Shown here piece by piece: positions 1-64,000 of a DNA stretch of 64,000 nt (position 1 is the first letter of the stretch; every line of letters starts with the position of its first letter). This stretch comes from Deltaproteobacteria bacterium (GTDB lineage Bacteria > Myxococcota_A > Polyangia > HGW-17 > JAJRWW01). The stretch is taken from assembly GCA_029938605.1 (NCBI GenBank), contig JAOZUO010000007.1, positions 1 through 64,000 of the forward strand, read 5' to 3'. The notes under the pieces are model-generated. The model was not told where the DNA came from and made no database searches. It saw only the letters and a program-made list of their open reading frames with translations. Both the position numbers and the translations under genes were made by a program.

Positions 1-73
1 AGTGTCGGTCTCACGGCCCCATCACTGACACTTTCATGGGAGGTGGCGAGCACGTTCCCCGAAAGTGTCGGTC
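1..73. repeat. Cluster of related inverted repeats at window edge
   Basis: The ten bases AGTGTCGGTC occur at 1-10 and again at 64-73. A reverse-complement copy (ACTGACACTTTC, 24-35) lies between them and pairs with GAAAGTGTCGGT at 61-72 with one mismatch. This looks like part of a palindromic repeat or mobile-element end cut by the window boundary. No transposase is visible. Confidence 0.4.
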
Positions 74-470
74 CTGGTGTGAGGGGTTCGCTCTTTTGTT
101 GCCACCGCCTTACTGAGGGGACGTCGCCGAAGCGACGCGTGCTGCGGTGGCTGGCAGACAGCGTTGGTGGTCGCCTCTTACGCTGGGGCAGCGCCAATTT
201 TCATTTTGGCAGGGGAAAAAATCGCCCGGAATAATATCTTGGGGTACACGCCCGAAAAGAGGATCGACGCTGGGGCTGAACAGTGCGCTTGCGATCTGCC
301 GATCGCACAGGCTGTGTGAGAACAACACGCACTGGACATCCGACGCCGACCTGGGGCCAGGTGGCCAAGCATTTCCTGCTGCAGCTGTGTGCGAGCAACC
401 ACAGAGGCCAAGGCCTTCAACACCGTCTGAGCCGTGCCCCGGCGTCGGTCTTCTCCGGATTCTTGTCGTT

Positions 471-496
471 AAAAAAACTTCCCCACTGCAGTGGGG
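471..496 (-). terminator. Intrinsic terminator, minus strand
   Basis: Palindrome CCCCACTGCAGTGGGG at 481-496 gives a 6-bp GC-rich stem with a TGCA loop. Read on the minus strand it is followed by AAG and seven U. No annotated minus-strand gene feeds into it, which points to a short transcript starting between here and glpD. Confidence 0.6.
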
Positions 497-623
497 CCAG
501 CGACAGCTGCGCCGTGAGCGACGCCGCCACACCCCTGCGGGGCGTGGCGGCGTCGCCCGGCGTCAGCCGGGGCGAGAGAGTGATCCGACGTGGCTGACAC
601 CCCACGCCACCTGACAGCCGGGA
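471..623 (-). ncRNA. Candidate small RNA divergent from glpD
   Basis: On the minus strand a sigma-70-like promoter (TTGTCT, 17 bases, TATCGT; 658 down to 630) predicts a start near 623. About 150 bases downstream is a convincing intrinsic terminator (471-496). Between them are a GGCTG/CAGCC stem and a very stable hairpin with 12-bp arms (519-530 with 544-555). There is no protein-like reading frame. The predicted 5' end begins with a CCUCCC run, complementary to Shine-Dalgarno sequences. The transcript is inferred. It would be divergent from glpD, so glycerol metabolism is one possible context. Confidence 0.45.
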
Positions 624-629
624 GGCGAT

Positions 630-658
630 ACGATACTGTGGGACTCCCATGGAGACAA
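630..658 (-). promoter_or_regulatory. Predicted sigma-70 promoter, minus strand
   Basis: On the minus strand: TTGTCT (658-653), 17-base spacer, TATCGT (635-630). It drives the candidate small RNA. The -35 box overlaps the first codons of glpD if glpD starts at 649, but lies upstream of it if glpD starts at 679. Confidence 0.4.
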
Positions 659-2397
659 GACCTACGGACGAACCGAGCATGACAGCCAGAGCAGACCTGT
701 TCGAGCAGTTGGCCGACGGCGAGTTCGACCTGCTGATCATCGGTGGCGGCATCAATGGATGTGGCGCAGCACGGGACGCGGCGCAGCGGGGGTTGAAGGT
801 GGCCCTGGTGGAGCAGCGGGACTGGGCCTCGGGGACGTCGTCCCGGTCGGCCAAGCTGGTACACGGCGGGCTACGGTACCTGGCAACCTTCCAGCTGGGG
901 CTGGTGCGGGAGTCCACTGCCGAGCGGGCCGTGCAGACCCGGGTTGCCCCGCACCTGGTCAAGCCCATTCTCTTTTTGATGCCGGTGTACGCCCAGCACA
1001 AACACAGCCTCTGGTTCATGAACCTGGGCCTGTGGGTCTATGACGCCCTGGCGCTGTTCCGCATCCCGAAGATCCACCGCAAGTACCGCCGCCGCAAAGC
1101 CCTGACGTTGCAACCGAACCTGCGCGCCGAGGGGCTCCGGGGGGCGCTCACCTTCTACGACACCGCCGCCAACGACGCCCGCCTCACCCTGGAGAACGCC
1201 TTGGATGCCCAGCAGCTCGGCGCCGTCACCGTCAACTACGCCCGGGTCACGGGCCTGGTTTCCAACGCGGACGGACACATCACCGGCGCCCGGGTGACCG
1301 ACGCGCTGGGGGACCAGACGGTGAACGTCCGGGCGCGGCTGACCCTGAACACCACCGGCCCCTGGACGGACCGGCTGCTGGCCCTCACCGGAGTCCACAC
1401 CCGCCCCACGCTCCGCAACACCAAGGGGGCCCACCTGGTGATCGACGCCGGGCGTCTCCCGGTGCACCACGCCGTGGCCATGATCCACCCCGAAGATCAG
1501 CGCCCGCTCTTCATCATCCCCTGGGGCCCCCACGTGTATGTGGGCACCACTGACTTTGACACCGAGGAGGATCCGGATCACATCCACGCTGACACCCGGG
1601 ATCTAAACAGCCTCCTAGAGGCCCTCAACCACTACTTCCCAGAGGCGCGGATCACGCCGAAAGATATCGTCAGCTCGTGGTGTGGGATCCGCCCCCTGGT
1701 AGCCCCAGACGCCCAGATATCCGCCAGCGCGGTGAGCCGAGAGCACGTGATCCACGAGGAGCCCCGCGGGCTCCTGACCATGGTAGGCGGCAAGCTCACC
1801 ACCTACCGACTCATGGCGCGGGAGCTTGTGGACCAGGCTGCCCGGATCCTGGCGACCAAGCCTAGGCCTGGGCATGCGGACGGGCCGAAGATCGCCTCCT
1901 GTCAGACCCGGGATCGCTCCCTGCCCGGAGCGGTAGGTATCCGCGACCAGACGGATCTGGACGACCTCGCCGCGCGCCTGACGGATCGCGACAACCTCCC
2001 GCCCGTGGTGGCCACGCATCTGGCTAATACCTACGGCTGCCGCGCCGAAGAGTTGCTCCGCTCCGCCGCTCCCGAAGATCTCCAGCTCCTGTGCCCACCG
2101 CTGCCCTACGTCTGGGCCGAGATCGACTACAACGTACGCACTGAGCATGCTCGGACCCTCGTCGACTTCTTCGCCCGGCGCACGCAGCTGCTGCTCCGCG
2201 ATCCAGAGGGCTGCCTGAAGGTGGCCTCGCTTACGGCCGAACGCATGGGCGATCTGCTCGGCTGGGACGACGAAACCCGCCAAGCTCAGGAGTCGGCCCT
2301 AGGCCGTGAGGTGCGCGACACACTGCGATGCCGGGAGGGTTCGGTGGCCATAACCAAGGGCTCCGAAGAGGATCCCCAAGGTCACGGATCGCCCTGA
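649..2397 (+). CDS. glpD: Aerobic glycerol-3-phosphate dehydrogenase
   Basis: FAD-dependent oxidoreductase that oxidises sn-glycerol 3-phosphate to dihydroxyacetone phosphate and passes electrons to quinones at the cytoplasmic membrane. The dinucleotide-binding motif IIGGGINGCGAARDA is near residue 30, followed by the family-typical SSRSAKLVHGGLRYL and, in the C-terminal half, GGKLTTYRLMA. At 582 residues it is longer than the ~500-residue E. coli enzyme, mostly through the C-terminal extension. The start is uncertain: ATG 649 adds ten residues, while ATG 679 (MTARADLFEQL) gives a more typical N-terminus. Neither has a good Shine-Dalgarno sequence. No glpF or glpK is adjacent. Family assignment is secure. 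Confidence 0.95.
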   Translation: METRPTDEPSMTARADLFEQLADGEFDLLIIGGGINGCGAARDAAQRGLKVALVEQRDWASGTSSRSAKLVHGGLRYLATFQLGLVRESTAERAVQTRVAPHLVKPILFLMPVYAQHKHSLWFMNLGLWVYDALALFRIPKIHRKYRRRKALTLQPNLRAEGLRGALTFYDTAANDARLTLENALDAQQLGAVTVNYARVTGLVSNADGHITGARVTDALGDQTVNVRARLTLNTTGPWTDRLLALTGVHTRPTLRNTKGAHLVIDAGRLPVHHAVAMIHPEDQRPLFIIPWGPHVYVGTTDFDTEEDPDHIHADTRDLNSLLEALNHYFPEARITPKDIVSSWCGIRPLVAPDAQISASAVSREHVIHEEPRGLLTMVGGKLTTYRLMARELVDQAARILATKPRPGHADGPKIASCQTRDRSLPGAVGIRDQTDLDDLAARLTDRDNLPPVVATHLANTYGCRAEELLRSAAPEDLQLLCPPLPYVWAEIDYNVRTEHARTLVDFFARRTQLLLRDPEGCLKVASLTAERMGDLLGWDDETRQAQESALGREVRDTLRCREGSVAITKGSEEDPQGHGSP

Positions 2398-2463
2398 ATA
2401 CACTGGTATTTCGCCGTGGTTTAGGGTATTATTCCAGGCAGTTGTTACCTGCGGAGAACCCTT

Positions 2464-4290
2464 TTGTCCCTCAGCCTCCTGATCATTGATCCAGACGGCC
2501 GTGCCAAGCAATGGCCCATCCGGTCAGGCTCCCTACGTCTGGGTAGAGGCAAGGCCAACGATCTGATCATCGTGGGACGCGGAGTCTCTCGGAACCACGC
2601 CGTACTTACTGTAGATGTCGAGAACGTCCAGATCGAGGATCTCGACTCCACCTACGGCACCAAGATCAACGGCCGGCAAATACGATCCGCCGGCCTGAAA
2701 GTGGGCGACCACGTGGACATCGGCGTGTTCCGGATGATCCTCGTACCCGGCTCGGATCTCATGGATAACCCAACCGGACGGACCCAGGCCCGCCGGGAAG
2801 ACTACCTCCCCGAGTCTACCGGAGAGGGAGTCACCCGTATGGAAGAGGGGGGAGGTCGGTTCGACGAGGTCACCACGGGCGTGATGACCACCGACAGTGA
2901 ATTCACCCCGGTGGGGCTCAATCGCGCGATAAATTCACACGCCCAACGTTCGGACCCAAAGCTGTCCCCCATCAGCCAGGCAGTGGGGGACTCCCAGCTC
3001 AACGTGCGATTTGTACGTGGTGGCCTGGCGCCGGCCTTCCAGTCCGTGGAGCTTGGCGGCGGTGACTCGAACCAGCCGTCCACCCAGATGGTCGCCCGGG
3101 TGGAACACCTGGCTCAATCCCTGGCCACCGGACAGGCGGGAGAGCGGAGGGCGGAGTCAGCGGATCTGGCCTCTCTGCTGCTCGTGTTCCGTGCGGCGGA
3201 GATGATGTCCGAAACCGCCGACCTTTCGCAGTACCTGAATCAGGTACTGGATTTGATGGTGGCCCGGCTCCACATCAACACCGCTGTGCTGGTGCGCCGC
3301 ACCGACATCGGCCAACTCCGAGCCGTGTCCGTGCGGCACAACGATCCTCTCAAGCGGGATGAAATTCCCGTAAGCCGCGCAGTGGTGGATAAGGCTCTGG
3401 AGACCGGTCAACCCGTGTTCAGCTCGGATCTGCGTACGGACCCCTCCTTCGGCCACCGGGACTCAGTGATGGCCTACCAGGCCGGTGCTCTTCTAGCCGT
3501 TCCCTTGCTCCTGTCAGACCAGGCCGTGGGAGTCCTGTACCTGTCCCGGGCGGCGGGCAGCAGCTTTAATCGCACCGAGACCGAGACCGTCGTCGGCATC
3601 TGCGCGCTGCTGGCCAAGGCGGTGGCCCTGCGAGAGATGGAAGCCGACGCCCTGGATCTCCGGCAGCGCTGTAAGATCCTGGATCGATTCCACGCCCCCG
3701 AGGTGCTCGAGCGGCTCTTCGAGCCCCGGGACTCGCTCCTGGGCCTCCAGCAACTCAAAGCCACCGTGCTACATATGGAGATCGACGGCTTCGATAGGCT
3801 GGTCACTCAGCTCGACCAATCGACGCTGTCGGAGATGGTGGTGGGCCTCCGCTCGCTGATCTACGAATCGGTCTTCGGCAACGGAGGCACCCTCGTGTGG
3901 ATGCGCGAGTACTCGGGCATGGCCATCTTCGGCGGCCAGTCCACCGCGGAGAGCGACGCGGCCTGGGCCCTGTCCGCCGCCCATGAAATATTGCGGGAGT
4001 GGACCAATCTAGGGCAACAGTTCGGCCTGTCGCCAGACATCGCCATCCGCCTGGGGCTGGATCGCGGCCAATTGGCCGTGGGGGTCCTGGGGCCCAACGA
4101 TCGTCTGCTCTACACCGCACTGGGAACCCCCGTGATCCGCGCCCGTCAGTCCTGCCTGCTGGGGCCCGCCGGAGGTATCCACGTCACCGAGACCACCCTG
4201 AACCAGGTCCCCAATCCCCGGGGCAACGTCGTACCGCTGGAACCCCAGACCACCGCCCAGAACTACCAGGTATTCCGCATCACCGTCTAA
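2464..4290 (+). CDS. FHA-GAF protein with degenerate class III cyclase domain
   Basis: Three-domain cytoplasmic signalling protein of 608 residues. Residues ~20-90 form an FHA phosphothreonine-binding domain (LGRG, SRNHA and STYGTKING). Residues ~225-395 form a GAF sensor domain. Residues ~420-590 resemble a class III adenylate/guanylate cyclase. The cyclase core looks inactive: the first metal-ligand region reads HMEIDGFD rather than the usual DIxGF, the second reads REYSGMAIF where GDG is expected, and the late GD-xVNxAxR region reads GTPVIRARQ. It may therefore act as a phosphorylation-dependent scaffold or sensor. The start is TTG with GGAGAA seven bases upstream. A -10-like TATTAT lies just upstream. 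Confidence 0.85.
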   Translation: MSLSLLIIDPDGRAKQWPIRSGSLRLGRGKANDLIIVGRGVSRNHAVLTVDVENVQIEDLDSTYGTKINGRQIRSAGLKVGDHVDIGVFRMILVPGSDLMDNPTGRTQARREDYLPESTGEGVTRMEEGGGRFDEVTTGVMTTDSEFTPVGLNRAINSHAQRSDPKLSPISQAVGDSQLNVRFVRGGLAPAFQSVELGGGDSNQPSTQMVARVEHLAQSLATGQAGERRAESADLASLLLVFRAAEMMSETADLSQYLNQVLDLMVARLHINTAVLVRRTDIGQLRAVSVRHNDPLKRDEIPVSRAVVDKALETGQPVFSSDLRTDPSFGHRDSVMAYQAGALLAVPLLLSDQAVGVLYLSRAAGSSFNRTETETVVGICALLAKAVALREMEADALDLRQRCKILDRFHAPEVLERLFEPRDSLLGLQQLKATVLHMEIDGFDRLVTQLDQSTLSEMVVGLRSLIYESVFGNGGTLVWMREYSGMAIFGGQSTAESDAAWALSAAHEILREWTNLGQQFGLSPDIAIRLGLDRGQLAVGVLGPNDRLLYTALGTPVIRARQSCLLGPAGGIHVTETTLNQVPNPRGNVVPLEPQTTAQNYQVFRITV

Positions 4291-4440
4291 GAGCTTCCCT
4301 ACACTTCGAGGGGACGGATTCCGCACTTCAGCGTCCGGATTTCGGACGCGAGGGACGGTCCACCGCACGCCTGGAGGCCGCTGGCCCCTACTGTTCGTTG
4401 ATTTCTCATTCGGCACGGGTCTTGAATACCGCCACCGAGC

Positions 4441-5946
4441 ATGTTGGTTAAAGTCAATACCGGAAACGTACATGGCGTGGATGCCTATCGGGTGGTTGTG
4501 GAGGTGGACGCCTCCCGAGGCGGCATGCCCGGCTACTCCCTGGTGGGCCTGCCCTCGGCCCGGGTCACCGAGGGCAAGGTGCGGGTCCGCGCCGCGATCC
4601 TGAACTCCGGCTACAAGCTCGAATCCCGACGAGTCACCGTGAACCTGGCTCCCGCGGAGCTGCGAAAGGACACGGCCGCCTTCGATCTCCCCATCGCCCT
4701 GGGTACCCTTGGGGCTTACGAGCTGCTGCCGCCTGAGGCCTTCGCTGGACGAATGGCTCTGGGCGAGCTGGCCTTGGACGGCGGTCTGCGGCGGGTCAAC
4801 GGGGTGTTGCCCGTGGCCGACCTGGCGCACAGACTCGGCATGCGTGAGCTGCTGGTCCCGCGGGAAAATGCCGAGGAGGCCGCCGTGGTGTCCGGGCTGC
4901 AGGTACGCGCCGCCTCTACCCTACAGGAGGTGGCGCGTCATTTGAGCGGCGCCGAGGAGATCCCTCTGTATGTGCCGGGCCCAGAGCCGCCGCCAGCCAG
5001 TGCGTTGCTGGACCTGGCCGCCGTCAAGGGTCAGGCGGGACCCAAGCGAGCCCTGGAGATCGCTGCCGCGGGCGGACACAACCTGCTGCTGGTGGGTCCC
5101 CCGGGATCGGGCAAGTCCATGCTCGCCCGGCGGCTACCCTCCATCCTGCCGCCGTTGACCTTCGCGGAGGGACTGGAGGTCACCCGCATCTACAGCGTCA
5201 CAGGCCTGCTGGGCACCACCGGCCTGATACGCGAACGCCCTTTCCGGGCGCCTCACCACACGGTGTCCCAGGCCGGACTGGTGGGCGGTGGCCCCGGCCC
5301 CCGACCCGGTGAGCTCAGCCTCGCCCACAACGGGGTGCTCTTCTTAGATGAGCTCCTCGAGTTTCAGCGCCCCACTCTGGAGGCGCTGCGCCAGCCCCTG
5401 GAGGACCGACAGATCTCCATCACCCGCGCCCGGGCCTCAATGAGCTTCCCGGCGGACGTACAACTGGTGGCCGCCATGAACCCGTGCCCCTGCGGGCACC
5501 GGGGCGATCCCCGCCGCACCTGTACCTGCTCGAACGGGGCCATCGAGCGGTACTGGAGCCGCCTGTCGGGCCCCCTCATGGATCGCATCGACCTGCTGTT
5601 GGACGTGCCCGCCGTGAGCTTCGAGGAGATGACCGGTGACGCCGCCACCGAGTGCAGCGCAGACGTTCGGAGCCGGGTGATCGCCGCTCGCCGGCGTCAG
5701 GAGAACCGCCCCGGGCCGGGACGCTGCAACGCACGTTTGGAGCCGGAGCAGTACGACCGGGACTGCGCCATCGACGCCGGCGGACACCGTATCCTGAAGA
5801 CCGCCGTGGAGCGCATGGGCCTGAGCGCCCGGGCCATGCAACGCGTGGTCAAGGTGGCCCGCACCATCGCCGATCTGGGTGACGCCGCGGACATCGCAGC
5901 GGCCCATGTGGCCGAAGCTATCGCCTATCGCCGCCTGGTGATGTAG
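4441..5946 (+). CDS. comM: YifB/ComM-family Mg-chelatase-like AAA+ ATPase
   Basis: AAA+ protein of 501 residues with the standard ComM layout: an N-terminal Lon-protease-like fold beginning VNTGNVHGVDAYRV, a Mg-chelatase-type AAA+ core with Walker A GPPGSGKSMLARR (residues ~220-232) and Walker B LFLDELLEF, and a C-terminal Mg-chelatase region. The MNPCPCGHRGD motif with four cysteines (PCPCG and TCTCS) is typical. In Vibrio and Haemophilus the homologue is a branch-migration helicase for natural transformation; whether it does this here is inference. It stands alone, 150 bp after the FHA gene. The ATG has only a weak ribosome site. Confidence 0.93.
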   Translation: MLVKVNTGNVHGVDAYRVVVEVDASRGGMPGYSLVGLPSARVTEGKVRVRAAILNSGYKLESRRVTVNLAPAELRKDTAAFDLPIALGTLGAYELLPPEAFAGRMALGELALDGGLRRVNGVLPVADLAHRLGMRELLVPRENAEEAAVVSGLQVRAASTLQEVARHLSGAEEIPLYVPGPEPPPASALLDLAAVKGQAGPKRALEIAAAGGHNLLLVGPPGSGKSMLARRLPSILPPLTFAEGLEVTRIYSVTGLLGTTGLIRERPFRAPHHTVSQAGLVGGGPGPRPGELSLAHNGVLFLDELLEFQRPTLEALRQPLEDRQISITRARASMSFPADVQLVAAMNPCPCGHRGDPRRTCTCSNGAIERYWSRLSGPLMDRIDLLLDVPAVSFEEMTGDAATECSADVRSRVIAARRRQENRPGPGRCNARLEPEQYDRDCAIDAGGHRILKTAVERMGLSARAMQRVVKVARTIADLGDAADIAAAHVAEAIAYRRLVM

Positions 5947-6011
5947 AATATTACACACATGACGGCAGAATATTTTCCAGTCACATAATCACTGTTCCAG
6001 GAGACCATTTA

Positions 6012-8066
6012 ATGTGCAGTACCCTTACCTTAACTTTGCTCCTCTCGGGCCTGTTGACCACCGCGCTGGCAACCCCCTCTTTCGCTACCCCCGACCGCCA
6101 AGCCATGGACGACGAGCCCCAGTTCATCGACGGCCGACTCGTGCTGCCCGCCTGGGAGACCCGGTGGGAGCGCATGGCCCGATTTCGTAAGGACACCGAC
6201 GTCCAGCTCGACGCCTTCCGCACGGCGCACCCAGAGCTGTACGGAGTGACTACTCCCCCGGTGGGGCAGGTGACCTTCTACGCCGAGTACGCACCGGTGG
6301 ACGCCGTCTACTACGTTTGGGAGCCGGGGGTCTTCGATTCCTTCTTCCACTCCATCACCCACGAGCTCATGGTCGACTCGACCTCCACGATCTACATCCT
6401 GCACCACGGTGCCGCGGACCGGGCCACCTTGGAGGCTACCATAAGCGGCCAGGGAGACGATCCCACCGACGCATCGTTCATCGATGTAGCCACCCTTGGC
6501 GACTACTACGAATGGCAGACCGAGTGGCCCTACGATCGCTCCCTGGAAAGCTTTTGGACCGTGGACTTTGGTCCCTTCTGGGTGGAGGACGGATCGGGCG
6601 TGCTGTCCATCGTCGATCCGCGCTACTACTGGTGGCGGGTCAATGACGACACGGTCCCAACCAAGCTGGCCGCCGCCCTCGGCGTAAACGTCTTCCGCCC
6701 TGACCTGGGCTTCGAGGGCGGCAACCTCTTCTCCGACGGGCTGGGCACCTGCTTTGGCACCGGCGTCCACGTGGCCTACAACGCTGCGTTCACCGAACAG
6801 GAGATCAATGACCAGCTCTTCGACTACTTCGGCTGCGAGAAGATGTTCTGGCTCGAGCCCATGTTCGACGAAGAGACCGGGCACGTAGACATGTTCTTCA
6901 AAAACGCCTCGGCCACGACGCTCATCGTCGGGGAGTACGACGCCGCGGTGGATCCGGCCAACGCGGCGGTACTGGACTACAACGCCTCGCTGCTGGCGGG
7001 CGAGACCAACGCCGCGGGAGAGCCCTTCGAGGTGCTGCGCGTCCCCATGCCCGACAACAGCGACGGCGTCTTCCGCAGCTACACCAACGGCATCGTCGTC
7101 AACGACCTGGTGCTTGTGCCCACCTACAGCAACCACGACACCCACGAGGTCTCCGCCCTGGCGGTGTTCGAACAGGCCTTCGGCGGCCGCACCGTGGTGG
7201 CCATCGACTCCGAGGACATCATCGAGTGGGGTGGCGCCATCCACTGCGTGACCCGCACCCGCCCCGTGGGGACCCTCCAGCGGATGGAGACCCCGCCCAC
7301 CGACGCCTGCGGCGGCGACTTCCAGTGCAACTCCGACTGCGGAGACCTTGACTTCACCGGAGACTGCATCTACGGGATCCCGGTCTGGTGCGAGGGTGGC
7401 CAGGCCCTGGCGGAGGCCTGCTATCCGGGCGAGCGCTGCGGCTGGGATCTTACGGATGACTACTTCTTCTGCCTGGAATCAGGGTGCGGCGACCTCCCGG
7501 AAAGCGGCGAGTGCCGATCCTCGGACGAGGGCGACGACATCGTAGTGACCTGCTCAGCCGATGGGTTCCCCGAGGGTGAGCGCTGCCCCGCCGGCACAGA
7601 GTGCGCGATTCTCTCCACCGGGGATGCGGGCTGTCGCGCCCCCTGCACCGACGACTGCGCGCCAGAGGATCAGGGCTGCGATGCCGACGACAACCCATGG
7701 ACCTGCGGCGAAGCCGACGATGGCGATGACTGCTGGGAAGAGATCTCCTCGACCTGCGGCGCCGAAGAGATCTGCGCAGACGGCGACTGTGTGTGTACAG
7801 ACGACTGCGCTGCCGGTGAGGGAGGCTGCGACGCCGACGGCTACGCCTGGACCTGCGGCGAAGCCGGAGACGGGGACACCTGCCTCGAGCCGGTGGTGAC
7901 CCCCTGCGCCGACTCGGACGAGTGCCTCGACGGTACCTGCGTAGCGCGGCCCACGAGCAAGGGCTGCGGCTGCACCAGCGCCGATCCAGGGTCCGGCGAT
8001 CTGGGCGGACTGCTGCTCCTGCTAACGATGCTCGGGCTGGTGGGCTGGATCCGACGCCGCCGCTGA
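6012..8066 (+). CDS. Secreted Cys-rich protein with MYXO-CTERM anchor
   Basis: 684-residue exported protein. The first ~25 residues are a Sec signal peptide (TLLLSGLLTTALATPSFA). The C-terminus is a textbook MYXO-CTERM sorting signal: GCGC, a Gly/Ser linker, a Leu-rich transmembrane stretch and IRRRR. This signal is characteristic of Myxococcota surface proteins. Residues ~60-430 form an unrecognised globular region rich in Trp/Tyr/Asp. Residues ~430-640 are Cys-rich modules with repeated DxxTWTCGE-like units. A good Shine-Dalgarno sequence (CAGGAGA) precedes ATG 6012. Probably surface exposed; function unknown. Confidence 0.85.
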   Translation: MCSTLTLTLLLSGLLTTALATPSFATPDRQAMDDEPQFIDGRLVLPAWETRWERMARFRKDTDVQLDAFRTAHPELYGVTTPPVGQVTFYAEYAPVDAVYYVWEPGVFDSFFHSITHELMVDSTSTIYILHHGAADRATLEATISGQGDDPTDASFIDVATLGDYYEWQTEWPYDRSLESFWTVDFGPFWVEDGSGVLSIVDPRYYWWRVNDDTVPTKLAAALGVNVFRPDLGFEGGNLFSDGLGTCFGTGVHVAYNAAFTEQEINDQLFDYFGCEKMFWLEPMFDEETGHVDMFFKNASATTLIVGEYDAAVDPANAAVLDYNASLLAGETNAAGEPFEVLRVPMPDNSDGVFRSYTNGIVVNDLVLVPTYSNHDTHEVSALAVFEQAFGGRTVVAIDSEDIIEWGGAIHCVTRTRPVGTLQRMETPPTDACGGDFQCNSDCGDLDFTGDCIYGIPVWCEGGQALAEACYPGERCGWDLTDDYFFCLESGCGDLPESGECRSSDEGDDIVVTCSADGFPEGERCPAGTECAILSTGDAGCRAPCTDDCAPEDQGCDADDNPWTCGEADDGDDCWEEISSTCGAEEICADGDCVCTDDCAAGEGGCDADGYAWTCGEAGDGDTCLEPVVTPCADSDECLDGTCVARPTSKGCGCTSADPGSGDLGGLLLLLTMLGLVGWIRRRR

Positions 8067-8100
8067 GTCTGAGTCCGAGTCTACGTCTGAGTCTGAATCT
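8064..8100. repeat. Degenerate GAGTCT hexamer repeat at gene end
   Basis: About six imperfect copies of GAGTCT/GAGTCC follow directly on the stop codon of the MYXO-CTERM gene, in the short gap before the convergent metallophosphoesterase. Confidence 0.6.
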
Positions 8101-8107
8101 CGGCGAG

Positions 8108-9808
8108 TCACTCCTGATCGCCGGCAATGGGTATCCGGACGGAGCTCTCCAGCGGAGAGTGCACGGTCTGAACCGGGTCTTCGGGAAACAGCAGGTCCGC
8201 CGGGCGCCGCTTGTAGTCGTCGAACATCAGCACCTCGTCCACCCGGCGAGCGGTGTCATTCCAACGCAAAAGCTCCAGGTCTCCCTCCCGCATCCGCACA
8301 AAGGTGAAGCGGCGGTTGTTGGGCCACAGGGCGTCCCACACCCCGGCGATGGTGGTCCAGGTGCCCGTGTTCACAAAGAGCGTACCCCGCTTGTCCAACA
8401 CCTTGATCTCGGCCAGGTGGGTGTGGCCCATGACCACGTAGGGCACACCGGTCTCCTCGGCGATGACTCGCGCCGCATCGTAAATCCCAGGCGGCACCCC
8501 CGAAGAGGGCTCTCGGATCCGGGAGAAGAACCGGTTGAACAGCACGAAGAAGGCCACCATGGTGACCATGGTCAGCACGGCCGTGAAGGAGGCCTTGGTG
8601 AAGACGGACTGGGCCACCCAACCCGAGCTCTGGATCAGGCTGAACACCAGGAACCACAGGAACATGCCGAGCACGCCGAACAGCGCGTACTTGATCACCT
8701 TGCCCAGCACGGGCCGCATGATGGAATCCACCAGGCGGTACTTGGTCATGCCCGCGGGCATGGCGCGCTGCTCCTGGATACGATTGAGAGACTTGACCGG
8801 AAGCCCCTCGATCTCGGAGAGCTCCGCGAGGCGGTACTCCTGGATCCGTTGGCAGCGCCGCTGGGCCTTGGTCCGGAAGGTCTGCGTGGCCTTGAGGGCC
8901 TGGAAGAGAAAGGGCAGCCGCCGAAAGAGCACACCGAGCATCTCCGCCAGGTTCAGGCGGGCCACGGCGCTCATGTACTGCTCCATGGAGACCATGTTCG
9001 ACAGGTAGGGGTTACGCTTGCGCACGGCGTTGTACAGATAGCGCACAAACATGGATCCCACCGGCAGATCGAGCTGTCCCGAAGGACGACGCCTCCGTCC
9101 CAGGTACTCCGGGCAGAGATTGTACCGAAAACAGTTGGACGCCTCGTACTGGTTGCCGTGCTCGAAGAAGATGCGCCCGGGCTCGTGGTAAAACCACTGT
9201 CGGTACTCAATACGGGCGGCGGCCTCCTCGGGATCCGCGTCTGGAGCCACGCGCTTCATACCGTCGAGAATGGCGTCATACAACGTATTGCGCACGCGGC
9301 TCCAGTACAACTCCGCGTCGTGGTTGCCCGCCATGAGCACCATCCGGTTGCCGTCAGCCAGAAGCCTCCCCAGCGCCTCGAAAAACGCCGGGTGCCCCTC
9401 CACGATGCGCTCTAACTTCCAATTCACGTGCCGAGAGGTAGAGCTCAGCCCCACCCGCCTCAGCGCGTTGGTCACCACGATGCCCCGCTTCTGGGCCTCG
9501 GCCCGGCCAGGCACCTCGGTCACTGTGAGAAAATCAAAGACGTCCCCCCCCAACAGAAGCGTCACCCGTCGCCCCCGCCGCCTGCGCTCCCGCAGAATGT
9601 GATCCACGAACCGCCCAAACTGAGCGTCGAAAAAGAAACTCTCGAGCCGCTGATAGTTTAGCTGCCCCGGAGGCCGCCCCATGCTCAGGTGCAGATCCGA
9701 CACCACATACAGGTCGTCCGCCCCGTCTGCCCCGTCAGGCCCGTCAGGCCCGTCAGACTCGACGCCATCACGCTCTCTATGTTTGTCCGGCTTACTCATA
9801 GATCCCAC
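8108..9808 (-). CDS. Membrane-anchored calcineurin-like metallophosphoesterase
   Basis: 566-residue metal-dependent phosphoesterase. Its metal-ligand motifs are spread unusually far apart: VVSDLHLS (~residue 36), LGGDVFDF (~88), MAGNHDAEL (~165) and MGHTHLAE (~462). The long insert before the last motif carries two hydrophobic helices (about residues 373-395 and 408-426), so the protein should sit in the membrane. Substrate unknown; lipid or nucleotide phosphoesters are possible. The start is GTG 9808 or ATG 9799. Neither has a Shine-Dalgarno sequence, but a TACTGT box ends six bases before the GTG, suggesting a leaderless message. The acidic DGPDGPDGADG stretch near the N-terminus is encoded by a short tandem DNA repeat. 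Confidence 0.88.
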   Translation of the reverse strand: MGSMSKPDKHRERDGVESDGPDGPDGADGADDLYVVSDLHLSMGRPPGQLNYQRLESFFFDAQFGRFVDHILRERRRRGRRVTLLLGGDVFDFLTVTEVPGRAEAQKRGIVVTNALRRVGLSSTSRHVNWKLERIVEGHPAFFEALGRLLADGNRMVLMAGNHDAELYWSRVRNTLYDAILDGMKRVAPDADPEEAAARIEYRQWFYHEPGRIFFEHGNQYEASNCFRYNLCPEYLGRRRRPSGQLDLPVGSMFVRYLYNAVRKRNPYLSNMVSMEQYMSAVARLNLAEMLGVLFRRLPFLFQALKATQTFRTKAQRRCQRIQEYRLAELSEIEGLPVKSLNRIQEQRAMPAGMTKYRLVDSIMRPVLGKVIKYALFGVLGMFLWFLVFSLIQSSGWVAQSVFTKASFTAVLTMVTMVAFFVLFNRFFSRIREPSSGVPPGIYDAARVIAEETGVPYVVMGHTHLAEIKVLDKRGTLFVNTGTWTTIAGVWDALWPNNRRFTFVRMREGDLELLRWNDTARRVDEVLMFDDYKRRPADLLFPEDPVQTVHSPLESSVRIPIAGDQE

Positions 9809-9814
9809 GAGCCC

Positions 9815-9845
9815 ACAGTACAGAGCGTTCCGACATCGGAGTCAA
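9815..9845 (-). promoter_or_regulatory. Predicted promoter of the metallophosphoesterase gene
   Basis: Minus strand: TTGACT (9845-9840), 19-base spacer, TACTGT (9820-9815), then six bases to GTG 9808. The spacer is longer than ideal. The position predicts transcription starting at the start codon. Confidence 0.4.
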
Positions 9846-9939
9846 GCCCAACAGGTCAAAGGCGTACTCCGCTTGCTTCGAGTGTGGTGGGTCTGGGACT
9901 CTACCGGCAGAGGTGAACGTGCAGGCGGCTGACACACAG

Positions 9940-10284
9940 TCATCGTCGAGCGAAGAGGTTCCGTACCGCCTGAGAGAAGGTCACCCGCCGCAGGAGGCGT
10001 GCGTAGCCACGCAGGGATCGGTGGGCCTTGCAGTTCTGGTCGTAACACTTGTTGGAATTGGAATGACACGAAGACGAGGAGCTGCCCACCGACCCACAGC
10101 TCCGGCCGGCCACACGCTTGCAGCATTTTCCGGCCTTCTTGCGGTCAGCGAAGGAGTCCCCCTTGACACAGAAAAAGTGGTCAGAAGGCGCCTTGCTGAA
10201 CCGATAGCACTTGGCCGAGGCCAGGTCGACAGGAGCCACAACCACGATCCCCACCGCCAACATTCCCAAAAGCAAAATTTTCAT
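9940..10284 (-). CDS. Small secreted cysteine-rich basic protein
   Basis: 114-residue protein with a clear signal peptide (MKILLLGMLAVGIVVVAP to ASA), so exported. The mature ~90 residues are basic and contain ten cysteines, including KCYRF, FFCVKGD, KCCKR, SCGS and KCYDQNCKAH. It does not match a family I recognise. The spacing (CC followed by C, C, C, C) would suit a small disulfide-stabilised fold. ATG 10284 is chosen because AAGGAG lies eight bases upstream; an in-frame GTG three codons earlier is less likely. A strong palindrome (10311-10329) lies in its upstream region. Confidence 0.7.
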   Translation of the reverse strand: MKILLLGMLAVGIVVVAPVDLASAKCYRFSKAPSDHFFCVKGDSFADRKKAGKCCKRVAGRSCGSVGSSSSSCHSNSNKCYDQNCKAHRSLRGYARLLRRVTFSQAVRNLFARR

Positions 10285-10310
10285 CGTTCCCACTCCTTAG
10301 ATTGGTGATG

Positions 10311-10329
10311 AACCAATTGGTAATTGGTT
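10311..10329. promoter_or_regulatory. Palindromic operator-like site
   Basis: AACCAATT and AATTGGTT form a perfect inverted repeat around a three-base centre. A third half site (ATTGGT, 10301-10306) lies immediately beside it. It sits ~27 bases before the start of the small Cys-rich gene and ~90 bases before maf, so it could control either. Confidence 0.4.
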
Positions 10330-10418
10330 TCGGAGTAACATGCAATGGAGTGGCCCATTGGGTGACGCCGCCATTGTCGCCATCGTCGCGATTGGCCGGG
10401 AGTCGGATTCCCGCTAAG

Positions 10419-11027
10419 ATGCGGGCCATGCAGGCCGAGCAGAAACGAGTGATCGTGTTGGCTTCTACTTCGCCCTATCGCCGGGAGCTTCTACAGCGGC
10501 TGGGGTTGGAGTTTTTGGCGGTGGCGCCGGACTGTGATGAGGACCGGCTCAAGGGCCGGGGGCTGGCGGCCGAGGAGCTCGTAACGCGGTTGGCCCGGGA
10601 GAAGGCGGAGTCCGTGGCGGCGGCGCACCCCGACGCGGTGATCATCGGCTCGGACCAGGCCGCTGAGCTGGATGGGGAGATCCTCGGCAAGCCCGGCACC
10701 GCCGCGGGGGCTCGGCGGCAACTTCGACAGCTACGCGATCGGGAGCACCGGCTCCTCACGGCGCTGTGTGTGCTGGACGCCCGGACAGGGCAGCGGGCCG
10801 AGGATCTGGACATTCACCGCCTGCGCCTGCGCGCCTTGAGCGACGGACAGATCGCCCGATACGTGGACGCCGATGACCCGGTGGACTGCGCCGGGTCCTA
10901 CAAGATCGAAGGGCTCGGCATCGCCCTGTTTGACAGAGTGCTGGGGTCGGACTTTACCGCGGTGATCGGCCTGCCCTTGACGCGCGTCGTGGCGCTCTTG
11001 CACCGCCTGGAGATCCAGATCCCGTGA
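10419..11027 (+). CDS. maf: Maf-family nucleoside triphosphate pyrophosphatase
   Basis: About 202 residues, the usual Maf length. It should hydrolyse non-canonical or regulatory nucleoside triphosphates such as dTTP/UTP or modified pyrimidines to monophosphates; in Bacillus the family is linked to septum inhibition. Family motifs are LASTSPYRRELLQRLG near the N-terminus, SDQAAELDGEILGKP (catalytic Asp region) and CAGSYKIEGLG. An upstream in-frame ATG at 10302 would add 39 poorly conserved residues, so 10419 (or 10428) is preferred. The stop codon overlaps the start of the following transporter gene (GTGA), indicating translational coupling. Confidence 0.92.
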   Translation: MRAMQAEQKRVIVLASTSPYRRELLQRLGLEFLAVAPDCDEDRLKGRGLAAEELVTRLAREKAESVAAAHPDAVIIGSDQAAELDGEILGKPGTAAGARRQLRQLRDREHRLLTALCVLDARTGQRAEDLDIHRLRLRALSDGQIARYVDADDPVDCAGSYKIEGLGIALFDRVLGSDFTAVIGLPLTRVVALLHRLEIQIP

Positions 11028-12334
11028 CCGGCCTTCAGACCGTCTGTCTCTTTGTCACGGGATACCTGGTGTCTCGCCTGGTGCTGCGGGCCGACGCCCA
11101 CCTGGTGTTTGTGGACTGGCTGGTGGGCTGGAGCCGGGGACGCGCCTCCCGGGTGGTCCTGGGAGTGATGCTCGCGGCCTTTCTTCTGTCCACCATCGTA
11201 CCCAACGCCCTGACCGTGCTGGCTCTGATCCCGGTGGTGATTCGGCTCAAGAGTTGGGCCCAGGAGGGAATAGACAAGGGGACGGACAAAGGGTTCGGCA
11301 CGGTGCTGGCCATGGCGCTCATCTATGGTGCCAACCTCGGCGGGGTGGGCTCGCTGCTCGGTAGCCCGGCGAACCTGTACCTGCTGGTGAACCTGTCCAT
11401 CTTCGACATCGCGGGCCGCCAATCCCTCCACTTTGTTTCCTGGCTGCTGTTCGGCCTACCCATGGCGACGACGCTGGTGCTGCTGGGCTGGGGCATGCTC
11501 CGGCTCACCGAGCGGCGCGCCATGGCCACCCGCCTACCGGGTTGGGACCGGAAGCGTACGGAGCGGGGCCCCCTGTTTGGCGCGGCCTTGCGTTGGGCGG
11601 CCATGTGGGGAGTGGGCTGGGCCGCAATCCTGACGGCGGCGCTGATCCACGGCGGTGGGCGGGCCACGGTGGGCGCCGCCTGGCGCCTGGTGGGCCGCTT
11701 CGACGTCACCACCCTGGACCTGGTGGCCCTGGCCGGATCGACGGTCTTCACGCTGCTGCTGTTCGGACGGCGGGTGACCCTCAGTAGCACCGGCAGTAGC
11801 ACCGGAGGCGACGAAGAACGAACGCCCCTGCTCCGAATCCGCGACCTGTGGCGCGAGGTGCCCCTCCGGGGGGTGCTCCTCGGCCTGGGGGTGCTGGTGC
11901 TGCTGGTGGTGGTGGCAAAAAGCGGCGCCGTAAGTTGGCTCAGCCGTGCCCTGCCCCACCTGCTGCCCGACCACGCGGGCCTGTTCCCCGTGTCCCTGGT
12001 GCTGGTGCTGGTGACCATCTTCGCCACCGAAGTACTGAACAACACCACGGTCTCCACCGTGCTGTTCCCCCTGTCCGCCGCCGTGGCCGGGACCATCGGG
12101 GTGGACCCGTTGCTGCTCATGCTCGGGGTCTCCCTGGCGTCCACCTGCGCCTTCATGACTCCGGTGGCCACACCGGTCAACGCCCTGGCCTTCGGCGGCA
12201 TCAAGGGGGTGTCCCTGGGCAAGTTCATGAAAAACGGCCTGATCATGAATCTGGTTTCCGCGGTGTGGATCGCCGTCTGGATCACCTGGCTCATCCCACC
12301 GATCCTCGCCTGGTTCGGTGCCTCGGGGTCATAA
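11024..12334 (+). CDS. SLC13/DASS-type anion-sodium symporter
   Basis: 436-residue polytopic membrane protein with about eleven hydrophobic helices. Two family signatures are present: STIVPNALTVLALIPVV plus NLGGVGSLLGSPANLYLL in the first half, and NNTTVSTVLFPL plus STCAFMTPVATPVNALAFG in the second. These are the paired hairpin/SNT-like motifs of the ion-transporter superfamily (DASS, dicarboxylate or sulfate carriers). Substrate cannot be read from the sequence. The start is GTG overlapping the maf stop, so the two genes are co-translated. The ArsB/NhaD branch of the superfamily is an alternative. Confidence 0.85.
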   Translation: MTGLQTVCLFVTGYLVSRLVLRADAHLVFVDWLVGWSRGRASRVVLGVMLAAFLLSTIVPNALTVLALIPVVIRLKSWAQEGIDKGTDKGFGTVLAMALIYGANLGGVGSLLGSPANLYLLVNLSIFDIAGRQSLHFVSWLLFGLPMATTLVLLGWGMLRLTERRAMATRLPGWDRKRTERGPLFGAALRWAAMWGVGWAAILTAALIHGGGRATVGAAWRLVGRFDVTTLDLVALAGSTVFTLLLFGRRVTLSSTGSSTGGDEERTPLLRIRDLWREVPLRGVLLGLGVLVLLVVVAKSGAVSWLSRALPHLLPDHAGLFPVSLVLVLVTIFATEVLNNTTVSTVLFPLSAAVAGTIGVDPLLLMLGVSLASTCAFMTPVATPVNALAFGGIKGVSLGKFMKNGLIMNLVSAVWIAVWITWLIPPILAWFGASGS

Positions 12335-12340
12335 GGATCC

Positions 12341-12369
12341 TTGGTTTCGGTCCGGAGCGAGGCTATCAT
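12341..12369 (+). promoter_or_regulatory. Predicted promoter of the PAS-kinase gene
   Basis: TTGGTT (12341-12346), 17-base spacer, TATCAT (12364-12369), starting seven bases after the transporter stop codon. The predicted start near 12376 gives a ~40-base leader containing the triplicated TTG/SD cassette. Confidence 0.4.
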
Positions 12370-12384
12370 GGTAGCTGCCCGAGG

Positions 12385-12421
12385 CACCGTTGAGGAACAC
12401 CGTTGAGGAGCACCGTTGAGC
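12385..12421 (+). repeat. Triplicated 13-bp start/ribosome-site cassette
   Basis: The unit CACCGTTGAGGAR is repeated about three times with period 13. Each copy contains a TTG and a GAGGA ribosome-binding core, placing TTG codons at 12390, 12403 and 12416 in three different frames. Only 12416 opens the kinase gene. The first opens a nine-codon frame whose TGA (12417-12419) overlaps the kinase start. Confidence 0.7.
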
Positions 12422-13873
12422 ACGAAGAACCGGCAAGACGAGATCACCAAGCCCATGCGGATTCCTTCCTCTGAGATCGAATCGTCCGTCTCGCTGACTC
12501 CTCTGCCGGACCCTCAAAGGATCTCGGAGGTACACGTCAGTACCCTCGACGAGCAGGACACTGACGTTTGGGATGGCCACCAGCCCCCCAAGCCCACACC
12601 GGACAACACCCAGATGATCATTGCCGACCGGTACCGGGTGGAGGAGCGCCTCGCCCACGGCGGCATGGCGCGCATCTACAAGGTCCGCCACCTCAACCTC
12701 GGCAAGATCTTCGCGCTCAAGGTGGTAGACCGACAGTCCGACGCGGCCAAGCGCTTGGAGCAACTCTTCTTCCGGGAGGCCAAGATCGCCTCGGTCATGG
12801 ACCACCCCAACGTCGTGCAGGTCACTGACTTCGGATTCGACGACGAGCTCGGCGCCTTCATCGTCATGGAGTACCTCAAGGGCGAGACTCTACACGCCCG
12901 GATACGGCGGGAGATGGGGCAGAACCTGTCGCTATCCATCCCGTCGGCCCTGGAGATCGGCCTCCAGACCGCCGAGGCGCTGCACTACATGCACTCCCAG
13001 AACGTGATCCACTGCGACATCAAGTCCGAGAACGTTTTTTTGGTGAAACGCCAGTCCGAGCACCGCCAGCGCACCCTCGTAAAGCTCATCGACTTCGGAC
13101 TCTCCCGCTCGAAGGCATCGGGCCTGCAGTTGGCCAGGGCTGAAGTGGCCGGCACCCCCGAGTACATGGCCCCGGAGTTGATCAGGGGCCGCGCCCCGCA
13201 ACCGTCCATGGACATCTACTCCCTGGGGGTGCTCTTTTTCGAGATGCTCACCGGTCAGCTGCCCTTCACCGGCTCCATAGCCGACGTAATTAACGACCAG
13301 CTCTACACCGCCATCCCCTCCCCCTCCGATGCCCTCACCGAGCCCCTGGACGAACGGATGGAGGGGTTCATCATGCGCGCCCTGGACAAGGATCCCATCG
13401 GGCGCCACGAGTCCATGGGGCAAGTGATCTTCGAGCTGCGCACCCTCATGGAGATGTTCAACCTGCGCGACGGCCGCCCCACGCGCACCAAGCCCGGCCG
13501 CACCACGAGCACCTCTGGCGGGGCCCACTACCGGGGCTTTTTCCACCAGTGCCCCTTCCCCATGTTTCAGCTCGACCGGAAGGCACAGATCATCGCCGCA
13601 AACCACGCCTTCCGGCAATTTGTGGGCATCAAGAAGCGGGAGATGAAGGGCCGCCTCATCGACTCCACCCGCTTGGCTTACGTCTACCCGAACATCGTCA
13701 CAGACCTCAAAGCCGCCGTGCAGCGCCGCCATAAAAAGCCCATTCAGCGGATCCTCTCCTTTACCCAACCCGACGGCAAGCGCATCCCCATGATGTCCTG
13801 GCTCACTCCCGAAGCCGACGAATCGGGCCGCATCATTCGCTTCTACGGCTACGTCCACCCCCTGGGCGAGTAG
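12416..13873 (+). CDS. Hanks-type Ser/Thr kinase with C-terminal PAS domain
   Basis: 485-residue soluble kinase. The kinase domain spans ~65-330: glycine-loop region LAHGGMARIYK, catalytic Lys in FALKVVD (~100), catalytic loop VIHCDIKSENVFL (~198), DFG (~226) and GTPEYMAPE. The catalytic loop has HCD instead of HRD, i.e. a non-RD kinase that may not need activation-loop phosphorylation. Residues ~365-485 form a PAS-like sensor domain (MFQLDRKAQIIAANHAF), here C-terminal to the kinase, with no transmembrane helix. The start is TTG with GAGGAG five bases upstream; ATG 12455 is a possible alternative. Confidence 0.9.
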   Translation: MSTKNRQDEITKPMRIPSSEIESSVSLTPLPDPQRISEVHVSTLDEQDTDVWDGHQPPKPTPDNTQMIIADRYRVEERLAHGGMARIYKVRHLNLGKIFALKVVDRQSDAAKRLEQLFFREAKIASVMDHPNVVQVTDFGFDDELGAFIVMEYLKGETLHARIRREMGQNLSLSIPSALEIGLQTAEALHYMHSQNVIHCDIKSENVFLVKRQSEHRQRTLVKLIDFGLSRSKASGLQLARAEVAGTPEYMAPELIRGRAPQPSMDIYSLGVLFFEMLTGQLPFTGSIADVINDQLYTAIPSPSDALTEPLDERMEGFIMRALDKDPIGRHESMGQVIFELRTLMEMFNLRDGRPTRTKPGRTTSTSGGAHYRGFFHQCPFPMFQLDRKAQIIAANHAFRQFVGIKKREMKGRLIDSTRLAYVYPNIVTDLKAAVQRRHKKPIQRILSFTQPDGKRIPMMSWLTPEADESGRIIRFYGYVHPLGE

Positions 13874-13912
13874 TCCCACACCGTGGAAACGCGTTCCGGG
13901 ACAGCGGAACTA

Positions 13913-14341
13913 CTACTCGATGCCGTGAGTTTTGAGATTGGCGCGGATCTCAGGGGTCAGGTCGTGGTCCTTGGCTAGATCTCTGAGCCGCTTGCGGGCG
14001 GCTTCGAGGCAGAACTTGGCTTCGTCGCGATCCAGGGAGAGGGCCTCGGCGAGCTTCGTGGCAAGGGACCACTCCTGCAGGTCGGAGCGACCGTCAGCCA
14101 TGGCCACCAGACAGGCGATCTCGAAGAGACGAAACCGCTGCTGCCGCTCGGGAAAGAGCTTTCGCAGCATGGTGTAGTCGATGCGCTCGGCCTCCTGCTT
14201 CAACCCAGCGGTGTCCTCCTCGCTCAGGCCGAGACTCTTGCCCAGCACATCCAGGAGGGTCGCCTCATTCATGGAGACCTCACCGTCCACAGTGGCCATG
14301 CGATAGGCCAACCGGTACAACATCAAATCCAGGTTGCTCAT
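13913..14341 (-). CDS. TerB-like all-helical protein
   Basis: 142-residue acidic helical protein. Two similar halves, YRMATVDGEVSMNEATLLD and ACLVAMADGRSDLQEWSL, match the TerB/DnaJ-adjacent signature in which an ADG or VDG turn with following Glu binds metal. TerB-like proteins occur in tellurite/stress islands and as membrane-associated adaptors; the exact role here is unknown. ATG 14341 is preferred because AAGGAGCGG precedes it; a longer frame upstream is low-complexity. Another TerB-like protein lies at 56318-57325. Convergent with the PAS kinase, 40 bp away. Confidence 0.65.
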   Translation of the reverse strand: MSNLDLMLYRLAYRMATVDGEVSMNEATLLDVLGKSLGLSEEDTAGLKQEAERIDYTMLRKLFPERQQRFRLFEIACLVAMADGRSDLQEWSLATKLAEALSLDRDEAKFCLEAARKRLRDLAKDHDLTPEIRANLKTHGIE

Positions 14342-14362
14342 AACCGCTCCTTCTTTTGCATC

Positions 14363-14411
14363 CGCAGCACCGCTAGCACCGCTAGCACCGCTAGCACCGC
14401 AGCACCGCAGC
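14363..14411. repeat. GCACCGCTA-type 9-bp tandem repeat
   Basis: Three copies of AGCACCGCT followed by shortened AGCACCGC copies, just upstream of the TerB-like gene. Likely slippage-derived. Confidence 0.6.
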
Positions 14412-14573
14412 ACCGTCCAGACCATAGCCGGAATCATCCGACGGGTCTACGAGGGTGCAGATCCTCAGCAGGGTGGTCGCAAAGTCGCGGTTGGCCCACC
14501 TGCCGACGGTTGTCATTGACGTATCGCTCGAGTCCTACCTCACTGCCCGTGGGCCAGCTCAGATAGACTGCTT

Positions 14574-14665
14574 GTCATTCCGAGCGAGCCAAAGGCGAGT
14601 CGAGGAATCTCTCCTCCTTGCGTTGGTGAGAGATCCCTCGACTCGCTCTGCTCGGTCGGGATGAC
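14574..14665. repeat. REP-like extragenic palindrome
   Basis: Two ~38-base arms (14574-14613 and 14628-14665) are near-perfect reverse complements. Both ends carry GTCATYCCGA and the inner part GAGTCGAGG plus ATCTCTC. Arms with this GTCAT...GAGATC wording resemble a repeat seen between genes in many unrelated bacteria, from memory. No RAYT transposase is nearby. Confidence 0.7.
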
Positions 14666-15214
14666 ACCAATATTCCGACTTTGCGACCGCCCTAAGATCC
14701 CCAGCGGGATAGCCCCCAGGATCCCAGAGTGCTGGATTCCGGTACGTTAGGCTACCTCGCCACTGGATAGCGCGTCTCTGGCGTTCGATTTTCATCCTTC
14801 TCCCACGGGACCGACAAGCAGTTGACCGCGAGCTCGGTGCGTGACGCTGACGGTATGGGTGGCCGCTAACGTCGGGGCGTCCGGAATTCCATTGGTCAGA
14901 AAAAATGAAGGCACGCCCGAGCGTTCGCGACTTCGCCCGACGCTCGGGCCAACCAGTAGCGTGCGCCATCGCCAGCTACGTCCCAAAGGCGCAATCGAGA
15001 GCGTACACAAATGAGATATCCAGGCTCTAATGCAAGCAGGCGGGAATGGCGTATTGGTCGGCGGGCATCAACGCGATGATGCGCCTGCGATGTGTCTGGG
15101 CTTGGGGGCGCTGGGATGAAGTTTTTGCACCAGCGGCAAAGTGCCATCGGCGAAAATCTCAACGATTTAGTCTGCGCGGCCCTTGGACAAGTCCCCTATT
15201 GGATATGCGCCCGT

Positions 15215-16873
15215 CTACGAGTAGACCCGATAGTCGATCTTGGGGAAGATGTTGTCGCGAGCCTCGATGTCGGCGAGCCAGGGCTCGTCGATGGCGTCGA
15301 CCTCGTCGACCTCGTCGACCTCGTCGACCTCGTCGTTGGCGGCGGCGCAGCACATTTCCCAGAGCCGGTCGAAGCGGGAGAGGTGATCTTCGGTACAGCG
15401 CCGGGCGTAGTCCACCACGGTGTCGGTCTTCATGATGAAGGCCCAGTCAGAGGCCTGGGCGAGCAGCAGCTCCCGGGCCGCCTGGTTCAGCGCGCGACGC
15501 ACCAGCCCGTCGGCCCGGTCGAAACGACGAGCGAGGTCCGTCATGCGCTCGGCAGCCCGGTGGAGCAGAGGATAGATCCAGGCGTTGGGCTCAGCGCACC
15601 AGAACTCATGGTAGCCGCGATCCCCCCAGCTCGACTCCGCGGGAGCGGCCACCTGCTGGGTGGGGTGGTGACGCAGGTAGTCCACCGGATGGGTCAACGC
15701 CAGGTCACCGGTTCGGGCGGCCATGCCACGCACCACAGCATCGAGCCACCAGGCCCCCTCATACCACCAGTGTCCGAAGAGCTCAGCGTCGTAGGCGGCC
15801 AGGGCCACCGGAGCGCGGCCCAGGTCTGGGGCGAGGGAGGCGATCTGCCGTCGCCGGGCCTCCACGAAGTGAGCAGCATGCACCTCAACGCGCCGGCGGG
15901 CCCGGGCCGGATCGTACAGCTCCTTGTCCGAACCAGGGCCGGTGATCCGATGGTACTTGAGCCCGGTGTTCTTACGAGCGCCGTCGGGCTGCATCCAGGG
16001 ACCAATGTAGTCCAGATCCAAGTCATAGCCGATGTCGCGATAGAACTCCCGGTAGTCCGGATCCCCCGGATACCCCTCTTCCCGGCTCCACACCTGATGC
16101 GCCGTCTCGAGGTCCCGGCCAAAGACCGCCACGCCCGTTGTGGGACAATAAATGGGCGCATACACGCCGAACCGCGGCCGGGGCCTGGCGAGGTTCACGC
16201 CGTGGGCATCGGCCACGAAGTAGCGCAGTCCGTGCGCGGCGAGGACCTCGTCCAGGCCGGGGTAGTAGGCGCATTCGGGAAGCCAGATCCCCCGCGGCGC
16301 CTGACCCAGGGCGCGCTCATAACACTGTACCCCCACGGCGATCTGCGCCCGCACCGCCTCGGGATGGGGACGCATAAGAGGCAGGTAACCGTGGGTGGCG
16401 GCGCTGGTGAGGATCTCCAGCCGCCCAGTCTGAAGAAGCGTCCTGAAGGCACCAAGGAGCCGGCCGTCCCAGCGGCGCCACTGGACCCAGGTGGAATCCA
16501 GGTCCTCCCGGTATTGGCGAGCCAACCGGTGCAACTGCTCCTCTGAGCGCGTGCGCTTTAGCTCGGCGTCGCACAGCGCCGTGAGCCGCGTCAGGTGTCG
16601 CTCGTACCGGGAACAGAGCAGCCGGTCATCGAGCATGGTCATGAGCGGCGGCGAAATGGACAGGGCCAGGTGGAAATCCACCCCATCGTTGACCCAGCCC
16701 TCGACTACCCGAAGCAGAGGAATGTAGGTCTCGGTCACCGCCTCGAAAAACCAGTCCTCTTCCAGAAAGAACTCGTGCTCCGGGTGACGCACGAAAGGCA
16801 AATGGGCGTGCAGAACGATGGCAAGATACCCCAGGGGCTCCGATCCCGGCCCCACCCCCCGCCCATCACTCAA
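15215..16873 (-). CDS. GH57 1,4-alpha-glucan branching enzyme
   Basis: 552-residue GH57 enzyme predicted to form alpha-1,6 branches in glycogen. It begins with the family motif VLHAHLPFVRHPE. The likely catalytic nucleophile Glu is in WLPECAYYPG (~residue 198) and the general-acid Asp in YDAELFGHWWYEG (~361). The C-terminal helical region typical of DUF1957-containing branching enzymes follows. Near the C-terminus a VDE repeat (15301-15335) is encoded by a 9-bp tandem repeat. The start ATG overlaps the stop of the DUF4912 gene (ATGA), so the two are one operon. Confidence 0.92.
   Translation of the reverse strand: MSDGRGVGPGSEPLGYLAIVLHAHLPFVRHPEHEFFLEEDWFFEAVTETYIPLLRVVEGWVNDGVDFHLALSISPPLMTMLDDRLLCSRYERHLTRLTALCDAELKRTRSEEQLHRLARQYREDLDSTWVQWRRWDGRLLGAFRTLLQTGRLEILTSAATHGYLPLMRPHPEAVRAQIAVGVQCYERALGQAPRGIWLPECAYYPGLDEVLAAHGLRYFVADAHGVNLARPRPRFGVYAPIYCPTTGVAVFGRDLETAHQVWSREEGYPGDPDYREFYRDIGYDLDLDYIGPWMQPDGARKNTGLKYHRITGPGSDKELYDPARARRRVEVHAAHFVEARRRQIASLAPDLGRAPVALAAYDAELFGHWWYEGAWWLDAVVRGMAARTGDLALTHPVDYLRHHPTQQVAAPAESSWGDRGYHEFWCAEPNAWIYPLLHRAAERMTDLARRFDRADGLVRRALNQAARELLLAQASDWAFIMKTDTVVDYARRCTEDHLSRFDRLWEMCCAAANDEVDEVDEVDEVDAIDEPWLADIEARDNIFPKIDYRVYS
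15301..15335. repeat. 9-bp tandem repeat inside GH57 gene
   Basis: About four copies of CCTCGTCGA on the plus strand encode repeated Val-Asp-Glu on the minus strand near the enzyme's C-terminus. The period keeps the frame. Confidence 0.8.
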
Positions 16874-17781
16874 CGCCGCTTGCTCCAGATGGCGGACGAG
16901 CCCAGGTGTGATCCAGTGACGCCGCCACCGCCGACATCCGGCGCCCGAAGCGATACGTCCAAGTCGGCCAATTCACCATTCAGACCAGCGTTCACCACCT
17001 CGTGATCGTCTCTGTCCCCGGCCCCGTACTCGTCCCCATACTCGTCCCCGTACTCGTCCCCGTACTCGTCCCCGTACTCGTCCCTGTCCCCGGCCCCGTC
17101 CCTGTTCGCGTCCATAGGTACGCGCCGATCCTCGGGCCTACGTGGAACCTGTTCAGTCAGGGGCGCGTCCATGTGTAGGGTCGCCATCTCCACCTCACCC
17201 GAAGAATCCACCTGGTCAGACAGGGTGGCCACGCTTTCGGACCGTCCCAGGCCGAAGAAGGTGCCCTCCCGGCTGCAGTAGCCCACCTCGGCAAGATAAC
17301 GGCGCCCGTCCTGGGGCACCGGCACATGCCACCACCGCGCCTCTTCAGTCAAGGGGTACAGGTGCTGGGACCAGCCATTGGAGCCATCGAAATCGATGTC
17401 AGTCACATCCTGAAGCCGGAGGGTGAACCGGCTCCCCGGAACCCTGGCCGTCTCCCGCGCAGCCGGTGCGAGATCCCAATAGCAAAAGAGCCACTCAGGA
17501 TCCCTGGACACCAACACCACCCGCCCAGGTTCCCCGTCCCAGTCCCCACCCCCATGCTCGTGCTCGTGCTCGTCTTCATCTTCAAGCACCTCTTGGCCCG
17601 ATCTCCCTCCTGCTCCGCTCCCCAGAATCCTCCCCACCAGCCCCTGGGCGTTCTCCCGAGCCTGCCGGACCAGCCGACCAATGCGCTCCAGCACTTCCAG
17701 GGCCCGGCCCAGACTGCTCTCCAATCCCGGTTCCCGTTGGGCTGAAGAGTCCGGCCGCGCTCTTTGTCGATCTTTGCTCAT
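16870..17781 (-). CDS. DUF4912 protein, partner of GH57 enzyme
   Basis: 303 residues. The middle (~95-215) is a DUF4912 domain: VVLVSRDPEWLFCYWDL, a beta-rich core, and YLAEVGYCSREGTFFGLG. DUF4912 proteins are usually encoded beside GH57 amylase/branching enzymes, as here, and may be carbohydrate-binding helpers; that role is inference. The flanks are low complexity, including repeats of DEYG encoded by a 12-bp tandem repeat (17027-17086). ATG 17781 is chosen over a longer frame that has no conserved residues. Confidence 0.85.
   Translation of the reverse strand: MSKDRQRARPDSSAQREPGLESSLGRALEVLERIGRLVRQARENAQGLVGRILGSGAGGRSGQEVLEDEDEHEHEHGGGDWDGEPGRVVLVSRDPEWLFCYWDLAPAARETARVPGSRFTLRLQDVTDIDFDGSNGWSQHLYPLTEEARWWHVPVPQDGRRYLAEVGYCSREGTFFGLGRSESVATLSDQVDSSGEVEMATLHMDAPLTEQVPRRPEDRRVPMDANRDGAGDRDEYGDEYGDEYGDEYGDEYGAGDRDDHEVVNAGLNGELADLDVSLRAPDVGGGGVTGSHLGSSAIWSKRR
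17027..17086. repeat. 12-bp tandem repeat, five copies, in DUF4912 gene
   Basis: Five near-identical copies of TACTCGTCCCCG encode Gly-Asp-Glu-Tyr repeats on the minus strand. The in-frame period would allow length variation without frameshift. Confidence 0.9.
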
Positions 17782-17972
17782 GACAGGGACCTCTGCCCTC
17801 AAAACCCTAGGGGCTGGGCGCCCGCCGGTCAAGCCGGGCAAGACGGAGAGGGAAGATCCCCGACTCCACGACGGTAGTACGTCGGCATCCCCGTCTACAC
17901 GATGTGGAAAAAGGTGTGAATCAAGTTGCTTGGCCCAGCGTCCGCTGTTAAGGCTCCAAAGGGTTCAAAACG

Positions 17973-18845
17973 ATGATTCGATGCACAAAGATCCTGGTGG
18001 TTCTCCTCTCGGCGACCGTGGTGCTGACCGGCCTCTCCACCGATACCGACGCTCGCCGCCGGCGCTGCCGCAAGCGCGACAAGCTGGTGAAGCTCAAGTA
18101 CAAGCAGGGTGGCCAGGTGTGGATCCCAGCCCGCATCTCCTGCGGCGGAACAGCCCCGGTGATCATCCTTCTGCACGGCAACAATAAATCCCTGGACCGA
18201 CACCCCAGCCTGGGTGGAGGACGGCGCCTGGGAAAGCTCGTCTCAAAGTATGTAAGGAGCCGCCAGATTTGGCCGGTGGTCCTGGCCGAGCCCATCCACC
18301 ACGGCGCCTGCTCCAAGAACCGCGGCGGGTTGCCCTCGGTGTTCGGACAGGGCTTTAACTTCAAGGTCTACCGCAAGAAGCTCGCCCGGCTGCTGCGCAA
18401 GCAAGGCATCAAGGTGCGGAGCTGGTCGCTCATGGCCCACTCCGGCTCAGGCTGCTGTCCGGGAGCGGGCATCTTCGCCGCGGTCAAGGCCTTCCCGAGG
18501 CTGTACCTGTACGCCACCTCCGACACCTGCTACGGCAGCCATTTCTACGCCAACTTCATCGTCACGCATTTTCTGCGCAAGCGCACCCGGGTGGTCAACA
18601 CCTGCCGCGGGGCCGCGGGCCACGCGGCCTACAAACGGTACGAAAAAACGTTCATCGGAAAACGTCACCAACGCTGCGGGCGCATTGACGGACGCTACTA
18701 CAAACGCTGTCGCAAACGACGCCACAAGCGCTGGTACGCCTACGTCACCAAGGCCACCGGGGTGACCTCCCACAACCAGGTCTTCAAAGAGATCGTCAAA
18801 ACCCTGCTCTACAAGTTCTTCCGGCGCAGGGTGCGACGTCGCTAA
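17973..18845 (+). CDS. Secreted basic alpha/beta-hydrolase-like protein
   Basis: 290-residue exported protein with a signal peptide (ILVVLLSATVVLTGLSTDTDA). Alpha/beta-hydrolase cues are IILLHGNNK (~65-73, oxyanion region), MAHSGSGCC (~residue 153, nucleophile-elbow-like) and a late VTSHNQV that could provide the His. The protein is strikingly rich in Arg/Lys and carries several paired cysteines (CCPG, RRCRKR, KRCRKRR), suggesting disulfides and binding to an acidic surface such as polysaccharide or DNA. The exact reaction is unknown. An AAAGGG sequence precedes the ATG. It stands alone. Confidence 0.6.
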   Translation: MIRCTKILVVLLSATVVLTGLSTDTDARRRRCRKRDKLVKLKYKQGGQVWIPARISCGGTAPVIILLHGNNKSLDRHPSLGGGRRLGKLVSKYVRSRQIWPVVLAEPIHHGACSKNRGGLPSVFGQGFNFKVYRKKLARLLRKQGIKVRSWSLMAHSGSGCCPGAGIFAAVKAFPRLYLYATSDTCYGSHFYANFIVTHFLRKRTRVVNTCRGAAGHAAYKRYEKTFIGKRHQRCGRIDGRYYKRCRKRRHKRWYAYVTKATGVTSHNQVFKEIVKTLLYKFFRRRVRRR

Positions 18846-18855
18846 GGATCCGCCT

Positions 18856-19734
18856 CTACAAACCGTCGATCCAATCCGCAATGAGGCGCAGGTCCGCGTC
18901 GGTGTTGGCGCAACCGCGATCCGTGGGCCAGTCGCCGTTCGGAGGCATGGGGTCGCCGAAAACCGACGGTAGGTCCAGTAGCTTCCACATCAGATAGCTC
19001 GATGCGTGACGTCCGGGCACCACCAGGGTGGACCCCGGACGCAGGGTGCTCTCCCGGTTGATGAGGCCGGCTGCGGCCTCCTCAACCGTGCCCAGGTTCA
19101 GGCCCGCCGGTGGGAGCGCACCCGAGTGGCAGCCCGCGCACCGTGACGCAAACACCGCCGAGAACACCTCTGGCAGCGACGGCGTCGACGGGGAGGGCTC
19201 GACCACGGTGGAGTCCCCGGTGGTAAACACCACGGCAAAAGGCTCGGCCAGAGGGCCGGCGGTGAAGCCGTACACCCCCTCCACCTCGGCCCGATGGGAC
19301 AGCAGGGGAATAAGGGGCGTATGGGGACGCAAGGTGACCGAGCAGTCCAGTAGGCTCACCCGACGGGCGGACGCCACGTCCTGGGTTCCGGCGGTCAGCC
19401 AGACGGTCTCCCGGGAAACGGCGTCCGGGTGTACGGGCGCGTCGAAGGTGAAGACCAGGACGCCGTTGGTCTCCACACCCTCGTCTCCAGGCTCCGGCAC
19501 GGTGGACACCAGCTCCAGGGGCGGCGGATCCTGGTTGGCCAGGTAGGGCTCGGAGGTGGGCCAGATGCACCTCGCCAGCGAAGCGCCCCATAAGAGCAGA
19601 AGGAGCACGGTCACGGGGTTCGGGCCCGATCGACGACCAAGTCGACGACCACGGCGACGACCAAGTCGACGACCACGGCGACGACCAAGTCGACGACCAC
19701 GGCGACGGCCAGGTCGGCAGACAAATCGCGGCAT
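18856..19734 (-). CDS. Lipoprotein with Ig-like and CxxCH domain
   Basis: Exported protein whose hydrophobic signal stretch (VTVLLLLLWGASLARC) ends at a possible lipid-attachment Cys. Residues ~75-165 look like a bacterial Ig-like fold (Big_5 type). The C-terminal ~110 residues hold RCAGCHSG, a CxxCH haem-c site, then MPPNGDWPTD and DLRLIADWIDGL, typical of small cytochrome-c-like domains in Myxococcota. As drawn, the protein begins with ~35 Arg/Gly-rich residues encoded by 24-bp DNA repeats. GTG 19614 would remove these and give a normal signal peptide, so the true start is doubtful. Confidence 0.7.
   Translation of the reverse strand: MPRFVCRPGRRRGRRLGRRRGRRLGRRRGRRLGRRSGPNPVTVLLLLLWGASLARCIWPTSEPYLANQDPPPLELVSTVPEPGDEGVETNGVLVFTFDAPVHPDAVSRETVWLTAGTQDVASARRVSLLDCSVTLRPHTPLIPLLSHRAEVEGVYGFTAGPLAEPFAVVFTTGDSTVVEPSPSTPSLPEVFSAVFASRCAGCHSGALPPAGLNLGTVEEAAAGLINRESTLRPGSTLVVPGRHASSYLMWKLLDLPSVFGDPMPPNGDWPTDRGCANTDADLRLIADWIDGL
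19631..19702. repeat. 24-bp tandem repeat, three copies
   Basis: Three exact 24-base units (each itself two related 12-mers around CGACGACC) followed by a decayed fourth. They lie at the 5' end of the CxxCH lipoprotein gene and immediately upstream of rnj. Confidence 0.9.
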
Positions 19735-19749
19735 GGACAGTATGGTATC

Positions 19750-21456
19750 ATGCGTCCGATGTCAGCGTCCGTGCCTCTTGAAGTAATCCCCCTCGGTGGC
19801 TGTGGCGAGTTCGGGCTCAACCTGACCTGCTACCGCTACGATGACGAGCTGCTCGCCGTGGACTGCGGGCTGATGTTCCCCGAGGACGGCATGTACGGCG
19901 TAGACCTCGTCCTGCCTGACTTCAGCTTTTTGCGCGAACAGGCCGCATCCCTCCGAGGCTACGTGATCACCCACGGCCACGAGGACCACCTGGGCGCGCT
20001 GCCCTTCGCCCTGCGGGAAGCCCCCGCGCCGGTCTACGCCACGGGCTTCACCTTGAGCCTCCTCCGCGAGAAGCTCGCCGAGAACAGCCCCGGGTACAAA
20101 GTCGAGCTCGTGGAGATCCACCCTCACCAGCGGGTGACCGTAGGGCCGTTCACCGTAGAGCCCATCGGAGTGGCCCACTCCATCCCGGACGCCGTGTCCC
20201 TGGCCCTGCGCTGCGGGGCCGGGCTGGCGGTGCACACCGGAGACTTCAAAATGGTGGGCCCAAGCCAGGACCCGAGCCATGACCACAGCCAAGGCCACAA
20301 ATCGCCTTTGGGTGGTACGGATATCGAGCGGTTCGAGGAGCTGGGGGCCGAGGGTGTGCTGGTGGCCGTGGCCGACTCCACAGGGGCCCTGGAGCCCGGG
20401 CTCTGTGGCTCCGAGGGGGACATCGCCGAGCCCCTGGCGGATCTCTTCGCCACCACCAGCGGACGGATCATCATGGCCCAGTTCGCCTCGAACATTGAGC
20501 GGTGTAACACCGTGGCTCGCCTCTGTCGCCGCTTCGGTCGCCGGTTGGCCCTCGAGGGACGCAGCCTGCGGCAGTACACCCGTCACGCCGAGAGCCTCGG
20601 CCTGGTCTCCTTCCCTCCGGGCCTGCGCGCCACCCTGGAGGAGCTGCAGTCGTTGCCCTCCCGTCGAGCGGTGGTGATGGTCACCGGCACCCAGGGCGAG
20701 CCCGGGTCGGTGCTGCGGCGCCTGGCCCTGGGGGATCACCCCAACCTGTCGGTGCAGCCCGGAGATACGGTGGTGCTGTCATCCCGGATCATCCCAGGCA
20801 ACGAACGCAAGGTGAACCGGCTGGTGGATCTGCTGTGCCGCCAGGGTGCCACGGTGGTGGACGCGGTACGGGACCGGCGGGTACATGTGAGCGGACACGG
20901 CTACCGGGAAGATCTCCGCCGCATGCTGCTGCTGCTCAACCCAAGGGGGGTGATCCCCGTTCACGGCCGTTACCGCATGCTCATCGAGCACGCCGATATC
21001 GCCCACCAGGTGGGTGTGGAGCGGGTACACATCCCCCAGAACGGCGGCGTCATCGAGGTCAATGACCAGTCCATGCGCACCACCGGTCAGGTGGAGGTGG
21101 GCCGCGTCCTGGTCGATGGAAAGGGCGTCGGAGACGTTGAGGAGTTGGTCCTGCGGGACCGCCGCCACCTGGCCGCGACAGGCACGGTGGTGGCCCTGCT
21201 CACCCTGGACTCCTCGGGCGGCGACCTCGTCCGGCCGCCGGAGCTGACCGCCGTGGGGGTCCTCGGAAGTCAGGAGTACGACGAGATCCTGGGCCGGGCC
21301 ACCCAAGCCCTGGCCAAGACCATACAAGAGCTGCCCCCCTCGGCCCGGGGACTTCCGGAGGAGCTCGCCGAGGTGGTTCGCCGCCGCCTGCGAGGCTTTT
21401 TCCGCAAAGAGCTGGATCGAAAGCCCTTCATCATCCCCCTGGTCATAGAGCAGTAG
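19750..21456 (+). CDS. rnj: Ribonuclease J
   Basis: 568-residue metallo-beta-lactamase/beta-CASP nuclease for RNA maturation and decay in the cytoplasm. The zinc motif THGHEDHLGALPF (~74-86), the later beta-CASP residues (MAQFASNIERC, VTGTQGEPGSVLRR) and the VHVSGHGYREDL motif are all present. Length fits RNase J (~555-570). ATG 19750 or the ATG three codons later could be used. It is divergent from the CxxCH lipoprotein gene, and the 24-bp repeats sit between their promoters. Confidence 0.95.
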   Translation: MRPMSASVPLEVIPLGGCGEFGLNLTCYRYDDELLAVDCGLMFPEDGMYGVDLVLPDFSFLREQAASLRGYVITHGHEDHLGALPFALREAPAPVYATGFTLSLLREKLAENSPGYKVELVEIHPHQRVTVGPFTVEPIGVAHSIPDAVSLALRCGAGLAVHTGDFKMVGPSQDPSHDHSQGHKSPLGGTDIERFEELGAEGVLVAVADSTGALEPGLCGSEGDIAEPLADLFATTSGRIIMAQFASNIERCNTVARLCRRFGRRLALEGRSLRQYTRHAESLGLVSFPPGLRATLEELQSLPSRRAVVMVTGTQGEPGSVLRRLALGDHPNLSVQPGDTVVLSSRIIPGNERKVNRLVDLLCRQGATVVDAVRDRRVHVSGHGYREDLRRMLLLLNPRGVIPVHGRYRMLIEHADIAHQVGVERVHIPQNGGVIEVNDQSMRTTGQVEVGRVLVDGKGVGDVEELVLRDRRHLAATGTVVALLTLDSSGGDLVRPPELTAVGVLGSQEYDEILGRATQALAKTIQELPPSARGLPEELAEVVRRRLRGFFRKELDRKPFIIPLVIEQ

Positions 21457-21534
21457 GGCTGGGCAAGTCCGGAAATGTTCTCTATAATGGTTGATGGGTA
21501 GGTATTTATTAAGACTATTTCCCTGGAGGAACCC

Positions 21535-23352
21535 ATGAAACCCAGACTGAACGGAGTGATGGCGGGGTTGGGCATCGCGTTGGCCATGGGCCTGGTGGCG
21601 AACTGCGGCGTAGACACCGAATCCAACACGGGGATCCGCTTGAACGTGACCTTGCACGAAACCGTCCCCACAGACAACGCCGCCGAGCTCATCGATACCC
21701 TGCGCTTCTATGTGGCCGTGGAGCACCCGGACCACGCCGTCTACCTCCTCAACGACGCCGCGGCCGGCATCGTGGTGGACGTAACCGGGCACAACCTGCT
21801 GGCCGACCCCTATCAGCTCTTCCTGGCGAAAAGCGGCCCCGACATGAAGAAAGTCCGCGTGGTGGTGGTGGGTGAACGAAACGGCGTGGGCGTGCTGTAC
21901 GGCCAGCTCATGGACCCCGCGTCCCAGCCCTTCGAGCCCGGCGCCATCGTCCAGCGCACGATCAAGCTGCGCCCGGCGGCCCATAGCTTTGACATGTCTT
22001 GGACCGTCACCGGCTGCCTGACCTCGTCCGAAATGCGGGACCCGGCATACGAAGAGTTCACTTTTGGCAGCCCCACGGACATGGACTGCGACGGATGGGA
22101 GGCCTTCGAGGACTGCAACGACTTCAACGGGGAGGTGAACCCGGGCGTGGAAGAGGGCTATGACTGTGACGGCGTGGACAACGACTGCGACGGCATCATT
22201 GATCCCGGCGGAGACGACGACTTCGACGGGGACAACGTCACCGCCTGCGCCGGGGACTGCAACGACACCGACCCCAATGTCTACCCGGGCGCCCCGGAGA
22301 TCTGCGACGCCCAGGACAACGACTGCGACGGCAAGTGCGACAATGCAGACAACATCGACCTGGACTTCGATGGCTACGCCGACTGCGGCGACTCCGGCTC
22401 GCACATCAATCACGACACAGGCACCTGCTCCTTCGAGGCCATCCCCGACTGCGACGACACCGACCCCAACGTCCACCCGGGCATCATTGAGGACTGCAAC
22501 GGCCGGGACGACAACTGCAACGGCAAGTGCGACGAGGGGTGGGATTTCGACGGGGACGGCTACAACGAGTGCGGCTCCTGGGATCCCTCGATCGATCCCC
22601 AGGGTGGACGCTGCGAATCCATGGAGTCTAGGCTCGTGGACTGCGCGCCCTCCGACGCCGCCGTGTACCCCGGCGCCATGGAGGTGTGTGACGGGGTGGA
22701 CACCAACTGCGATGGAGAGGTCTCTTCCGCCGATAGCATCTGCTACCTGGAGGGTGCCGACGATGGAGACTGTACCCAGGGCCACATGGCCTGCAATGAG
22801 ACGGAGGGGGAGATCTGGGGCGAGTGCCTCGCCGTGGGCACTGAGATGGCGCCGGCGGACCGCTGCGGTATCTGGCACCACTGCCTACCCAACCCCGACC
22901 CCGGCGAGTGCATGGCGCAGTCCATTCAGGAAGCAGACCTGGACTGCACCCTACGGTACGCAGGCGCCTACACGGCGAACCTGTGCTCCATCCAAGGCTA
23001 CCGCACCACCTACTACCTGCCCTACGGCTTCTCCGATAACAACAACTGCACGTGGCACCTGCTCATGAATGGCACGCCAACCAACTACCAGGCCATCGGC
23101 CTGGTGGACCCGGGCAATGCGGGCCAGCAGCCCACCAACCTGCTCCATAGCTGCGAGGCCGCTCTGGTGGTCATGCCCGACCCCGGATTGAATGTGAGCC
23201 CGGGAGATGTGAACGCTATCCTCAGCTTCTACTACGACAACGGCCCCAACGACTACTACGCCCTCGAGCTGGCGCTCACCATCGAGCCCACGACCATTTG
23301 CGAACCCTGGGACGAAGCCCTGTCATGTGACATCTCGCAACCCACCCCGTAA
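21535..23352 (+). CDS. Lipoprotein with MopE-type metal-binding repeats
   Basis: 605 residues. The N-terminus is a lipoprotein signal (GIALAMGLVANC, Cys ~23). Residues ~180-400 contain four to five copies of the DCD/DNDCDG motif (for example GVDNDCDGIID, DCNDTDPNVYPG, DNDCDGKCD). These are the putative metal-binding MopE-like repeats abundant in myxobacteria. The C-terminal ~200 residues are unique and Cys-containing. Probably a surface or outer-membrane lipoprotein, perhaps Ca- or Cu-binding. GGAGGAACCC gives a strong ribosome site. A TATAAT box at ~21480-21486 may be its -10. Confidence 0.85.
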   Translation: MKPRLNGVMAGLGIALAMGLVANCGVDTESNTGIRLNVTLHETVPTDNAAELIDTLRFYVAVEHPDHAVYLLNDAAAGIVVDVTGHNLLADPYQLFLAKSGPDMKKVRVVVVGERNGVGVLYGQLMDPASQPFEPGAIVQRTIKLRPAAHSFDMSWTVTGCLTSSEMRDPAYEEFTFGSPTDMDCDGWEAFEDCNDFNGEVNPGVEEGYDCDGVDNDCDGIIDPGGDDDFDGDNVTACAGDCNDTDPNVYPGAPEICDAQDNDCDGKCDNADNIDLDFDGYADCGDSGSHINHDTGTCSFEAIPDCDDTDPNVHPGIIEDCNGRDDNCNGKCDEGWDFDGDGYNECGSWDPSIDPQGGRCESMESRLVDCAPSDAAVYPGAMEVCDGVDTNCDGEVSSADSICYLEGADDGDCTQGHMACNETEGEIWGECLAVGTEMAPADRCGIWHHCLPNPDPGECMAQSIQEADLDCTLRYAGAYTANLCSIQGYRTTYYLPYGFSDNNNCTWHLLMNGTPTNYQAIGLVDPGNAGQQPTNLLHSCEAALVVMPDPGLNVSPGDVNAILSFYYDNGPNDYYALELALTIEPTTICEPWDEALSCDISQPTP

Positions 23353-23383
23353 CCGCGACAACGAGATGACCGCGACAACGAGA
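23352..23383. repeat. 15-bp direct repeat, period 17
   Basis: ACCGCGACAACGAGA occurs at 23352-23366 and 23369-23383, straddling the stop codon of the MopE-like gene and just before nagZ. Confidence 0.8.
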
Positions 23384-23390
23384 ACCTGAC

Positions 23391-24464
23391 TTGCGAGAAC
23401 TACTTCTGACCGCTGGACAGTTGCTGGGAGTGGGGTTTGACGGGCTGACCGTGCCTCCCTCGTTGGCCAAACGCATCACCGCCGGGCGAGTGGGCACGGT
23501 GATCCTCTTTTCCCGCAACGTAAAGAGCCCGGGCCAGGTGGCGACCCTGTGCGGGGATCTCATGGCGGCGGCGCCGCCGGACCTCCCGTTGCTCATCGCC
23601 GTGGACCAGGAGGGCGGTCGCGTACGACGGCTGCGAGAGCCCTGGGCGGACTGGCCTGCGGCCCGGGTCCTGGGCGAGACCGACGATCCGGAGCGCATCA
23701 CCCGGGTGGGACACGCCATGGGGCGCGAGCTGGCGAGCTGCGGCATCCACCTGAACCTCGCGCCCGTGCTGGACGTCCACACCAACCCGGACAACCCGGT
23801 CATCGGTGATCGGGCCTTCGCCACTTCGCCCGACGCGGCGATCCGGCGGGCTGCCGCCTTCGTCAAGGGGTTACGATCCGCGGGTGTGGCCGCCTGCGGA
23901 AAGCACTTCCCCGGCCACGGAGACACGATCAAAGACAGCCACAAGGACCTGCCCGTGGTGCACCACGGGACCGAGCGCCTCGACAGGGTGGAGCTCGCGC
24001 CCTTCGCCGCCCTGGCGCCGGACCTGCCGGCCATGATGACAGCGCACGTGATCTACGAGGCCTGGGACCCCGACCAGCCGGCCACCCTGAGCAAAACCGT
24101 GATCCAGGGCGTGCTCCGCCGTCGGCTGGGCTTTGAGGGGCTGATCCTCTCCGACGACATGGAGATGAGCGCCGTGGCGGACCTGGCCGAGCCCGAGGAC
24201 CTGGCCGAGCGGTGCCTGCTAGCCGGCGTGGATCTCATCTCCAACTGCCACGACACGGCCCGCCAGGAGCGCATGATCGGAGCGCTGGTGCGTAGAGCCG
24301 AGAGAGACAGCGCCTTTGCCGAGCGGTTACGGGAATCAGCGGCCCGGGTGGCCACGTTCAAGCGACTCCACTGCGCCGGCTCCGATCGCCCCGACCCGGA
24401 AGCCGCCGAGAAGCTCGCCCGGGACGAATCCCACCACATGCTGGCCGCAGAGCTGCGCGCCTGA
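23391..24464 (+). CDS. nagZ: Beta-N-acetylhexosaminidase, GH3
   Basis: 357-residue cytoplasmic GH3 enzyme that removes N-acetylglucosamine from anhydromuropeptides in peptidoglycan recycling. Signature KHFPGHGDT (~170-178) carries the catalytic His of the NagZ loop, with DQEGGRVRR (~75) and LSDDMEMSA containing the nucleophile Asp. Length is normal. The start codon is TTG; no ATG occurs early enough, and no good ribosome site is visible. No other recycling genes are adjacent. Confidence 0.93.
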   Translation: MRELLLTAGQLLGVGFDGLTVPPSLAKRITAGRVGTVILFSRNVKSPGQVATLCGDLMAAAPPDLPLLIAVDQEGGRVRRLREPWADWPAARVLGETDDPERITRVGHAMGRELASCGIHLNLAPVLDVHTNPDNPVIGDRAFATSPDAAIRRAAAFVKGLRSAGVAACGKHFPGHGDTIKDSHKDLPVVHHGTERLDRVELAPFAALAPDLPAMMTAHVIYEAWDPDQPATLSKTVIQGVLRRRLGFEGLILSDDMEMSAVADLAEPEDLAERCLLAGVDLISNCHDTARQERMIGALVRRAERDSAFAERLRESAARVATFKRLHCAGSDRPDPEAAEKLARDESHHMLAAELRA

Positions 24465-24589
24465 TGTGGGCGAGCCGGGGGACTGGTCTTGCTCACCGTA
24501 CTGTGGGGCTCTGCTCATCATTATTCGCAGCCGCTAAGCCCACCTTTTCTGGGGAATCTTCCCTGGTTAGATCCCGCCCGGGTGAAAAT

Positions 24590-24617
24590 TTGACACCTGA
24601 TCTCAAGATGTTACCGT
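24590..24617 (+). promoter_or_regulatory. Predicted promoter for leaderless methyltransferase
   Basis: TTGACA (24590-24595, perfect -35), 16-base spacer, TACCGT (24612-24617), then exactly six bases to ATG 24624. No Shine-Dalgarno sequence is present, so a leaderless mRNA is likely. Confidence 0.5.
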
Positions 24618-24623
24618 CACATC

Positions 24624-25466
24624 ATGGAAGCCACAGTACGCAAGGAAGGCGCCGCCATCAGCGCGGCCACGAACGCTGGAAAGCTTCACTTCGTCACTGA
24701 CAGCGGGCAGCAGATGCTCATGCAGGGCGATTGCATGGAGGTCATGGAGCGGCTCCCCGCCGAGAGCGTGGATCTCATCTTCGCGGACCCGCCCTACTTC
24801 CTGTCCAACGGCGGCATGACCTGCAAGTCGGGACGCATGGTCAAGGTGGACAAGGGTGCCTGGGATCGCAGCCAGGGCCCCGAGGCCAACCACGAGTTCA
24901 ACCTCGCCTGGTTGAAGGCCTGTCAGCGTGTGCTCACCCCGAACGGGTCCATCTTCGTGTCGGGCACCCGCCACGCGATCTTCTCGGTGGGATACGCCAT
25001 GCAGCAGCTTGGCTACAAGGTGCTCAATGATATCGCCTGGTTCAAGGTCAACCCTCCGCCGAACCTGTCCTGCCGGTACTTCACCCACGCCACCGAGACC
25101 ATCATCTGGGCGGCCCGGGATTTGCAATCAAAGCACTACTTCGACTACCCGCTCATGAAAGAAGAGAACGGCGGCAAGCAGATGAAGAGTCTGTGGTCCA
25201 TCAAACCGCCCTACAAGTCCGAAAAGCGCTTCGGCAAGCACCCTACGCAGAAACCCGTAGCTCTCCTGTCCCGGATCATCCGCGCGGCCTCGCGCCCCGG
25301 AGACCTGGTGTTAGACCCCTTCAACGGCTCAGGCACCACCGGCGTAGTGGCCACCGCCCTGGACCGGTCCTACGTGGGCGTGGAGCTGGACAAAAAGTAT
25401 CTGGATCTTTCCGCCAAGCGACTACAAGATCCCCAGGGGGACCTGGACGCCATGGCCCGCTCCTAA
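24624..25466 (+). CDS. Orphan DNA adenine N6-methyltransferase, DpnA-like
   Basis: 280-residue beta-class SAM-dependent methyltransferase. The catalytic motif ADPPYFLSNGG is at ~52-62 and the SAM motif LDPFNGSGTTGVVA at ~231-244, in the order typical of the beta class. NLSCRYFTHATETIIWA and KHPTQKPVALL closely recall the DpnA (M2.DpnII) group, which methylates GATC, so GATC is the predicted target. No restriction nuclease or second methyltransferase is adjacent, suggesting a solitary regulatory enzyme. The ATG has no ribosome site; see the promoter entry. Confidence 0.88.
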   Translation: MEATVRKEGAAISAATNAGKLHFVTDSGQQMLMQGDCMEVMERLPAESVDLIFADPPYFLSNGGMTCKSGRMVKVDKGAWDRSQGPEANHEFNLAWLKACQRVLTPNGSIFVSGTRHAIFSVGYAMQQLGYKVLNDIAWFKVNPPPNLSCRYFTHATETIIWAARDLQSKHYFDYPLMKEENGGKQMKSLWSIKPPYKSEKRFGKHPTQKPVALLSRIIRAASRPGDLVLDPFNGSGTTGVVATALDRSYVGVELDKKYLDLSAKRLQDPQGDLDAMARS

Positions 25467-25521
25467 GTAAGCCCCCCGCTCCTAAGGCCCCCCGCTCCTG
25501 ACCAACCGCTCCTGACCCAAA

Positions 25522-25552
25522 ATAAAAAAACCACCATCAAAAGATGGTGGTT
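25522..25552 (-). terminator. Intrinsic terminator, minus strand
   Basis: Perfect 10-bp stem AACCACCATC / GATGGTGGTT (25529-25538 with 25543-25552) around an AAAA loop. On the minus strand it runs into eight U then AUUUU. There is no U-tract on the plus strand, so it does not end the methyltransferase gene. The nearest minus-strand gene stops 262 bases away. Confidence 0.75.
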
Positions 25553-25585
25553 CAAAATGCGATGGAGAATAGAGGGAAGACCAAT

Positions 25586-25614
25586 GGGGGGACTGGGGAG
25601 GGGGAAAGGCTGGG
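25586..25614 (+). other. G-quadruplex motif inside hairpin loop
   Basis: Plus strand has four G-tracts (6, 4, 5 and 3 G) separated by loops of 3, 1 and 7 bases, fitting the G3+N1-7 rule. They lie within the loop of a long inverted repeat. Confidence 0.6.
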
Positions 25615-25814
25615 CCCCCTCTATCTCCATCGTATCCTTGTGCTAATTTGACGCTCTGTTCGACAACCTCTGGCGAGTATCTTGTCCTCGCGGTTACGAT
25701 CTAGTTGTATTATTGCGTCTCAGTGAAATTTTGCAAGGCTTTTTTCATCCGATCGATACAGTTGTGTACAAGTACTTCATAACACGAGGGTTTTTGCGAT
25801 GCGCCTTACCGTTG

Positions 25815-26426
25815 TTACACGATCTCTTGGCGTACGTGCGCGCGCTTAAGCAATAAAGCGACGATGAGCCAGAGCAACCCGAGCCCCAACATGGCAAATC
25901 CAAGCACGAGCGTTAGTACGGAAGGGTAGTCCAAAAAGACCGTCGCTTGGCCAGGGTCCTTGGGATTCACCCACACCTGGACAGCCCCCTTGTTGAGGCG
26001 CTTACCCAAAAACTCCTGGGCATCCTTAGCAGACTCAAATTCCCGGGTCGGACTGTCTGCAATTCGGGTAATCCGTCGGGTTTTCTGTCGGGTTTTCCAA
26101 GGGAAAGTGTAGGTAATTCGAACGATCCACACCCGCTTTTTGCTTTTGAGGGGCCAGCCGCGGGTGACCACCTTGGAGAAGATCCGCCGCTGAGAACGTT
26201 TGACCAGATAGTCCCTCCGGGTCTCACCCCGACCCGACATGCGCAGCTTGGTGCGCCGCTCCACCGCGCTCGAGAGCGTCCCCTTCACGGATGTCCAAGT
26301 ACGACGCCGCATAAAGGTCTGAAAGGGCGTCAAACCATCGAGCAGCAGGGCGGTGATCCCGGCCAGGCACAGCACCGTCGGTAGAAGCGGCGAGGTGAAC
26401 CAGGGACGTGTGGGAGCTGGGGGCAT
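25815..26426 (-). CDS. DUF3592 membrane protein
   Basis: 203 residues with an N-terminal transmembrane helix (~13-31), a central beta-rich, basic domain, and a C-terminal transmembrane helix (~168-193). The ITYTFPW...VQVWVNPKDPGQATVF pattern is that of DUF3592 proteins, which are inner-membrane proteins of unknown role with an extracytoplasmic domain between the helices. An unusually basic insert (RRDYLVKRSQRRIF and neighbours) enlarges the middle. It is divergent from arcC, with 159 bases between starts. No clear ribosome site. Confidence 0.7.
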   Translation of the reverse strand: MPPAPTRPWFTSPLLPTVLCLAGITALLLDGLTPFQTFMRRRTWTSVKGTLSSAVERRTKLRMSGRGETRRDYLVKRSQRRIFSKVVTRGWPLKSKKRVWIVRITYTFPWKTRQKTRRITRIADSPTREFESAKDAQEFLGKRLNKGAVQVWVNPKDPGQATVFLDYPSVLTLVLGFAMLGLGLLWLIVALLLKRAHVRQEIV

Positions 26427-26515
26427 AGAAACCGCAGTATGAGAGATCCACCGCTATTCGTCCAGTCTCTCCCTACGCCTCTCACTACGTATGTAGCGTC
26501 AACGTCTATGGGGGC

Positions 26516-26543
26516 TTGCTTGGCCCCGCAAAAACGCTATTGT
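26516..26543 (+). promoter_or_regulatory. Predicted promoter of arcC
   Basis: TTGCTT (26516-26521), 16-base spacer, TATTGT (26538-26543), ~36 bases before the start of translation. Confidence 0.35.
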
Positions 26544-26585
26544 CGTCAGATACTCACCCAAGCCGTCCTAGAGGAACCACCGCAC

Positions 26586-27554
26586 ATGACGACTCCGCAA
26601 AATGACAACCCCGTCGCCCTGGTGGCACTGGGCGGCCACGCTTTCATGGAGCGAGGCCAGAAGGGCACCATCAAAGAGCACGAGACCGCCGCGGTTAAGA
26701 TCTGCGACGCGATGATGCTCCTGGTGGAACGAGGATACAACCTCGTGATCACCCACGGCAACGGCCCCCAGGTGGGCAACCTCCTGCTGCAGAACGAGGC
26801 GTGCAAGGACGACGTGGTCCCTATGCCCCTGGACGTGCTCGTGGCGCAGACCGAGGGCAGCCTGGGCTACATCCTGCAAAACGCCCTCCTCAACCAACTG
26901 CGCAAGCGGTCCATCAAGCGGTACGTGCTCACGGTGGTCACCCAGGTGCAGGTGGACCAGGACGATCCCGCCTTCGACAACCCCACCAAGCCCATCGGGC
27001 CCTTCCTGACCAAGGAGGAGGCCCTCCGACGGGCCCGGGAGCTGGATTGGGACGTGGTGGAGGACGCGGGCCGGGGCTGGAGGCGCAGGGTGCCTTCGCC
27101 CAAGCCCCTGAAGATCATCCAGCGCGACTCCATCCGCGCGGCGGCGGAGCTGGGTAACATCGTCATCGCCGGCGGCGGCGGCGGCATCCCCATCACCAAG
27201 GACCGGGAGACGGGAGAGTACAAGGGCGTAGAAGCGGTGATCGACAAGGACTACACCTCGGCCCTGCTGGCCCATCAGGTCAAAGCTGATCTCTTCTGCA
27301 TCCTGACCGAGGTTCCCCAGGTATATCTGAACTATAACCAGCCGGACCAACGCCCCCTCGGAGCGCTGACCGTGGAGATGGTGCGCAGCCAGATGGCCGC
27401 CGGCCACTTCCCGGCCGGGAGCATGGGGCCGAAGATCCAGTCCATCCTCAACTACCTGGAGTCCGGTGGCAAACGGGCGCTGATCACCAACCCCGAGACC
27501 CTCCCTGCTGCCCTCGACGGCGCCGGCGGCACTCACTTCGTTGGGGCCTGCTAA
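26586..27554 (+). CDS. arcC: Carbamate kinase
   Basis: 322-residue amino-acid-kinase-fold enzyme interconverting carbamoyl phosphate plus ADP and carbamate plus ATP. It begins with ALGGHAFMERGQKG, followed by THGNGPQVGNLLLQNE and, later, IVIAGGGGGIPI and VIDKDYTSALLA, all standard for ArcC. No arcA/arcB deiminase-pathway genes are adjacent, so the context (fermentative ATP, carbamoyl-phosphate supply or purine/allantoin breakdown) is open. ATG 26586 with upstream GAGGA is preferred; an in-frame ATG at 26439 would add an unconserved segment. Confidence 0.93.
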   Translation: MTTPQNDNPVALVALGGHAFMERGQKGTIKEHETAAVKICDAMMLLVERGYNLVITHGNGPQVGNLLLQNEACKDDVVPMPLDVLVAQTEGSLGYILQNALLNQLRKRSIKRYVLTVVTQVQVDQDDPAFDNPTKPIGPFLTKEEALRRARELDWDVVEDAGRGWRRRVPSPKPLKIIQRDSIRAAAELGNIVIAGGGGGIPITKDRETGEYKGVEAVIDKDYTSALLAHQVKADLFCILTEVPQVYLNYNQPDQRPLGALTVEMVRSQMAAGHFPAGSMGPKIQSILNYLESGGKRALITNPETLPAALDGAGGTHFVGAC

Positions 27555-27667
27555 GAGCTCACCGAGGGCTCACGCCGGCCCGAAGCCGGTTGTCACCAGC
27601 AACCGCAGATGATAGATTTTCCACCATCGGGCTAGCCGGTGACTGAGGCTTCGCCAAGGAGATCCAT

Positions 27668-28417
27668 ATGTCTGGGCACAGCAAATGGTCGACCATCAAG
27701 CACAAAAAGGGCGCGGCTGACGCCAAGCGCGGGAAGGTCTTCACCAAGCTTATCAAGGAGGTCACCGTGGCTGCCCGCCAGGGCGGCGGCGACCCCGGCG
27801 GCAACCCCCGGCTCCGTACGGCCATCGACAAGGCCCGGGCCGAGAACATGCCCAACGACAACATCGCCCGCGCCATCAAGAAAGGCACCGGGGAGCTCGA
27901 AGGCGTCAACTACGACGAGATCGTCTACGAGGGCTACGGCCCCGGGGGTACGGCTGTTCTGGTGGAGTGCCTCACCGACAACAGAAACCGTACCGTGGCC
28001 GAGCTCAAGCACGTCTTCGCCAAGTCCAACGGCACCATAGGCAAGCCCGGCACCGTGGCCTTCAAGTTCGAAGCCCAGGGGCACCTCCGCTTCCCCAAGG
28101 CGGACGTAGACGAGGACCGGATCATGGAAGCCGCCATGGAGGCCGGAGCCGACGACTACACAGACGACGGGGACGACTGGCTCGTGACCACGGAGCCCAC
28201 GGAGTTCCTGAAGATCCAGGACGCCTTCGAGAAGGCCGGCCTCAAGCCCTCGGACGCGGAGGTCACCAAGGTGCCTCTCGCCACGATCCAGCTCGAGGGG
28301 CGAGACGCCGAGGTGATGCTCAAGCTCTATATGAATTTAGACGATCACGAGGACGTGCAGAACGTCTACGCGGACTTCGACATCGACGACAAGCTCATGG
28401 AGGAGCTGCTGGATTGA
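27668..28417 (+). CDS. yebC: YebC/PmpR-family regulator (TACO1-like)
   Basis: 249-residue cytoplasmic protein starting with the invariant [20 protein letters not shown] motif. Family members act as DNA-binding regulators or, as shown for YebC/TACO1, as translation factors that relieve ribosome stalling at proline stretches. Position immediately upstream of ruvC-ruvA-ruvB is a highly conserved arrangement. AAGGAGATCCAT gives an excellent ribosome site. The family assignment is certain; the mechanism here is not. Confidence 0.96.
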
Positions 28418-28439
28418 CCGGATCCGGCGTGCGCCCCCG

Positions 28440-28982
28440 ATGACCGCGGCCAGCCATGTCGTGCTCGGACTGGACCCGGGCTCCCGGGTGATGGGCTACG
28501 CCGTGGTGGAGAGGCTCGAGCGCGGTGGGTTTCACTACCGCGAGTGCGGCACCATCGCCGCCCCGGACCGGGCGCCCATTGCCGAGAGGCTGCTGGAGCT
28601 CGCCACCGGGTTGCGCGAGGTGATCCGGGATCTCGGTCCCACCGAGGCCGCCATGGAGGACGTGTTTCACCAGCGCAACGCCCGGTCGGCCCTGGTGCTG
28701 GGCCAGGCCCGTGGTGCGACCCTGCTGGTGGTGGCCGAGCGCGGCCTCGCCGTGTCGAGCTACCCGCCGGCCACGGTAAAAAAAACCGTCTGCGGAAACG
28801 GTCGGGCCTCCAAGGAACAGATCCAACAGATGGTGACCGCCCTGGCCAGGCTCAAGCGCCCACCGGCCACCGACGCCGCTGACGCCCTGGCCGTCGCCAT
28901 CTGCCACTGCCTTCACGCCGCCACACCACCGGAGCTTCTGCCTACAAAGCGAGGGGCCAAACCGAAAGGAGGTCGTCGATGA
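28440..28982 (+). CDS. ruvC: Crossover junction endodeoxyribonuclease RuvC
   Basis: 180-residue Holliday junction resolvase with an RNase H-like fold. Acidic active-site positions lie in LGLDPGSRVMGYAVVE (near the N-terminus), MEDVFHQRNARSALVLGQARG (middle) and TDAADALAVAICH (C-terminus). A basic KRGAKPKGGRR tail is extra. The stop overlaps the ruvA start (ATGA). First gene of ruvCAB, 22 bases after yebC. Confidence 0.96.
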   Translation: MTAASHVVLGLDPGSRVMGYAVVERLERGGFHYRECGTIAAPDRAPIAERLLELATGLREVIRDLGPTEAAMEDVFHQRNARSALVLGQARGATLLVVAERGLAVSSYPPATVKKTVCGNGRASKEQIQQMVTALARLKRPPATDAADALAVAICHCLHAATPPELLPTKRGAKPKGGRR

Positions 28983-29587
28983 TTCGACGTCTGCGGGGAA
29001 CACTGATCGAGGCCGAGATCACCCAGGTGGTGATCGACGCGGGCGGGGTGGGCTACGGCGTGGCCGTGTCGCCCCAAACCAGCGCGGGGCTCACTGGACT
29101 GGGCGAGCCCGTGGACCTGTGGATCCACACCAACGTCTACGAAGGGGGTATCGACCTGTACGGCTTCGAAAGCGGGGACGACCGGGACGTGTTCCTGCGC
29201 CTCACGGGCGTGTCGGGCATAGGCCCGCGCCTGGCCATGAACATCCTCTCCGGTATGGATCCGCCGGTGCTGCTGCAGGCCGTGGCCGACGGCGATCTGG
29301 CCCGGCTGGTGCGTATCCCCGGCGTGGGGAAGCGCACGGCCGAGCGCATGGTGGTAGAGCTCAAAGACAAGTTCAAGGACCTGCTGTTGGCCCAGGGAAC
29401 GGAGGCTGGCGCCGACAAAGCCGGGCCCGCCGGAGTCTCCATGGAGGAAGTGCGCTCTGCGTTGTTGAACTTAGGCTACAGGGCCGCTACGGTAACCAAA
29501 ATCATACCGCTACTCAAAAAGGAAGCGGCCGACGGCGCGAGCCTCCCGGACGTGATCCGCGCGGGGCTGCACCTGCTGCAGAAATAG
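28979..29587 (+). CDS. ruvA: Holliday junction helicase subunit RuvA
   Basis: 202-residue junction-recognition subunit that tetramerises on four-way DNA and recruits RuvB. The N-terminal OB fold begins IRRLRGTLIEAE. The helix-hairpin-helix region includes LTGVSGIGPRLAMNIL and IPGVGKRTAERMVVELKDK. The C-terminal domain III binds RuvB. It overlaps ruvC by four bases and is four bases from ruvB. Confidence 0.97.
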   Translation: MIRRLRGTLIEAEITQVVIDAGGVGYGVAVSPQTSAGLTGLGEPVDLWIHTNVYEGGIDLYGFESGDDRDVFLRLTGVSGIGPRLAMNILSGMDPPVLLQAVADGDLARLVRIPGVGKRTAERMVVELKDKFKDLLLAQGTEAGADKAGPAGVSMEEVRSALLNLGYRAATVTKIIPLLKKEAADGASLPDVIRAGLHLLQK

Positions 29588-29591
29588 ACCC

Positions 29592-30641
29592 ATGGCACGT
29601 CAGAAACACGAAGATCCCCCCGAGGACGCCCCGGTCACCACGCCCACCACCATTGGTGAGGAGCCCCAGGCCGAGGCCTCCCTGCGCCCCCTCTCCTTCG
29701 ACGAGTATGTGGGCCAGGAGGACCTCAAGCGCCCCCTGCGCACCATGGTCCAGGCCGCCCAGCAACTCTCGACGTCCCTGGACCACCTACTCTTCTACGG
29801 GCCCCCCGGCCTGGGAAAAACCTCCCTGGCCCATATCGTGGCCCACGAGATGGGCGTGACCGTACACCAGACCTCCGGCCCGGCGGTGGAGCACAAGGGT
29901 GTGCTGGCCGGCCTGCTCACCAACCTGGCCGACCACGACGTCCTGTTCATCGACGAAATACACCGCCTGCCCCCCCCCGTGGAGGAGGCCCTCTACCCGG
30001 CCATGGAAGACTACCAGCTGGACGTGCTCATCGGCGACGGCCCCCACGCCAAGGCCATCACCATGCCGTTGCCACGATTCACCCTGGTGGGCGCCACCAC
30101 GCGCACGGGCATGCTCACATCACCGCTTCAGGACCGCTTCGGCTTCACCTGGCGGTTGACCTACTACAGCGACGAGGAGCTCACCCGGATCATCACCCGC
30201 AGCGCCGAACGCATCGGGGTGCGTGTCACCGACGACGGCGCCGTGGAGTTGGGGCGCCGAGCCCGAGGCACCCCGCGCGTGGCCAACCGCTGGCTCCGGC
30301 GCGCCCGGGACTACGCCGAGGTGGACGGTAGCCGGATCATCGACCGCCGCATCGCGAACATCACCCTGTCGGATCTGCAGGTGGACAAGGCGGGCTTAAA
30401 CTCCCTGGACCGCGCCTACCTGAGCTGCCTCCTTGAGCGGTTCGACGGCCGCCCCGTGGGTATCGAGGCCCTGGCCGCCGCCCTGTCCGAGGACCGCCAG
30501 ACCCTCGAGTTCACCGTGGAGCCCTACCTGGTGCAGCACGGCTTCGTGGACCGCACCTCCCGCGGCCGCGTGGCGACCCTCCTGGCCGCCAACCACCTCG
30601 GCCTCACCACCGACGGCGAACCCCAAAAGAAACTTTTCTGA
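29592..30641 (+). CDS. ruvB: Holliday junction branch-migration helicase RuvB
   Basis: 349-residue AAA+ motor. Walker A GPPGLGKTSLA (~75-85), Walker B LFIDEIHRLPP, sensor 1 GATTRTGMLTSPLQDRFG and the C-terminal winged helix (ending with RVATLLAANHLGL) are all canonical. It acts as hexameric rings pulling DNA through RuvA. Last gene of the yebC-ruvCAB cluster. Confidence 0.97.
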   Translation: MARQKHEDPPEDAPVTTPTTIGEEPQAEASLRPLSFDEYVGQEDLKRPLRTMVQAAQQLSTSLDHLLFYGPPGLGKTSLAHIVAHEMGVTVHQTSGPAVEHKGVLAGLLTNLADHDVLFIDEIHRLPPPVEEALYPAMEDYQLDVLIGDGPHAKAITMPLPRFTLVGATTRTGMLTSPLQDRFGFTWRLTYYSDEELTRIITRSAERIGVRVTDDGAVELGRRARGTPRVANRWLRRARDYAEVDGSRIIDRRIANITLSDLQVDKAGLNSLDRAYLSCLLERFDGRPVGIEALAAALSEDRQTLEFTVEPYLVQHGFVDRTSRGRVATLLAANHLGLTTDGEPQKKLF

Positions 30642-30815
30642 TCCTTCTAGAGCTGATTTGCCCTACGGCGCCTGCCGCGGATCTTGATGACGTCTTTGCC
30701 CCTCAGGAGTCCCCGGGAGTTGAATTTGTCTGGGTAGCCTCATCTGATACGCAACCTTTGGGCGCAACCACCGATAACCATCAGCAAGAGCTGCTGATCA
30801 GCCCAGAGGATAAAG

Positions 30816-31352
30816 ATGCCGAAGTCACCTGAAACCACGGAACCAATTGCCGAAATCGAGCCCCTGATTCTCCGGCTGCGTGGGCAGCGAGTCATCATCG
30901 ACTCGGAGCTGGCGCAAATCTACGGCACAACGACCAAGAAACTGAACCAACAGGTTTCACGCAACCGCGCCCGATTTCCGCCCGATTTCATGCTCCGGCT
31001 GCATGAGGATGAGAAATCTGAACTGGTCACAAGTTGTGACCGGTTCAGTAAGCTCAAACATTCAAGCGTGTTACCGCAAGCGTTTACGGAGCACGGGGCA
31101 CTCATGATCGCAAGCGTGCTCAACTCTCCTCGTGCCGTAGAGATGTCCGTGTTTGTGGTCCGGGCCTTCGTGCGCTTTCGCTCGATTCTCGCCCAGCACG
31201 AAGAGTTCGCTCAGCGACTGTCGGAGTTGGAATCAAGGATCGCCAGCCATGACGAGTCAATCCGAGGCATCGTGACGTCGCTGCGGTCGCTGCTCGCCAA
31301 CGACCGCCAAACGCCCATAAGATCCATTGGATTCCAAACGCGTGAAGAGTGA
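30816..31352 (+). CDS. ORF6N-domain protein
   Basis: 178 residues. The N-terminal ~100 residues are an ORF6N DNA-binding domain: ILRLRGQRVIIDSELAQIYG, TTKKLNQQVSRNRARFPPDF and TEHGALMIASVLNSPRAVEM. The rest is a coiled-coil-like helix (LAQHEEFAQRLSELESRIAS). This family is best known from phage antirepressor-like proteins but is also common as a lone chromosomal gene in mobile regions. No other phage genes are present. The coding sequence looks lower in GC than the neighbouring ruvB, suggesting transfer. AGAGGA provides a ribosome site. Confidence 0.85.
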   Translation: MPKSPETTEPIAEIEPLILRLRGQRVIIDSELAQIYGTTTKKLNQQVSRNRARFPPDFMLRLHEDEKSELVTSCDRFSKLKHSSVLPQAFTEHGALMIASVLNSPRAVEMSVFVVRAFVRFRSILAQHEEFAQRLSELESRIASHDESIRGIVTSLRSLLANDRQTPIRSIGFQTREE

Positions 31353-31432
31353 GCGTCTCAAAGAGAGAGGCGCCCTGAGGGTCGAGTGCAGCGATCAATG
31401 CGTGGAAGGTGTGGAAAGTGTGGAAGGCGTCT

Positions 31433-32365
31433 TTACTCAAGCGCAGCGGCAAGCAGGCGGCAGGCGTCGACGGAGGCGAGAGCGTCGGGGTCGAGCTCGG
31501 CCTGGTAGACGAGGCGGGCGGGACCGGTCATGTGCACCATCTCGAGGTGGGGATCCACTTCGATGGTGAGCGTGCCGCCCGGAAGCACCACCTGCAGGGG
31601 TGTGCCGAAGGGGACGCGGTCTTCGAGGCCGGCCGCAACGCCGATGGCGCAGGCGCCGGTACCGCAGGCCGCCGTGAGGCCGGCGCCGCGCTCGTACACG
31701 GCGGCGTCCAGGTGCCCGCCGGTGGCGCGAACGAAGGCGATGTTGGCCTTTTTCGGGAAGCGCTCGTGGGACTCGAGGCCCGGACCGTAGCGCTTGGCCA
31801 GATCCACGGGGGCAGCGTCGGCGTGCTCCTCCTCGTCTAGAAAGATCACCGCGTGGGGGTTGCCCATGGACAGGGCGGTGAAGCGGAAAATCGCGCCGTC
31901 CGGGTGGGTGATCTCCTCGCGAATGGCGGTACCCTCACCGGCCACGGGGATCGCCGCGCGGTCTCGAATGGGCTTGCCCATGGCCACGCGAACCGTGTCC
32001 ACCTTGCCGTCGTCCCCTCGGTGCGCCGTGCACGCCAGTGGGCCCGCGCCGGTTTGAACGGTGAGCGCGTCCCGGGAGGGGTCGGGGTCGAGCACGTGCT
32101 TGACCACACAGCGCAGGCCGTTGCCGCACATCTCGGCGTGGCTCCCGTCGGCGTTGACGATTCGCATGGATACGTCGCAACCGGCAGCAGCGGCGTCCGC
32201 GTGGTCGATGAGCAGGAGGCCGTCAGCGCCCACGCCCAGTCGGCGCTGGCATACACGAATGGCCAGGCTGACCGGATCGTCAATAGGCGTCTGACGTACA
32301 TCGACCACGACAAAGTCGTTGCCCGCGCCGTGGACCTTCTCATAAGGAATCATCGCCCGCGTCAT
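31433..32365 (-). CDS. dapF: Diaminopimelate epimerase
   Basis: 310-residue PLP-independent racemase converting LL- to meso-diaminopimelate for lysine and peptidoglycan. The two catalytic cysteines are in MCGNGLRC (~79) and AACGTGACA (~235). VHGAGNDFVVVD marks the N-terminus. ATG 32365 overlaps the stop of the ABC ATPase gene (ATGA), supporting that start and cotranscription; ATG 32353 is the alternative. Last gene of a four-gene minus-strand operon. Confidence 0.95.
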   Translation of the reverse strand: MTRAMIPYEKVHGAGNDFVVVDVRQTPIDDPVSLAIRVCQRRLGVGADGLLLIDHADAAAAGCDVSMRIVNADGSHAEMCGNGLRCVVKHVLDPDPSRDALTVQTGAGPLACTAHRGDDGKVDTVRVAMGKPIRDRAAIPVAGEGTAIREEITHPDGAIFRFTALSMGNPHAVIFLDEEEHADAAPVDLAKRYGPGLESHERFPKKANIAFVRATGGHLDAAVYERGAGLTAACGTGACAIGVAAGLEDRVPFGTPLQVVLPGGTLTIEVDPHLEMVHMTGPARLVYQAELDPDALASVDACRLLAAALE

Positions 32366-33519
32366 CGCGGCGGTCCACCGGGACCGCCGTAGCCTCCGGG
32401 CGGTCCGTAGCCCTGGGGACCGGCGGGACCCGCCTGGCCCGCCCCAGGATGCCCGGTCAGCTGCATGAACACATCCTCGAGGCTGGTGCCGCGTTGGATC
32501 TCACCCAGAGACAGGCCGAGCTCGAAGACCTTGCCAACGATCATCTTGATGACCTCGTCGGCGGGGGGCGCTTCCGGCAGCAGGTTCACCGTCATCCAGC
32601 CCAGATTCGGCTCGTACTCCACATTGCGAACGCCTCCGGAGGTCTCTATCTCCTGGAAGAAGCTCACCGGCGGGACGCCGCCACGGATCTGAACGCGAAG
32701 CTGGTTGTCCTTCTCGGTGAAGCTCTCGATGTCGCCGTGCTTGATGATCTGGCCCTGGTGGATCAGCGCCACGTCCGTGCAGATGTCCTGAATCTCAGCC
32801 AGATTGTGGGAAGAGACCACCACGGTGCGCTCGCCCCGCATGGAGGCGATGAGGTCACGTATCTGCTTGGCGGCGAAGGGGTCCAGCCCTGCGGTGGGCT
32901 CATCGAGCAATACTACCTCCGGCTCACCGATGAACGCCTGGGCCAACCCCGTGCGCTTGGCCATGCCGTGGGAGAGATGGCCCGGGAACTTCTTGACGTG
33001 CTCGGCCAGCCCCACCAGCTCCAGCACCCGGGAGGCCTCCTCGTCGGCCTCCTTACCGCCATACCCTAAAAGCTCAGCGAAGAAGACGAGCTGGCCGTGG
33101 ATGCCCACATTGGCGATGAGCTGGGCGTCCTGGGGCAGGGTGGCGAGCTTGCCCTTGAGGTTCGTGCTGAAAAAGGGCGCATGACCCAACACCTCCACCG
33201 ACCCGGCCTTGGGCCTGAGAAAGCCGGCCATGACGCTGAAGGAGGTGGTCTTGCCCGCGCCGTTGGGTCCCACGAAGCCCAGGGTCTCACCCTGGCTTAC
33301 GGCGAGATCGAAGCCCTTGAGGACCTCCAGGTTGCCGTAGGCGAACCGGAGCTTCTTCACGTCGATGGCCAGCTGGCCCTTCTTTTTTTTGCGCTTGGGC
33401 TTGGGCTTGACCCCGGCCTTGGACTTTGTCTCCTCGGCCTCGGCCTTCTGTTGGGCCTCGGCGAGCTTTTCCTGGGCCTTTCGGAGCTCCTCCTGCGCCT
33501 GCTTGAGGTCGTCGGTCAT
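32362..33519 (-). CDS. ABC transporter ATP-binding protein, ABC-2 type
   Basis: 385 residues. An N-terminal ~50-residue charged helix ending in a Lys-rich stretch (KPKRKKKKG) precedes the ATPase domain: Walker A GPNGAGKTT (~84-92), signature LSHGMAKRT (replacing LSGGQ), Walker B VVLLDEPTAG and the switch His in VVSSHNL. A Gly/Pro-rich tail (GYGPPGGYGGPGGPPR) ends the protein. It pairs with the adjacent permease; substrate unknown. The extended N-terminus and the Gly/Pro tail are unusual for this family. Both ends overlap neighbours by four bases. Confidence 0.88.
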   Translation of the reverse strand: MTDDLKQAQEELRKAQEKLAEAQQKAEAEETKSKAGVKPKPKRKKKKGQLAIDVKKLRFAYGNLEVLKGFDLAVSQGETLGFVGPNGAGKTTSFSVMAGFLRPKAGSVEVLGHAPFFSTNLKGKLATLPQDAQLIANVGIHGQLVFFAELLGYGGKEADEEASRVLELVGLAEHVKKFPGHLSHGMAKRTGLAQAFIGEPEVVLLDEPTAGLDPFAAKQIRDLIASMRGERTVVVSSHNLAEIQDICTDVALIHQGQIIKHGDIESFTEKDNQLRVQIRGGVPPVSFFQEIETSGGVRNVEYEPNLGWMTVNLLPEAPPADEVIKMIVGKVFELGLSLGEIQRGTSLEDVFMQLTGHPGAGQAGPAGPQGYGPPGGYGGPGGPPR

Positions 33520-34397
33520 ACGTTCCTCCTGCGCAAAAAGGCCCAGCCAATGGCCAGGTAGGCCACGGTGTAGCAGACCATGAGCGCCGCCGCCCCGAGG
33601 AAGTGGCCGACGCTCGGGTAGGCAAACCAGTACTTGGCCTCAAGGGGGAGCACGTAAAAGAAGATCTTCGCGTACTCGGTCTGGCGGGACATGAGCCCGC
33701 CGATGATGTCCACGGCCAGGTAGAAGCCCACCCCCAGGAAGAACGTGCCCGTGGGCTTACCCACCATGGCCGCCATCATGGACATGAAGGCGATGAGCGG
33801 CACCGCGGAGAGCCACAGGGCGATAAATATCTGGACAGAGAACAGCAACACCGTGCCGAAGGCGAGGTTCCGCCCCACGATGAGCCATCCCAAAGACACC
33901 GCGAGGGTGACCGCTCCGGAGACCACAGTGAAAAACTTGAGATTCGAAAGAAAGAGCCCCAGGTACAGCTCCAGCCGTCCGGTCTTGGGTAAGATGTACC
34001 GGATGGACTTGCGGTGGAGGTACCCCGCCACCTGGTTGAAGGACAAGAGCAACACCAGGAAGGGCACCCCGAACAGAGAGAAGAGGAAGAACACCGACAT
34101 CACCACCGGGCGCTCACACTCCAAGAAACGCAGGGCCTCGGGGGAGACGTTGGAGAAGGGGGGGATGGCCCTCTGGAGCTTGTCCTTGACCTTACTGGGT
34201 GCACTGCCTGCGGGCAGCTTGCACATGGGGTTCTCTTTGGCCCCGAAGGGGATCAGGTCGATGGAGACGGCCCCGAGCTGCACCACCACGAAGAGATAGA
34301 CCACCAGGAAGATCACCCCCGGGCCACTGCGCACGAGGTTGCGGTAATCGAACCGGGTGACGATCAACGTGTCTTTGAGATTCACCGGTAAGCCCAT
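33516..34397 (-). CDS. ABC-2 type permease subunit
   Basis: 293-residue membrane protein with about six transmembrane helices. A large soluble loop (~residues 50-115, with two Cys) lies between the first and second helices, as in many ABC-2 exporters. Overlap with the ATPase gene and spacing of one base from the upstream membrane-protein gene mark a single transport operon. Substrate not deducible. Confidence 0.8.
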   Translation of the reverse strand: MGLPVNLKDTLIVTRFDYRNLVRSGPGVIFLVVYLFVVVQLGAVSIDLIPFGAKENPMCKLPAGSAPSKVKDKLQRAIPPFSNVSPEALRFLECERPVVMSVFFLFSLFGVPFLVLLLSFNQVAGYLHRKSIRYILPKTGRLELYLGLFLSNLKFFTVVSGAVTLAVSLGWLIVGRNLAFGTVLLFSVQIFIALWLSAVPLIAFMSMMAAMVGKPTGTFFLGVGFYLAVDIIGGLMSRQTEYAKIFFYVLPLEAKYWFAYPSVGHFLGAAALMVCYTVAYLAIGWAFLRRRNV

Positions 34398-34398
34398 G

Positions 34399-34800
34399 TC
34401 AGTTCACCAGGTTCTCGCGGAACACCACGTTGAGCAACACCAGCGTGATTCCCGGATAGATGAGCTGCTGGAGAGTGGAAAACTGGAAGGGATGCCCCTC
34501 GCCGAGGGTGTAGCTGAGCACATAGGCAAAAAACAGGAGACTGTAGACCGCCTCGGCCGAGCCCAGCCAGCGCCCCATGACCCGCTTCATACGCAGGTAG
34601 CCTATACCCGCGATCACCAGCAGCCCCACGTCGCCCGCCACAAAGGCCGCGCGCACGTAGAGATAGCCCTCGGAGACGCCCTTGGGCCGGTCCACACTGC
34701 CGGCAAGTATCATCACCAGACCGAGGAGGCCCAGGCCGAGCACACCGGCGATGACAAAATTGATAACCGCCAATGCGGTGAGTCCACCAGGTCGGTACAT
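34399..34800 (-). CDS. Small four-helix membrane protein of ABC operon
   Basis: 133 residues with four predicted transmembrane helices (LTALAVINFVIAGVLGLGLL onward). No family recognised with confidence. It is the first gene of the transport operon: its stop is one base from the permease start, so it is probably an accessory subunit. Confidence 0.7.
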   Translation of the reverse strand: MYRPGGLTALAVINFVIAGVLGLGLLGLVMILAGSVDRPKGVSEGYLYVRAAFVAGDVGLLVIAGIGYLRMKRVMGRWLGSAEAVYSLLFFAYVLSYTLGEGHPFQFSTLQQLIYPGITLVLLNVVFRENLVN

Positions 34801-34880
34801 GAGTCTCGTTTCTCGTTGCCTGCGGTGCGGGAAAATCCCACCACCGCGATTGGTACGAAAAGCTAGCGCGAAGATCCGGC

Positions 34881-34911
34881 CGGGTCAAGCCACGGTCGGG
34901 TCAAGCCACGG
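34881..34911. repeat. 15-bp direct repeat, period 16
   Basis: CGGGTCAAGCCACGG occurs at 34881-34895 and 34897-34911, between the transport operon and mlaE. Confidence 0.8.
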
Positions 34912-34966
34912 CCGGGTCCGCATAAGGTACGGCCGGGTCCGAATCGTGTATCCGTTGAGAGGCTGC

Positions 34967-36076
34967 TCAGCTAAGCAGGGTGTCCAGGGTGGTGATGATT
35001 CCGTCGGCGAAGATGATGGCGAAGATGGACACCACCACGGCCTTGGTGGCGGCCCGGCCCACTCCCTCGGCGCCCCGCCCCACCCGAAAGCCCATGAAGG
35101 AGCCGATGACCACGATGAGCCAGCCGAAGACCACGCTCTTGAGCACGCAGTTGGCCAGGTCATTGAGGCCCACCGCCTGGAGGGTCTGGTTCATGTACGC
35201 CGTGGCGCCGAGTTGCAGGTAGGTCACGGCGATGACGAAGCCGCCGAGGATGGAGACCACACTGCACATGACGCTGAGCATGGGCAAGGTAACGGTGACG
35301 GCGTAGAGCTTGGGCACCACCAGGTAGCGCACGGGCTCGATGCCCGTCACCGAGAGGGCGTCGAGCTCCTCGTTGTTCTTCATGGCGCCGATCTCGGCGG
35401 CGATGGCGGCCCCGGACCGGCCGGCCACCACGATGGCGGTCATCAGGGGGGCGAACTCCCGCACCATGCCCTTACCCACGAGGTTGGCCACGTAGATGCT
35501 GGTGCCGAAGTCCTTGAGCAGATGCCCCCCCTGGAAGGCCAGGATCAACCCGAGGATGAAGCCGATGGTAGCCACCACGGGCAGGGCGTCCACGCCGATG
35601 GCCAGGGCGTCCCTCCACAGGGACCCCCGTCGCCTGTTCCGCGATGAGAAGATCCCCAGCAGGCAACCGAAAAAAGCGTCGGCCATGAACACGAGCATGG
35701 CGACGAAGGAGTGCCAGAGCTGCTCGGCGCCTCCGCCCACGCGACTGAGGAACCCCTCGTGCACCACCCGGCTGGGGGTGGGCTGGGCCGGGATGTGGTC
35801 CAACTGGGCGGTCACCGCCTCGGAGAGCTGGACCATGTGCAGCTCCCCGCGACCACCCTCGGCCAGATCCAGCAGAGCCGCCAGGGCCGAGACCCCCACG
35901 GCGTCAGCCCGGGTGACGCCCGACAGGTCCAGCGACACCCCACGCCCACGCCGCAGGTGGGGCGCGGCGGCCTTGAAGAGCTCACTTCCCCGCTCTTGGG
36001 TCAGCGCGCCGGCCAGGCGACAGGTCACATCCCGCCCGTCCCGCGTAACATCGACCTGAAGCTTCGGTGGATCCAC
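34967..36076 (-). CDS. STAS-MlaE family lipid ABC permease
   Basis: 369 residues. Residues ~5-100 form a STAS-like domain (VSLDLSGVTRADAVGVSALAAL). Residues ~115-369 form a MlaE-type permease with five hydrophobic helices (FGTSIYVANLVGKGMVREFAPLMTAIVVAGRSG region and a conserved EIGAMKNNEELDAL). MlaE permeases move phospholipid between membranes in Gram-negative cells; the fused STAS domain replaces the separate MlaB subunit. No ATPase (mlaF) or MCE protein (mlaD) is adjacent. GTG 36076 lacks a ribosome site, and a TATACT box ends six bases upstream. Confidence 0.9.
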   Translation of the reverse strand: MDPPKLQVDVTRDGRDVTCRLAGALTQERGSELFKAAAPHLRRGRGVSLDLSGVTRADAVGVSALAALLDLAEGGRGELHMVQLSEAVTAQLDHIPAQPTPSRVVHEGFLSRVGGGAEQLWHSFVAMLVFMADAFFGCLLGIFSSRNRRRGSLWRDALAIGVDALPVVATIGFILGLILAFQGGHLLKDFGTSIYVANLVGKGMVREFAPLMTAIVVAGRSGAAIAAEIGAMKNNEELDALSVTGIEPVRYLVVPKLYAVTVTLPMLSVMCSVVSILGGFVIAVTYLQLGATAYMNQTLQAVGLNDLANCVLKSVVFGWLIVVIGSFMGFRVGRGAEGVGRAATKAVVVSIFAIIFADGIITTLDTLLS

Positions 36077-36082
36077 TGCCCC

Positions 36083-36088
36083 AGTATA
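36083..36088 (-). promoter_or_regulatory. -10 box of leaderless mlaE-like gene
   Basis: TATACT on the minus strand, six bases before GTG 36076. No recognisable -35 hexamer 16-18 bases upstream. Confidence 0.4.
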
Positions 36089-36130
36089 GCCAACTGCGAC
36101 CAGGGGGCTACTATCGGTTAAAGAAATGGC

Positions 36131-37585
36131 TCAATAGGCGCGGGAGAAAAGGACGCGCTGCTTGGAGGGGCGACCGGAGCGGATGCACTCGCCGGGCTCT
36201 TGGGGCTGGTCCAGGGGGATGTTGCGGATGGTGACGCCGCCGGTCTCTTCCTTGATCTGCTTCTCCACCTCGGGGTCGCCACACCAGTGGGCGTAGACAA
36301 ACTTGCTCTTCCCCTCAGGGAAGATGTCGCGGAAGTCGTCCCAACTGTCCACGGTGACGGTGGCGTCCTCGCGTCGCTTGAGGGCGCGCGCGAACATCTC
36401 GGCCTGGATCTCGTCCATGAGGGCGAGAGTCCGTGATACGGCCTGGTCCATGGGCACGAACTCCCGCTCCGAACCCTCCAGACGCTGCTTGAGGGCCACC
36501 TGCCCCTTGTCCAGATCCCGGGGACCTATCTCCACCCGCACGGGCACTCCCCGGGCCTCCCAGTGGTAGTACTTCTGACCGGGCTTGATGCCCTCCCGAT
36601 CATCCAACTCCACCGTGAGTCCCTTGGCCACCAACTCCTCGCGCAGCTTCGTGCACGCCTCCATGACCCGCTCGCGCTCGTGGGCCTTGCGGAAAATGGG
36701 CACCACCACGGCATGGATGGGCGCCAACTTCGGCGGCAACACCAGTCCGATGTCATCGCTGTGGCACATGATCAGCGCGCCCACCAGCCGCGTGGACACA
36801 CCCCAAGAGGTCTGCCACACGTAGTCCAGGTTGCCCTGCTCGTTCTGGAACCGCACATTGAAGGCCTTGCCAAAATTCTGGCCAAGGTCGTGGGAGGTCC
36901 CCGCCTGCAGGGCCCAGGCGTTCTGCATGAAAGCCTCGATGGAGAAGGTGGACAGGGCGCCGGCGAACCGCTCCGTGGCGGTCTTTTCGCCCTTGATCAC
37001 CGGCATGGCCATGATCTCCTCGGCGAAGTCGCCGTAGATGTCCAACATGCGCCGGGTCTCGACCTCGGCCTCTTCGTGGGTGGAGTGGGCGGTGTGCCCC
37101 TCCTGCCACAAAAACTCAGTGGTGCGCAAAAACATCCGGGTGCGCTTCTCCCAGCGCATGACGTTGGCCCACTGGTTGATCAGCAGGGGCAGGTCCCGGT
37201 AGGAGCTGATCCACTTGGCAAAGAAGTGACCGATGATGGTCTCGGAGGTGGGCCGCACCACGTAGGGTTCCTCGAGCTCCTTGCCGCCGGCGTGGGTCAC
37301 CACCGCCAGCTCCGGGGCAAAGCCCTCCACGTGCTCGGCCTCCTTCCGGATGAAGGACTGGGGAATGAGCAGCGGGAAGTAGGCGTTCTTGTGCCCGGTG
37401 GCCTTGAAGCGTCGGTCCAGGTCGCCCTGCATCCCCTCCCACAGGGCGTAGCCGTGGGGCTTGATGACCATGCAACCCTTAACTACCTCAGCCGGCTCGG
37501 CCAAGTCACCCTCTCGGATGACGTCCAGATACCACTGGGCATAGTCCTGGTCGCGCGGCGTGATTTTCTTGTCGTCCTTGGCCAT
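36131..37585 (-). CDS. proS: Prolyl-tRNA synthetase, archaeal/eukaryotic-type
   Basis: 484-residue class II synthetase. It is the short form without the bacterial editing insertion, as in archaea, eukaryotes and some bacteria. Motif 2 region [20 protein letters not shown] and the [14 protein letters not shown]-terminal region are diagnostic. The C-terminal domain ends with FSRAY, the usual Tyr-ended tail. ATG 37585 has AGGAG upstream; the start two codons earlier is unlikely. Upstream DNA carries degenerate GGGCTRYGATGTC repeats. Confidence 0.95.
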
Positions 37586-37615
37586 GATCACTCTCCTGGG
37601 GTTCGGGACCCAACG

Positions 37616-37682
37616 GGGCTATGATGTCGGTGCTGCGATATTGGGCTGCGGTATCGGGCTGCGATGTCGGGCTATGATGTGG
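37616..37682. repeat. Degenerate ~15-bp tandem repeat upstream of proS
   Basis: Four to five imperfect copies of a GGGCTRYGATGTC unit between the divergent starts of proS and the lipoprotein gene. They could be slippage products or act as regulatory sites. Confidence 0.65.
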
Positions 37683-37715
37683 CACACGACCCTGGCAAAA
37701 GCAATCCCTCACCGC

Positions 37716-37745
37716 TTGACCCATGGTGACCCGACGGCCTACAGT
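37716..37745 (+). promoter_or_regulatory. Predicted promoter for leaderless lipoprotein gene
   Basis: TTGACC (37716-37721), 18-base spacer, TACAGT (37740-37745), six bases, ATG 37752. No ribosome site. Confidence 0.45.
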
Positions 37746-37751
37746 TAGTGG

Positions 37752-38903
37752 ATGCGGCAAGCGTTCTTCATAAGTCTCAGTTTTTTCCTGGTTCCTCTCG
37801 GCGCCTGCGAGATCACTACCGATGGAGATCTCGCCGTCACCTGGCAGTTCAACGGCCACGCCAACGAGGACGGCAACGATCCATGCGGCGCACTGGGCGC
37901 CCACCGCATCGTCATCGAGCTCGACGGTCCGGAGTCGGTGTCGGACGTGGTGGCCTGCGACTCCTTCTCGGCCCAGTACCCGCTGGGATACCTGATGGTG
38001 GGCTCCTCCACCTGGGCCTTTGGGCACGTGACCAAGGATCTGCAGTACGGCAACTACGACGTGCGGATCTTCTTCATTGATCAGGCGGGGCAAGAGCTGG
38101 CGGCGCCCGAGCCCAAGCTGGGCGTCGTGGAGATCAAGCGGGGCGGCGTCACCCGGGTGGACCTCGACTTCGCCGTGTCCACCGGCCGGTTGACCGCCTC
38201 CTGGGAGATCGCCGGCGGCGCAGCCACCTGTGCTCAAGTCGGTGCCTCCTCCATCGCCTTGACCGTGCATGAGGCCGGCGGCGCCCTGGTGGACGCCGTG
38301 CAGTTGGACTGCGACGGCGACACGTACTCCCTGGCGGACCTGGCCCCCGGCACCTACGAGGTGACCGGCCAGCTCCTCGACAGCGGCGACACCCCCCTCA
38401 CCAACGTGCTTGGGACCGGCAACCTGACGGTGGTGGCGGCGGACGTACAATCAGCCACCCTGGACTTCGGCTGGAGTGACTTCACCATACCCATCCTGGG
38501 CAATGCCCGCTTTGAGCTACTGGTGGCCAACGCCATCACCCAGTGCTCCGAAGTTCCCGATCTGGCGCAGCCCCCGTTGGCCACGCGCATGTTGCTCACC
38601 GACGACCAGGGCGCCGCCGTTGTCGCGGCTTCGGCCCTACCCAATCCCGACGGGCAGGTTGACTGCACCGGATTATCCGGGGGCATCACCCTGGACGGGA
38701 CAACCCTCGGCACCTGTCACGACGTCGAACAGATCATCTGCGGGCTCCAGGTGGGTGACTACACCTTGAGCGTGCAGGCACACGACGCCTCGGACCTGCT
38801 CTGCTACTCGGCGGACCTCGCGCTCTCCGTGGGACTCGAGGTCGGCGACCCGGAGAGCCTGGTGCTTCGCGCCACCACCGACGCCACTGACTGCTGGCTC
38901 TAA
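37752..38903 (+). CDS. Predicted lipoprotein with three W-C domains (A)
   Basis: 383 residues. The signal peptide (FISLSFFLVPLGAC) ends in a lipobox Cys at ~19. The mature part contains three related beta-sandwich-like units of ~110 residues starting LAVTWQFNG, LTASWEIAG and ARFELLVAN. Each has Cys residues placed early and ~30-35 residues later, suggesting one disulfide per unit. Function unknown. It is followed by a paralogue (38952-40181), so this is a tandem gene duplication. The gene appears leaderless (see promoter). Probably outer-membrane or surface exposed. Confidence 0.75.
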   Translation: MRQAFFISLSFFLVPLGACEITTDGDLAVTWQFNGHANEDGNDPCGALGAHRIVIELDGPESVSDVVACDSFSAQYPLGYLMVGSSTWAFGHVTKDLQYGNYDVRIFFIDQAGQELAAPEPKLGVVEIKRGGVTRVDLDFAVSTGRLTASWEIAGGAATCAQVGASSIALTVHEAGGALVDAVQLDCDGDTYSLADLAPGTYEVTGQLLDSGDTPLTNVLGTGNLTVVAADVQSATLDFGWSDFTIPILGNARFELLVANAITQCSEVPDLAQPPLATRMLLTDDQGAAVVAASALPNPDGQVDCTGLSGGITLDGTTLGTCHDVEQIICGLQVGDYTLSVQAHDASDLLCYSADLALSVGLEVGDPESLVLRATTDATDCWL

Positions 38904-38951
38904 ATCCAGCGTTGGAACCAAACAGCCATGCGTAATCGGGTACAACTATTC

Positions 38952-40181
38952 ATGCGAAAACTACTGATTCTACCTTGCCGTGCCACGCTGTTCGCGGTGG
39001 CCCTGTTCGCGGTGGCCCTGTCCGCCGGCTGTGACTCCACCGGCAGCTATCACGTGACCTGGTCCTTTTCCGGCTCGGACGGCGAGATCACCTCCGCGGC
39101 CGACTGCTCCCGCCGGGGGGTGGATCGGGTGGTGATCACCCTGGTCAGCCTCACTACCGGTCTGGACGTCAAGTCCAGCGTGCACCCCTGCCACGAAGCC
39201 GGCTCCGGCAATCTGTCCGTTGACGAAGGCACGTACCTAGTACGCGTCCAGGCCTACGGCGGGTCCGATCAACCTTTCCTGGACCCGGTCACCGGGGAGG
39301 ATGCCCTGGTGGAGATCGTCGCCGAGCTGCAGGTTTCGGGCAGCGGCGTGGCCGAGGCGTCCGTAGTATTCACCCCCAACCCCCAGTGCGCCGACGGCGT
39401 GGACAACGACGCGGACGGGCTGGTGGACGCGGCGGATCCGGGCTGCCGGAACAAGGACGGCGACTATGATCCCACCTCTGACGACGAGGTGAACGACGAC
39501 ACGAACGCCACCCTGGCGGTGACCTGGTCCATCCACGGCGACACCCCTTGCGACGCATTGCAGCCCGACGGGGCCGTCGGGGCCTCCCTGCTGGTCGATG
39601 GCCTCGAGGTGGGACTGTACTCCTGCGACGATCTCTCGGGACAGGTCCCCCTCATCCCCGGAGATCACACCGTGGCCATGCAGCTGGTGGACGCCAGCGC
39701 CATCGTGCTGGCCACCACCCCCGCCCAGGACGCCAGCTTGGTGGGAGGTCTCCCGACGAACCTCGCCTTCGCCTTCACCCTAGACACCTTCGACCCGCCT
39801 CAAACCGGGGAGCTCTCCTTCCAGATCTCCTGGGTCTCGGCGGGCCAGACCTGCTCGGACGCCAGCCCCATGGTGGCCGACCAGTCCCTGTGGCTCCGGG
39901 ACTCAGACGGCGTCACCGTAGACGCCACGACCTGGGCCGGCACCACCATGGACAACACCGCGGCGGCCGTGGGCCAGTGCCTGGACGCCACCGAAATCCA
40001 GGGCCTCACCACCTATCTGCCCGCTGGCGACTACACCTTGGACATCTCGGGATTCACATCCGGTGGGGCGAGCTGCTGGGACGCCACCTCCATCGACGTG
40101 ACCGTCGGCATCGGCCCCTTGGCGACCCCCCTGGACCTGTTGGTGCCCCAGACCGACGCCACGGGCCTCTGCGCTCCCTGA
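38952..40181 (+). CDS. Predicted lipoprotein with three W-C domains (B)
   Basis: 409 residues, paralogue of the upstream gene. The signal peptide includes a duplicated FAVAL (encoded by a 15-bp DNA repeat) and ends with LSAGC. The units begin YHVTWSFSG, LAVTWSIHG and SFQISWVSAG. Between the first two is a MopE-like acidic segment (CADGVDNDADGLVDAADPGC), a typical myxobacterial calcium-type motif. ATG 38952 gives the better signal peptide than ATG 38928. No ribosome site is evident. Function unknown. Confidence 0.75.
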   Translation: MRKLLILPCRATLFAVALFAVALSAGCDSTGSYHVTWSFSGSDGEITSAADCSRRGVDRVVITLVSLTTGLDVKSSVHPCHEAGSGNLSVDEGTYLVRVQAYGGSDQPFLDPVTGEDALVEIVAELQVSGSGVAEASVVFTPNPQCADGVDNDADGLVDAADPGCRNKDGDYDPTSDDEVNDDTNATLAVTWSIHGDTPCDALQPDGAVGASLLVDGLEVGLYSCDDLSGQVPLIPGDHTVAMQLVDASAIVLATTPAQDASLVGGLPTNLAFAFTLDTFDPPQTGELSFQISWVSAGQTCSDASPMVADQSLWLRDSDGVTVDATTWAGTTMDNTAAAVGQCLDATEIQGLTTYLPAGDYTLDISGFTSGGASCWDATSIDVTVGIGPLATPLDLLVPQTDATGLCAP

Positions 40182-40264
40182 GTGCGCTCCCAAAATACGC
40201 TGACTTGACCATTTGACCTGCCCGACCTCCTGCCCGATAATCGGGTATCAGGGAGAAAAGACCA

Positions 40265-41200
40265 ATGAAGAATCAGGCTGTTTGGGTGGCGGCGCTTGTA
40301 GGTACCCTGTCGGTGAGCGCGTGCGAAAGCAATGTGGAGCCCTGCGACTACGAGTGCAACTTCGAGTGCGTGGACCTGGCGATGGATCCGCTCAACTGCG
40401 GCGGGTGCGGCGTGGTGTGCCCGGCGGGCACCACCTGCGAGAACTTTTCCTGCCAGTGCCCCGGCACCAACGAGCTGTGCGGGGGCGTGTGCCTGGACGT
40501 GCTTTCCGACCCGCACAACTGCGGCGGGTGCGGCGTGCTTTGCACCTACGACTCCGGGTGCACGGCCGGAGAGTGCGGCGAGTACCTGGAGCCCTACGGC
40601 ACCCTGACGGTGAGCTTTGCCACCGCGTTCATCTTCGACAGCGCGCCCTTCGATGCCAGCGCCGCCTACTGGACCGACAACTGGACCGCCGGGGTGAGCG
40701 AGGCCCCCACGTGCACCGGCTCCTACGGCGGAGCGCTGACCATCCCCGGTCCCGGGCCGGCCGCGGCCAACACCCTCTCGTACGCCCAGCACTTCGCGGC
40801 CGACGCTAACCGTGGCGATCACATCGAGATCGCTCAGCGCTCCTTCCAGGATTCCTCCTACGCCATCGAGAGCGCCGCCAACCCCAACGTGCGGATCATC
40901 TTCCCCGACGACGACCTGCAGGTACAAGACTACGACGTGGACGCCGGAGATCTGGCCGAGACCCAGAGCCCCTGGGTCTTGGTCTTCAATCAGGTCACCG
41001 ACCTGTCCAGCTGCGTCCTGGCCGTGGCCTCGGGCGGCACCCTTTCGGTAACCGCCGCCGATTCCACCACGGCAGTAGACGGCGGCGGCCTGACCCTCGC
41101 GGCCACGGATCTACTCCTGTACCACCCCACCAACACCCCCTACGGCGACATCACCCAGGAAATCCTCGCCATGGGCATCCTCGTCTGCGCAATAGAGTAA
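40265..41200 (+). CDS. Cys-rich lipoprotein with Stig1-like motifs
   Basis: 311 residues. Lipoprotein signal (VAALVGTLSVSAC). Residues ~22-105 are Cys-rich with two DPxNCGGCGxxC units, the Stig1-like motif common in Myxococcota surface proteins. Residues ~110-311 form a separate domain with little cysteine (LTVSFATAFIFDS onward), unrecognised. AGGGAGAAAAG precedes the ATG. Third member of the lipoprotein cluster; probably surface located. Confidence 0.78.
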   Translation: MKNQAVWVAALVGTLSVSACESNVEPCDYECNFECVDLAMDPLNCGGCGVVCPAGTTCENFSCQCPGTNELCGGVCLDVLSDPHNCGGCGVLCTYDSGCTAGECGEYLEPYGTLTVSFATAFIFDSAPFDASAAYWTDNWTAGVSEAPTCTGSYGGALTIPGPGPAAANTLSYAQHFAADANRGDHIEIAQRSFQDSSYAIESAANPNVRIIFPDDDLQVQDYDVDAGDLAETQSPWVLVFNQVTDLSSCVLAVASGGTLSVTAADSTTAVDGGGLTLAATDLLLYHPTNTPYGDITQEILAMGILVCAIE

Positions 41201-41218
41201 GGAGGGACTTGGGAGAGG

Positions 41219-42346
41219 TTATAGACAGGGGCCGTCGTAGTCGAAGGCGACGCCGGCGGTCAGGCGGTTGCAGTCGTTGCTGTAGGTCGTCCCGTTGCAG
41301 GCGCACACCGGCTCGTAGATGGCCGGGCAGAACCCACCCGGCTCGGGCACGCAGGTCCCCATCACATCCAGGCCGCAGATCCGGTAGTCACAGACCGCGC
41401 CTACCGGGCACTGCCAGCCCGAGATGCCGCCGCATTCATTGTCTGGATTTTCGCAGGCGCCCACGTGATCCAGCGCCACACCCACCGACAGCCGATTGCA
41501 GTCGTTGCTATAGGTCGCCCCGTTGCAGCCGCACACCGGATCGTAGACTGCCGGACAGAACCCACCCGGCTCGGGTACGCACGTGCCCTCCACATCCTCA
41601 CCGCACATGCGGTAGTCACAGACCTCACCCGTCAAACACTGCCCGCCCGTAAGGCCGCCGCACCGGTCCTCGGGCTGCGCGCAGGGACCCTCGTGGTCCA
41701 GCCCCACACCGGCGCTCAGCCGATGGCAGTCGTTGGAGTAGGTGTCGCCGTCGCAACCGCACACCGGCTCATAGATCTCGATGCAGACACCGTCCAACCG
41801 CGGCACGCAGGTGCCCGTCCCCCCGATCATGCACGATTGGATGTCACAGACATACCCCTCGTCACAGAAGCCGTCGGCGAAGGGCCCGCACTCGGCGGCG
41901 GGTTGGTCGCACGCGCCCTCATGATCCAACGCCACGCCGGCCGTCAGCCGATGGCAGTCGTTGGAGTAGGTGTTGCCGTCGCAACCGCACACCGGCTCAT
42001 AGACCTCGATGCAGACGCCGTCAAAACGAGGCACGCAGGTGCCCGTTCCACCCGTCGTGCAGGAGCGGAGGTCGCAGACATACCCCTCGTCACAGAAGCC
42101 GCCGAGGAACGGCCCGCATAGGGCCTCTTCCACGCAGTCCGAATCGGTGCGAGGGCAAAAGTCATCACACTCGCCGTCGCCATACCACCCCATGGAGTCA
42201 CAGACGTCATACCCCCAGTCGGCCTTGCCGAGGTCCCGGGCCTCGTCCTTGGTCATGGAATCGCCGCCGTCCGGACTACCCGTCATACAGCCGAACCCCA
42301 AAAAAACACTGGCTACGAGAACGGGGATCACGATGTTCTTTTTCAT
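41219..42346 (-). CDS. Lipoprotein with four Kazal-like domains
   Basis: 375 residues. Lipoprotein signal MKKNIVIPVLVASVFLGFGC. After a short acidic linker the protein has four repeating ~80-residue units. Each unit has a small Cys-rich module (CGPFxxGFCDEGYVCD or CGGxxxxQCxxGxVCDYR) followed by a Kazal-type module (VYEPVCGCDGNTYSNDC and variants). Kazal modules inhibit serine proteases, so a cell-surface defence against proteases is plausible but unproven. GGAGGAG gives an excellent ribosome site. The longer open frame upstream of ATG 42346 is not conserved-looking. Confidence 0.88.
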   Translation of the reverse strand: MKKNIVIPVLVASVFLGFGCMTGSPDGGDSMTKDEARDLGKADWGYDVCDSMGWYGDGECDDFCPRTDSDCVEEALCGPFLGGFCDEGYVCDLRSCTTGGTGTCVPRFDGVCIEVYEPVCGCDGNTYSNDCHRLTAGVALDHEGACDQPAAECGPFADGFCDEGYVCDIQSCMIGGTGTCVPRLDGVCIEIYEPVCGCDGDTYSNDCHRLSAGVGLDHEGPCAQPEDRCGGLTGGQCLTGEVCDYRMCGEDVEGTCVPEPGGFCPAVYDPVCGCNGATYSNDCNRLSVGVALDHVGACENPDNECGGISGWQCPVGAVCDYRICGLDVMGTCVPEPGGFCPAIYEPVCACNGTTYSNDCNRLTAGVAFDYDGPCL

Positions 42347-42426
42347 GGCACTCCTCCGATTTCCGCTGGTTATTATTCGTCCAGGCCAAAGCTCTTTGTC
42401 CGACACGCCTCATCATGCGGCACACT

Positions 42427-42463
42427 GTAAGTTCATGGCGGTCTGGCTGCGACATGAACTTAC
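42427..42463. promoter_or_regulatory. 11-bp perfect inverted repeat in divergent promoter region
   Basis: GTAAGTTCATG (42427-42437) and CATGAACTTAC (42453-42463), 15 bases apart, between the divergent Kazal lipoprotein and the repeat lipoprotein. Further ACATG/CATGT palindromic words follow (42471-42506). It could be an operator or an RNA hairpin. Confidence 0.45.
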
Positions 42464-42621
42464 TTATCACCACATGTGCTACATCATTGTATACATCATG
42501 TTTACATGTCAACCCCAAAATTGTCAGGCACTGGATCTGGATGGAAACAGTTGACGATTGGGGCCTGTTACTCTCACATGCGGAGGTGGCGGTGAAATCA
42601 GCAACACGCGAGGGAGAAAAG

Positions 42622-43338
42622 ATGCGTCAACTTTGTTCTGTCCTTCTGGTGGGGCTGCTGGCCATCAGTGGCCTGGTAGCCTGCAACAAGCACGGTAAGA
42701 AGCTCACCTTCAAAAAAGGCGAGGTCTTCTACAAGTCTCCGGTGACCAAGGCCCAAGCGCACAACTTCGGTACATTCATGGTCAAAATGAAGTACTTCGA
42801 CAACAGCAAGCGCAAGTCTGTCCAGCTTCTGAAGGTCGGTGGCACCTATCAGGTCCGGTTCGTGGTGAACAAGTCCGTCGTCCGAAAGCCCGGCATTCTC
42901 GTTGGCTTCCAGGCGATCGCTTCGATGACTTCAGGGGAGGTGTTCGAGCATACTCCGGTGGAAGTGCACTTATGCGACAAGAAACTGAAGTCGTTCAAAA
43001 CGCTCGGTCCCTTTAAAAGTTTCGGACACAAGGTGGAGGCGGCCAAGGGCGAGGTGTACTACCTCGAACCGGTGACCAAACCCGAAGCGGAGAAGCTGGC
43101 CCAGCTGCTCAAGAAGATTCGCTATTTCGACGGCAAACACAAATCGATTCAGATGCTACGCAAAGGAACGCTGACCCAGCTGCGATTCGTGGTCCATGCC
43201 GACGCGGAAAAAAACCCAAAGACGCTCCCCGCTTTTAAGCAATTGGGAACGAATATCCAGACCGCCCTGTTCCCCAAGGGAAAAGTCGAAGTCCATCTCT
43301 GCGACCCCGCCTTCAATACGGTCAAGGTAGTCCCGTAG
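42622..43338 (+). CDS. Lipoprotein with two copies of an uncharacterised domain
   Basis: 238 residues. Lipoprotein signal (VLLVGLLAISGLVAC). Two ~100-residue repeats follow: KGEVFYKSPVTKAQAHNFG and KGEVYYLEPVTKPEAEKLA, each continuing with a KYFD/RYFDG...KSVQLL/KSIQML segment, LRFVV-like strand and VEVHLCD ending. I recognise the repeat style from other uncharacterised bacterial proteins but cannot name the family. AGGGAG precedes ATG 42622. Convergent with the CHAT/TPR gene. Confidence 0.75.
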   Translation: MRQLCSVLLVGLLAISGLVACNKHGKKLTFKKGEVFYKSPVTKAQAHNFGTFMVKMKYFDNSKRKSVQLLKVGGTYQVRFVVNKSVVRKPGILVGFQAIASMTSGEVFEHTPVEVHLCDKKLKSFKTLGPFKSFGHKVEAAKGEVYYLEPVTKPEAEKLAQLLKKIRYFDGKHKSIQMLRKGTLTQLRFVVHADAEKNPKTLPAFKQLGTNIQTALFPKGKVEVHLCDPAFNTVKVVP

Positions 43339-43355
43339 CGCCCCTCCTCCCCGTC

Positions 43356-46169
43356 TCACAGGGCGCCGTACAGTACGTAGGTGGCCCAGTGCCGGGGGTG
43401 GCGGGTGGACCGGTGTTTGCGCAGCGCTCGCCCGGCGGCGATCCAGGCGGCGGCCTTGGTCGAGCCTTTGACCAGGGACCGATACAAGGTGGTGAAGAAC
43501 CGGTCCGCCGTGGCGGGACCGGGAGGCGCCAGGGGCAGCACCACGGTACGAGCGCCGGCGAGCAGGAGCGCCCGGGCGGCCCCCTCCTGGCCCTGCCAGT
43601 CGGGTTCACCGCGGCCCAGATCCAGCCCCTCTATGCTCACGAGATCCGCGTCCAGCCGGAGTCCCATGAGCTCCCGCAGCAGCACTATCCCGTCGCTGGC
43701 GGCGTCAGCGGCCAGCACCAATGCGGGCTGGGAGGGGCCCAGGATCCGCGCAGGCAGCAGGAGCCGCGCGGCGAAGTGGAGGCGACGATAATCTGTCAGT
43801 GTGCGCTTGCGAAGGGCGGCCTCCGAGCCCCTGGCCCCCGAGACAATGGTGACCCGCCCCGCCCCCACGGTGCGCACGGCGCCCACAGCGGCTACCAGGC
43901 GCGCGGCGCGATCTCGCGAACCGGGCAAGAACGCCAGCCGGTGTCCACGCGCGATCAGTGCGGCCCTCACGGGGGACGCCGAACCCTGGCCCTGGACGTC
44001 GCCGCTGACCCGCGCCACGGCCAGCAGCTCCTGCTTGGCGTCAGCGCCCCGGGGCGTCGCCTTGAGCTTGAGCCACACCGCCGCCGACGGGATGCGAACA
44101 AAGACGCGACGCTCCCCAAACCACCCCCGCTTCCCCTCGGGCAGGGCCGCGAAGGGCAGGGGCCACAGCGGACCGGACAAGACCAGGTGAACCCGCGTAC
44201 GCCCCGCGAGGATGGCCGACGCCGGAGCGATGAGCCGGCGAAACAGCTCCGCGCCCCGTCTGCGGACCTCGGCCACGCTCGTGTGCCCCGTACCAAACAG
44301 CGCACCGGTGAACCGACGCACGAGCTTGCGCAGCTTGGCCTGCCCCGGCAGATTCACCACGGTGGACTGCTCGTTGTTAAACCCGTACAGCAGCGAGCTG
44401 CGATGGCCCACATGGTAGATGAGCACCGCGCCCTTCTCCGAGATGGCGCCCTTGAGGATCCCCACGCCGACGGGGGCGGGGTGCGCCGCGGCGAAGCGGA
44501 AAGCCCGCCCCTCCAACCGCACCCGCGCGGTGCGGATCCAGATCAGTCGCTTGTACAGGAGCCGCCGCAAGGCGAGACCTACGCCCGGCTCGGCAAGCTG
44601 CTCGGCGATGAATCGCTCCTCCCCGGACAGTCCCCGTACTCGCCTCCGCGCCTGACCACTGTCGGCGAGGCTCGCCCCGGCGCGGGTCAGCAGGTCCACC
44701 AGCCGACGCGCGCGGCTCCGCTCGAAGCTGGCCAAAGCCGCGTCCAGATGCTTGGGGTCCCCGCCTCGACGCCACTGCTTGACGTTGACCCGCGCCAACT
44801 CGTAATAGGCGTTGTCCTCGGCTGCGGGGTCGGCCCCCCCGATGAGATCCAGCCCGGTCTGCACCCTCTCCAGGGCGTTCACGGCGCCTTTGTGGAAGCG
44901 CGCCGCCTTGGATTCGCGATCGAGCAGGGTGTCGCACAGAAACCCGAGCAGGGCGTAGGCCTTCCAGGAAAGCTCCGGCGCCGACACGGCCGAGGCGTGA
45001 TCCAGCGCCCGGGTCAGCTCACCCAATGCATCGGCGGCCTGCCCCATCCGCACCCGGGCCCGGCCCATGAGGATCCGCGCCTCCCCACTGCTGAAGCGAT
45101 CAGACGCCTTCTCCAGCACCACCACGGCCCGTCGCAGAAGCGTCGCTGAGTCCCGAAACCTACGCCGCCGCTGCAGCCCTCGCGCCGCGTCCAGATCCAG
45201 CAGTGCTTCGGCGTAGTCGTCGCCCAGTTCCCGAAGGCTGCGGCGGGCAACATCCCGCTGCCGACGCGCCGCACCGTAGTCACCCCAGGAATCCAGAGCC
45301 CGGGCGAAGTGCCACGCCGCCTTGGCGTGTCGACGATGGGCTCGGGCTTTGGCCAGCTGCCGGAGCGCCTGCCCGAAGTCCCGCTTGGCCGCGCCCCGAT
45401 CTCCCACCGTCACGGCCAGCCGCGCCAGCTCCAGATCGGCCACACCACTTCTCACCAGGCGCCCCTTGGCCGCGAACCCCATCTGCGCGATACCCAGAAA
45501 CCGTCGGGCCCGCCGGTAGTCCGCGATCAGGGCGAAGCCCCGTCCCGCGGCCATGGCGGCCCGGGCGGCGGCCACCGAACGCAGCCCCCCCACCAACGTC
45601 ACGACCTGCCCCAACCCCTCCACCGCGGCGCTAAGATTGCCCCGACGGGCCGCCACGCCTGCCTGCCGGGCAATGGCCCGGGCCCGCAGGGAACGCAAAC
45701 CCGCCCCCGTGGCGGACACCTCGGCCCTTTTGTACTGGCGTACGGCCAAATCGAGCTGCCCCGTACCGCGGTACAGATCCCCCAGCGCTGCGTGGGCCTG
45801 AGCCATCCTTGGGAGGTTGTTGACCTTCTGGGCCCGCGCCAGCTCCTGGCCAAGCACCGCCCGGCCCACCGCCAGACGCCCCCGAGACAGGGTCACCCGG
45901 GACAATGCCAGGGCGGCCCGAAATTGCAGGGCGTCCTCCCCACGTCCGCGAGCCCCCCGAAGCACCTTGACCCAGAGTCGCTCCGCCCTGGCGAGGCGCC
46001 CTACCCGATCCGCCTTCTGAGCCGCCTCCAGCAACGCCTTGGGATCGACGGGGTCTCCGGGACGCGCGGTCCGGGGGCAGCTCGTCCACAACCCCACCAG
46101 CGCGCACGCCAGCGCCGCCCTCCCCCAGGGGTACCGTCCAACTCGTGGGTAGATGTCACGTTGGATCAC
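43356..46169 (-). CDS. TPR-CHAT protein with degraded protease active site
   Basis: ~937-residue predicted lipoprotein. GTG 46169 gives a signal-like N-terminus with a Cys in VGLWTSC; the longer frame upstream overlaps the divergent Sel1 gene. Residues ~40-560 are TPR-like helical repeats (ALxxALxDLYRGTGQLDLAVRQYKRA-type). The C-terminal ~350 residues are a CHAT (caspase-like) domain ending WATYVLYGAL. The catalytic His region reads RRLHFAARLLL rather than HFAxHG, and the position normally holding SACxTG reads VSIEGLDLGRG, so the catalytic Cys is missing. Probably a binding or scaffolding protein rather than a protease. Confidence 0.8.
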   Translation of the reverse strand: MIQRDIYPRVGRYPWGRAALACALVGLWTSCPRTARPGDPVDPKALLEAAQKADRVGRLARAERLWVKVLRGARGRGEDALQFRAALALSRVTLSRGRLAVGRAVLGQELARAQKVNNLPRMAQAHAALGDLYRGTGQLDLAVRQYKRAEVSATGAGLRSLRARAIARQAGVAARRGNLSAAVEGLGQVVTLVGGLRSVAAARAAMAAGRGFALIADYRRARRFLGIAQMGFAAKGRLVRSGVADLELARLAVTVGDRGAAKRDFGQALRQLAKARAHRRHAKAAWHFARALDSWGDYGAARRQRDVARRSLRELGDDYAEALLDLDAARGLQRRRRFRDSATLLRRAVVVLEKASDRFSSGEARILMGRARVRMGQAADALGELTRALDHASAVSAPELSWKAYALLGFLCDTLLDRESKAARFHKGAVNALERVQTGLDLIGGADPAAEDNAYYELARVNVKQWRRGGDPKHLDAALASFERSRARRLVDLLTRAGASLADSGQARRRVRGLSGEERFIAEQLAEPGVGLALRRLLYKRLIWIRTARVRLEGRAFRFAAAHPAPVGVGILKGAISEKGAVLIYHVGHRSSLLYGFNNEQSTVVNLPGQAKLRKLVRRFTGALFGTGHTSVAEVRRRGAELFRRLIAPASAILAGRTRVHLVLSGPLWPLPFAALPEGKRGWFGERRVFVRIPSAAVWLKLKATPRGADAKQELLAVARVSGDVQGQGSASPVRAALIARGHRLAFLPGSRDRAARLVAAVGAVRTVGAGRVTIVSGARGSEAALRKRTLTDYRRLHFAARLLLPARILGPSQPALVLAADAASDGIVLLRELMGLRLDADLVSIEGLDLGRGEPDWQGQEGAARALLLAGARTVVLPLAPPGPATADRFFTTLYRSLVKGSTKAAAWIAAGRALRKHRSTRHPRHWATYVLYGAL

Positions 46170-46260
46170 ATCCGTGATTATGCGCCTACACAGGCCCGGG
46201 CCGCAAACTGGATCTGACCAGCTCAACGTGCCACTATGGAAACCATACGTAGGAAACGCC

Positions 46261-46824
46261 ATGCGGAAAACGACCCTGGTGCTGCTCTTGGTCGGACTCG
46301 GAACGACCAGCCACTGTAACGGAACGAACCCGTCAACGCCCCGCCGTGCCCGAAGCGGAAACGTGAACGAGGTCGCCGCCTGCAACGACGGATCGGCGGC
46401 GGCTTGCCACGCCATCGGCTTGAAGTGGGCCAAAGCCAAGAACCACCCCCAGTCCAAGTTTCAGTCTTGGAAGCACTTCAAGATGGCCTGCGAAGGCGGC
46501 CACGCTCCCGGATGCCTCCAGCTCAAGAAGCTCAACGAGGCCGCCTGCTTCGACGGCCTGGCCAAGGGATGCTTGAACCTCGGCGAGCTCTACCGCCTCG
46601 GCAAAAAGGGGATCCCCGCGAACCTGACCCTGGCGCGTCGCTACCTCTGGACCGCTTGCCGGGATGGTGTGGCCCGGGCCTGCTACGAGCTGGGAGTGCT
46701 GTGGAACCAGGGCGGCGGCGGTCCCCTCAACGCCCGTAAGGCGCGATCCTTCTTCCGCAAGGCCTGCCGCGGCGGCTGGGACGCGGCCTGCGCTAGGCTG
46801 CCCCGGGGCGGGCGCCGACGATAG
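46261..46824 (+). CDS. Sel1/Hcp-like Cys-rich repeat lipoprotein
   Basis: 187 residues with a signal peptide (TTLVLLLVGLGTTSHC) ending in a likely lipidated Cys. It has about four Sel1-like repeats: AACNDGSAAACHAIGLKW, MACEGGHAPGCLQL, AACFDGLAKGCLNLGELY, TACRDGVARACYELGVLW. The paired Cys spaced seven residues apart matches the Helicobacter cysteine-rich (Hcp) SLR type, with disulfide-linked helices. Divergent from the CHAT gene, 91 bases between starts. GTAGGAAAC precedes the ATG. Likely a periplasmic or surface scaffold. Confidence 0.8.
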   Translation: MRKTTLVLLLVGLGTTSHCNGTNPSTPRRARSGNVNEVAACNDGSAAACHAIGLKWAKAKNHPQSKFQSWKHFKMACEGGHAPGCLQLKKLNEAACFDGLAKGCLNLGELYRLGKKGIPANLTLARRYLWTACRDGVARACYELGVLWNQGGGGPLNARKARSFFRKACRGGWDAACARLPRGGRRR

Positions 46825-46856
46825 CTACCCCCTGTCGCCGCGGATCCATCCCGGCT

Positions 46857-49259
46857 TCATCGCGGTCGTTGGTGGCAGGGATGGTCCGGCATATCGGGAG
46901 GGCAGAACGCGCGCTCAGCGTCCTTCATGAGACGCTTGGCCTTGTCGAGCAAATCACCAGGATCCACCGACACCCCTGGCGGGAGGTCTGGGTGAGGACG
47001 GCTCCTCGCTCGACGCCCGGAGAAAGCCGGTCCCGAACGCGGGCGTCTGGAGGGGCGTACGAGGGGTCCACGGCGCGAACGCATGGAGGCGTGAGAGACA
47101 CCTGCGGGGTTCGGGCGAGGCGAGAAGGAGGCCGAGCCTTTTGATGCCGGCTTTCGACTTCCGCCAACGGTGGACGGAATGGCCACCGGCGCCTGACGCA
47201 GTAACTCTTTGGACGAAGGTGAAACCGCTGGGACCACAGGGTGCACCAGCTCCCGCCCGGCGGGGCCGGCAGGGACGGAAAACCACTGCCTCGAGATCCA
47301 GACGCCCGCCAGGAGCGTACCGACCAGGGCCAGCAATCCCACCAGCCCCCAGCCGAGTCGCTTGGAAAACGCTCCCGTCTTCCCTGGGCGCCGCTTCGCC
47401 GCCTCCTCCCGGGTTTCGAGACCTGCCTCCTCTCGGGTTTTGAGACCTGCCTCCACCCGGGTTTCGAGACCTGCCTCCACCCGGGTTTCGAGACCTGCCT
47501 CCTCCCGGGGATCGAATCCCGCCGGCGAAGCTCTCTGAAGGTCCTTCACCAGTTGGGCGCAGGACCGAAAACGATCCGCCGGGTTGGAGGCCAACCCTCG
47601 GCTCACGGCGGCAATAAACGCAGGAGGGAGGTCAGGTCGCAAGGTCTCCAGGGGGCGAATGCTCCCGCTGGCCACGTTCTCCATGGTCTGGAGTATCTGC
47701 TCCTCGGTACAGCTCCCCCGACCCGCCTCACCCGGATACTGCCCCGTGACCTGGCGGTAGACCAGCGCCGCGAGCGCCCACTGGTCAGTGGCAGCGGTGA
47801 TCTCTTCGCCCACCAGTTGCTCCGGCGCCTCTCCCCCTGGAGTTCCCACTGTGAATCCGGTGCGGGTGAACCAGCTCTCTCCCAATCGGGCGATGCCAAA
47901 GTCAATGAGCACGGCTGTCCCATCGGTCCGAATGAGGATGTTCCGGGCAGTCACATCGCGATGAACCACTCCCTCGGTGTGCACAGCGTCCAGGGCGCCG
48001 GCGATCCCTTTCAACGCCTCCAGCACTTGCCGCCAGGTCATGTCCGAGACCTTGTCAGCCAGGCTGGAGCCCTCCACCACCTCCAACACGCAGTAGGCGG
48101 ACGAAGCCCACTGCCCCACCGCGCGGATCCGAACCACATTGGGATGACGCAGGCGGGTGAGGATCTCGCACTCGCTCAGGAAGCGCCCCTCCTGCTCGCG
48201 AACCATGTCCCGGGTGACTCCAGGGAGTTGTTGCAGCATCTTCACCGCCACCTGTCCGCCCAAGCGGAGATCCTCAGCTCGATAGACTACAGCCATTCCC
48301 CCTTGACCCAGACAGGCCAAGACCTCGTATCGGTCGTCTATTACCTCCCCCGGGGACAGGCGGGTCGCCTCTTCCCACTGGGTGTCCATAAGCGCCTGGA
48401 GAAGCTGGGCCCCCGTGGGAAAGCGCCGGGCGGGATCCGGCTCCAGCGCCTGGGAAATGATCCGGCTCAGGGACTCGGAAACCCCCGCCTCCCGCCCCCG
48501 CTCGGTGGTGTGGAGGAAGACAGGCCGACCTTCGGCGTCCAGGGTGGGTGCAGTGCCCGAGAGCATCTCATGGGCCACCACCGCTGCGGAGTAGACGTCC
48601 AGGGTGGGGTGCGGGAAAGGCGGCTTGGTCCCACCCACCTCCGGAGCCATGTACTTGGGTGTTCCAGCAACGATGGGCGTGGCATTCTGGGCGCCTACGC
48701 GAGTGTCCCAGGCGATGCCGAAGTCCAGAAGCCGCAGCCTGGGACCGTCATCCATCAGCTCTTGCGACTCCTCCAGATAGATATTCTGGGGCTTGACGTC
48801 GCGGTGAACAATGCCGACGCTGTGCGCCGCCCCGAGCGCCTGAAGGAGCTGGATCACCAGGGGTTGAACCTCGGGCACGGTCATTGGGTTCCCCTGCCGG
48901 ATGCGCTGGTCCAGGGTCTGCCCTCGAAGCAGGGGCATTACAAAGAACGGGGGGTCGTCAGACGGAAAGAGCTCGTGGATCTCCACCACATGCTCACTCC
49001 GGAGACGGCGGGCGATCATCGCTTCGTGGACAAATCGCTGGCGCCGCTCCTCCTGGTGACAGCCGGGAAGCGGAAGGATCTTCAGCGCCACCCAAGACCC
49101 CAAGACAGAATCCTCGGCGCGCCAGATTTCGCTCATCGCTCCTTTGCCCACCCGATCCACCAGGCGAAATCGTTGGGCCAGCACGACACCGGGGCGCAGG
49201 GGGTGCTCCTCGCCGGTTGCGTCGGGAGGGTGAGATGGCCCATGGTCCGCCGCGCTCAT
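46857..49259 (-). CDS. Transmembrane protein with two Ser/Thr kinase domains
   Basis: 800 residues. Kinase 1 (~25-290): GKGAMSEIWRAED, HRDVKPQNIYL (~148), DFGIAWD (~178). Kinase 2 (~305-560): GQGGMAVVYRAED, HRDVTARNILI (~431), DFGIARLG (~453), EAPEQLVG. The second catalytic loop has HRDVTARN, lacking the usual Lys and resembling tyrosine-kinase loops. Next are four to five copies of AGLETRVE encoded by 24-bp DNA repeats (47403-47519), a transmembrane helix (~633-655) and an outside ~130-residue Arg/Pro/Ser-rich tail with two Cys near the end. ATG 49259 follows GAAAGGTGATC. Confidence 0.9.
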   Translation of the reverse strand: MSAADHGPSHPPDATGEEHPLRPGVVLAQRFRLVDRVGKGAMSEIWRAEDSVLGSWVALKILPLPGCHQEERRQRFVHEAMIARRLRSEHVVEIHELFPSDDPPFFVMPLLRGQTLDQRIRQGNPMTVPEVQPLVIQLLQALGAAHSVGIVHRDVKPQNIYLEESQELMDDGPRLRLLDFGIAWDTRVGAQNATPIVAGTPKYMAPEVGGTKPPFPHPTLDVYSAAVVAHEMLSGTAPTLDAEGRPVFLHTTERGREAGVSESLSRIISQALEPDPARRFPTGAQLLQALMDTQWEEATRLSPGEVIDDRYEVLACLGQGGMAVVYRAEDLRLGGQVAVKMLQQLPGVTRDMVREQEGRFLSECEILTRLRHPNVVRIRAVGQWASSAYCVLEVVEGSSLADKVSDMTWRQVLEALKGIAGALDAVHTEGVVHRDVTARNILIRTDGTAVLIDFGIARLGESWFTRTGFTVGTPGGEAPEQLVGEEITAATDQWALAALVYRQVTGQYPGEAGRGSCTEEQILQTMENVASGSIRPLETLRPDLPPAFIAAVSRGLASNPADRFRSCAQLVKDLQRASPAGFDPREEAGLETRVEAGLETRVEAGLKTREEAGLETREEAAKRRPGKTGAFSKRLGWGLVGLLALVGTLLAGVWISRQWFSVPAGPAGRELVHPVVPAVSPSSKELLRQAPVAIPSTVGGSRKPASKGSASFSPRPNPAGVSHASMRSRRGPLVRPSRRPRSGPAFSGRRARSRPHPDLPPGVSVDPGDLLDKAKRLMKDAERAFCPPDMPDHPCHQRPR
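47403..47519. repeat. 24-bp tandem repeat, about five copies, in tandem-kinase gene
   Basis: Units around CCGGGTTTCGAGACCTGCCT encode the AGLETRVE/REEAGLETR juxtamembrane repeat on the minus strand. In-frame period. Confidence 0.9.
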
Positions 49260-49460
49260 CCGATCACCTTTCTCTCACGAGGTTTTGACAGAGGTAAGCG
49301 CCCGGCCCCGGAGGGAGGCTCCCCTTTGGCAGAGCCATAGACGCCCCGAAAGGATAACAACAAGAGATAGGTGGGAGCAGAAAGAGTTTCAGAAAAAATC
49401 CGGACTCAAATCATCGGGGGACGCCGGCGTTCCAGCAGCCCGAGGCTCAAGAGTCAACGC

Positions 49461-50207
49461 TCAGAACCCCATACCGGTCATGCAGACGCCGTAGCTGCCC
49501 GGCATGGCTCCCATGCAGTCCAAGCCCGACTGACAATTGTCGTTGTTGAGACATAGCGAACCCATCTGACCATCGCTGCACATCCCCACCGTGTCCGTGG
49601 CATTCCTGATACAGCTCCAGTTGGTGGGACAGTGGTCCGGGGTCTGGCAGAGGCCGGTGAGGCACATGTAGGCCTTGTTGGGGATAATGCCCGTGTTGCA
49701 CACCGCCCCGTTCATGCCCACCGGGCACTGGCGGTTCTGGTCGCAGGCCGGAAAGGAGTAGCAGGCCGTGGACTCGTCTTCCTCTTCCAGGCACAAGGAG
49801 TAGTCGTCACAGCCGTCCATTCCGTCTAGTCGAGGGGTGCATTGGGTGGGCACCGGAGGGGTACTGCAGAACCCGTCCTTGCAGATCTGCCCTTCGGCAC
49901 AGGGTGTGTCCGGGCAGGTGGACACAGTGCGGTTGTGGCACAGCATATCGAACTCGGTATCACAGTACTGATCAGCGGCGCAGTCATCATTGCTGGTACA
50001 ACCCAGGGCGCACAGCCCGTTCCAACAGAACTGTCCGGAGGGACAGGGATCCGAGGAGCTGCAGAAAGCCCCTTTAATAACTGAGCCATCGTTGTTTGCT
50101 TCGCCCCCTCCTACGATGCAGGCCCCCAGGCCACAGAATGTCAGAACGGCAACAGCGGAGAGCAGAATCTGGAACCTGCTCCTGTTTTGGGGTTTGGATG
50201 TCTTCAT
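49461..50207 (-). CDS. Cys-rich predicted lipoprotein
   Basis: 248 residues. ATG 50207 follows GAAAGGAGACC. The signal peptide ends FCGLGAC, a lipobox. The mature region has ~26 Cys in short repeating modules such as CPSGQFCWNGLCALGC, CAADQYC, CAEGQICKDGFCS, a pattern widespread in myxobacterial surface lipoproteins. Upstream of the tandem-kinase gene on the same strand with a 201-bp gap, so cotranscription is possible but unproven. Confidence 0.78.
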   Translation of the reverse strand: MKTSKPQNRSRFQILLSAVAVLTFCGLGACIVGGGEANNDGSVIKGAFCSSSDPCPSGQFCWNGLCALGCTSNDDCAADQYCDTEFDMLCHNRTVSTCPDTPCAEGQICKDGFCSTPPVPTQCTPRLDGMDGCDDYSLCLEEEDESTACYSFPACDQNRQCPVGMNGAVCNTGIIPNKAYMCLTGLCQTPDHCPTNWSCIRNATDTVGMCSDGQMGSLCLNNDNCQSGLDCMGAMPGSYGVCMTGMGF

Positions 50208-50277
50208 GTCTCGGTCTCCTTTCAAAGGTTGGAAGCGGTCGGCCACGGTCTAGTACATACGCGAAAACCAGAGAAAC

Positions 50278-50313
50278 ATGCATAAAAAATGCTGTTCTTA
50301 TGCATAAAAAATG
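50278..50313. promoter_or_regulatory. Direct-repeat operator candidate, 22-bp spacing
   Basis: ATGCATAAAAAATG occurs at 50278-50291 and 50300-50313, i.e. 22 bp or about two helical turns apart, in the AT-rich region between the divergent Cys-rich lipoprotein and the RHH-like gene. An imperfect CTTATG/CATAAG inverted repeat (50297-50320) overlaps the second copy. Confidence 0.5.
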
Positions 50314-50379
50314 ACATAAGAAACACCATGTCGACGTTTCGTGTGTAAATTCAGGCCCTTTGAGGTATAAATCTCCCCT

Positions 50380-51174
50380 ATGGCGCGCGGCCCTAAATCC
50401 AGATCCCATTCCGGGGAAAGAGCCCGCCAAATGCGACTCCATCTGAGCCGGGGTGTGTCTCAAGCTCTGGAGCAGGAGGCGCTCCTGATACAGTCAGAGC
50501 CCGCCGGGTTCTTCAGAATGTTGCTCCGGAGGGATCTGGGACTACAGAGAATGGAACGGGCTCCTTTGGCGGCGGTCCCTCCCCCGCTTCATGATCCCAA
50601 GCCCACCAAAGAACCCTTTGTGGTGCTGCTTAGTCCCAGGCTGCGGGGCCATCTCATGAAAGTTTGTAACTTGCTGGGCAGCGGCTCTCCCTCCACCGTA
50701 GCCAGTCACCTGATCCTGGATTGGACGGGGTGCTCCCCCCTCCCGCGCCAGGTGGTGCTCCCCATCGTGCCCAGCGCACCGCCCCCTCCGCGCTCCCCGG
50801 GTCGGGGTCGCTCGCGATCTCAGCCCACCAAGATTCAAATGCTCTCCTTGGCTGTCGGGGTGGTGGAGATGCTCCGCAAGGAGTCAGCGACCATGGAGAT
50901 TCGGCACACGGAGCTGCTGCGGAACCTGCTCAGAGTCAAGATGGGCGTGAGCACCCTTCAACGCACGCCCGGAGCGCCCGTTCACCCTTTCCTTGAGGAC
51001 CGGGACCATCCCAAGAGCTCCTACCGAATTCATCTGACCTTGGATCAGGTAGCCCTCATACAAGAAGTCTCTGTCCAGTTGGGGGGCGGCGAAAAATCCA
51101 CCATTGTCTCCCATCTCATCCTGGATTTTCTGGGGATCTCCCCGTTGGGCCCCGGACCAACCACGGCTGGGTAG
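50380..51174 (+). CDS. Single-chain protein with four RHH-like units
   Basis: 264 residues, unknown family. Two ~105-residue halves (about 18-123 and 150-256) are internal duplicates. Their ends align as VASHLILDWTGCSPL and IVSHLILDFLGISPL, and their first parts as FFRMLLRRDLGL and LLRNLLRVKMGV. Each half contains two segments with the strand-helix-helix layout of ribbon-helix-helix DNA-binding proteins (18-55, 78-117, 150-190, 213-253), joined by basic, Pro-rich linkers. A single chain with four such units would mimic an RHH tetramer. No ribosome site; a TATAAA box lies eight bases before the ATG. RHH assignment is inference. Confidence 0.6.
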   Translation: MARGPKSRSHSGERARQMRLHLSRGVSQALEQEALLIQSEPAGFFRMLLRRDLGLQRMERAPLAAVPPPLHDPKPTKEPFVVLLSPRLRGHLMKVCNLLGSGSPSTVASHLILDWTGCSPLPRQVVLPIVPSAPPPPRSPGRGRSRSQPTKIQMLSLAVGVVEMLRKESATMEIRHTELLRNLLRVKMGVSTLQRTPGAPVHPFLEDRDHPKSSYRIHLTLDQVALIQEVSVQLGGGEKSTIVSHLILDFLGISPLGPGPTTAG

Positions 51175-51194
51175 GCTCACGGCTGGGTAGGCTC
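51163..51194. repeat. 16-bp tandem duplication at gene end
   Basis: ACGGCTGGGTAGGCTC occurs at 51163-51178 and 51179-51194. The first copy includes the TAG stop of the RHH-like gene. Confidence 0.85.
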
Positions 51195-51209
51195 CCAACG
51201 ACGGGTAAC

Positions 51210-51584
51210 TCAGTCGGACTCGTCGTCGGGATTCTGCGCGTTTTTCAGTTCGGTGGCTTCGTGTCGCAGTAGCGCGAGTCCGCCCTCGATAAGATCCCAG
51301 GCGATGGCATCATCGATGGACGCATATGCATGAATCAGGATGTTGCGGAAAACGACGATTCGCGCACGGTGGGTCAGCCGGTCGGCGATCTCCGGATGAT
51401 GATGCGAGAGCTGGGAGACGGCCTCACCGATGATGGTGAACTGGCGCTCTACGCCAGAGCGCACGAGATCGTTACTCCGGTACGTCTCGAGCGAGATCCC
51501 CTTCGTAAACTTCGCAATCCGATCCGCTGCCTGAATCACATCAAACAGGTAGGCGCGCGGATCACGCGGCATAGAGAGGCTCAT
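51210..51584 (-). CDS. hepT: HepT-like toxin (DUF86)
   Basis: 124-residue HEPN-fold protein. The family active-site motif RNILIHAY (R-X4-H-X-Y) is present near residue 85-92. HepT acts as an RNase-type toxin neutralised by its partner MntA, which AMPylates the tyrosine in this motif in characterised systems. The start (ATG 51584 or 51572) overlaps the end of mntA. Coding DNA looks lower in GC than flanking genes. Confidence 0.9.
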   Translation of the reverse strand: MSLSMPRDPRAYLFDVIQAADRIAKFTKGISLETYRSNDLVRSGVERQFTIIGEAVSQLSHHHPEIADRLTHRARIVVFRNILIHAYASIDDAIAWDLIEGGLALLRHEATELKNAQNPDDESD

Positions 51585-51879
51585 TGTTGGTCTGGATGGT
51601 TTGAAGCACGTATGGATTTTTGATACTTCCAGCGGTAACGAGATCGATGGGGCGCGCGAAAAGATCCTCCAGCGCAGCGAGCAAGCCGAAGTAGGCGTCA
51701 GCAAGCCCTCCGGGTTTCAAGCCGGATCGAAACACCACCAAGAAGTCGAGATCACTGGTCTGCTCATCGAACCCCCCCGTCACCGCCGAGCCGAAGATCG
51801 CCAATGACTCAACCTGGTAGCGCTCGCACAACCTGGTGAGATCAGTACGTCGTTTCTCCACGATGTCGTGAACACTCAT
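51562..51879 (-). CDS. mntA: MntA-like minimal nucleotidyltransferase antitoxin
   Basis: 105-residue polymerase-beta-like nucleotidyltransferase. Motif GSAVTGGFDEQTSDLDFLV gives the GS...DxD active site, with eleven rather than the usual ten residues between. Family members adenylylate HepT and so block it. mntA precedes and overlaps hepT, the standard order. No clear Shine-Dalgarno sequence. A short palindrome GACCCTTAGGGTC lies upstream (51933-51945). Confidence 0.9.
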   Translation of the reverse strand: MSVHDIVEKRRTDLTRLCERYQVESLAIFGSAVTGGFDEQTSDLDFLVVFRSGLKPGGLADAYFGLLAALEDLFARPIDLVTAGSIKNPYVLQTIQTNNEPLYAA

Positions 51880-51943
51880 GACTTGAGAGTACTATCGCGG
51901 AAAGACGGGAACAGGTCTAGGACAAACTACAAGACCCTTAGGG

Positions 51944-53020
51944 TCAACTATGCGAAACACCGACGATGGCCACGCCCTGGTAGCCACCCACGCCGCCGTT
52001 GCCGTGCACCAGGCCGATCCGCGCCGTGGATGTCAGTGGATCTTTACCGTCGAGACGCTCCAACAGTACGATCAGACCGTGCAGGGCCGGGTTGTTCCAC
52101 GGGGCTCCGGCCAGGTTCATACCTCCGGTGACCGTGAGCTCCCGGCGGCCCAACACCGACTCCAGTCCAGCGGGGGACTGGGCGATTCCGGTGGCCAGAA
52201 GCAGGCCGATGACCGGCGGAGGGAAGCAGGTGTAGGCCTCCAGCAGCGCCTCCCCGGAGTGGAAATGGGCGGCGAAGTCCAGACCCGCCTGGTCACAAGC
52301 GCTGCGGTAGGCCCGCCCCAGGTGCTCGTAGTCCACGATGGTACCCAGGTGCTCGGGGCCGTCGTCCAACAGCTCCACCGCCACACCCAACAGCCGCGCC
52401 AATCCGTCCGCGGTCCGGTGCAACACCTCCGCCGCCCGGAGAGTGCCCAGCAGCACCACGCCACGAAAATCCAGGTTCGGGTTGGCGCAGTCCGCGAGGC
52501 GAAACAGAGACGTGGCAGCCTCATGGCCGTGAGCTGACCGGATCGGTAGCCCCCGACGGCGGGCCGTGCGGGCGTAGTTGGCAACCAGCGCATCCGCCAG
52601 CCGGAGGTACGCCGGTTCATCCAGCCCGAGACGCTCCATCTGCAGACGCGCCAGGCGGGTGTAGGCCTCCGGGATGGAGGTGTCGCCGTAGACCCGCATC
52701 AACCTCCGACGCTCGGGCCCACCGTACCCCGTGCGCAGGGGCTCGTCCCCGCGGATCACCACCGCGTCCGCGGCGCCTTCGGTCAAAAGCACCCGGGCGC
52801 GATCCAAGGCCAGGATTGGAGCGCAACCACTTTGAAACCCGGGCCCCACCCGATCCGGACGCCCCCGCCAGGCCGAGCGCAGGGACTCGATCTCCAACGC
52901 GTGGACCCGCAGTCCCGCCGCCGACAGCGCCGTCACCCGTCCCTCCAACTCGTCGCCCGAGCCCTCGCTGTCCACCACCCGCGCGGTGCCCAGAATCAGC
53001 GGATCCGTAGCCAACGTCAT
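51944..53020 (-). CDS. Thiolase-superfamily protein
   Basis: 358 residues with thiolase-fold features: QSGCAPILALDRARVLL (~80-96) with a Cys near the usual nucleophile position, ADAVVIRGDEPL, a late VTGGMNLAGAPWNN and, at the C-terminus, VHGNGGVGGYQGVAIVG in place of the usual C-x-G loop. It resembles the uncharacterised acetyl-CoA acetyltransferase-like (SCP-x/thiolase-like) group and is shorter than biosynthetic thiolases (~390). The catalytic Cys of the C-terminal loop seems replaced by Gly/Asn, so activity is uncertain. Confidence 0.7.
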   Translation of the reverse strand: MTLATDPLILGTARVVDSEGSGDELEGRVTALSAAGLRVHALEIESLRSAWRGRPDRVGPGFQSGCAPILALDRARVLLTEGAADAVVIRGDEPLRTGYGGPERRRLMRVYGDTSIPEAYTRLARLQMERLGLDEPAYLRLADALVANYARTARRRGLPIRSAHGHEAATSLFRLADCANPNLDFRGVVLLGTLRAAEVLHRTADGLARLLGVAVELLDDGPEHLGTIVDYEHLGRAYRSACDQAGLDFAAHFHSGEALLEAYTCFPPPVIGLLLATGIAQSPAGLESVLGRRELTVTGGMNLAGAPWNNPALHGLIVLLERLDGKDPLTSTARIGLVHGNGGVGGYQGVAIVGVSHS

Positions 53021-53109
53021 AGGGACTTGTATCCCATGGGCCCCGGGGATGGGAAGTGGAGATGGGAAGTGCTGGCGGGGGTTCGGGCTCCGCGGTATAT
53101 TCCCACGTC

Positions 53110-54048
53110 ATGCTTCGGGCGCGCACCATAGGCCTCATGGTCACGATCTTACTGTTTGGGGGAGGCTGCCCCAAGCGGGCGCCCGTCAAACGTCCGCCCC
53201 CCGAGTTGGACGGGGCCCGGCTCACGGGTGTGTGGATGGGGACCCTGCGGGACCAGCCCGCCCCCGGAGTCCACCGGGAGGTGCGCGTCATCTATCAACT
53301 CAAGGCACACATCGCCACCAACAAGCTCACAGGGACCCTTGCCTTCCGGGGCGCGCTCACCACCGCCTATCGGGGCCAGCTACTCTGTAACCGCAAACCC
53401 CGGGCCGAGCTGAAGCGCGCGGCGGATATCACCCACGGCAACTTCAACCCGCACCAGGCCCGCTGGACCCTCGGCGAGGTGAAACAGGATGGCGCAAAGC
53501 ACTGCGCTTTCCGCTTCCCCATGGCAAAAACCTGCACCGCTCAACCTCTACGCGACCGTGGGATCGGCCTGCGCTGCGGCGGACTGAAGCTGAGCTTGCA
53601 GCCGGTGGTAATAACCGGAGTCTGGGCCTGGAACGAGTCCCACACCGACCAGGCGGGAGACACCGTCGTTAAGCGCCAGAGATTCCACCTCGTGCAACGG
53701 GGCCTGGACCTGACCGGCTATGCCGACGACATCCGGGTACACCTGTCCAAGGACGGCCAGCGCTACCGCTGCAACGGTCGCATGCGATACACCCAACAAT
53801 CCCGCCACCGGCTCACGGGGCGCCTCTCGGGTCTGGCGATCCGACTCCGGGTGGTCTCCACCCTTCGACAGCGCGGGCCCTGCGCCGGCAACCACACGCT
53901 GCCCGCCGAGCTGGTGGGCGCCTGGAAGCCCTTTGATGGTCAATTGGAGCTACCGATCGCCCAGGGCGGCCGCAAGCTGCATCGACTGCCCGGGTTGTTA
54001 CCGGTGGGCGCGCCCCGCCCACGCCGCGCTCACACCGAACCCAAGTGA
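53110..54048 (+). CDS. Predicted lipoprotein, unknown
   Basis: 312 residues. ATG 53110 gives a compact lipoprotein signal (IGLMVTILLFGGGC). The mature part contains two related beta-rich halves: each begins with a GVWMG or GVWAWNE segment and contains a YRGQLLCN or YRCNGRM segment with single Cys. No family recognised. No ribosome site; TATATT lies eight bases upstream of the ATG, so it may be leaderless. Followed 20 bases later by add. Confidence 0.65.
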   Translation: MLRARTIGLMVTILLFGGGCPKRAPVKRPPPELDGARLTGVWMGTLRDQPAPGVHREVRVIYQLKAHIATNKLTGTLAFRGALTTAYRGQLLCNRKPRAELKRAADITHGNFNPHQARWTLGEVKQDGAKHCAFRFPMAKTCTAQPLRDRGIGLRCGGLKLSLQPVVITGVWAWNESHTDQAGDTVVKRQRFHLVQRGLDLTGYADDIRVHLSKDGQRYRCNGRMRYTQQSRHRLTGRLSGLAIRLRVVSTLRQRGPCAGNHTLPAELVGAWKPFDGQLELPIAQGGRKLHRLPGLLPVGAPRPRRAHTEPK

Positions 54049-54068
54049 GTCCATAAGGAGCAAGCCAA

Positions 54069-55286
54069 GTGATTACCAGAGAATTTATCGAGCGGGTCCC
54101 CAAGACCGACCTGCACCTGCACCTGGACGGCTCCATCCGGCTGGGTACCCTCATCGAGCTGGCCTCCCAGTACGCGGTGGACCTGCCCGCCACCACGGAG
54201 TCGGGACTCCGGGAGAAGGTCTTCAAGGACCAGTACGAGAGCCTGAAGGATTACCTCAAGGGCTTCGCCTACACCGTCCCGGTGTTGCAAAGCGAGGTGG
54301 CTCTACACCGGGTCTCCTACGAGCTCGCTCAAGACTGCCAGGCCGAGGGCAACCGTTACATCGAGGTGCGGTTCGCCCCCCAGCTCCACATGCACCGCCA
54401 CCTGAGCGCGGAGAACGTGCTCAAGGCGGTCAATCGGGGCCTGAATGACGCCAAGCAGGAGTTCAACCGCCGACCAGAGGTGGTCAGCGGCGAAGAGCCT
54501 CCATTCGAGTATGGCATCATCGTCTGCGCCATGCGGAAGTTCATGGCGGGATTCTCAGAGCACTTCGGCGACCTGTGGCGGGTCCACCGCCACTCCGACC
54601 CGGAGCGAATCTACTCCATGGCGTCCCTGGAGCTGGTCCGGGCCGCCGTACACATCCGGGATCACTGCGACGTGCCCATCGTAGGCTTCGACCTGGCCGG
54701 GGAGGAAGCGGGTTATCCCGCGCAAAATCACGCAGAGGCCTACGCCTACGCGCACAAGCACTTCATGCAAAAGACGGTGCACGCGGGGGAGGCCTACGGG
54801 CCGGAGTCCATCTTTCAGGCCATCACCGACCTGCACGCCGATCGCATTGGCCACGCCTACTTCCTGTACCGCGATGACATGATCGACGACGACGAAATAG
54901 AGGATCCGGAGAGCTACACCAGGGCCCTGGTAGAGTACATCGCCGACCGCAGGATCACCCTGGAGATCTGTCTGACCTCCAACATGCAGACCATCCCCGC
55001 CCTCAAGAGCATCAAGGATCACACCCTGACGCGTATGCTGACCCAGCGGCTGTCCACCACCTTTTGCACGGACAACCGCACCGTCTCCAATACCACGATC
55101 ACCGACGAGATCCTCAAGGCCACCGACGCCCTCGAGCTGTCTCCGGCGGAGCTGAGAAACACCATTATTTACGGCTTCAAACGCTCCTTCTTCCCCGAAG
55201 CCTACAGCAAAAAACGGGCCTACGTCCGGCAGATCATCGACTACTACGACAAGATCGAGAAAGAGTTCGAGATCTCGGATGAGTAG
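54069..55286 (+). CDS. add: Adenosine deaminase family enzyme
   Basis: 405-residue zinc amidohydrolase converting adenosine to inosine (or adenine to hypoxanthine in some members). Metal ligands are in TDLHLHLDGS (~10-19) and HAGEAYG (~238), with the late CTDNRTVSNT carrying the Asp. The ~50-residue segment after the first motif is longer than in the E. coli enzyme (333 residues). The start is GTG with AAGGAG upstream. Close spacing suggests cotranscription with the preceding lipoprotein. Confidence 0.92.
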   Translation: MITREFIERVPKTDLHLHLDGSIRLGTLIELASQYAVDLPATTESGLREKVFKDQYESLKDYLKGFAYTVPVLQSEVALHRVSYELAQDCQAEGNRYIEVRFAPQLHMHRHLSAENVLKAVNRGLNDAKQEFNRRPEVVSGEEPPFEYGIIVCAMRKFMAGFSEHFGDLWRVHRHSDPERIYSMASLELVRAAVHIRDHCDVPIVGFDLAGEEAGYPAQNHAEAYAYAHKHFMQKTVHAGEAYGPESIFQAITDLHADRIGHAYFLYRDDMIDDDEIEDPESYTRALVEYIADRRITLEICLTSNMQTIPALKSIKDHTLTRMLTQRLSTTFCTDNRTVSNTTITDEILKATDALELSPAELRNTIIYGFKRSFFPEAYSKKRAYVRQIIDYYDKIEKEFEISDE

Positions 55287-55414
55287 GGTCCACCAGGTGC
55301 CTAAACCGGTGATGTTTCCGGACGTATTTCCGAAGAATTGACGCCGCTCCGAAGGCGTGTTGGAATAGCCGGCGACTGATGGGAGTCCAATTCATCAGAC
55401 ACGGAGGCGAGGTC

Positions 55415-56314
55415 GTGAACAGACATCGGCTGACCGCTGCCATGGCAGCATTAATGGGAATCGGGCTGGTAGCCGTGGGAGCGACCCCCGCCCACGCGAA
55501 CGCCACGGTGAGCCCCGAGGTGCGCATCAAGGCCGCCCGGGTGGTGGGCGACACGGCCAGCTCCGACAGCGTCAAAAAGGGAGTGACCGCCGGGCAGGCC
55601 GGCCTCCTCGCCTGCTACAAAAAGAACCTGCTCACCCACCCCGGAGAGGTGGGCGAGTTGGCCATGAGCGTGCGGGTCGCCACCTCAGGCAAGGTCACCG
55701 CCGTCAAGGTGGTGCGCGAAGCCGTCAATGGAGACCTGCGCAAGTGCGTTTTCAAAACCATCGGCGGCTGGCGCTTCTTGGGATGGAAAGCCAAGGTCCG
55801 TCAGTACGCCTCGGTGGAGCTGGTGTTCCAGCTGTCAGGCAAGAAGCCACGCCGGGCCACGGTTCGCGGCGGGGTGCCGGCTCGCCTCGTCGCCGGTCTC
55901 TTGTTGATCCGCCTTCCGATTCTGCTCAAGGCGTGCCTCAAGGGCGCCGTGCTCAAGAAGCGACGCTGGCCGCCGAAGCTCACGATCATCGTGGACTACG
56001 ACGGTACGGTACAGACAACGACCGTCTCGGGAAGGCTCCCCAGGCGAACCATCCGCAAGTGTCTGGTGGATCGGGTCAAGCTCTGGGACTTCCCGCCGCC
56101 GGACAACGGCCACCGGACCTGGATCTACTGGCCACTGGTATCCAATTCCTCGACTCGGAAAAGCGTTCCGGTTTTTCGGCGAGGGCCGAGCGACGAGGGC
56201 GAGGCGCGACGAGGGCGCGTACCGGGAGTACGCAACCGAGGAGCAACAAAGCCATCGGTGTTCGGAGCCGTCGAAACCCGGAACAGACTTCCGGGTCGAG
56301 GAACTAGGAAATAG
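55415..56314 (+). CDS. Secreted AgmX/TonB-C-like protein, 3' end altered
   Basis: 299 residues from GTG 55415 (GGAGG upstream) with a Sec signal (MAALMGIGLVAVGATPAHA). Residues ~45-145 and ~155-245 are two related domains in the style of the AgmX/PglI C-terminal and TonB-C folds: LLACYKKNLLTHPGEVGELAMSV and LLKACLKGAVLKKRRWPPKL, each with a Cys pair (ACYKK...RKCVFKTI; KACLK...RKCLVDRV). In Myxococcus AgmX works in motility and adhesion complexes. The last ~50 residues (after YWPLV) are an Arg-rich tail encoded by a palindromic repeat element (56146-56303), so the natural end is probably lost. Confidence 0.7.
   Translation: MNRHRLTAAMAALMGIGLVAVGATPAHANATVSPEVRIKAARVVGDTASSDSVKKGVTAGQAGLLACYKKNLLTHPGEVGELAMSVRVATSGKVTAVKVVREAVNGDLRKCVFKTIGGWRFLGWKAKVRQYASVELVFQLSGKKPRRATVRGGVPARLVAGLLLIRLPILLKACLKGAVLKKRRWPPKLTIIVDYDGTVQTTTVSGRLPRRTIRKCLVDRVKLWDFPPPDNGHRTWIYWPLVSNSSTRKSVPVFRRGPSDEGEARRGRVPGVRNRGATKPSVFGAVETRNRLPGRGTRK
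56146..56303. mobile_element. MITE/REP-like palindromic element
   Basis: Terminal inverted repeats of 15 bp (56146-56160 and 56289-56303, one mismatch) bound a 158-bp unit. Each end carries its own hairpin: CGGAA/TTCCG near the left and a perfect ACCCGGAA/TTCCGGGT at the right. The centre has a GCGTAC/GTACGC hairpin (56217-56233) and a repeated GACGAGGGCG word. End hairpins recall non-autonomous IS200/IS605-type or REP elements. No transposase is in the window. Confidence 0.6.
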
Positions 56315-56317
56315 CCG

Positions 56318-57325
56318 TTGTCTTCGTTGATCCCCACGCTGCGGACCCTCGGACGAACAGACCTGGTGGAGCTGCTGGCCGTGATCACGGGCGGCAGCAG
56401 CGTCAAAGAGGAAGACACCGATCGCGCCCTGAGCGACCGCCTCGTGAACGCGCTGTTCGATCTCTGCGGTCTTCCTCCCGTGGACGAAACGCTCCTGGAG
56501 CGGCACCTGGTGACCCGCCTCGCCAACGCCCTACACATCGACTACGACCCGGCCATGAGCACCGCGGAGATCACCGATCGGTTGATGCGCCACATTTCGG
56601 ACAGCGTGGTGGAGGATCTGCGCCCGTTCATCCAGGTGTCGGTGTGTATCGGCTGGGCCGACGGCCGCCTGGCGCCCGAGGAGATCGCGGTCATGGACGC
56701 GGCCCTTTCCCGGCTAAAGCTCCTGTCCCGACGGCGAAGCGAGCTGCTGGCGCTGTGTACCCGGCCCATCACCCCCGACCACCTGGCAGACGTGCTGCAG
56801 GAGATCGGCCACGACGACCAGAAGGCGTGGTCCGTGCTGGCCCTGGGCTGGGCCGTGGCCCTGGCGGACATGAAGACCGTGCCCGAGGAGGTGGAGACCT
56901 TCCACCAACTCGCCAGCCTGCTTGGAGTGGACCGCGCCCGCGCCGAGGCCCTCCAAGACCTGGTGGCCCGGCGATTTCACGACAGCCTGGACGACCGCCC
57001 GGGCACGGCCACGAGCTTCCAGCCCCGCGCTCTGGCCAAGGCCACCATGGCGGCCATCACCGCCGCCGAGCTCGATAGCTACCTGCGGGCTACCACGGGC
57101 CTGAAGTCCCTGGCGCTGCTCCTGTCGTCCTCCTTCAGCGTCAGCGACAGCGGCGGCCCGCGCGACTCCATGGTCGCCCTGGACGCCATGCTCGACGCCA
57201 ACAGTTGGGTGGGCGCGCCCGCGGTCCTGGCCGGAGCGCTGTTTTTGCGGAGGCTCGGCGGAGACGAGCTCAGCCAAAAACTGCTGGTGCTGGTGCTCAC
57301 CTGCATTGAACGCATGCGCCAATAG
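56318..57325 (+). CDS. Protein with two TerB-like domains
   Basis: 335 residues, mainly helical. CIGWADGRLAPEEIAVMDAA (~108-127) and LGWAVALADMKTVPEEVETF (~175-194) are paired TerB-like metal-binding turns. The N-terminal ~90 and C-terminal ~100 residues are unrecognised. The start is TTG with no clear ribosome site, 3 bases after the AgmX-like stop. Similar domain type to 13913-14341. Role unknown; TerB-like proteins are associated with stress and membrane complexes. Confidence 0.65.
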   Translation: MSSLIPTLRTLGRTDLVELLAVITGGSSVKEEDTDRALSDRLVNALFDLCGLPPVDETLLERHLVTRLANALHIDYDPAMSTAEITDRLMRHISDSVVEDLRPFIQVSVCIGWADGRLAPEEIAVMDAALSRLKLLSRRRSELLALCTRPITPDHLADVLQEIGHDDQKAWSVLALGWAVALADMKTVPEEVETFHQLASLLGVDRARAEALQDLVARRFHDSLDDRPGTATSFQPRALAKATMAAITAAELDSYLRATTGLKSLALLLSSSFSVSDSGGPRDSMVALDAMLDANSWVGAPAVLAGALFLRRLGGDELSQKLLVLVLTCIERMRQ

Positions 57326-57352
57326 CATACCGATCGCCGACCTACAAACGGC

Positions 57353-57374
57353 CGCCGACCAATAAACCGATCGC
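57353..57374. repeat. Direct repeat (left copy) flanking the DUF4143 cassette
   Basis: 22 identical bases (CGCCGACCAATAAACCGATC plus GC) recur at 58748-58769. The two copies bracket a ~1.37-kb segment containing one gene. Part of the unit is also duplicated locally at 57329-57343 and 57366-57380. Confidence 0.8.
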
Positions 57375-57395
57375 CGACCTCGTCCCGAGGGCACT

Positions 57396-58571
57396 CTAGC
57401 GCCAGTCGTATTGGGCGATCTTTGACCAGGGCCAGACTGTGGCCGCGGAGCGTCGTTGCTCTTGGTCTCCTCCGAAGAGGACGACCTTCTCGGCCGTGCC
57501 ATGGGCCGGGAAACCGGCAAGGTTATCGAGCCAGGACAGGTTCTTGAAAAAGTCGGGCGCCACGGTTTTGGCGGACTTGACCTCGACGAGCACCGTGGTG
57601 TCCCCCCGAGGCACCACGAGATCGACCTCGTGCCCTACGTGGTCGCGGAAAAAGAAGATTCGCCCTCGTTGCCCGTGGTGTAGGCGCGACTTGAGGATCT
57701 CGGTGACGACCCAGCTCTCGAATAACGCCCCGCGCAGGGGGTGTCGCCGGAGCTGGGAGGGATCCTGGATGCCTAGCAGGTAGCAAGCGAGGCCGGTGTC
57801 ATAGAAGTAAAGTTTGGGAGCCTTCGTCAGGCGCTTACCGAGGTTGGCGTGGAAGGGTTGAAGCCGAAAGGCGACGTAGCTCGCCTCCAGCACAGACAGC
57901 CAGGCCCGGGCCGTGTTGTGGCTGATTCCCACCTCTGAGCCGAGGCCGGAGAGGTTGAGCAATTGACCGCTGCGTCCGGCGACGAGTTCCAGGAAGGTTT
58001 GGAATGCACTGAGATTCACGACATTCACCAGCTGGCGGACGTCGCGTTCGAGATAGGTCCCTACGTAGGACGCAAACCACTCCCAGGGATCCATGCGACG
58101 TTTAGGGATGGCGGGGAATCCCCCAAGCCAGACCGTCTCCCACAGCTCATCGGGGCAGTTGGGGAACTTCTGATACTCCTCACGTCCACAGGGCAGCAAG
58201 GTGAGCAACGCTGTGCGGCCGGCCAGCGATTGGGAGATCGACTCGAGTAACGCGAAATTGGCCGACCCCGTAAGGATGAAACGACCAGGATCCGGCCGAG
58301 CGTCCACCTCCTCCTGGAGGTAGGAGAGCAGCTCTGGTACGCGTTGCACCTCATCGATAATCGCGCCGTCACTGAGCTCCGCGAGGAAACCACGTGGATC
58401 CGAGGTCGCGTAAGAACGCTGATCCGGAGCTTCCAGCGAGACGTAGACCTTCTCAGGAAACACCATCTGGCATAGCGTCGTCTTCCCAGATTGTCTGGGT
58501 CCGGTGACCGTCGCGACCGGAAACTGCTCCGCCACCCTGCGAAGCCGCTCACCCAAAGTCCTTGAAATCAT
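57396..58571 (-). CDS. AAA ATPase with DUF4143 domain
   Basis: 391 residues. N-terminal AAA domain with Walker A TGPRQSGKTTL (~20-30), Walker B IIDEVQRVP, then the C-terminal DUF4143 domain with a PD-(D/E)XK-like segment (VDLVVPRGDTTVLVEVKSAK). Such proteins are widespread in accessory DNA; some are suggested toxin or defence-linked, but the biochemical role is not established. The ATG lies exactly where transcription is predicted to begin, so the message is probably leaderless. Coding DNA appears lower in GC than neighbours. Confidence 0.9.
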   Translation of the reverse strand: MISRTLGERLRRVAEQFPVATVTGPRQSGKTTLCQMVFPEKVYVSLEAPDQRSYATSDPRGFLAELSDGAIIDEVQRVPELLSYLQEEVDARPDPGRFILTGSANFALLESISQSLAGRTALLTLLPCGREEYQKFPNCPDELWETVWLGGFPAIPKRRMDPWEWFASYVGTYLERDVRQLVNVVNLSAFQTFLELVAGRSGQLLNLSGLGSEVGISHNTARAWLSVLEASYVAFRLQPFHANLGKRLTKAPKLYFYDTGLACYLLGIQDPSQLRRHPLRGALFESWVVTEILKSRLHHGQRGRIFFFRDHVGHEVDLVVPRGDTTVLVEVKSAKTVAPDFFKNLSWLDNLAGFPAHGTAEKVVLFGGDQEQRRSAATVWPWSKIAQYDWR

Positions 58572-58577
58572 GTATCC

Positions 58578-58605
58578 AGCATAGTTGAACCGTGTAGATT
58601 GTCAA
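58578..58605 (-). promoter_or_regulatory. Promoter of leaderless DUF4143 gene
   Basis: Minus strand TTGACA (58605-58600), 16-base spacer, TATGCT (58583-58578), six bases, ATG 58571. It is the strongest promoter match seen in the window. Confidence 0.65.
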
Positions 58606-58690
58606 TCAGACTTACAGATTGCACGGCCTGAAGACACCCCGTCTCTCCGGTATTCCGGAGGAGGTATGCCGGAGGAGGTGTGAACGGGCT

Positions 58691-58738
58691 CAGGCGGTCA
58701 GGTGGTCAGGCGGTCAGGCAGTCACGCGGTCAGGCGGT
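58691..58738. repeat. 8-bp tandem repeat, six copies
   Basis: Six copies of CAGGCGGT (three exact, three with one or two changes) immediately outside the right-hand 22-bp repeat. Confidence 0.9.
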
Positions 58739-58747
58739 CGCAGGTCT

Positions 58748-58769
58748 CGCCGACCAATAAACCGATCGC
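58748..58769. repeat. Direct repeat (right copy) flanking the DUF4143 cassette
   Basis: Same 22 bases as 57353-57374, in the same orientation, ending five bases before the stop codon of the PQQ-propeller gene. Confidence 0.8.
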
Positions 58770-58773
58770 TGTC

Positions 58774-60144
58774 CTACGCCGGGCCGAGGGCGTAGAACCA
58801 TCCGGTGGCCGTGCCCACGTACACATGTCCCTTGTCGACGCAGGGGGAGGAGATGATCCGACCGCCGAGATCGATCTTCGACAGGAGCCTTCCGTCGGTG
58901 GCCGCCAGGTTGTACAGGTGGCTGTCGTAGCAGCCGAACAGGACCTTGCCGTCCACCACGGCCGGGGAGCTCCAGATGGGACGTGGGGTCTTGTACTGCC
59001 AGAGCACCGCGCCGGAGAAGGCATGGAAGCAGTACATGCGCCGGTTCTGTCCGCCCACGAAGAGGCGGTCTCCCACCACCGCGGGCGAGGACCACCAGCC
59101 CTGCTTGTTGGAGTGGCGCCACGCGCGCTTGCCGGTCTTGGCGTCAAAGCAATATAGGTACGGCGCCTCCTCTTCGGCGGCGGTCCAGACCCGGCCACCG
59201 GCCACCACCGGAGAGACGTCCGAGTCACCGTGGGTGCGCGCCCGCCAGATCCGCTTGCCCGTCAGCGCGTCGTGACAAAACAGGTACCCGGAGTAGTTGC
59301 TCGCGTACACCCGCCCGTCGGCCACGGCGGGTGAGGACTCCACGCCGTTGGATCCCGGTGGCCCCTCGAGTCCCCCGAGAAAGGTCCTCCAAATGATCTT
59401 GCCCGTGATCGGATCGAGGCAGTGCAGATAGCCGTTCTCGCCGCCCACGTACAGCTTGCCGCCGGACACGCAGGGCGACGAGTCGAGGTCGTTTCTGGCA
59501 TTGAACCGCCAGATCCCTTTTCCGGTCTCGGCGTCCACGCAGTGCAAGTGGTTGTCCACATTTCCGATGTAGACCCGGCCGTCATGATAACAGGCCGAGC
59601 TCTTGAACATGGCGCCGGCCTTGTACCGCCAGATCACCTTACCCGTGGCGGCCTCGAAACAGTACAGCTTGCTGTCGAGGGAGCCCACGATGATCCGGTC
59701 CCCCACGGCGATGGCCGTGCCCGTCCAGCCCGTGCCCGACCACTTCTTCTCCTTGCGGTGCGCCGCGGCCGGAGAGACGTAGGTGCCCAGCCGGTAGCGC
59801 CACTTCACCTTCAAGGTGTCGGCCAAAGGACCGGTGCCGTAGAAGGTATGCGACGGGTTGCCCCTGAACATCCGCACCTGCTGGGGAACGACCGGCCCGG
59901 CCGCCCCATCGGAGCCGGCCACCGGGGCCGCATCTCCGGCCACCGGACGTGACCCCGCGTCGGCCGCCACGCCGGCTCCGGCCTTCCCCGTGTCCGGGGC
60001 AGGCCCACCGCCGCCGCCACCGCCGCCGCCGCCGCTACCGTCTTTCTGCCGGTTCGTGCAGGCCGCCCCCAGGGTCAGCCCGCCCGCGGCACTGACAAGG
60101 CCGCCCAGGAAACGTCTTCGGTCCATCTGCCGTCCATTGGCCAT
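58774..60144 (-). CDS. Tat-exported PQQ-repeat beta-propeller lipoprotein
   Basis: 456 residues. A twin-arginine signal (DRRRFLGGLVSAAGGLTLG) ends in AAC, a lipoprotein-type cleavage site. A Gly-rich linker (ten Gly in a row, encoded by a GCC-type trinucleotide repeat near 60008-60040) and an Ala/Gly stretch follow. The rest is a beta-propeller with about seven PQQ-like repeats (TGKVIWRYKAG, TGKGIWRFNAR, TGKIIWRTFLG, TGKRIWRARTH, TGKRAWRHSNK and similar). It resembles BamB-like scaffolds. No dehydrogenase catalytic residues are evident, so a scaffold or binding role is more likely than a quinoprotein enzyme. GGGGAG precedes ATG 60144. Confidence 0.9.
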   Translation of the reverse strand: MANGRQMDRRRFLGGLVSAAGGLTLGAACTNRQKDGSGGGGGGGGGGPAPDTGKAGAGVAADAGSRPVAGDAAPVAGSDGAAGPVVPQQVRMFRGNPSHTFYGTGPLADTLKVKWRYRLGTYVSPAAAHRKEKKWSGTGWTGTAIAVGDRIIVGSLDSKLYCFEAATGKVIWRYKAGAMFKSSACYHDGRVYIGNVDNHLHCVDAETGKGIWRFNARNDLDSSPCVSGGKLYVGGENGYLHCLDPITGKIIWRTFLGGLEGPPGSNGVESSPAVADGRVYASNYSGYLFCHDALTGKRIWRARTHGDSDVSPVVAGGRVWTAAEEEAPYLYCFDAKTGKRAWRHSNKQGWWSSPAVVGDRLFVGGQNRRMYCFHAFSGAVLWQYKTPRPIWSSPAVVDGKVLFGCYDSHLYNLAATDGRLLSKIDLGGRIISSPCVDKGHVYVGTATGWFYALGPA

Positions 60145-60241
60145 AGGCTCCCCTACCTCTCCATCAACCTTTCCGTCAACCTTTCCGTTACGATCTCTGA
60201 TAGAAGATAACGTGTCACCACCCACGGGCGCCCCAAATACA

Positions 60242-61021
60242 ATGGACGCATTCATCGGCACGCTGAACACATTTCGCACGGCCCTGAGGGCGGCCCGGCG
60301 CACCATCCGCGTCTTCGGGAGCTCGGTCGGGGTAACTGCATTATACGGTCTGCAGGAGCTCACCAGCGGCTTTGACCACGTGGCGGCCTCCCGCTGGACC
60401 CGCCGCTGGGCCACCGCCCTGACCCGGGGCTTCGACCTGCGCGTCCAGGTCACCGGCGAGCCTCCTGCCGGCGGCGCCCTGATCGTGTCCAATCACCGCT
60501 CCTACGTGGACATCATCGCCCTGGGGAGCCTGGTGGATGCCAGCTTCATCGCCAAATCGGAGCTCGCTCGCTGGCCCGTGCTGGGACCCACTTTCCGGTT
60601 GTCGAACACCATCTTCGTCCAGCGAAACGCCCCCCAAAGCGGACGCCGGGTGCGAAACCAGGTCGAGGCCATGCTGCGGCGGGGGCTGTCGGTCATCAAC
60701 TTCGCCGAGGGCACCACCCACGGCGGCACCGGGCTGCTGCCCTTCAAACCCGGCCTCTTCCGCACCGTCTGGGGCATGGACATCCCCATCGTCCCCACCA
60801 CGGTCACCTACCGGGGCATGGAGGAGCGGGTGGAGTGGATCGGGGACGACACTTTTTTCGACCACTTCCTCCGGCTGGCCGGGCACAGCAACGGCACGGC
60901 CCACGTCCACTTCGGCCAGGCGCTGCGAGCCAACGATTTCGCCACGCCCGACGAGCTCATGGGCGAAGTGCGCCGCCGCATGCTGGCGGATCTCAGGACC
61001 CGGAAAACGCTGGAGTCCTAA
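60242..61021 (+). CDS. plsC: 1-acyl-glycerol-3-phosphate acyltransferase
   Basis: 259-residue membrane-associated acyltransferase making phosphatidic acid from lysophosphatidic acid. HX4D catalytic motif in SNHRSYVDII (His ~85, Asp ~90). FAEGTTHGG matches the EGT block for phosphate binding; motif IV region GMDIPIVPTTV follows. ATG 60242 is chosen because the longer frame upstream is an antisense shadow of the PQQ gene. No ribosome site is visible. Divergent from the PQQ gene. Confidence 0.92.
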   Translation: MDAFIGTLNTFRTALRAARRTIRVFGSSVGVTALYGLQELTSGFDHVAASRWTRRWATALTRGFDLRVQVTGEPPAGGALIVSNHRSYVDIIALGSLVDASFIAKSELARWPVLGPTFRLSNTIFVQRNAPQSGRRVRNQVEAMLRRGLSVINFAEGTTHGGTGLLPFKPGLFRTVWGMDIPIVPTTVTYRGMEERVEWIGDDTFFDHFLRLAGHSNGTAHVHFGQALRANDFATPDELMGEVRRRMLADLRTRKTLES

Positions 61022-61027
61022 TCCTAC

Positions 61028-62566
61028 TTACTGACAGGTGCGTCGGCTGTCGAACACCGCCGCGCCGGCGGCGGCGTAGTCCACGTGGCCGTAGGGAATG
61101 GAATGGATCGTGGTCGGCAGGGAGAAGGCGTCGTCCCAGCGGTAGTCCGCGCCGCCCCGGCTGTGCCACAGGCGGACGACCTCGCCGGACCCACGACGTA
61201 CATCCACGAAGAAGGCGAACCGCTCTACCTCGTAGGAGTGGCTCCCCGACCCCATGTAGCCGGTGTACAGATAGGTAAACCCCGTCTCCCATACGCCGGC
61301 CTCGATCTCCTTGCCGAAGATGATCCGGGTGTCCCCGGTGGCGTCGCCGTGGTCGAGGTACGCGACGAACATGCCGGCGCCGAGCACCACGCCATCGTTG
61401 GCTCCGACCTTCAAATAGGCTTCAATCCAACGATAGGGGATCCCGTAGTGTCCCTCGTAGCCGTCACCGAATCCGTTGAGAGTGAACTCGCAGTTGGTGG
61501 CGTCATGGTGAGCCGCGATTTCGTAGTCGGGACAAAAGGCGTCACCGCCGTAGCGGTTGTCCCACCGCTCCACCTGGTGGCAGGGATCCTCGGCGGTGGG
61601 AGGCAATACTTCGAATTGGTAATTCCGGCCCCAGTCGCTATCCCAGGTCTCGCAGAAATTGCCCGCGCCTGAGTCATTCTTGAACCAGATCTCCACGCCG
61701 GTTGCCAACGCGGGCACCTCCACCTCGAAGGGCACCGGATAGGCCTCGTTGGAGGGAATGCCCATGTCGCTGACAAAGGCCCGCACTGACCCTGACACCA
61801 ACTCACCGCCCGGAAGAAACCGAACGTAGGCGGTGGTTCCCCAGGCGGGATAGCCGTTGTGGGTGGCGCGACAGCCCGGCAGCCGGTCCAGATCGTAGTG
61901 CACGGCCAGCCGTCCCCCGGCCCGGATCTCGCCGATGACGGTGGACCGCCAATCGTCAGTGAACTCGATGGCCCCGGTGTCGGGGCGGTGGGAGCAGGTG
62001 GTATGGTCGTCCCAGATCTGATAGCCCCGGTCGGGACGGAGCCGGTAGTTGTCCAGGTCGCCCGGGTGATGATTGTGATCGAAGAGACGCTCGCCGGCCG
62101 CCACCCGCAACACCGGGATCAACTCCAGCTCCTCGCTGCCCTCGTCCGGCCCCAGCACATGGTCGTCGAGCCGAAAGGAGAACCTGGTATACCCCGGGCC
62201 ACCGGCACCGACCGCCACGGCGGAGACCTCCCACCAGGTCGCATCCGAGGTCCGATGGTACAGCACAGCCACGGACGCTCCGCCCTCCACCGCGCTGGTT
62301 GCCACGTCCACCGTCCCGATCCAGCTCCAACTACACTGGTCGCCCTCCGGGGCGCATCGGGTCTGGTACCCGCCCAGCCCATCGGTGTCCCGGTACACCG
62401 ACCGCAGAACCACGGTGCAAGCCAGATCCGCCGTGTCTCCGCTGCCCGGATCCCCCAGGTTCGGAGACGTGACGGCCACGGCCCGATTGGCGGGGGATGG
62501 CGACGCCCCGCCGCAAGCCAGGAGGCTCAGTGAAAAACAGACAGCAAAAAAACCATGTTTTTTCAT
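61028..62566 (-). CDS. Large predicted lipoprotein, unknown
   Basis: ~512 residues. Lipoprotein signal (GFFAVCFSLSLLAC) followed by a Ser/Pro-rich linker. The rest is an Asp/Tyr/Trp-rich beta protein. Residues ~40-330 form one region and ~335-510 another, with CEFTLNGFGDGYEGHYGIP and GAMFVAYLDHGD-like segments. I recognise no family. GAGGTAATGAT provides the ribosome site; an in-frame TTG five codons upstream is unlikely. Probably outer-membrane or surface exposed. Confidence 0.7.
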   Translation of the reverse strand: MKKHGFFAVCFSLSLLACGGASPSPANRAVAVTSPNLGDPGSGDTADLACTVVLRSVYRDTDGLGGYQTRCAPEGDQCSWSWIGTVDVATSAVEGGASVAVLYHRTSDATWWEVSAVAVGAGGPGYTRFSFRLDDHVLGPDEGSEELELIPVLRVAAGERLFDHNHHPGDLDNYRLRPDRGYQIWDDHTTCSHRPDTGAIEFTDDWRSTVIGEIRAGGRLAVHYDLDRLPGCRATHNGYPAWGTTAYVRFLPGGELVSGSVRAFVSDMGIPSNEAYPVPFEVEVPALATGVEIWFKNDSGAGNFCETWDSDWGRNYQFEVLPPTAEDPCHQVERWDNRYGGDAFCPDYEIAAHHDATNCEFTLNGFGDGYEGHYGIPYRWIEAYLKVGANDGVVLGAGMFVAYLDHGDATGDTRIIFGKEIEAGVWETGFTYLYTGYMGSGSHSYEVERFAFFVDVRRGSGEVVRLWHSRGGADYRWDDAFSLPTTIHSIPYGHVDYAAAGAAVFDSRRTCQ

Positions 62567-62609
62567 ATCATTACCTCGCAAAAAGCAACAAATCCCGCAA
62601 CCACCAACC

Positions 62610-62633
62610 TAGTAACTCTAAACTGAGTCACTA
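62610..62633. promoter_or_regulatory. Inverted repeat in divergent promoter region
   Basis: TAGTAACTC and GAGTCACTA (one mismatch) six bases apart, between the divergent lipoprotein and EEP genes. Operator-like. Confidence 0.35.
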
Positions 62634-62778
62634 ACCACTGAAAAGGTCTATCAAAACATCGCCCCCGAGTCCAGTGCCAAACAGCGACCGGCGTTACTGA
62701 GCGTACCAGAACGCAAAGACCCGATGGCCCGGCCATTCGTACTGATAAGTCGCGTATGGCCGTTTTAAGGAGCAGTCC

Positions 62779-63591
62779 ATGAAAACAGCAATCCTACTCA
62801 GCCTGACTCTGCTCAGTGGGGGATGCCATCCGGCGGCCCGAAAAGCGCCGGCACCCCTGGTGAAACAAAAGCGGCAGCTCAAGGTGGTGACGTTCAACGT
62901 AAACTATGGCGGCGTGGATATGGCCAAGGCCGCACGGGTACTACGGAAAACAGATGCCGACGTGGTGGCGCTCCAGGAGACGACCCCGGCGTGGGAGCAG
63001 TCCCTCCGGCGACGGCTTCGGGGACTGTATCCCGTGCAGCGATACCGGCACGCCGGGGGTGCCGGAGGCTTGGCGTTCCTGTCGAAATACCCGCTGGACT
63101 CCTTGAAGGTGATCCCCCCTCCGGCAAAGGGCTGGTTCCCGGCCTGGTTGGTCCAGGTCCGCTCGCCCCTGGGACAGGTGTTCCTACTGAACGTGCACCT
63201 GCGCCCCCCCATCGGCGACACGGGTCGGATGTCCAGCGTGCCGTCGGCGTACTTCTACACTCGTAACATCCGGAAGCGGGAGATCTCTCGCTACCTCCAC
63301 CGCACTCCGACGAACCGTCCCCTGGTTGTGCTCGGAGACTTCAATGAATCCGGCGGCCCGGCCCTGCGTCTGGTGAAGAAACGAGCCCTGCGGTCGGCCC
63401 TGGCCCAGTTCGACAAAACATCACCCACCTGGCACTGGCCCACATCGCTCTATACCTTCCGCTCGAGGCTGGATCATGTCTTCTTTTCCAGGCACTTGCG
63501 CTGTGTTGGAGCCCAGGTGCTGGGAGAAGCCGCCTCGGATCACTTCCCCGTGGAGGCCGTATTCGCCCTGCGTTCATCACCCAGCCTGTAG
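62779..63591 (+). CDS. Endonuclease/exonuclease/phosphatase-family lipoprotein
   Basis: 270 residues. The short signal (MKTAILLSLTLLSGGC) has a lipobox Cys at 16. The EEP fold follows: TFNVNYGG, VVALQETTP (metal-binding Glu), LGDFNESG (Asp-x-Asn), SRLDHVFFS and the catalytic ASDHFPVEAV. Members hydrolyse phosphodiesters in DNA, lipids or nucleotides. Lipid anchoring outside the cytoplasm suggests nutrient DNase or sphingomyelinase-like use. AAGGAG precedes the ATG. Confidence 0.9.
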   Translation: MKTAILLSLTLLSGGCHPAARKAPAPLVKQKRQLKVVTFNVNYGGVDMAKAARVLRKTDADVVALQETTPAWEQSLRRRLRGLYPVQRYRHAGGAGGLAFLSKYPLDSLKVIPPPAKGWFPAWLVQVRSPLGQVFLLNVHLRPPIGDTGRMSSVPSAYFYTRNIRKREISRYLHRTPTNRPLVVLGDFNESGGPALRLVKKRALRSALAQFDKTSPTWHWPTSLYTFRSRLDHVFFSRHLRCVGAQVLGEAASDHFPVEAVFALRSSPSL

Positions 63592-63615
63592 TCATGAATG
63601 ATTTCTGTTAATCTG

Positions 63616-63649
63616 TGGGGGAACACCCTCGGAAGGAGCTTGTCCCCCA
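63616..63649 (+). promoter_or_regulatory. Possible hairpin enclosing the ribosome site
   Basis: TGGGGGA (63616-63622) pairs with TCCCCCA (63643-63649); the loop contains GGAAGGAG and the last paired base is the A of the ATG. It could lower or regulate translation of the lipoprotein gene that follows. Confidence 0.35.
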
Positions 63650-64000
63650 TGAGACCCGAAAAACGAATTCGTTGGGCGATATTACTGCTCCCGTTGCTGG
63701 TCGTCATTGGCTGTTCTGATCCAGCCAGCGACGGGTACAGCAATGGAAACGGCTCCGATGGGGGCCTGGGGCCGGACGCCAACACAAACACCAACACCGG
63801 GGTGGACGCGACGGTGGCGTCCGATGCGGCGGTGGGGCCCGATACGGCGGTGGACGCGCCGCTCATGGATCGACTCTCGGTCAGCGAGGTGACCGCACCT
63901 GAGGGCGTCAAGGCGGGCGTGAGTAGCTGGCGCATCTGGGGCACGGGCTCGCTGAACGTGGCGCCGGTGTTCACCGTGCCGCTGGCCAACTGCGAAACCC
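63649..64000 (+). CDS. Predicted lipoprotein, truncated by window end
   Basis: 117 residues visible, no stop before the window edge. A basic N-terminus and hydrophobic stretch (AILLLPLLVVIGC) form a lipoprotein signal with lipidated Cys at ~22. An Asp/Asn/Gly-rich low-complexity linker (NTNTNTGVDATVASDAAVG and onward) follows, then the beginning of a domain (RLSVSEVTAPEGVKAGVSSW). Typical of myxobacterial surface lipoproteins. GGAAGGAG is the ribosome site. Confidence 0.7.
   Translation, partial: MRPEKRIRWAILLLPLLVVIGCSDPASDGYSNGNGSDGGLGPDANTNTNTGVDATVASDAAVGPDTAVDAPLMDRLSVSEVTAPEGVKAGVSSWRIWGTGSLNVAPVFTVPLANCET

Follow-up and report, generated by a model that had tools for sequence, protein, structure and literature searches.

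Ribbon-helix-helix (RHH) regulators usually bind their operators as assemblies of identical short chains. The original prediction for the gene described here also took RHH proteins to be short chains as a rule, which is partly right, but single-chain pseudo-dimers are known as well (F TraY, AvtR, DndE and VirC2). The TraY protein of the F plasmid is a monomer that holds the whole RHH-dimer fold in one polypeptide, with three molecules per relaxosome (PMC12117103). AvtR of Acidianus filamentous virus 6 contains two tandem RHH motifs and a linker and binds DNA as a monomer; it acts on a neighbouring promoter as well as repressing its own gene (PMC5569661). DndE carries tandem RHH in one polypeptide (PMC10853773) and VirC2 has a tandem RHH fold (PMC5425179), and both of these proteins are knotted. 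A literature search, by phrase only, returned no paper on a natural chain of four RHH units. Since single-chain pseudo-dimers are known, such a four-unit chain would be a doubling of that known kind.

The myxobacterial locus lies in a window of 64,000 nucleotides (the whole stretch of DNA that was analysed), from an assembly of 8.56 Mb that is about 92% complete. The best explanation for its 264-amino acid protein, which we hold to be moderately probable, is a covalent pair of TraY/AvtR-like RHH pseudo-dimers that acts as a local autoregulator by binding its own divergent region.

Internal duplication and predicted fold

The gene and its parts are as follows, with the basis of each assignment in parentheses.

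50380..51174, + strand: 264-amino acid protein with two homologous halves, both predicted to be RHH pseudo-dimers within one chain (open reading frame, BLASTP, AF2, Foldseek, profile)
50413..50748, + strand: half 1, residues 12-123, with units 1A (about 16-54) and 1B (about 79-117) (homology to half 2 and profile of the single-half family)
50749..50814, + strand: linker between the halves, about 22-28 residues (around 122-149), rich in Pro, Ser and Arg (sequence; no confident structure)
50815..51171, + strand: half 2, residues 146-264, with units 2A (150-187) and 2B (212-250), beta-alpha-alpha twice (AF2, Foldseek)

The open reading frame is intact, with an ATG start, a TAG stop and in-frame stops shortly upstream. 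G+C makes up 71% of its third codon positions, and of the six frames its own has the top codon-usage score, with one reverse frame only marginally behind; homology is the stronger argument that 50380-51174 is a gene. A 17-bp sequence, CACGGCTGGGTAGGCTC, is repeated at 16-bp spacing at 51162-51194, spanning the stop codon.

An internal duplication had been claimed from the sequence, and this was borne out by BLASTP, in which the two halves share 41 of 116 residues (35% identity, E = 7e-17). Unit 1A pairs with 2A (z 4.8) and unit 1B with 2B (z 14), while a unit-against-unit comparison detected no sequence similarity between the A and B units. Descent from four equal ancestral units is thus not detectable, and duplication at the level of the half alone is supported. 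A helix motif of the second unit, LGxGxxSTxxSHLILDxxGxSPL, is kept in both halves. Identity between the halves at codon positions 1, 2 and 3 is 0.42, 0.56 and 0.34, highest at the second and lowest at the third; the positions that determine the amino acid are kept and the third is near random, which indicates an old duplication under protein-level constraint.

Half 2 is predicted to consist of two RHH units in one polypeptide that folds as a monomer, in the order E-H-H-E-H-H. Modeled alone by AF2 with ten related rows, it reached a pLDDT of 80 and a pTM of 0.73 as a monomer, with elements E5-13, H14-26, H31-42, E67-75, H76-88 and H94-105 in half numbering. The full-length model placed the same half as E150-158, H159-172, H176-187, E212-220, H221-233 and H239-250, with block means of about 85-92 in its structured parts. 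Half 1 was predicted at low confidence and without strands in this model because every single-half row aligned to half 2 and none covered half 1. The prediction of two strand-helix-helix segments per half agrees with the AF2 model of half 2 (proposed at 150-190 and 213-253), while those of half 1 (18-55 and 78-117) are assigned from the 35% identity between the halves and from the profile of its relatives. Four covalent units are supported on the same footing, directly in half 2 and by homology in half 1.

The proposed RHH fold was supported by a Foldseek search of the PDB with the half 2 model. Ranks 1-11 were all chains of the F-plasmid relaxosome, each at probability 1.00, with E from 3.1e-3 to 2.1e-2 and long alignments at an rmsd of 6-8 Å; no PDB match had an E below 0.001, the best being 3.1e-3, and we count these values against the proposed reading. 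The output labels relaxosome entries only and not individual chains, and we read the matched chains (about 102-120 residues) as TraY from their length, their fold and the description of TraY in the structural paper. DndE, AvtR and VirC2 ranked below them, AvtR with a probability of up to 0.85. In the BFVD viral library, matches at probability 1.00 included several archaeal-virus proteins annotated as RHH, and some viral proteins of 270-355 amino acids among the BFVD matches may hold more than one module.

Sequence comparisons gave hints that agree with an RHH fold, each weak alone. The family profile returned just two PDB sequences, both of MetJ, with its strand and first helix aligned (E 0.22, a weak match). 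The model for the antitoxin BrnA (NCBIfam NF047399), itself an RHH protein, was matched weakly by six of 11 family rows, at a best E of 0.0054. In hhalign, unit A was in register with F TraY (E 0.018, probability 2.5), and two F-plasmid controls, TraM (E 0.26) and TraJ (E 0.9), both scored worse. Overall, the RHH fold of half 2 is well supported by modeling, and that of half 1 is inferred from homology to half 2 and to the profile of the relatives.

A family of single-half relatives

The layout had been thought to belong to no named family, and no family in Pfam, NCBIfam, PHROG or PADLOC covers the 264-amino acid protein or reaches its cut-off there, but single-half relatives exist. Matches to KfrA_N and SBBP were short and far below cut-off and were ignored. 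Searches with the full protein gave no match among plasmids, phages, IMG/VR and genome contigs, and matches at chance level in 59 related genomes. IMG/VR also yielded no match to a two-half profile, nor to two single-half proteins used as queries. Across 318 genomes of the class, the best outside match to the two-half profile (E 1.9e-6) was in G136, the metagenome-assembled genome of Myxococcales bacterium isolate palsa_1153, which held several further matches; others were in G135, of the same family as G136. These relatives are about 140-155 amino acids long, with one half each and several copies per genome, and occur in two of the five genomes within the family of G136. They are homologous over the whole half, and to both halves of the 264-amino acid protein.

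A profile built from the single-half relatives alone, with no sequence from the window, finds half 2 at an E of 4.3e-7; across the 379 genomes sampled from the phylum, the profile matched nothing else at E <= 0.001. Against a profile of relatives, half 2 scored 34.5 bits and half 1 20.0 bits, compared with 4.9 bits for the best of 4,000 shuffled halves; as the family was found through its similarity to the halves, the scores are in part circular, and the best guard against this is the specificity of the single-half profile across the 379 genomes. The 264-amino acid protein is a head-to-tail double of proteins of this unnamed single-half family. Alignments A3 and A4 were too divergent for pattern scans. 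One further single-half gene (L047:1809-2123) is near-identical to that of L046 over its first part and diverges abruptly near its end, and is apparently a decayed copy carrying a frame-shift or deletion.

Single-half genes mostly lie near integrase, Replic_Relax or ParB genes. Within a few kilobases of them are genes for phage-type integrases, Replic_Relax, ParB-like, AbiEii-like and HTH_17 proteins. Replic_Relax is a domain of MOBC relaxases (PMC5357655). These surroundings suggest that the single-half family belongs to elements that integrate and may be mobilisable, and the myxobacterial neighbourhoods L046, L048, L049 and L050, which combine integrase, Replic_Relax, ParB and tandem-RHH genes, may represent a family of integrative mobilisable elements that has yet to be described.

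The setting of the 264-amino acid gene differs from this element-like one. Its neighbours encode a kinase, a lipoprotein, a HepT/MntA pair and an adenosine deaminase and are unrelated to conjugation. The Ser/Thr kinase gene (46857-49259, - strand) has two kinase domains and contains 24-bp direct repeats at 47408-47500 that encode EAGLETRE-type repeats; a CHAT-domain protein with TPR-like repeats is encoded at 43356-46457 (- strand). Genes for a HepT-like ribonuclease and an MntA-type nucleotidyltransferase at 51210-51879 (- strand) are convergent with the RHH gene and form an apparent complete toxin-antitoxin pair. Neither of the flanking proteins tried was found in the congener G001 in a check of synteny.

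Candidate operator and proposed regulatory role

Upstream of the RHH gene, the region that separates it from a divergent gene contains a repeat.

49461..50209, - strand: divergent gene for a Cys-rich putative lipoprotein with an LGAC lipobox-like motif (open reading frame; lipobox and start by eye)
50278..50291, + strand: copy 1 of the 14-bp perfect direct repeat ATGCATAAAAAATG, candidate operator site (repeat search, shuffles, genome scan)
50300..50313, + strand: copy 2 of ATGCATAAAAAATG, candidate operator site, 22 bp downstream (same methods)

The repeat sits between the start of the RHH gene and the likely ATG start of the lipoprotein gene, near 50207-50209, in sequence that is A+T-rich (38% G+C at 50247-50379 vs 65% in the window). 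None of 2,000 shuffles reached a repeat length of 14, the maximum being 11, and with up to one mismatch the sequence occurs at only those two places in the assembly. Against the window itself the repeat is less striking: about ten exact direct repeats with a length of 14 bp or more within 60 bp occur there, which puts the chance of one falling in the intergenic region at about 2%. These results are suggestive of a two-site operator and are not proof of one. No close ortholog of the protein that could show conservation of the repeat was found. The single-half genes have upstream repeats and palindromes too, but these vary from gene to gene, do not match ATGCATAAAAAATG and share no motif. A promoter search found no sigma-70-type promoter, which we count against the autoregulator reading.

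We propose a head-to-tail doubling of an RHH protein whose single chain already folded as a pseudo-dimer. In each half, strands A and B would form a single antiparallel ribbon of two strands, with a core built from the helices of the two units, an arrangement shared with F TraY and AvtR. With a full ribbon in each half, one chain would hold two complete ribbon modules for DNA binding, with a flexible Pro/Ser/Arg-rich linker between them, and would be equivalent to a covalent RHH tetramer. A 14-bp repeat at 22-bp spacing fits putative binding to tandem sites. A period of about two helical turns would place both sites on one face of the DNA, and we infer that the linker, at about 22-28 residues, could in principle reach from one to the other. 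The protein would most likely bind the divergent intergenic region bivalently, one half per repeat, and repress the promoter of its own gene, perhaps along with the lipoprotein promoter. The lipoprotein, which has no Pfam family, is a possible regulatory target. A fuller version, in which the protein is a natural covalent RHH tetramer of four non-identical units, with a linker that fixes the spacing so that one molecule reads an asymmetric two-site operator, and with a history in which the DNA-binding protein of a mobile element was doubled and turned into a chromosomal regulator, is put forward tentatively, as somewhat doubtful in its entirety.

Read by eye, strands 1A and 2B turn polar or basic residues outward on the ribbons, and strands 1B and 2A mainly apolar ones. 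With ribbon faces this asymmetric, one half might bind DNA poorly, and it is conceivable, though unlikely, that one half alone binds DNA, probably half 2, which is nearer the family in its profile score, the other being a diverged partner for protein contacts or cooperative oligomerisation. F TraY molecules are in extensive mutual contact on DNA (PMC12117103), which would be in keeping with such a partner. However, the second-unit helix motif is kept in both halves, and both show protein-level constraint.

Another explanation, slightly less probable again, is that the protein is a TraY-type relaxosome or mobilisation accessory, either a remnant of an integrative mobilisable element or recruited from one, that binds an oriT-like site and bends the DNA for a relaxase instead of controlling transcription. 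The F relaxosome is the best structural match and the single-half relatives adjoin integrase and Replic_Relax genes, but the assembly of the window has no Replic_Relax match anywhere, none of its 16 integrase matches is on the contig with the RHH gene, and the neighbouring genes have the other functions listed above. An RHH antitoxin of the BrnA/ParD type, perhaps tied to the adjacent HepT/MntA pair, is very improbable: the BrnA-model matches of the relatives, the convergent HepT-like and nucleotidyltransferase genes next door and an AbiEii-like gene adjoining one relative would favour it, but MntA is the antitoxin of HepT and so that pair is complete without the RHH protein, the convergent genes form no operon, no small toxin open reading frame (no BrnT partner) is coupled to the RHH gene, and the whole 264-amino acid protein does not match the BrnA model.

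Comparison with known tandem RHH proteins

The locus draws attention to a so far undescribed family of myxobacterial proteins with a tandem-RHH fold. Fusing two RHH units, as in TraY, AvtR and DndE, allows the two strands to diverge, and four fused units would allow a longer, asymmetric operator to be read at a fixed spacing and without concentration-dependent assembly. The locus also suggests a route by which a DNA-binding protein of a mobile element may be doubled and then fixed in the chromosome.

DndE and VirC2 resemble the protein in having two RHH units per chain, but each has one module, and DndE works with an ABC ATPase and VirC2 in T-DNA transfer. AvtR is a transcription regulator with tandem RHH in one chain, but it comes from an archaeal virus, has one module and shows no detected sequence similarity to the 264-amino acid protein. 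The single-half Myxococcota family of G136 and G135 also differs in having one module, in its several copies per genome and in its location, mostly near integrase, Replic_Relax or ParB genes. F TraY is the nearest in structure, each half of the protein corresponding to it as two strand-helix-helix units in one chain with one ribbon (Foldseek probability 1.00). By sequence the protein falls outside the TraY family, with no match to Pfam TraY at E <= 10, and its setting is different, as the RHH gene lies outside a conjugation region with no relaxase gene seen nearby. The 264-amino acid protein also differs from TraY in carrying two such modules per chain. The joining of two TraY-like modules in one chain appears to be new, whereas the type of regulator itself appears to be a known one.
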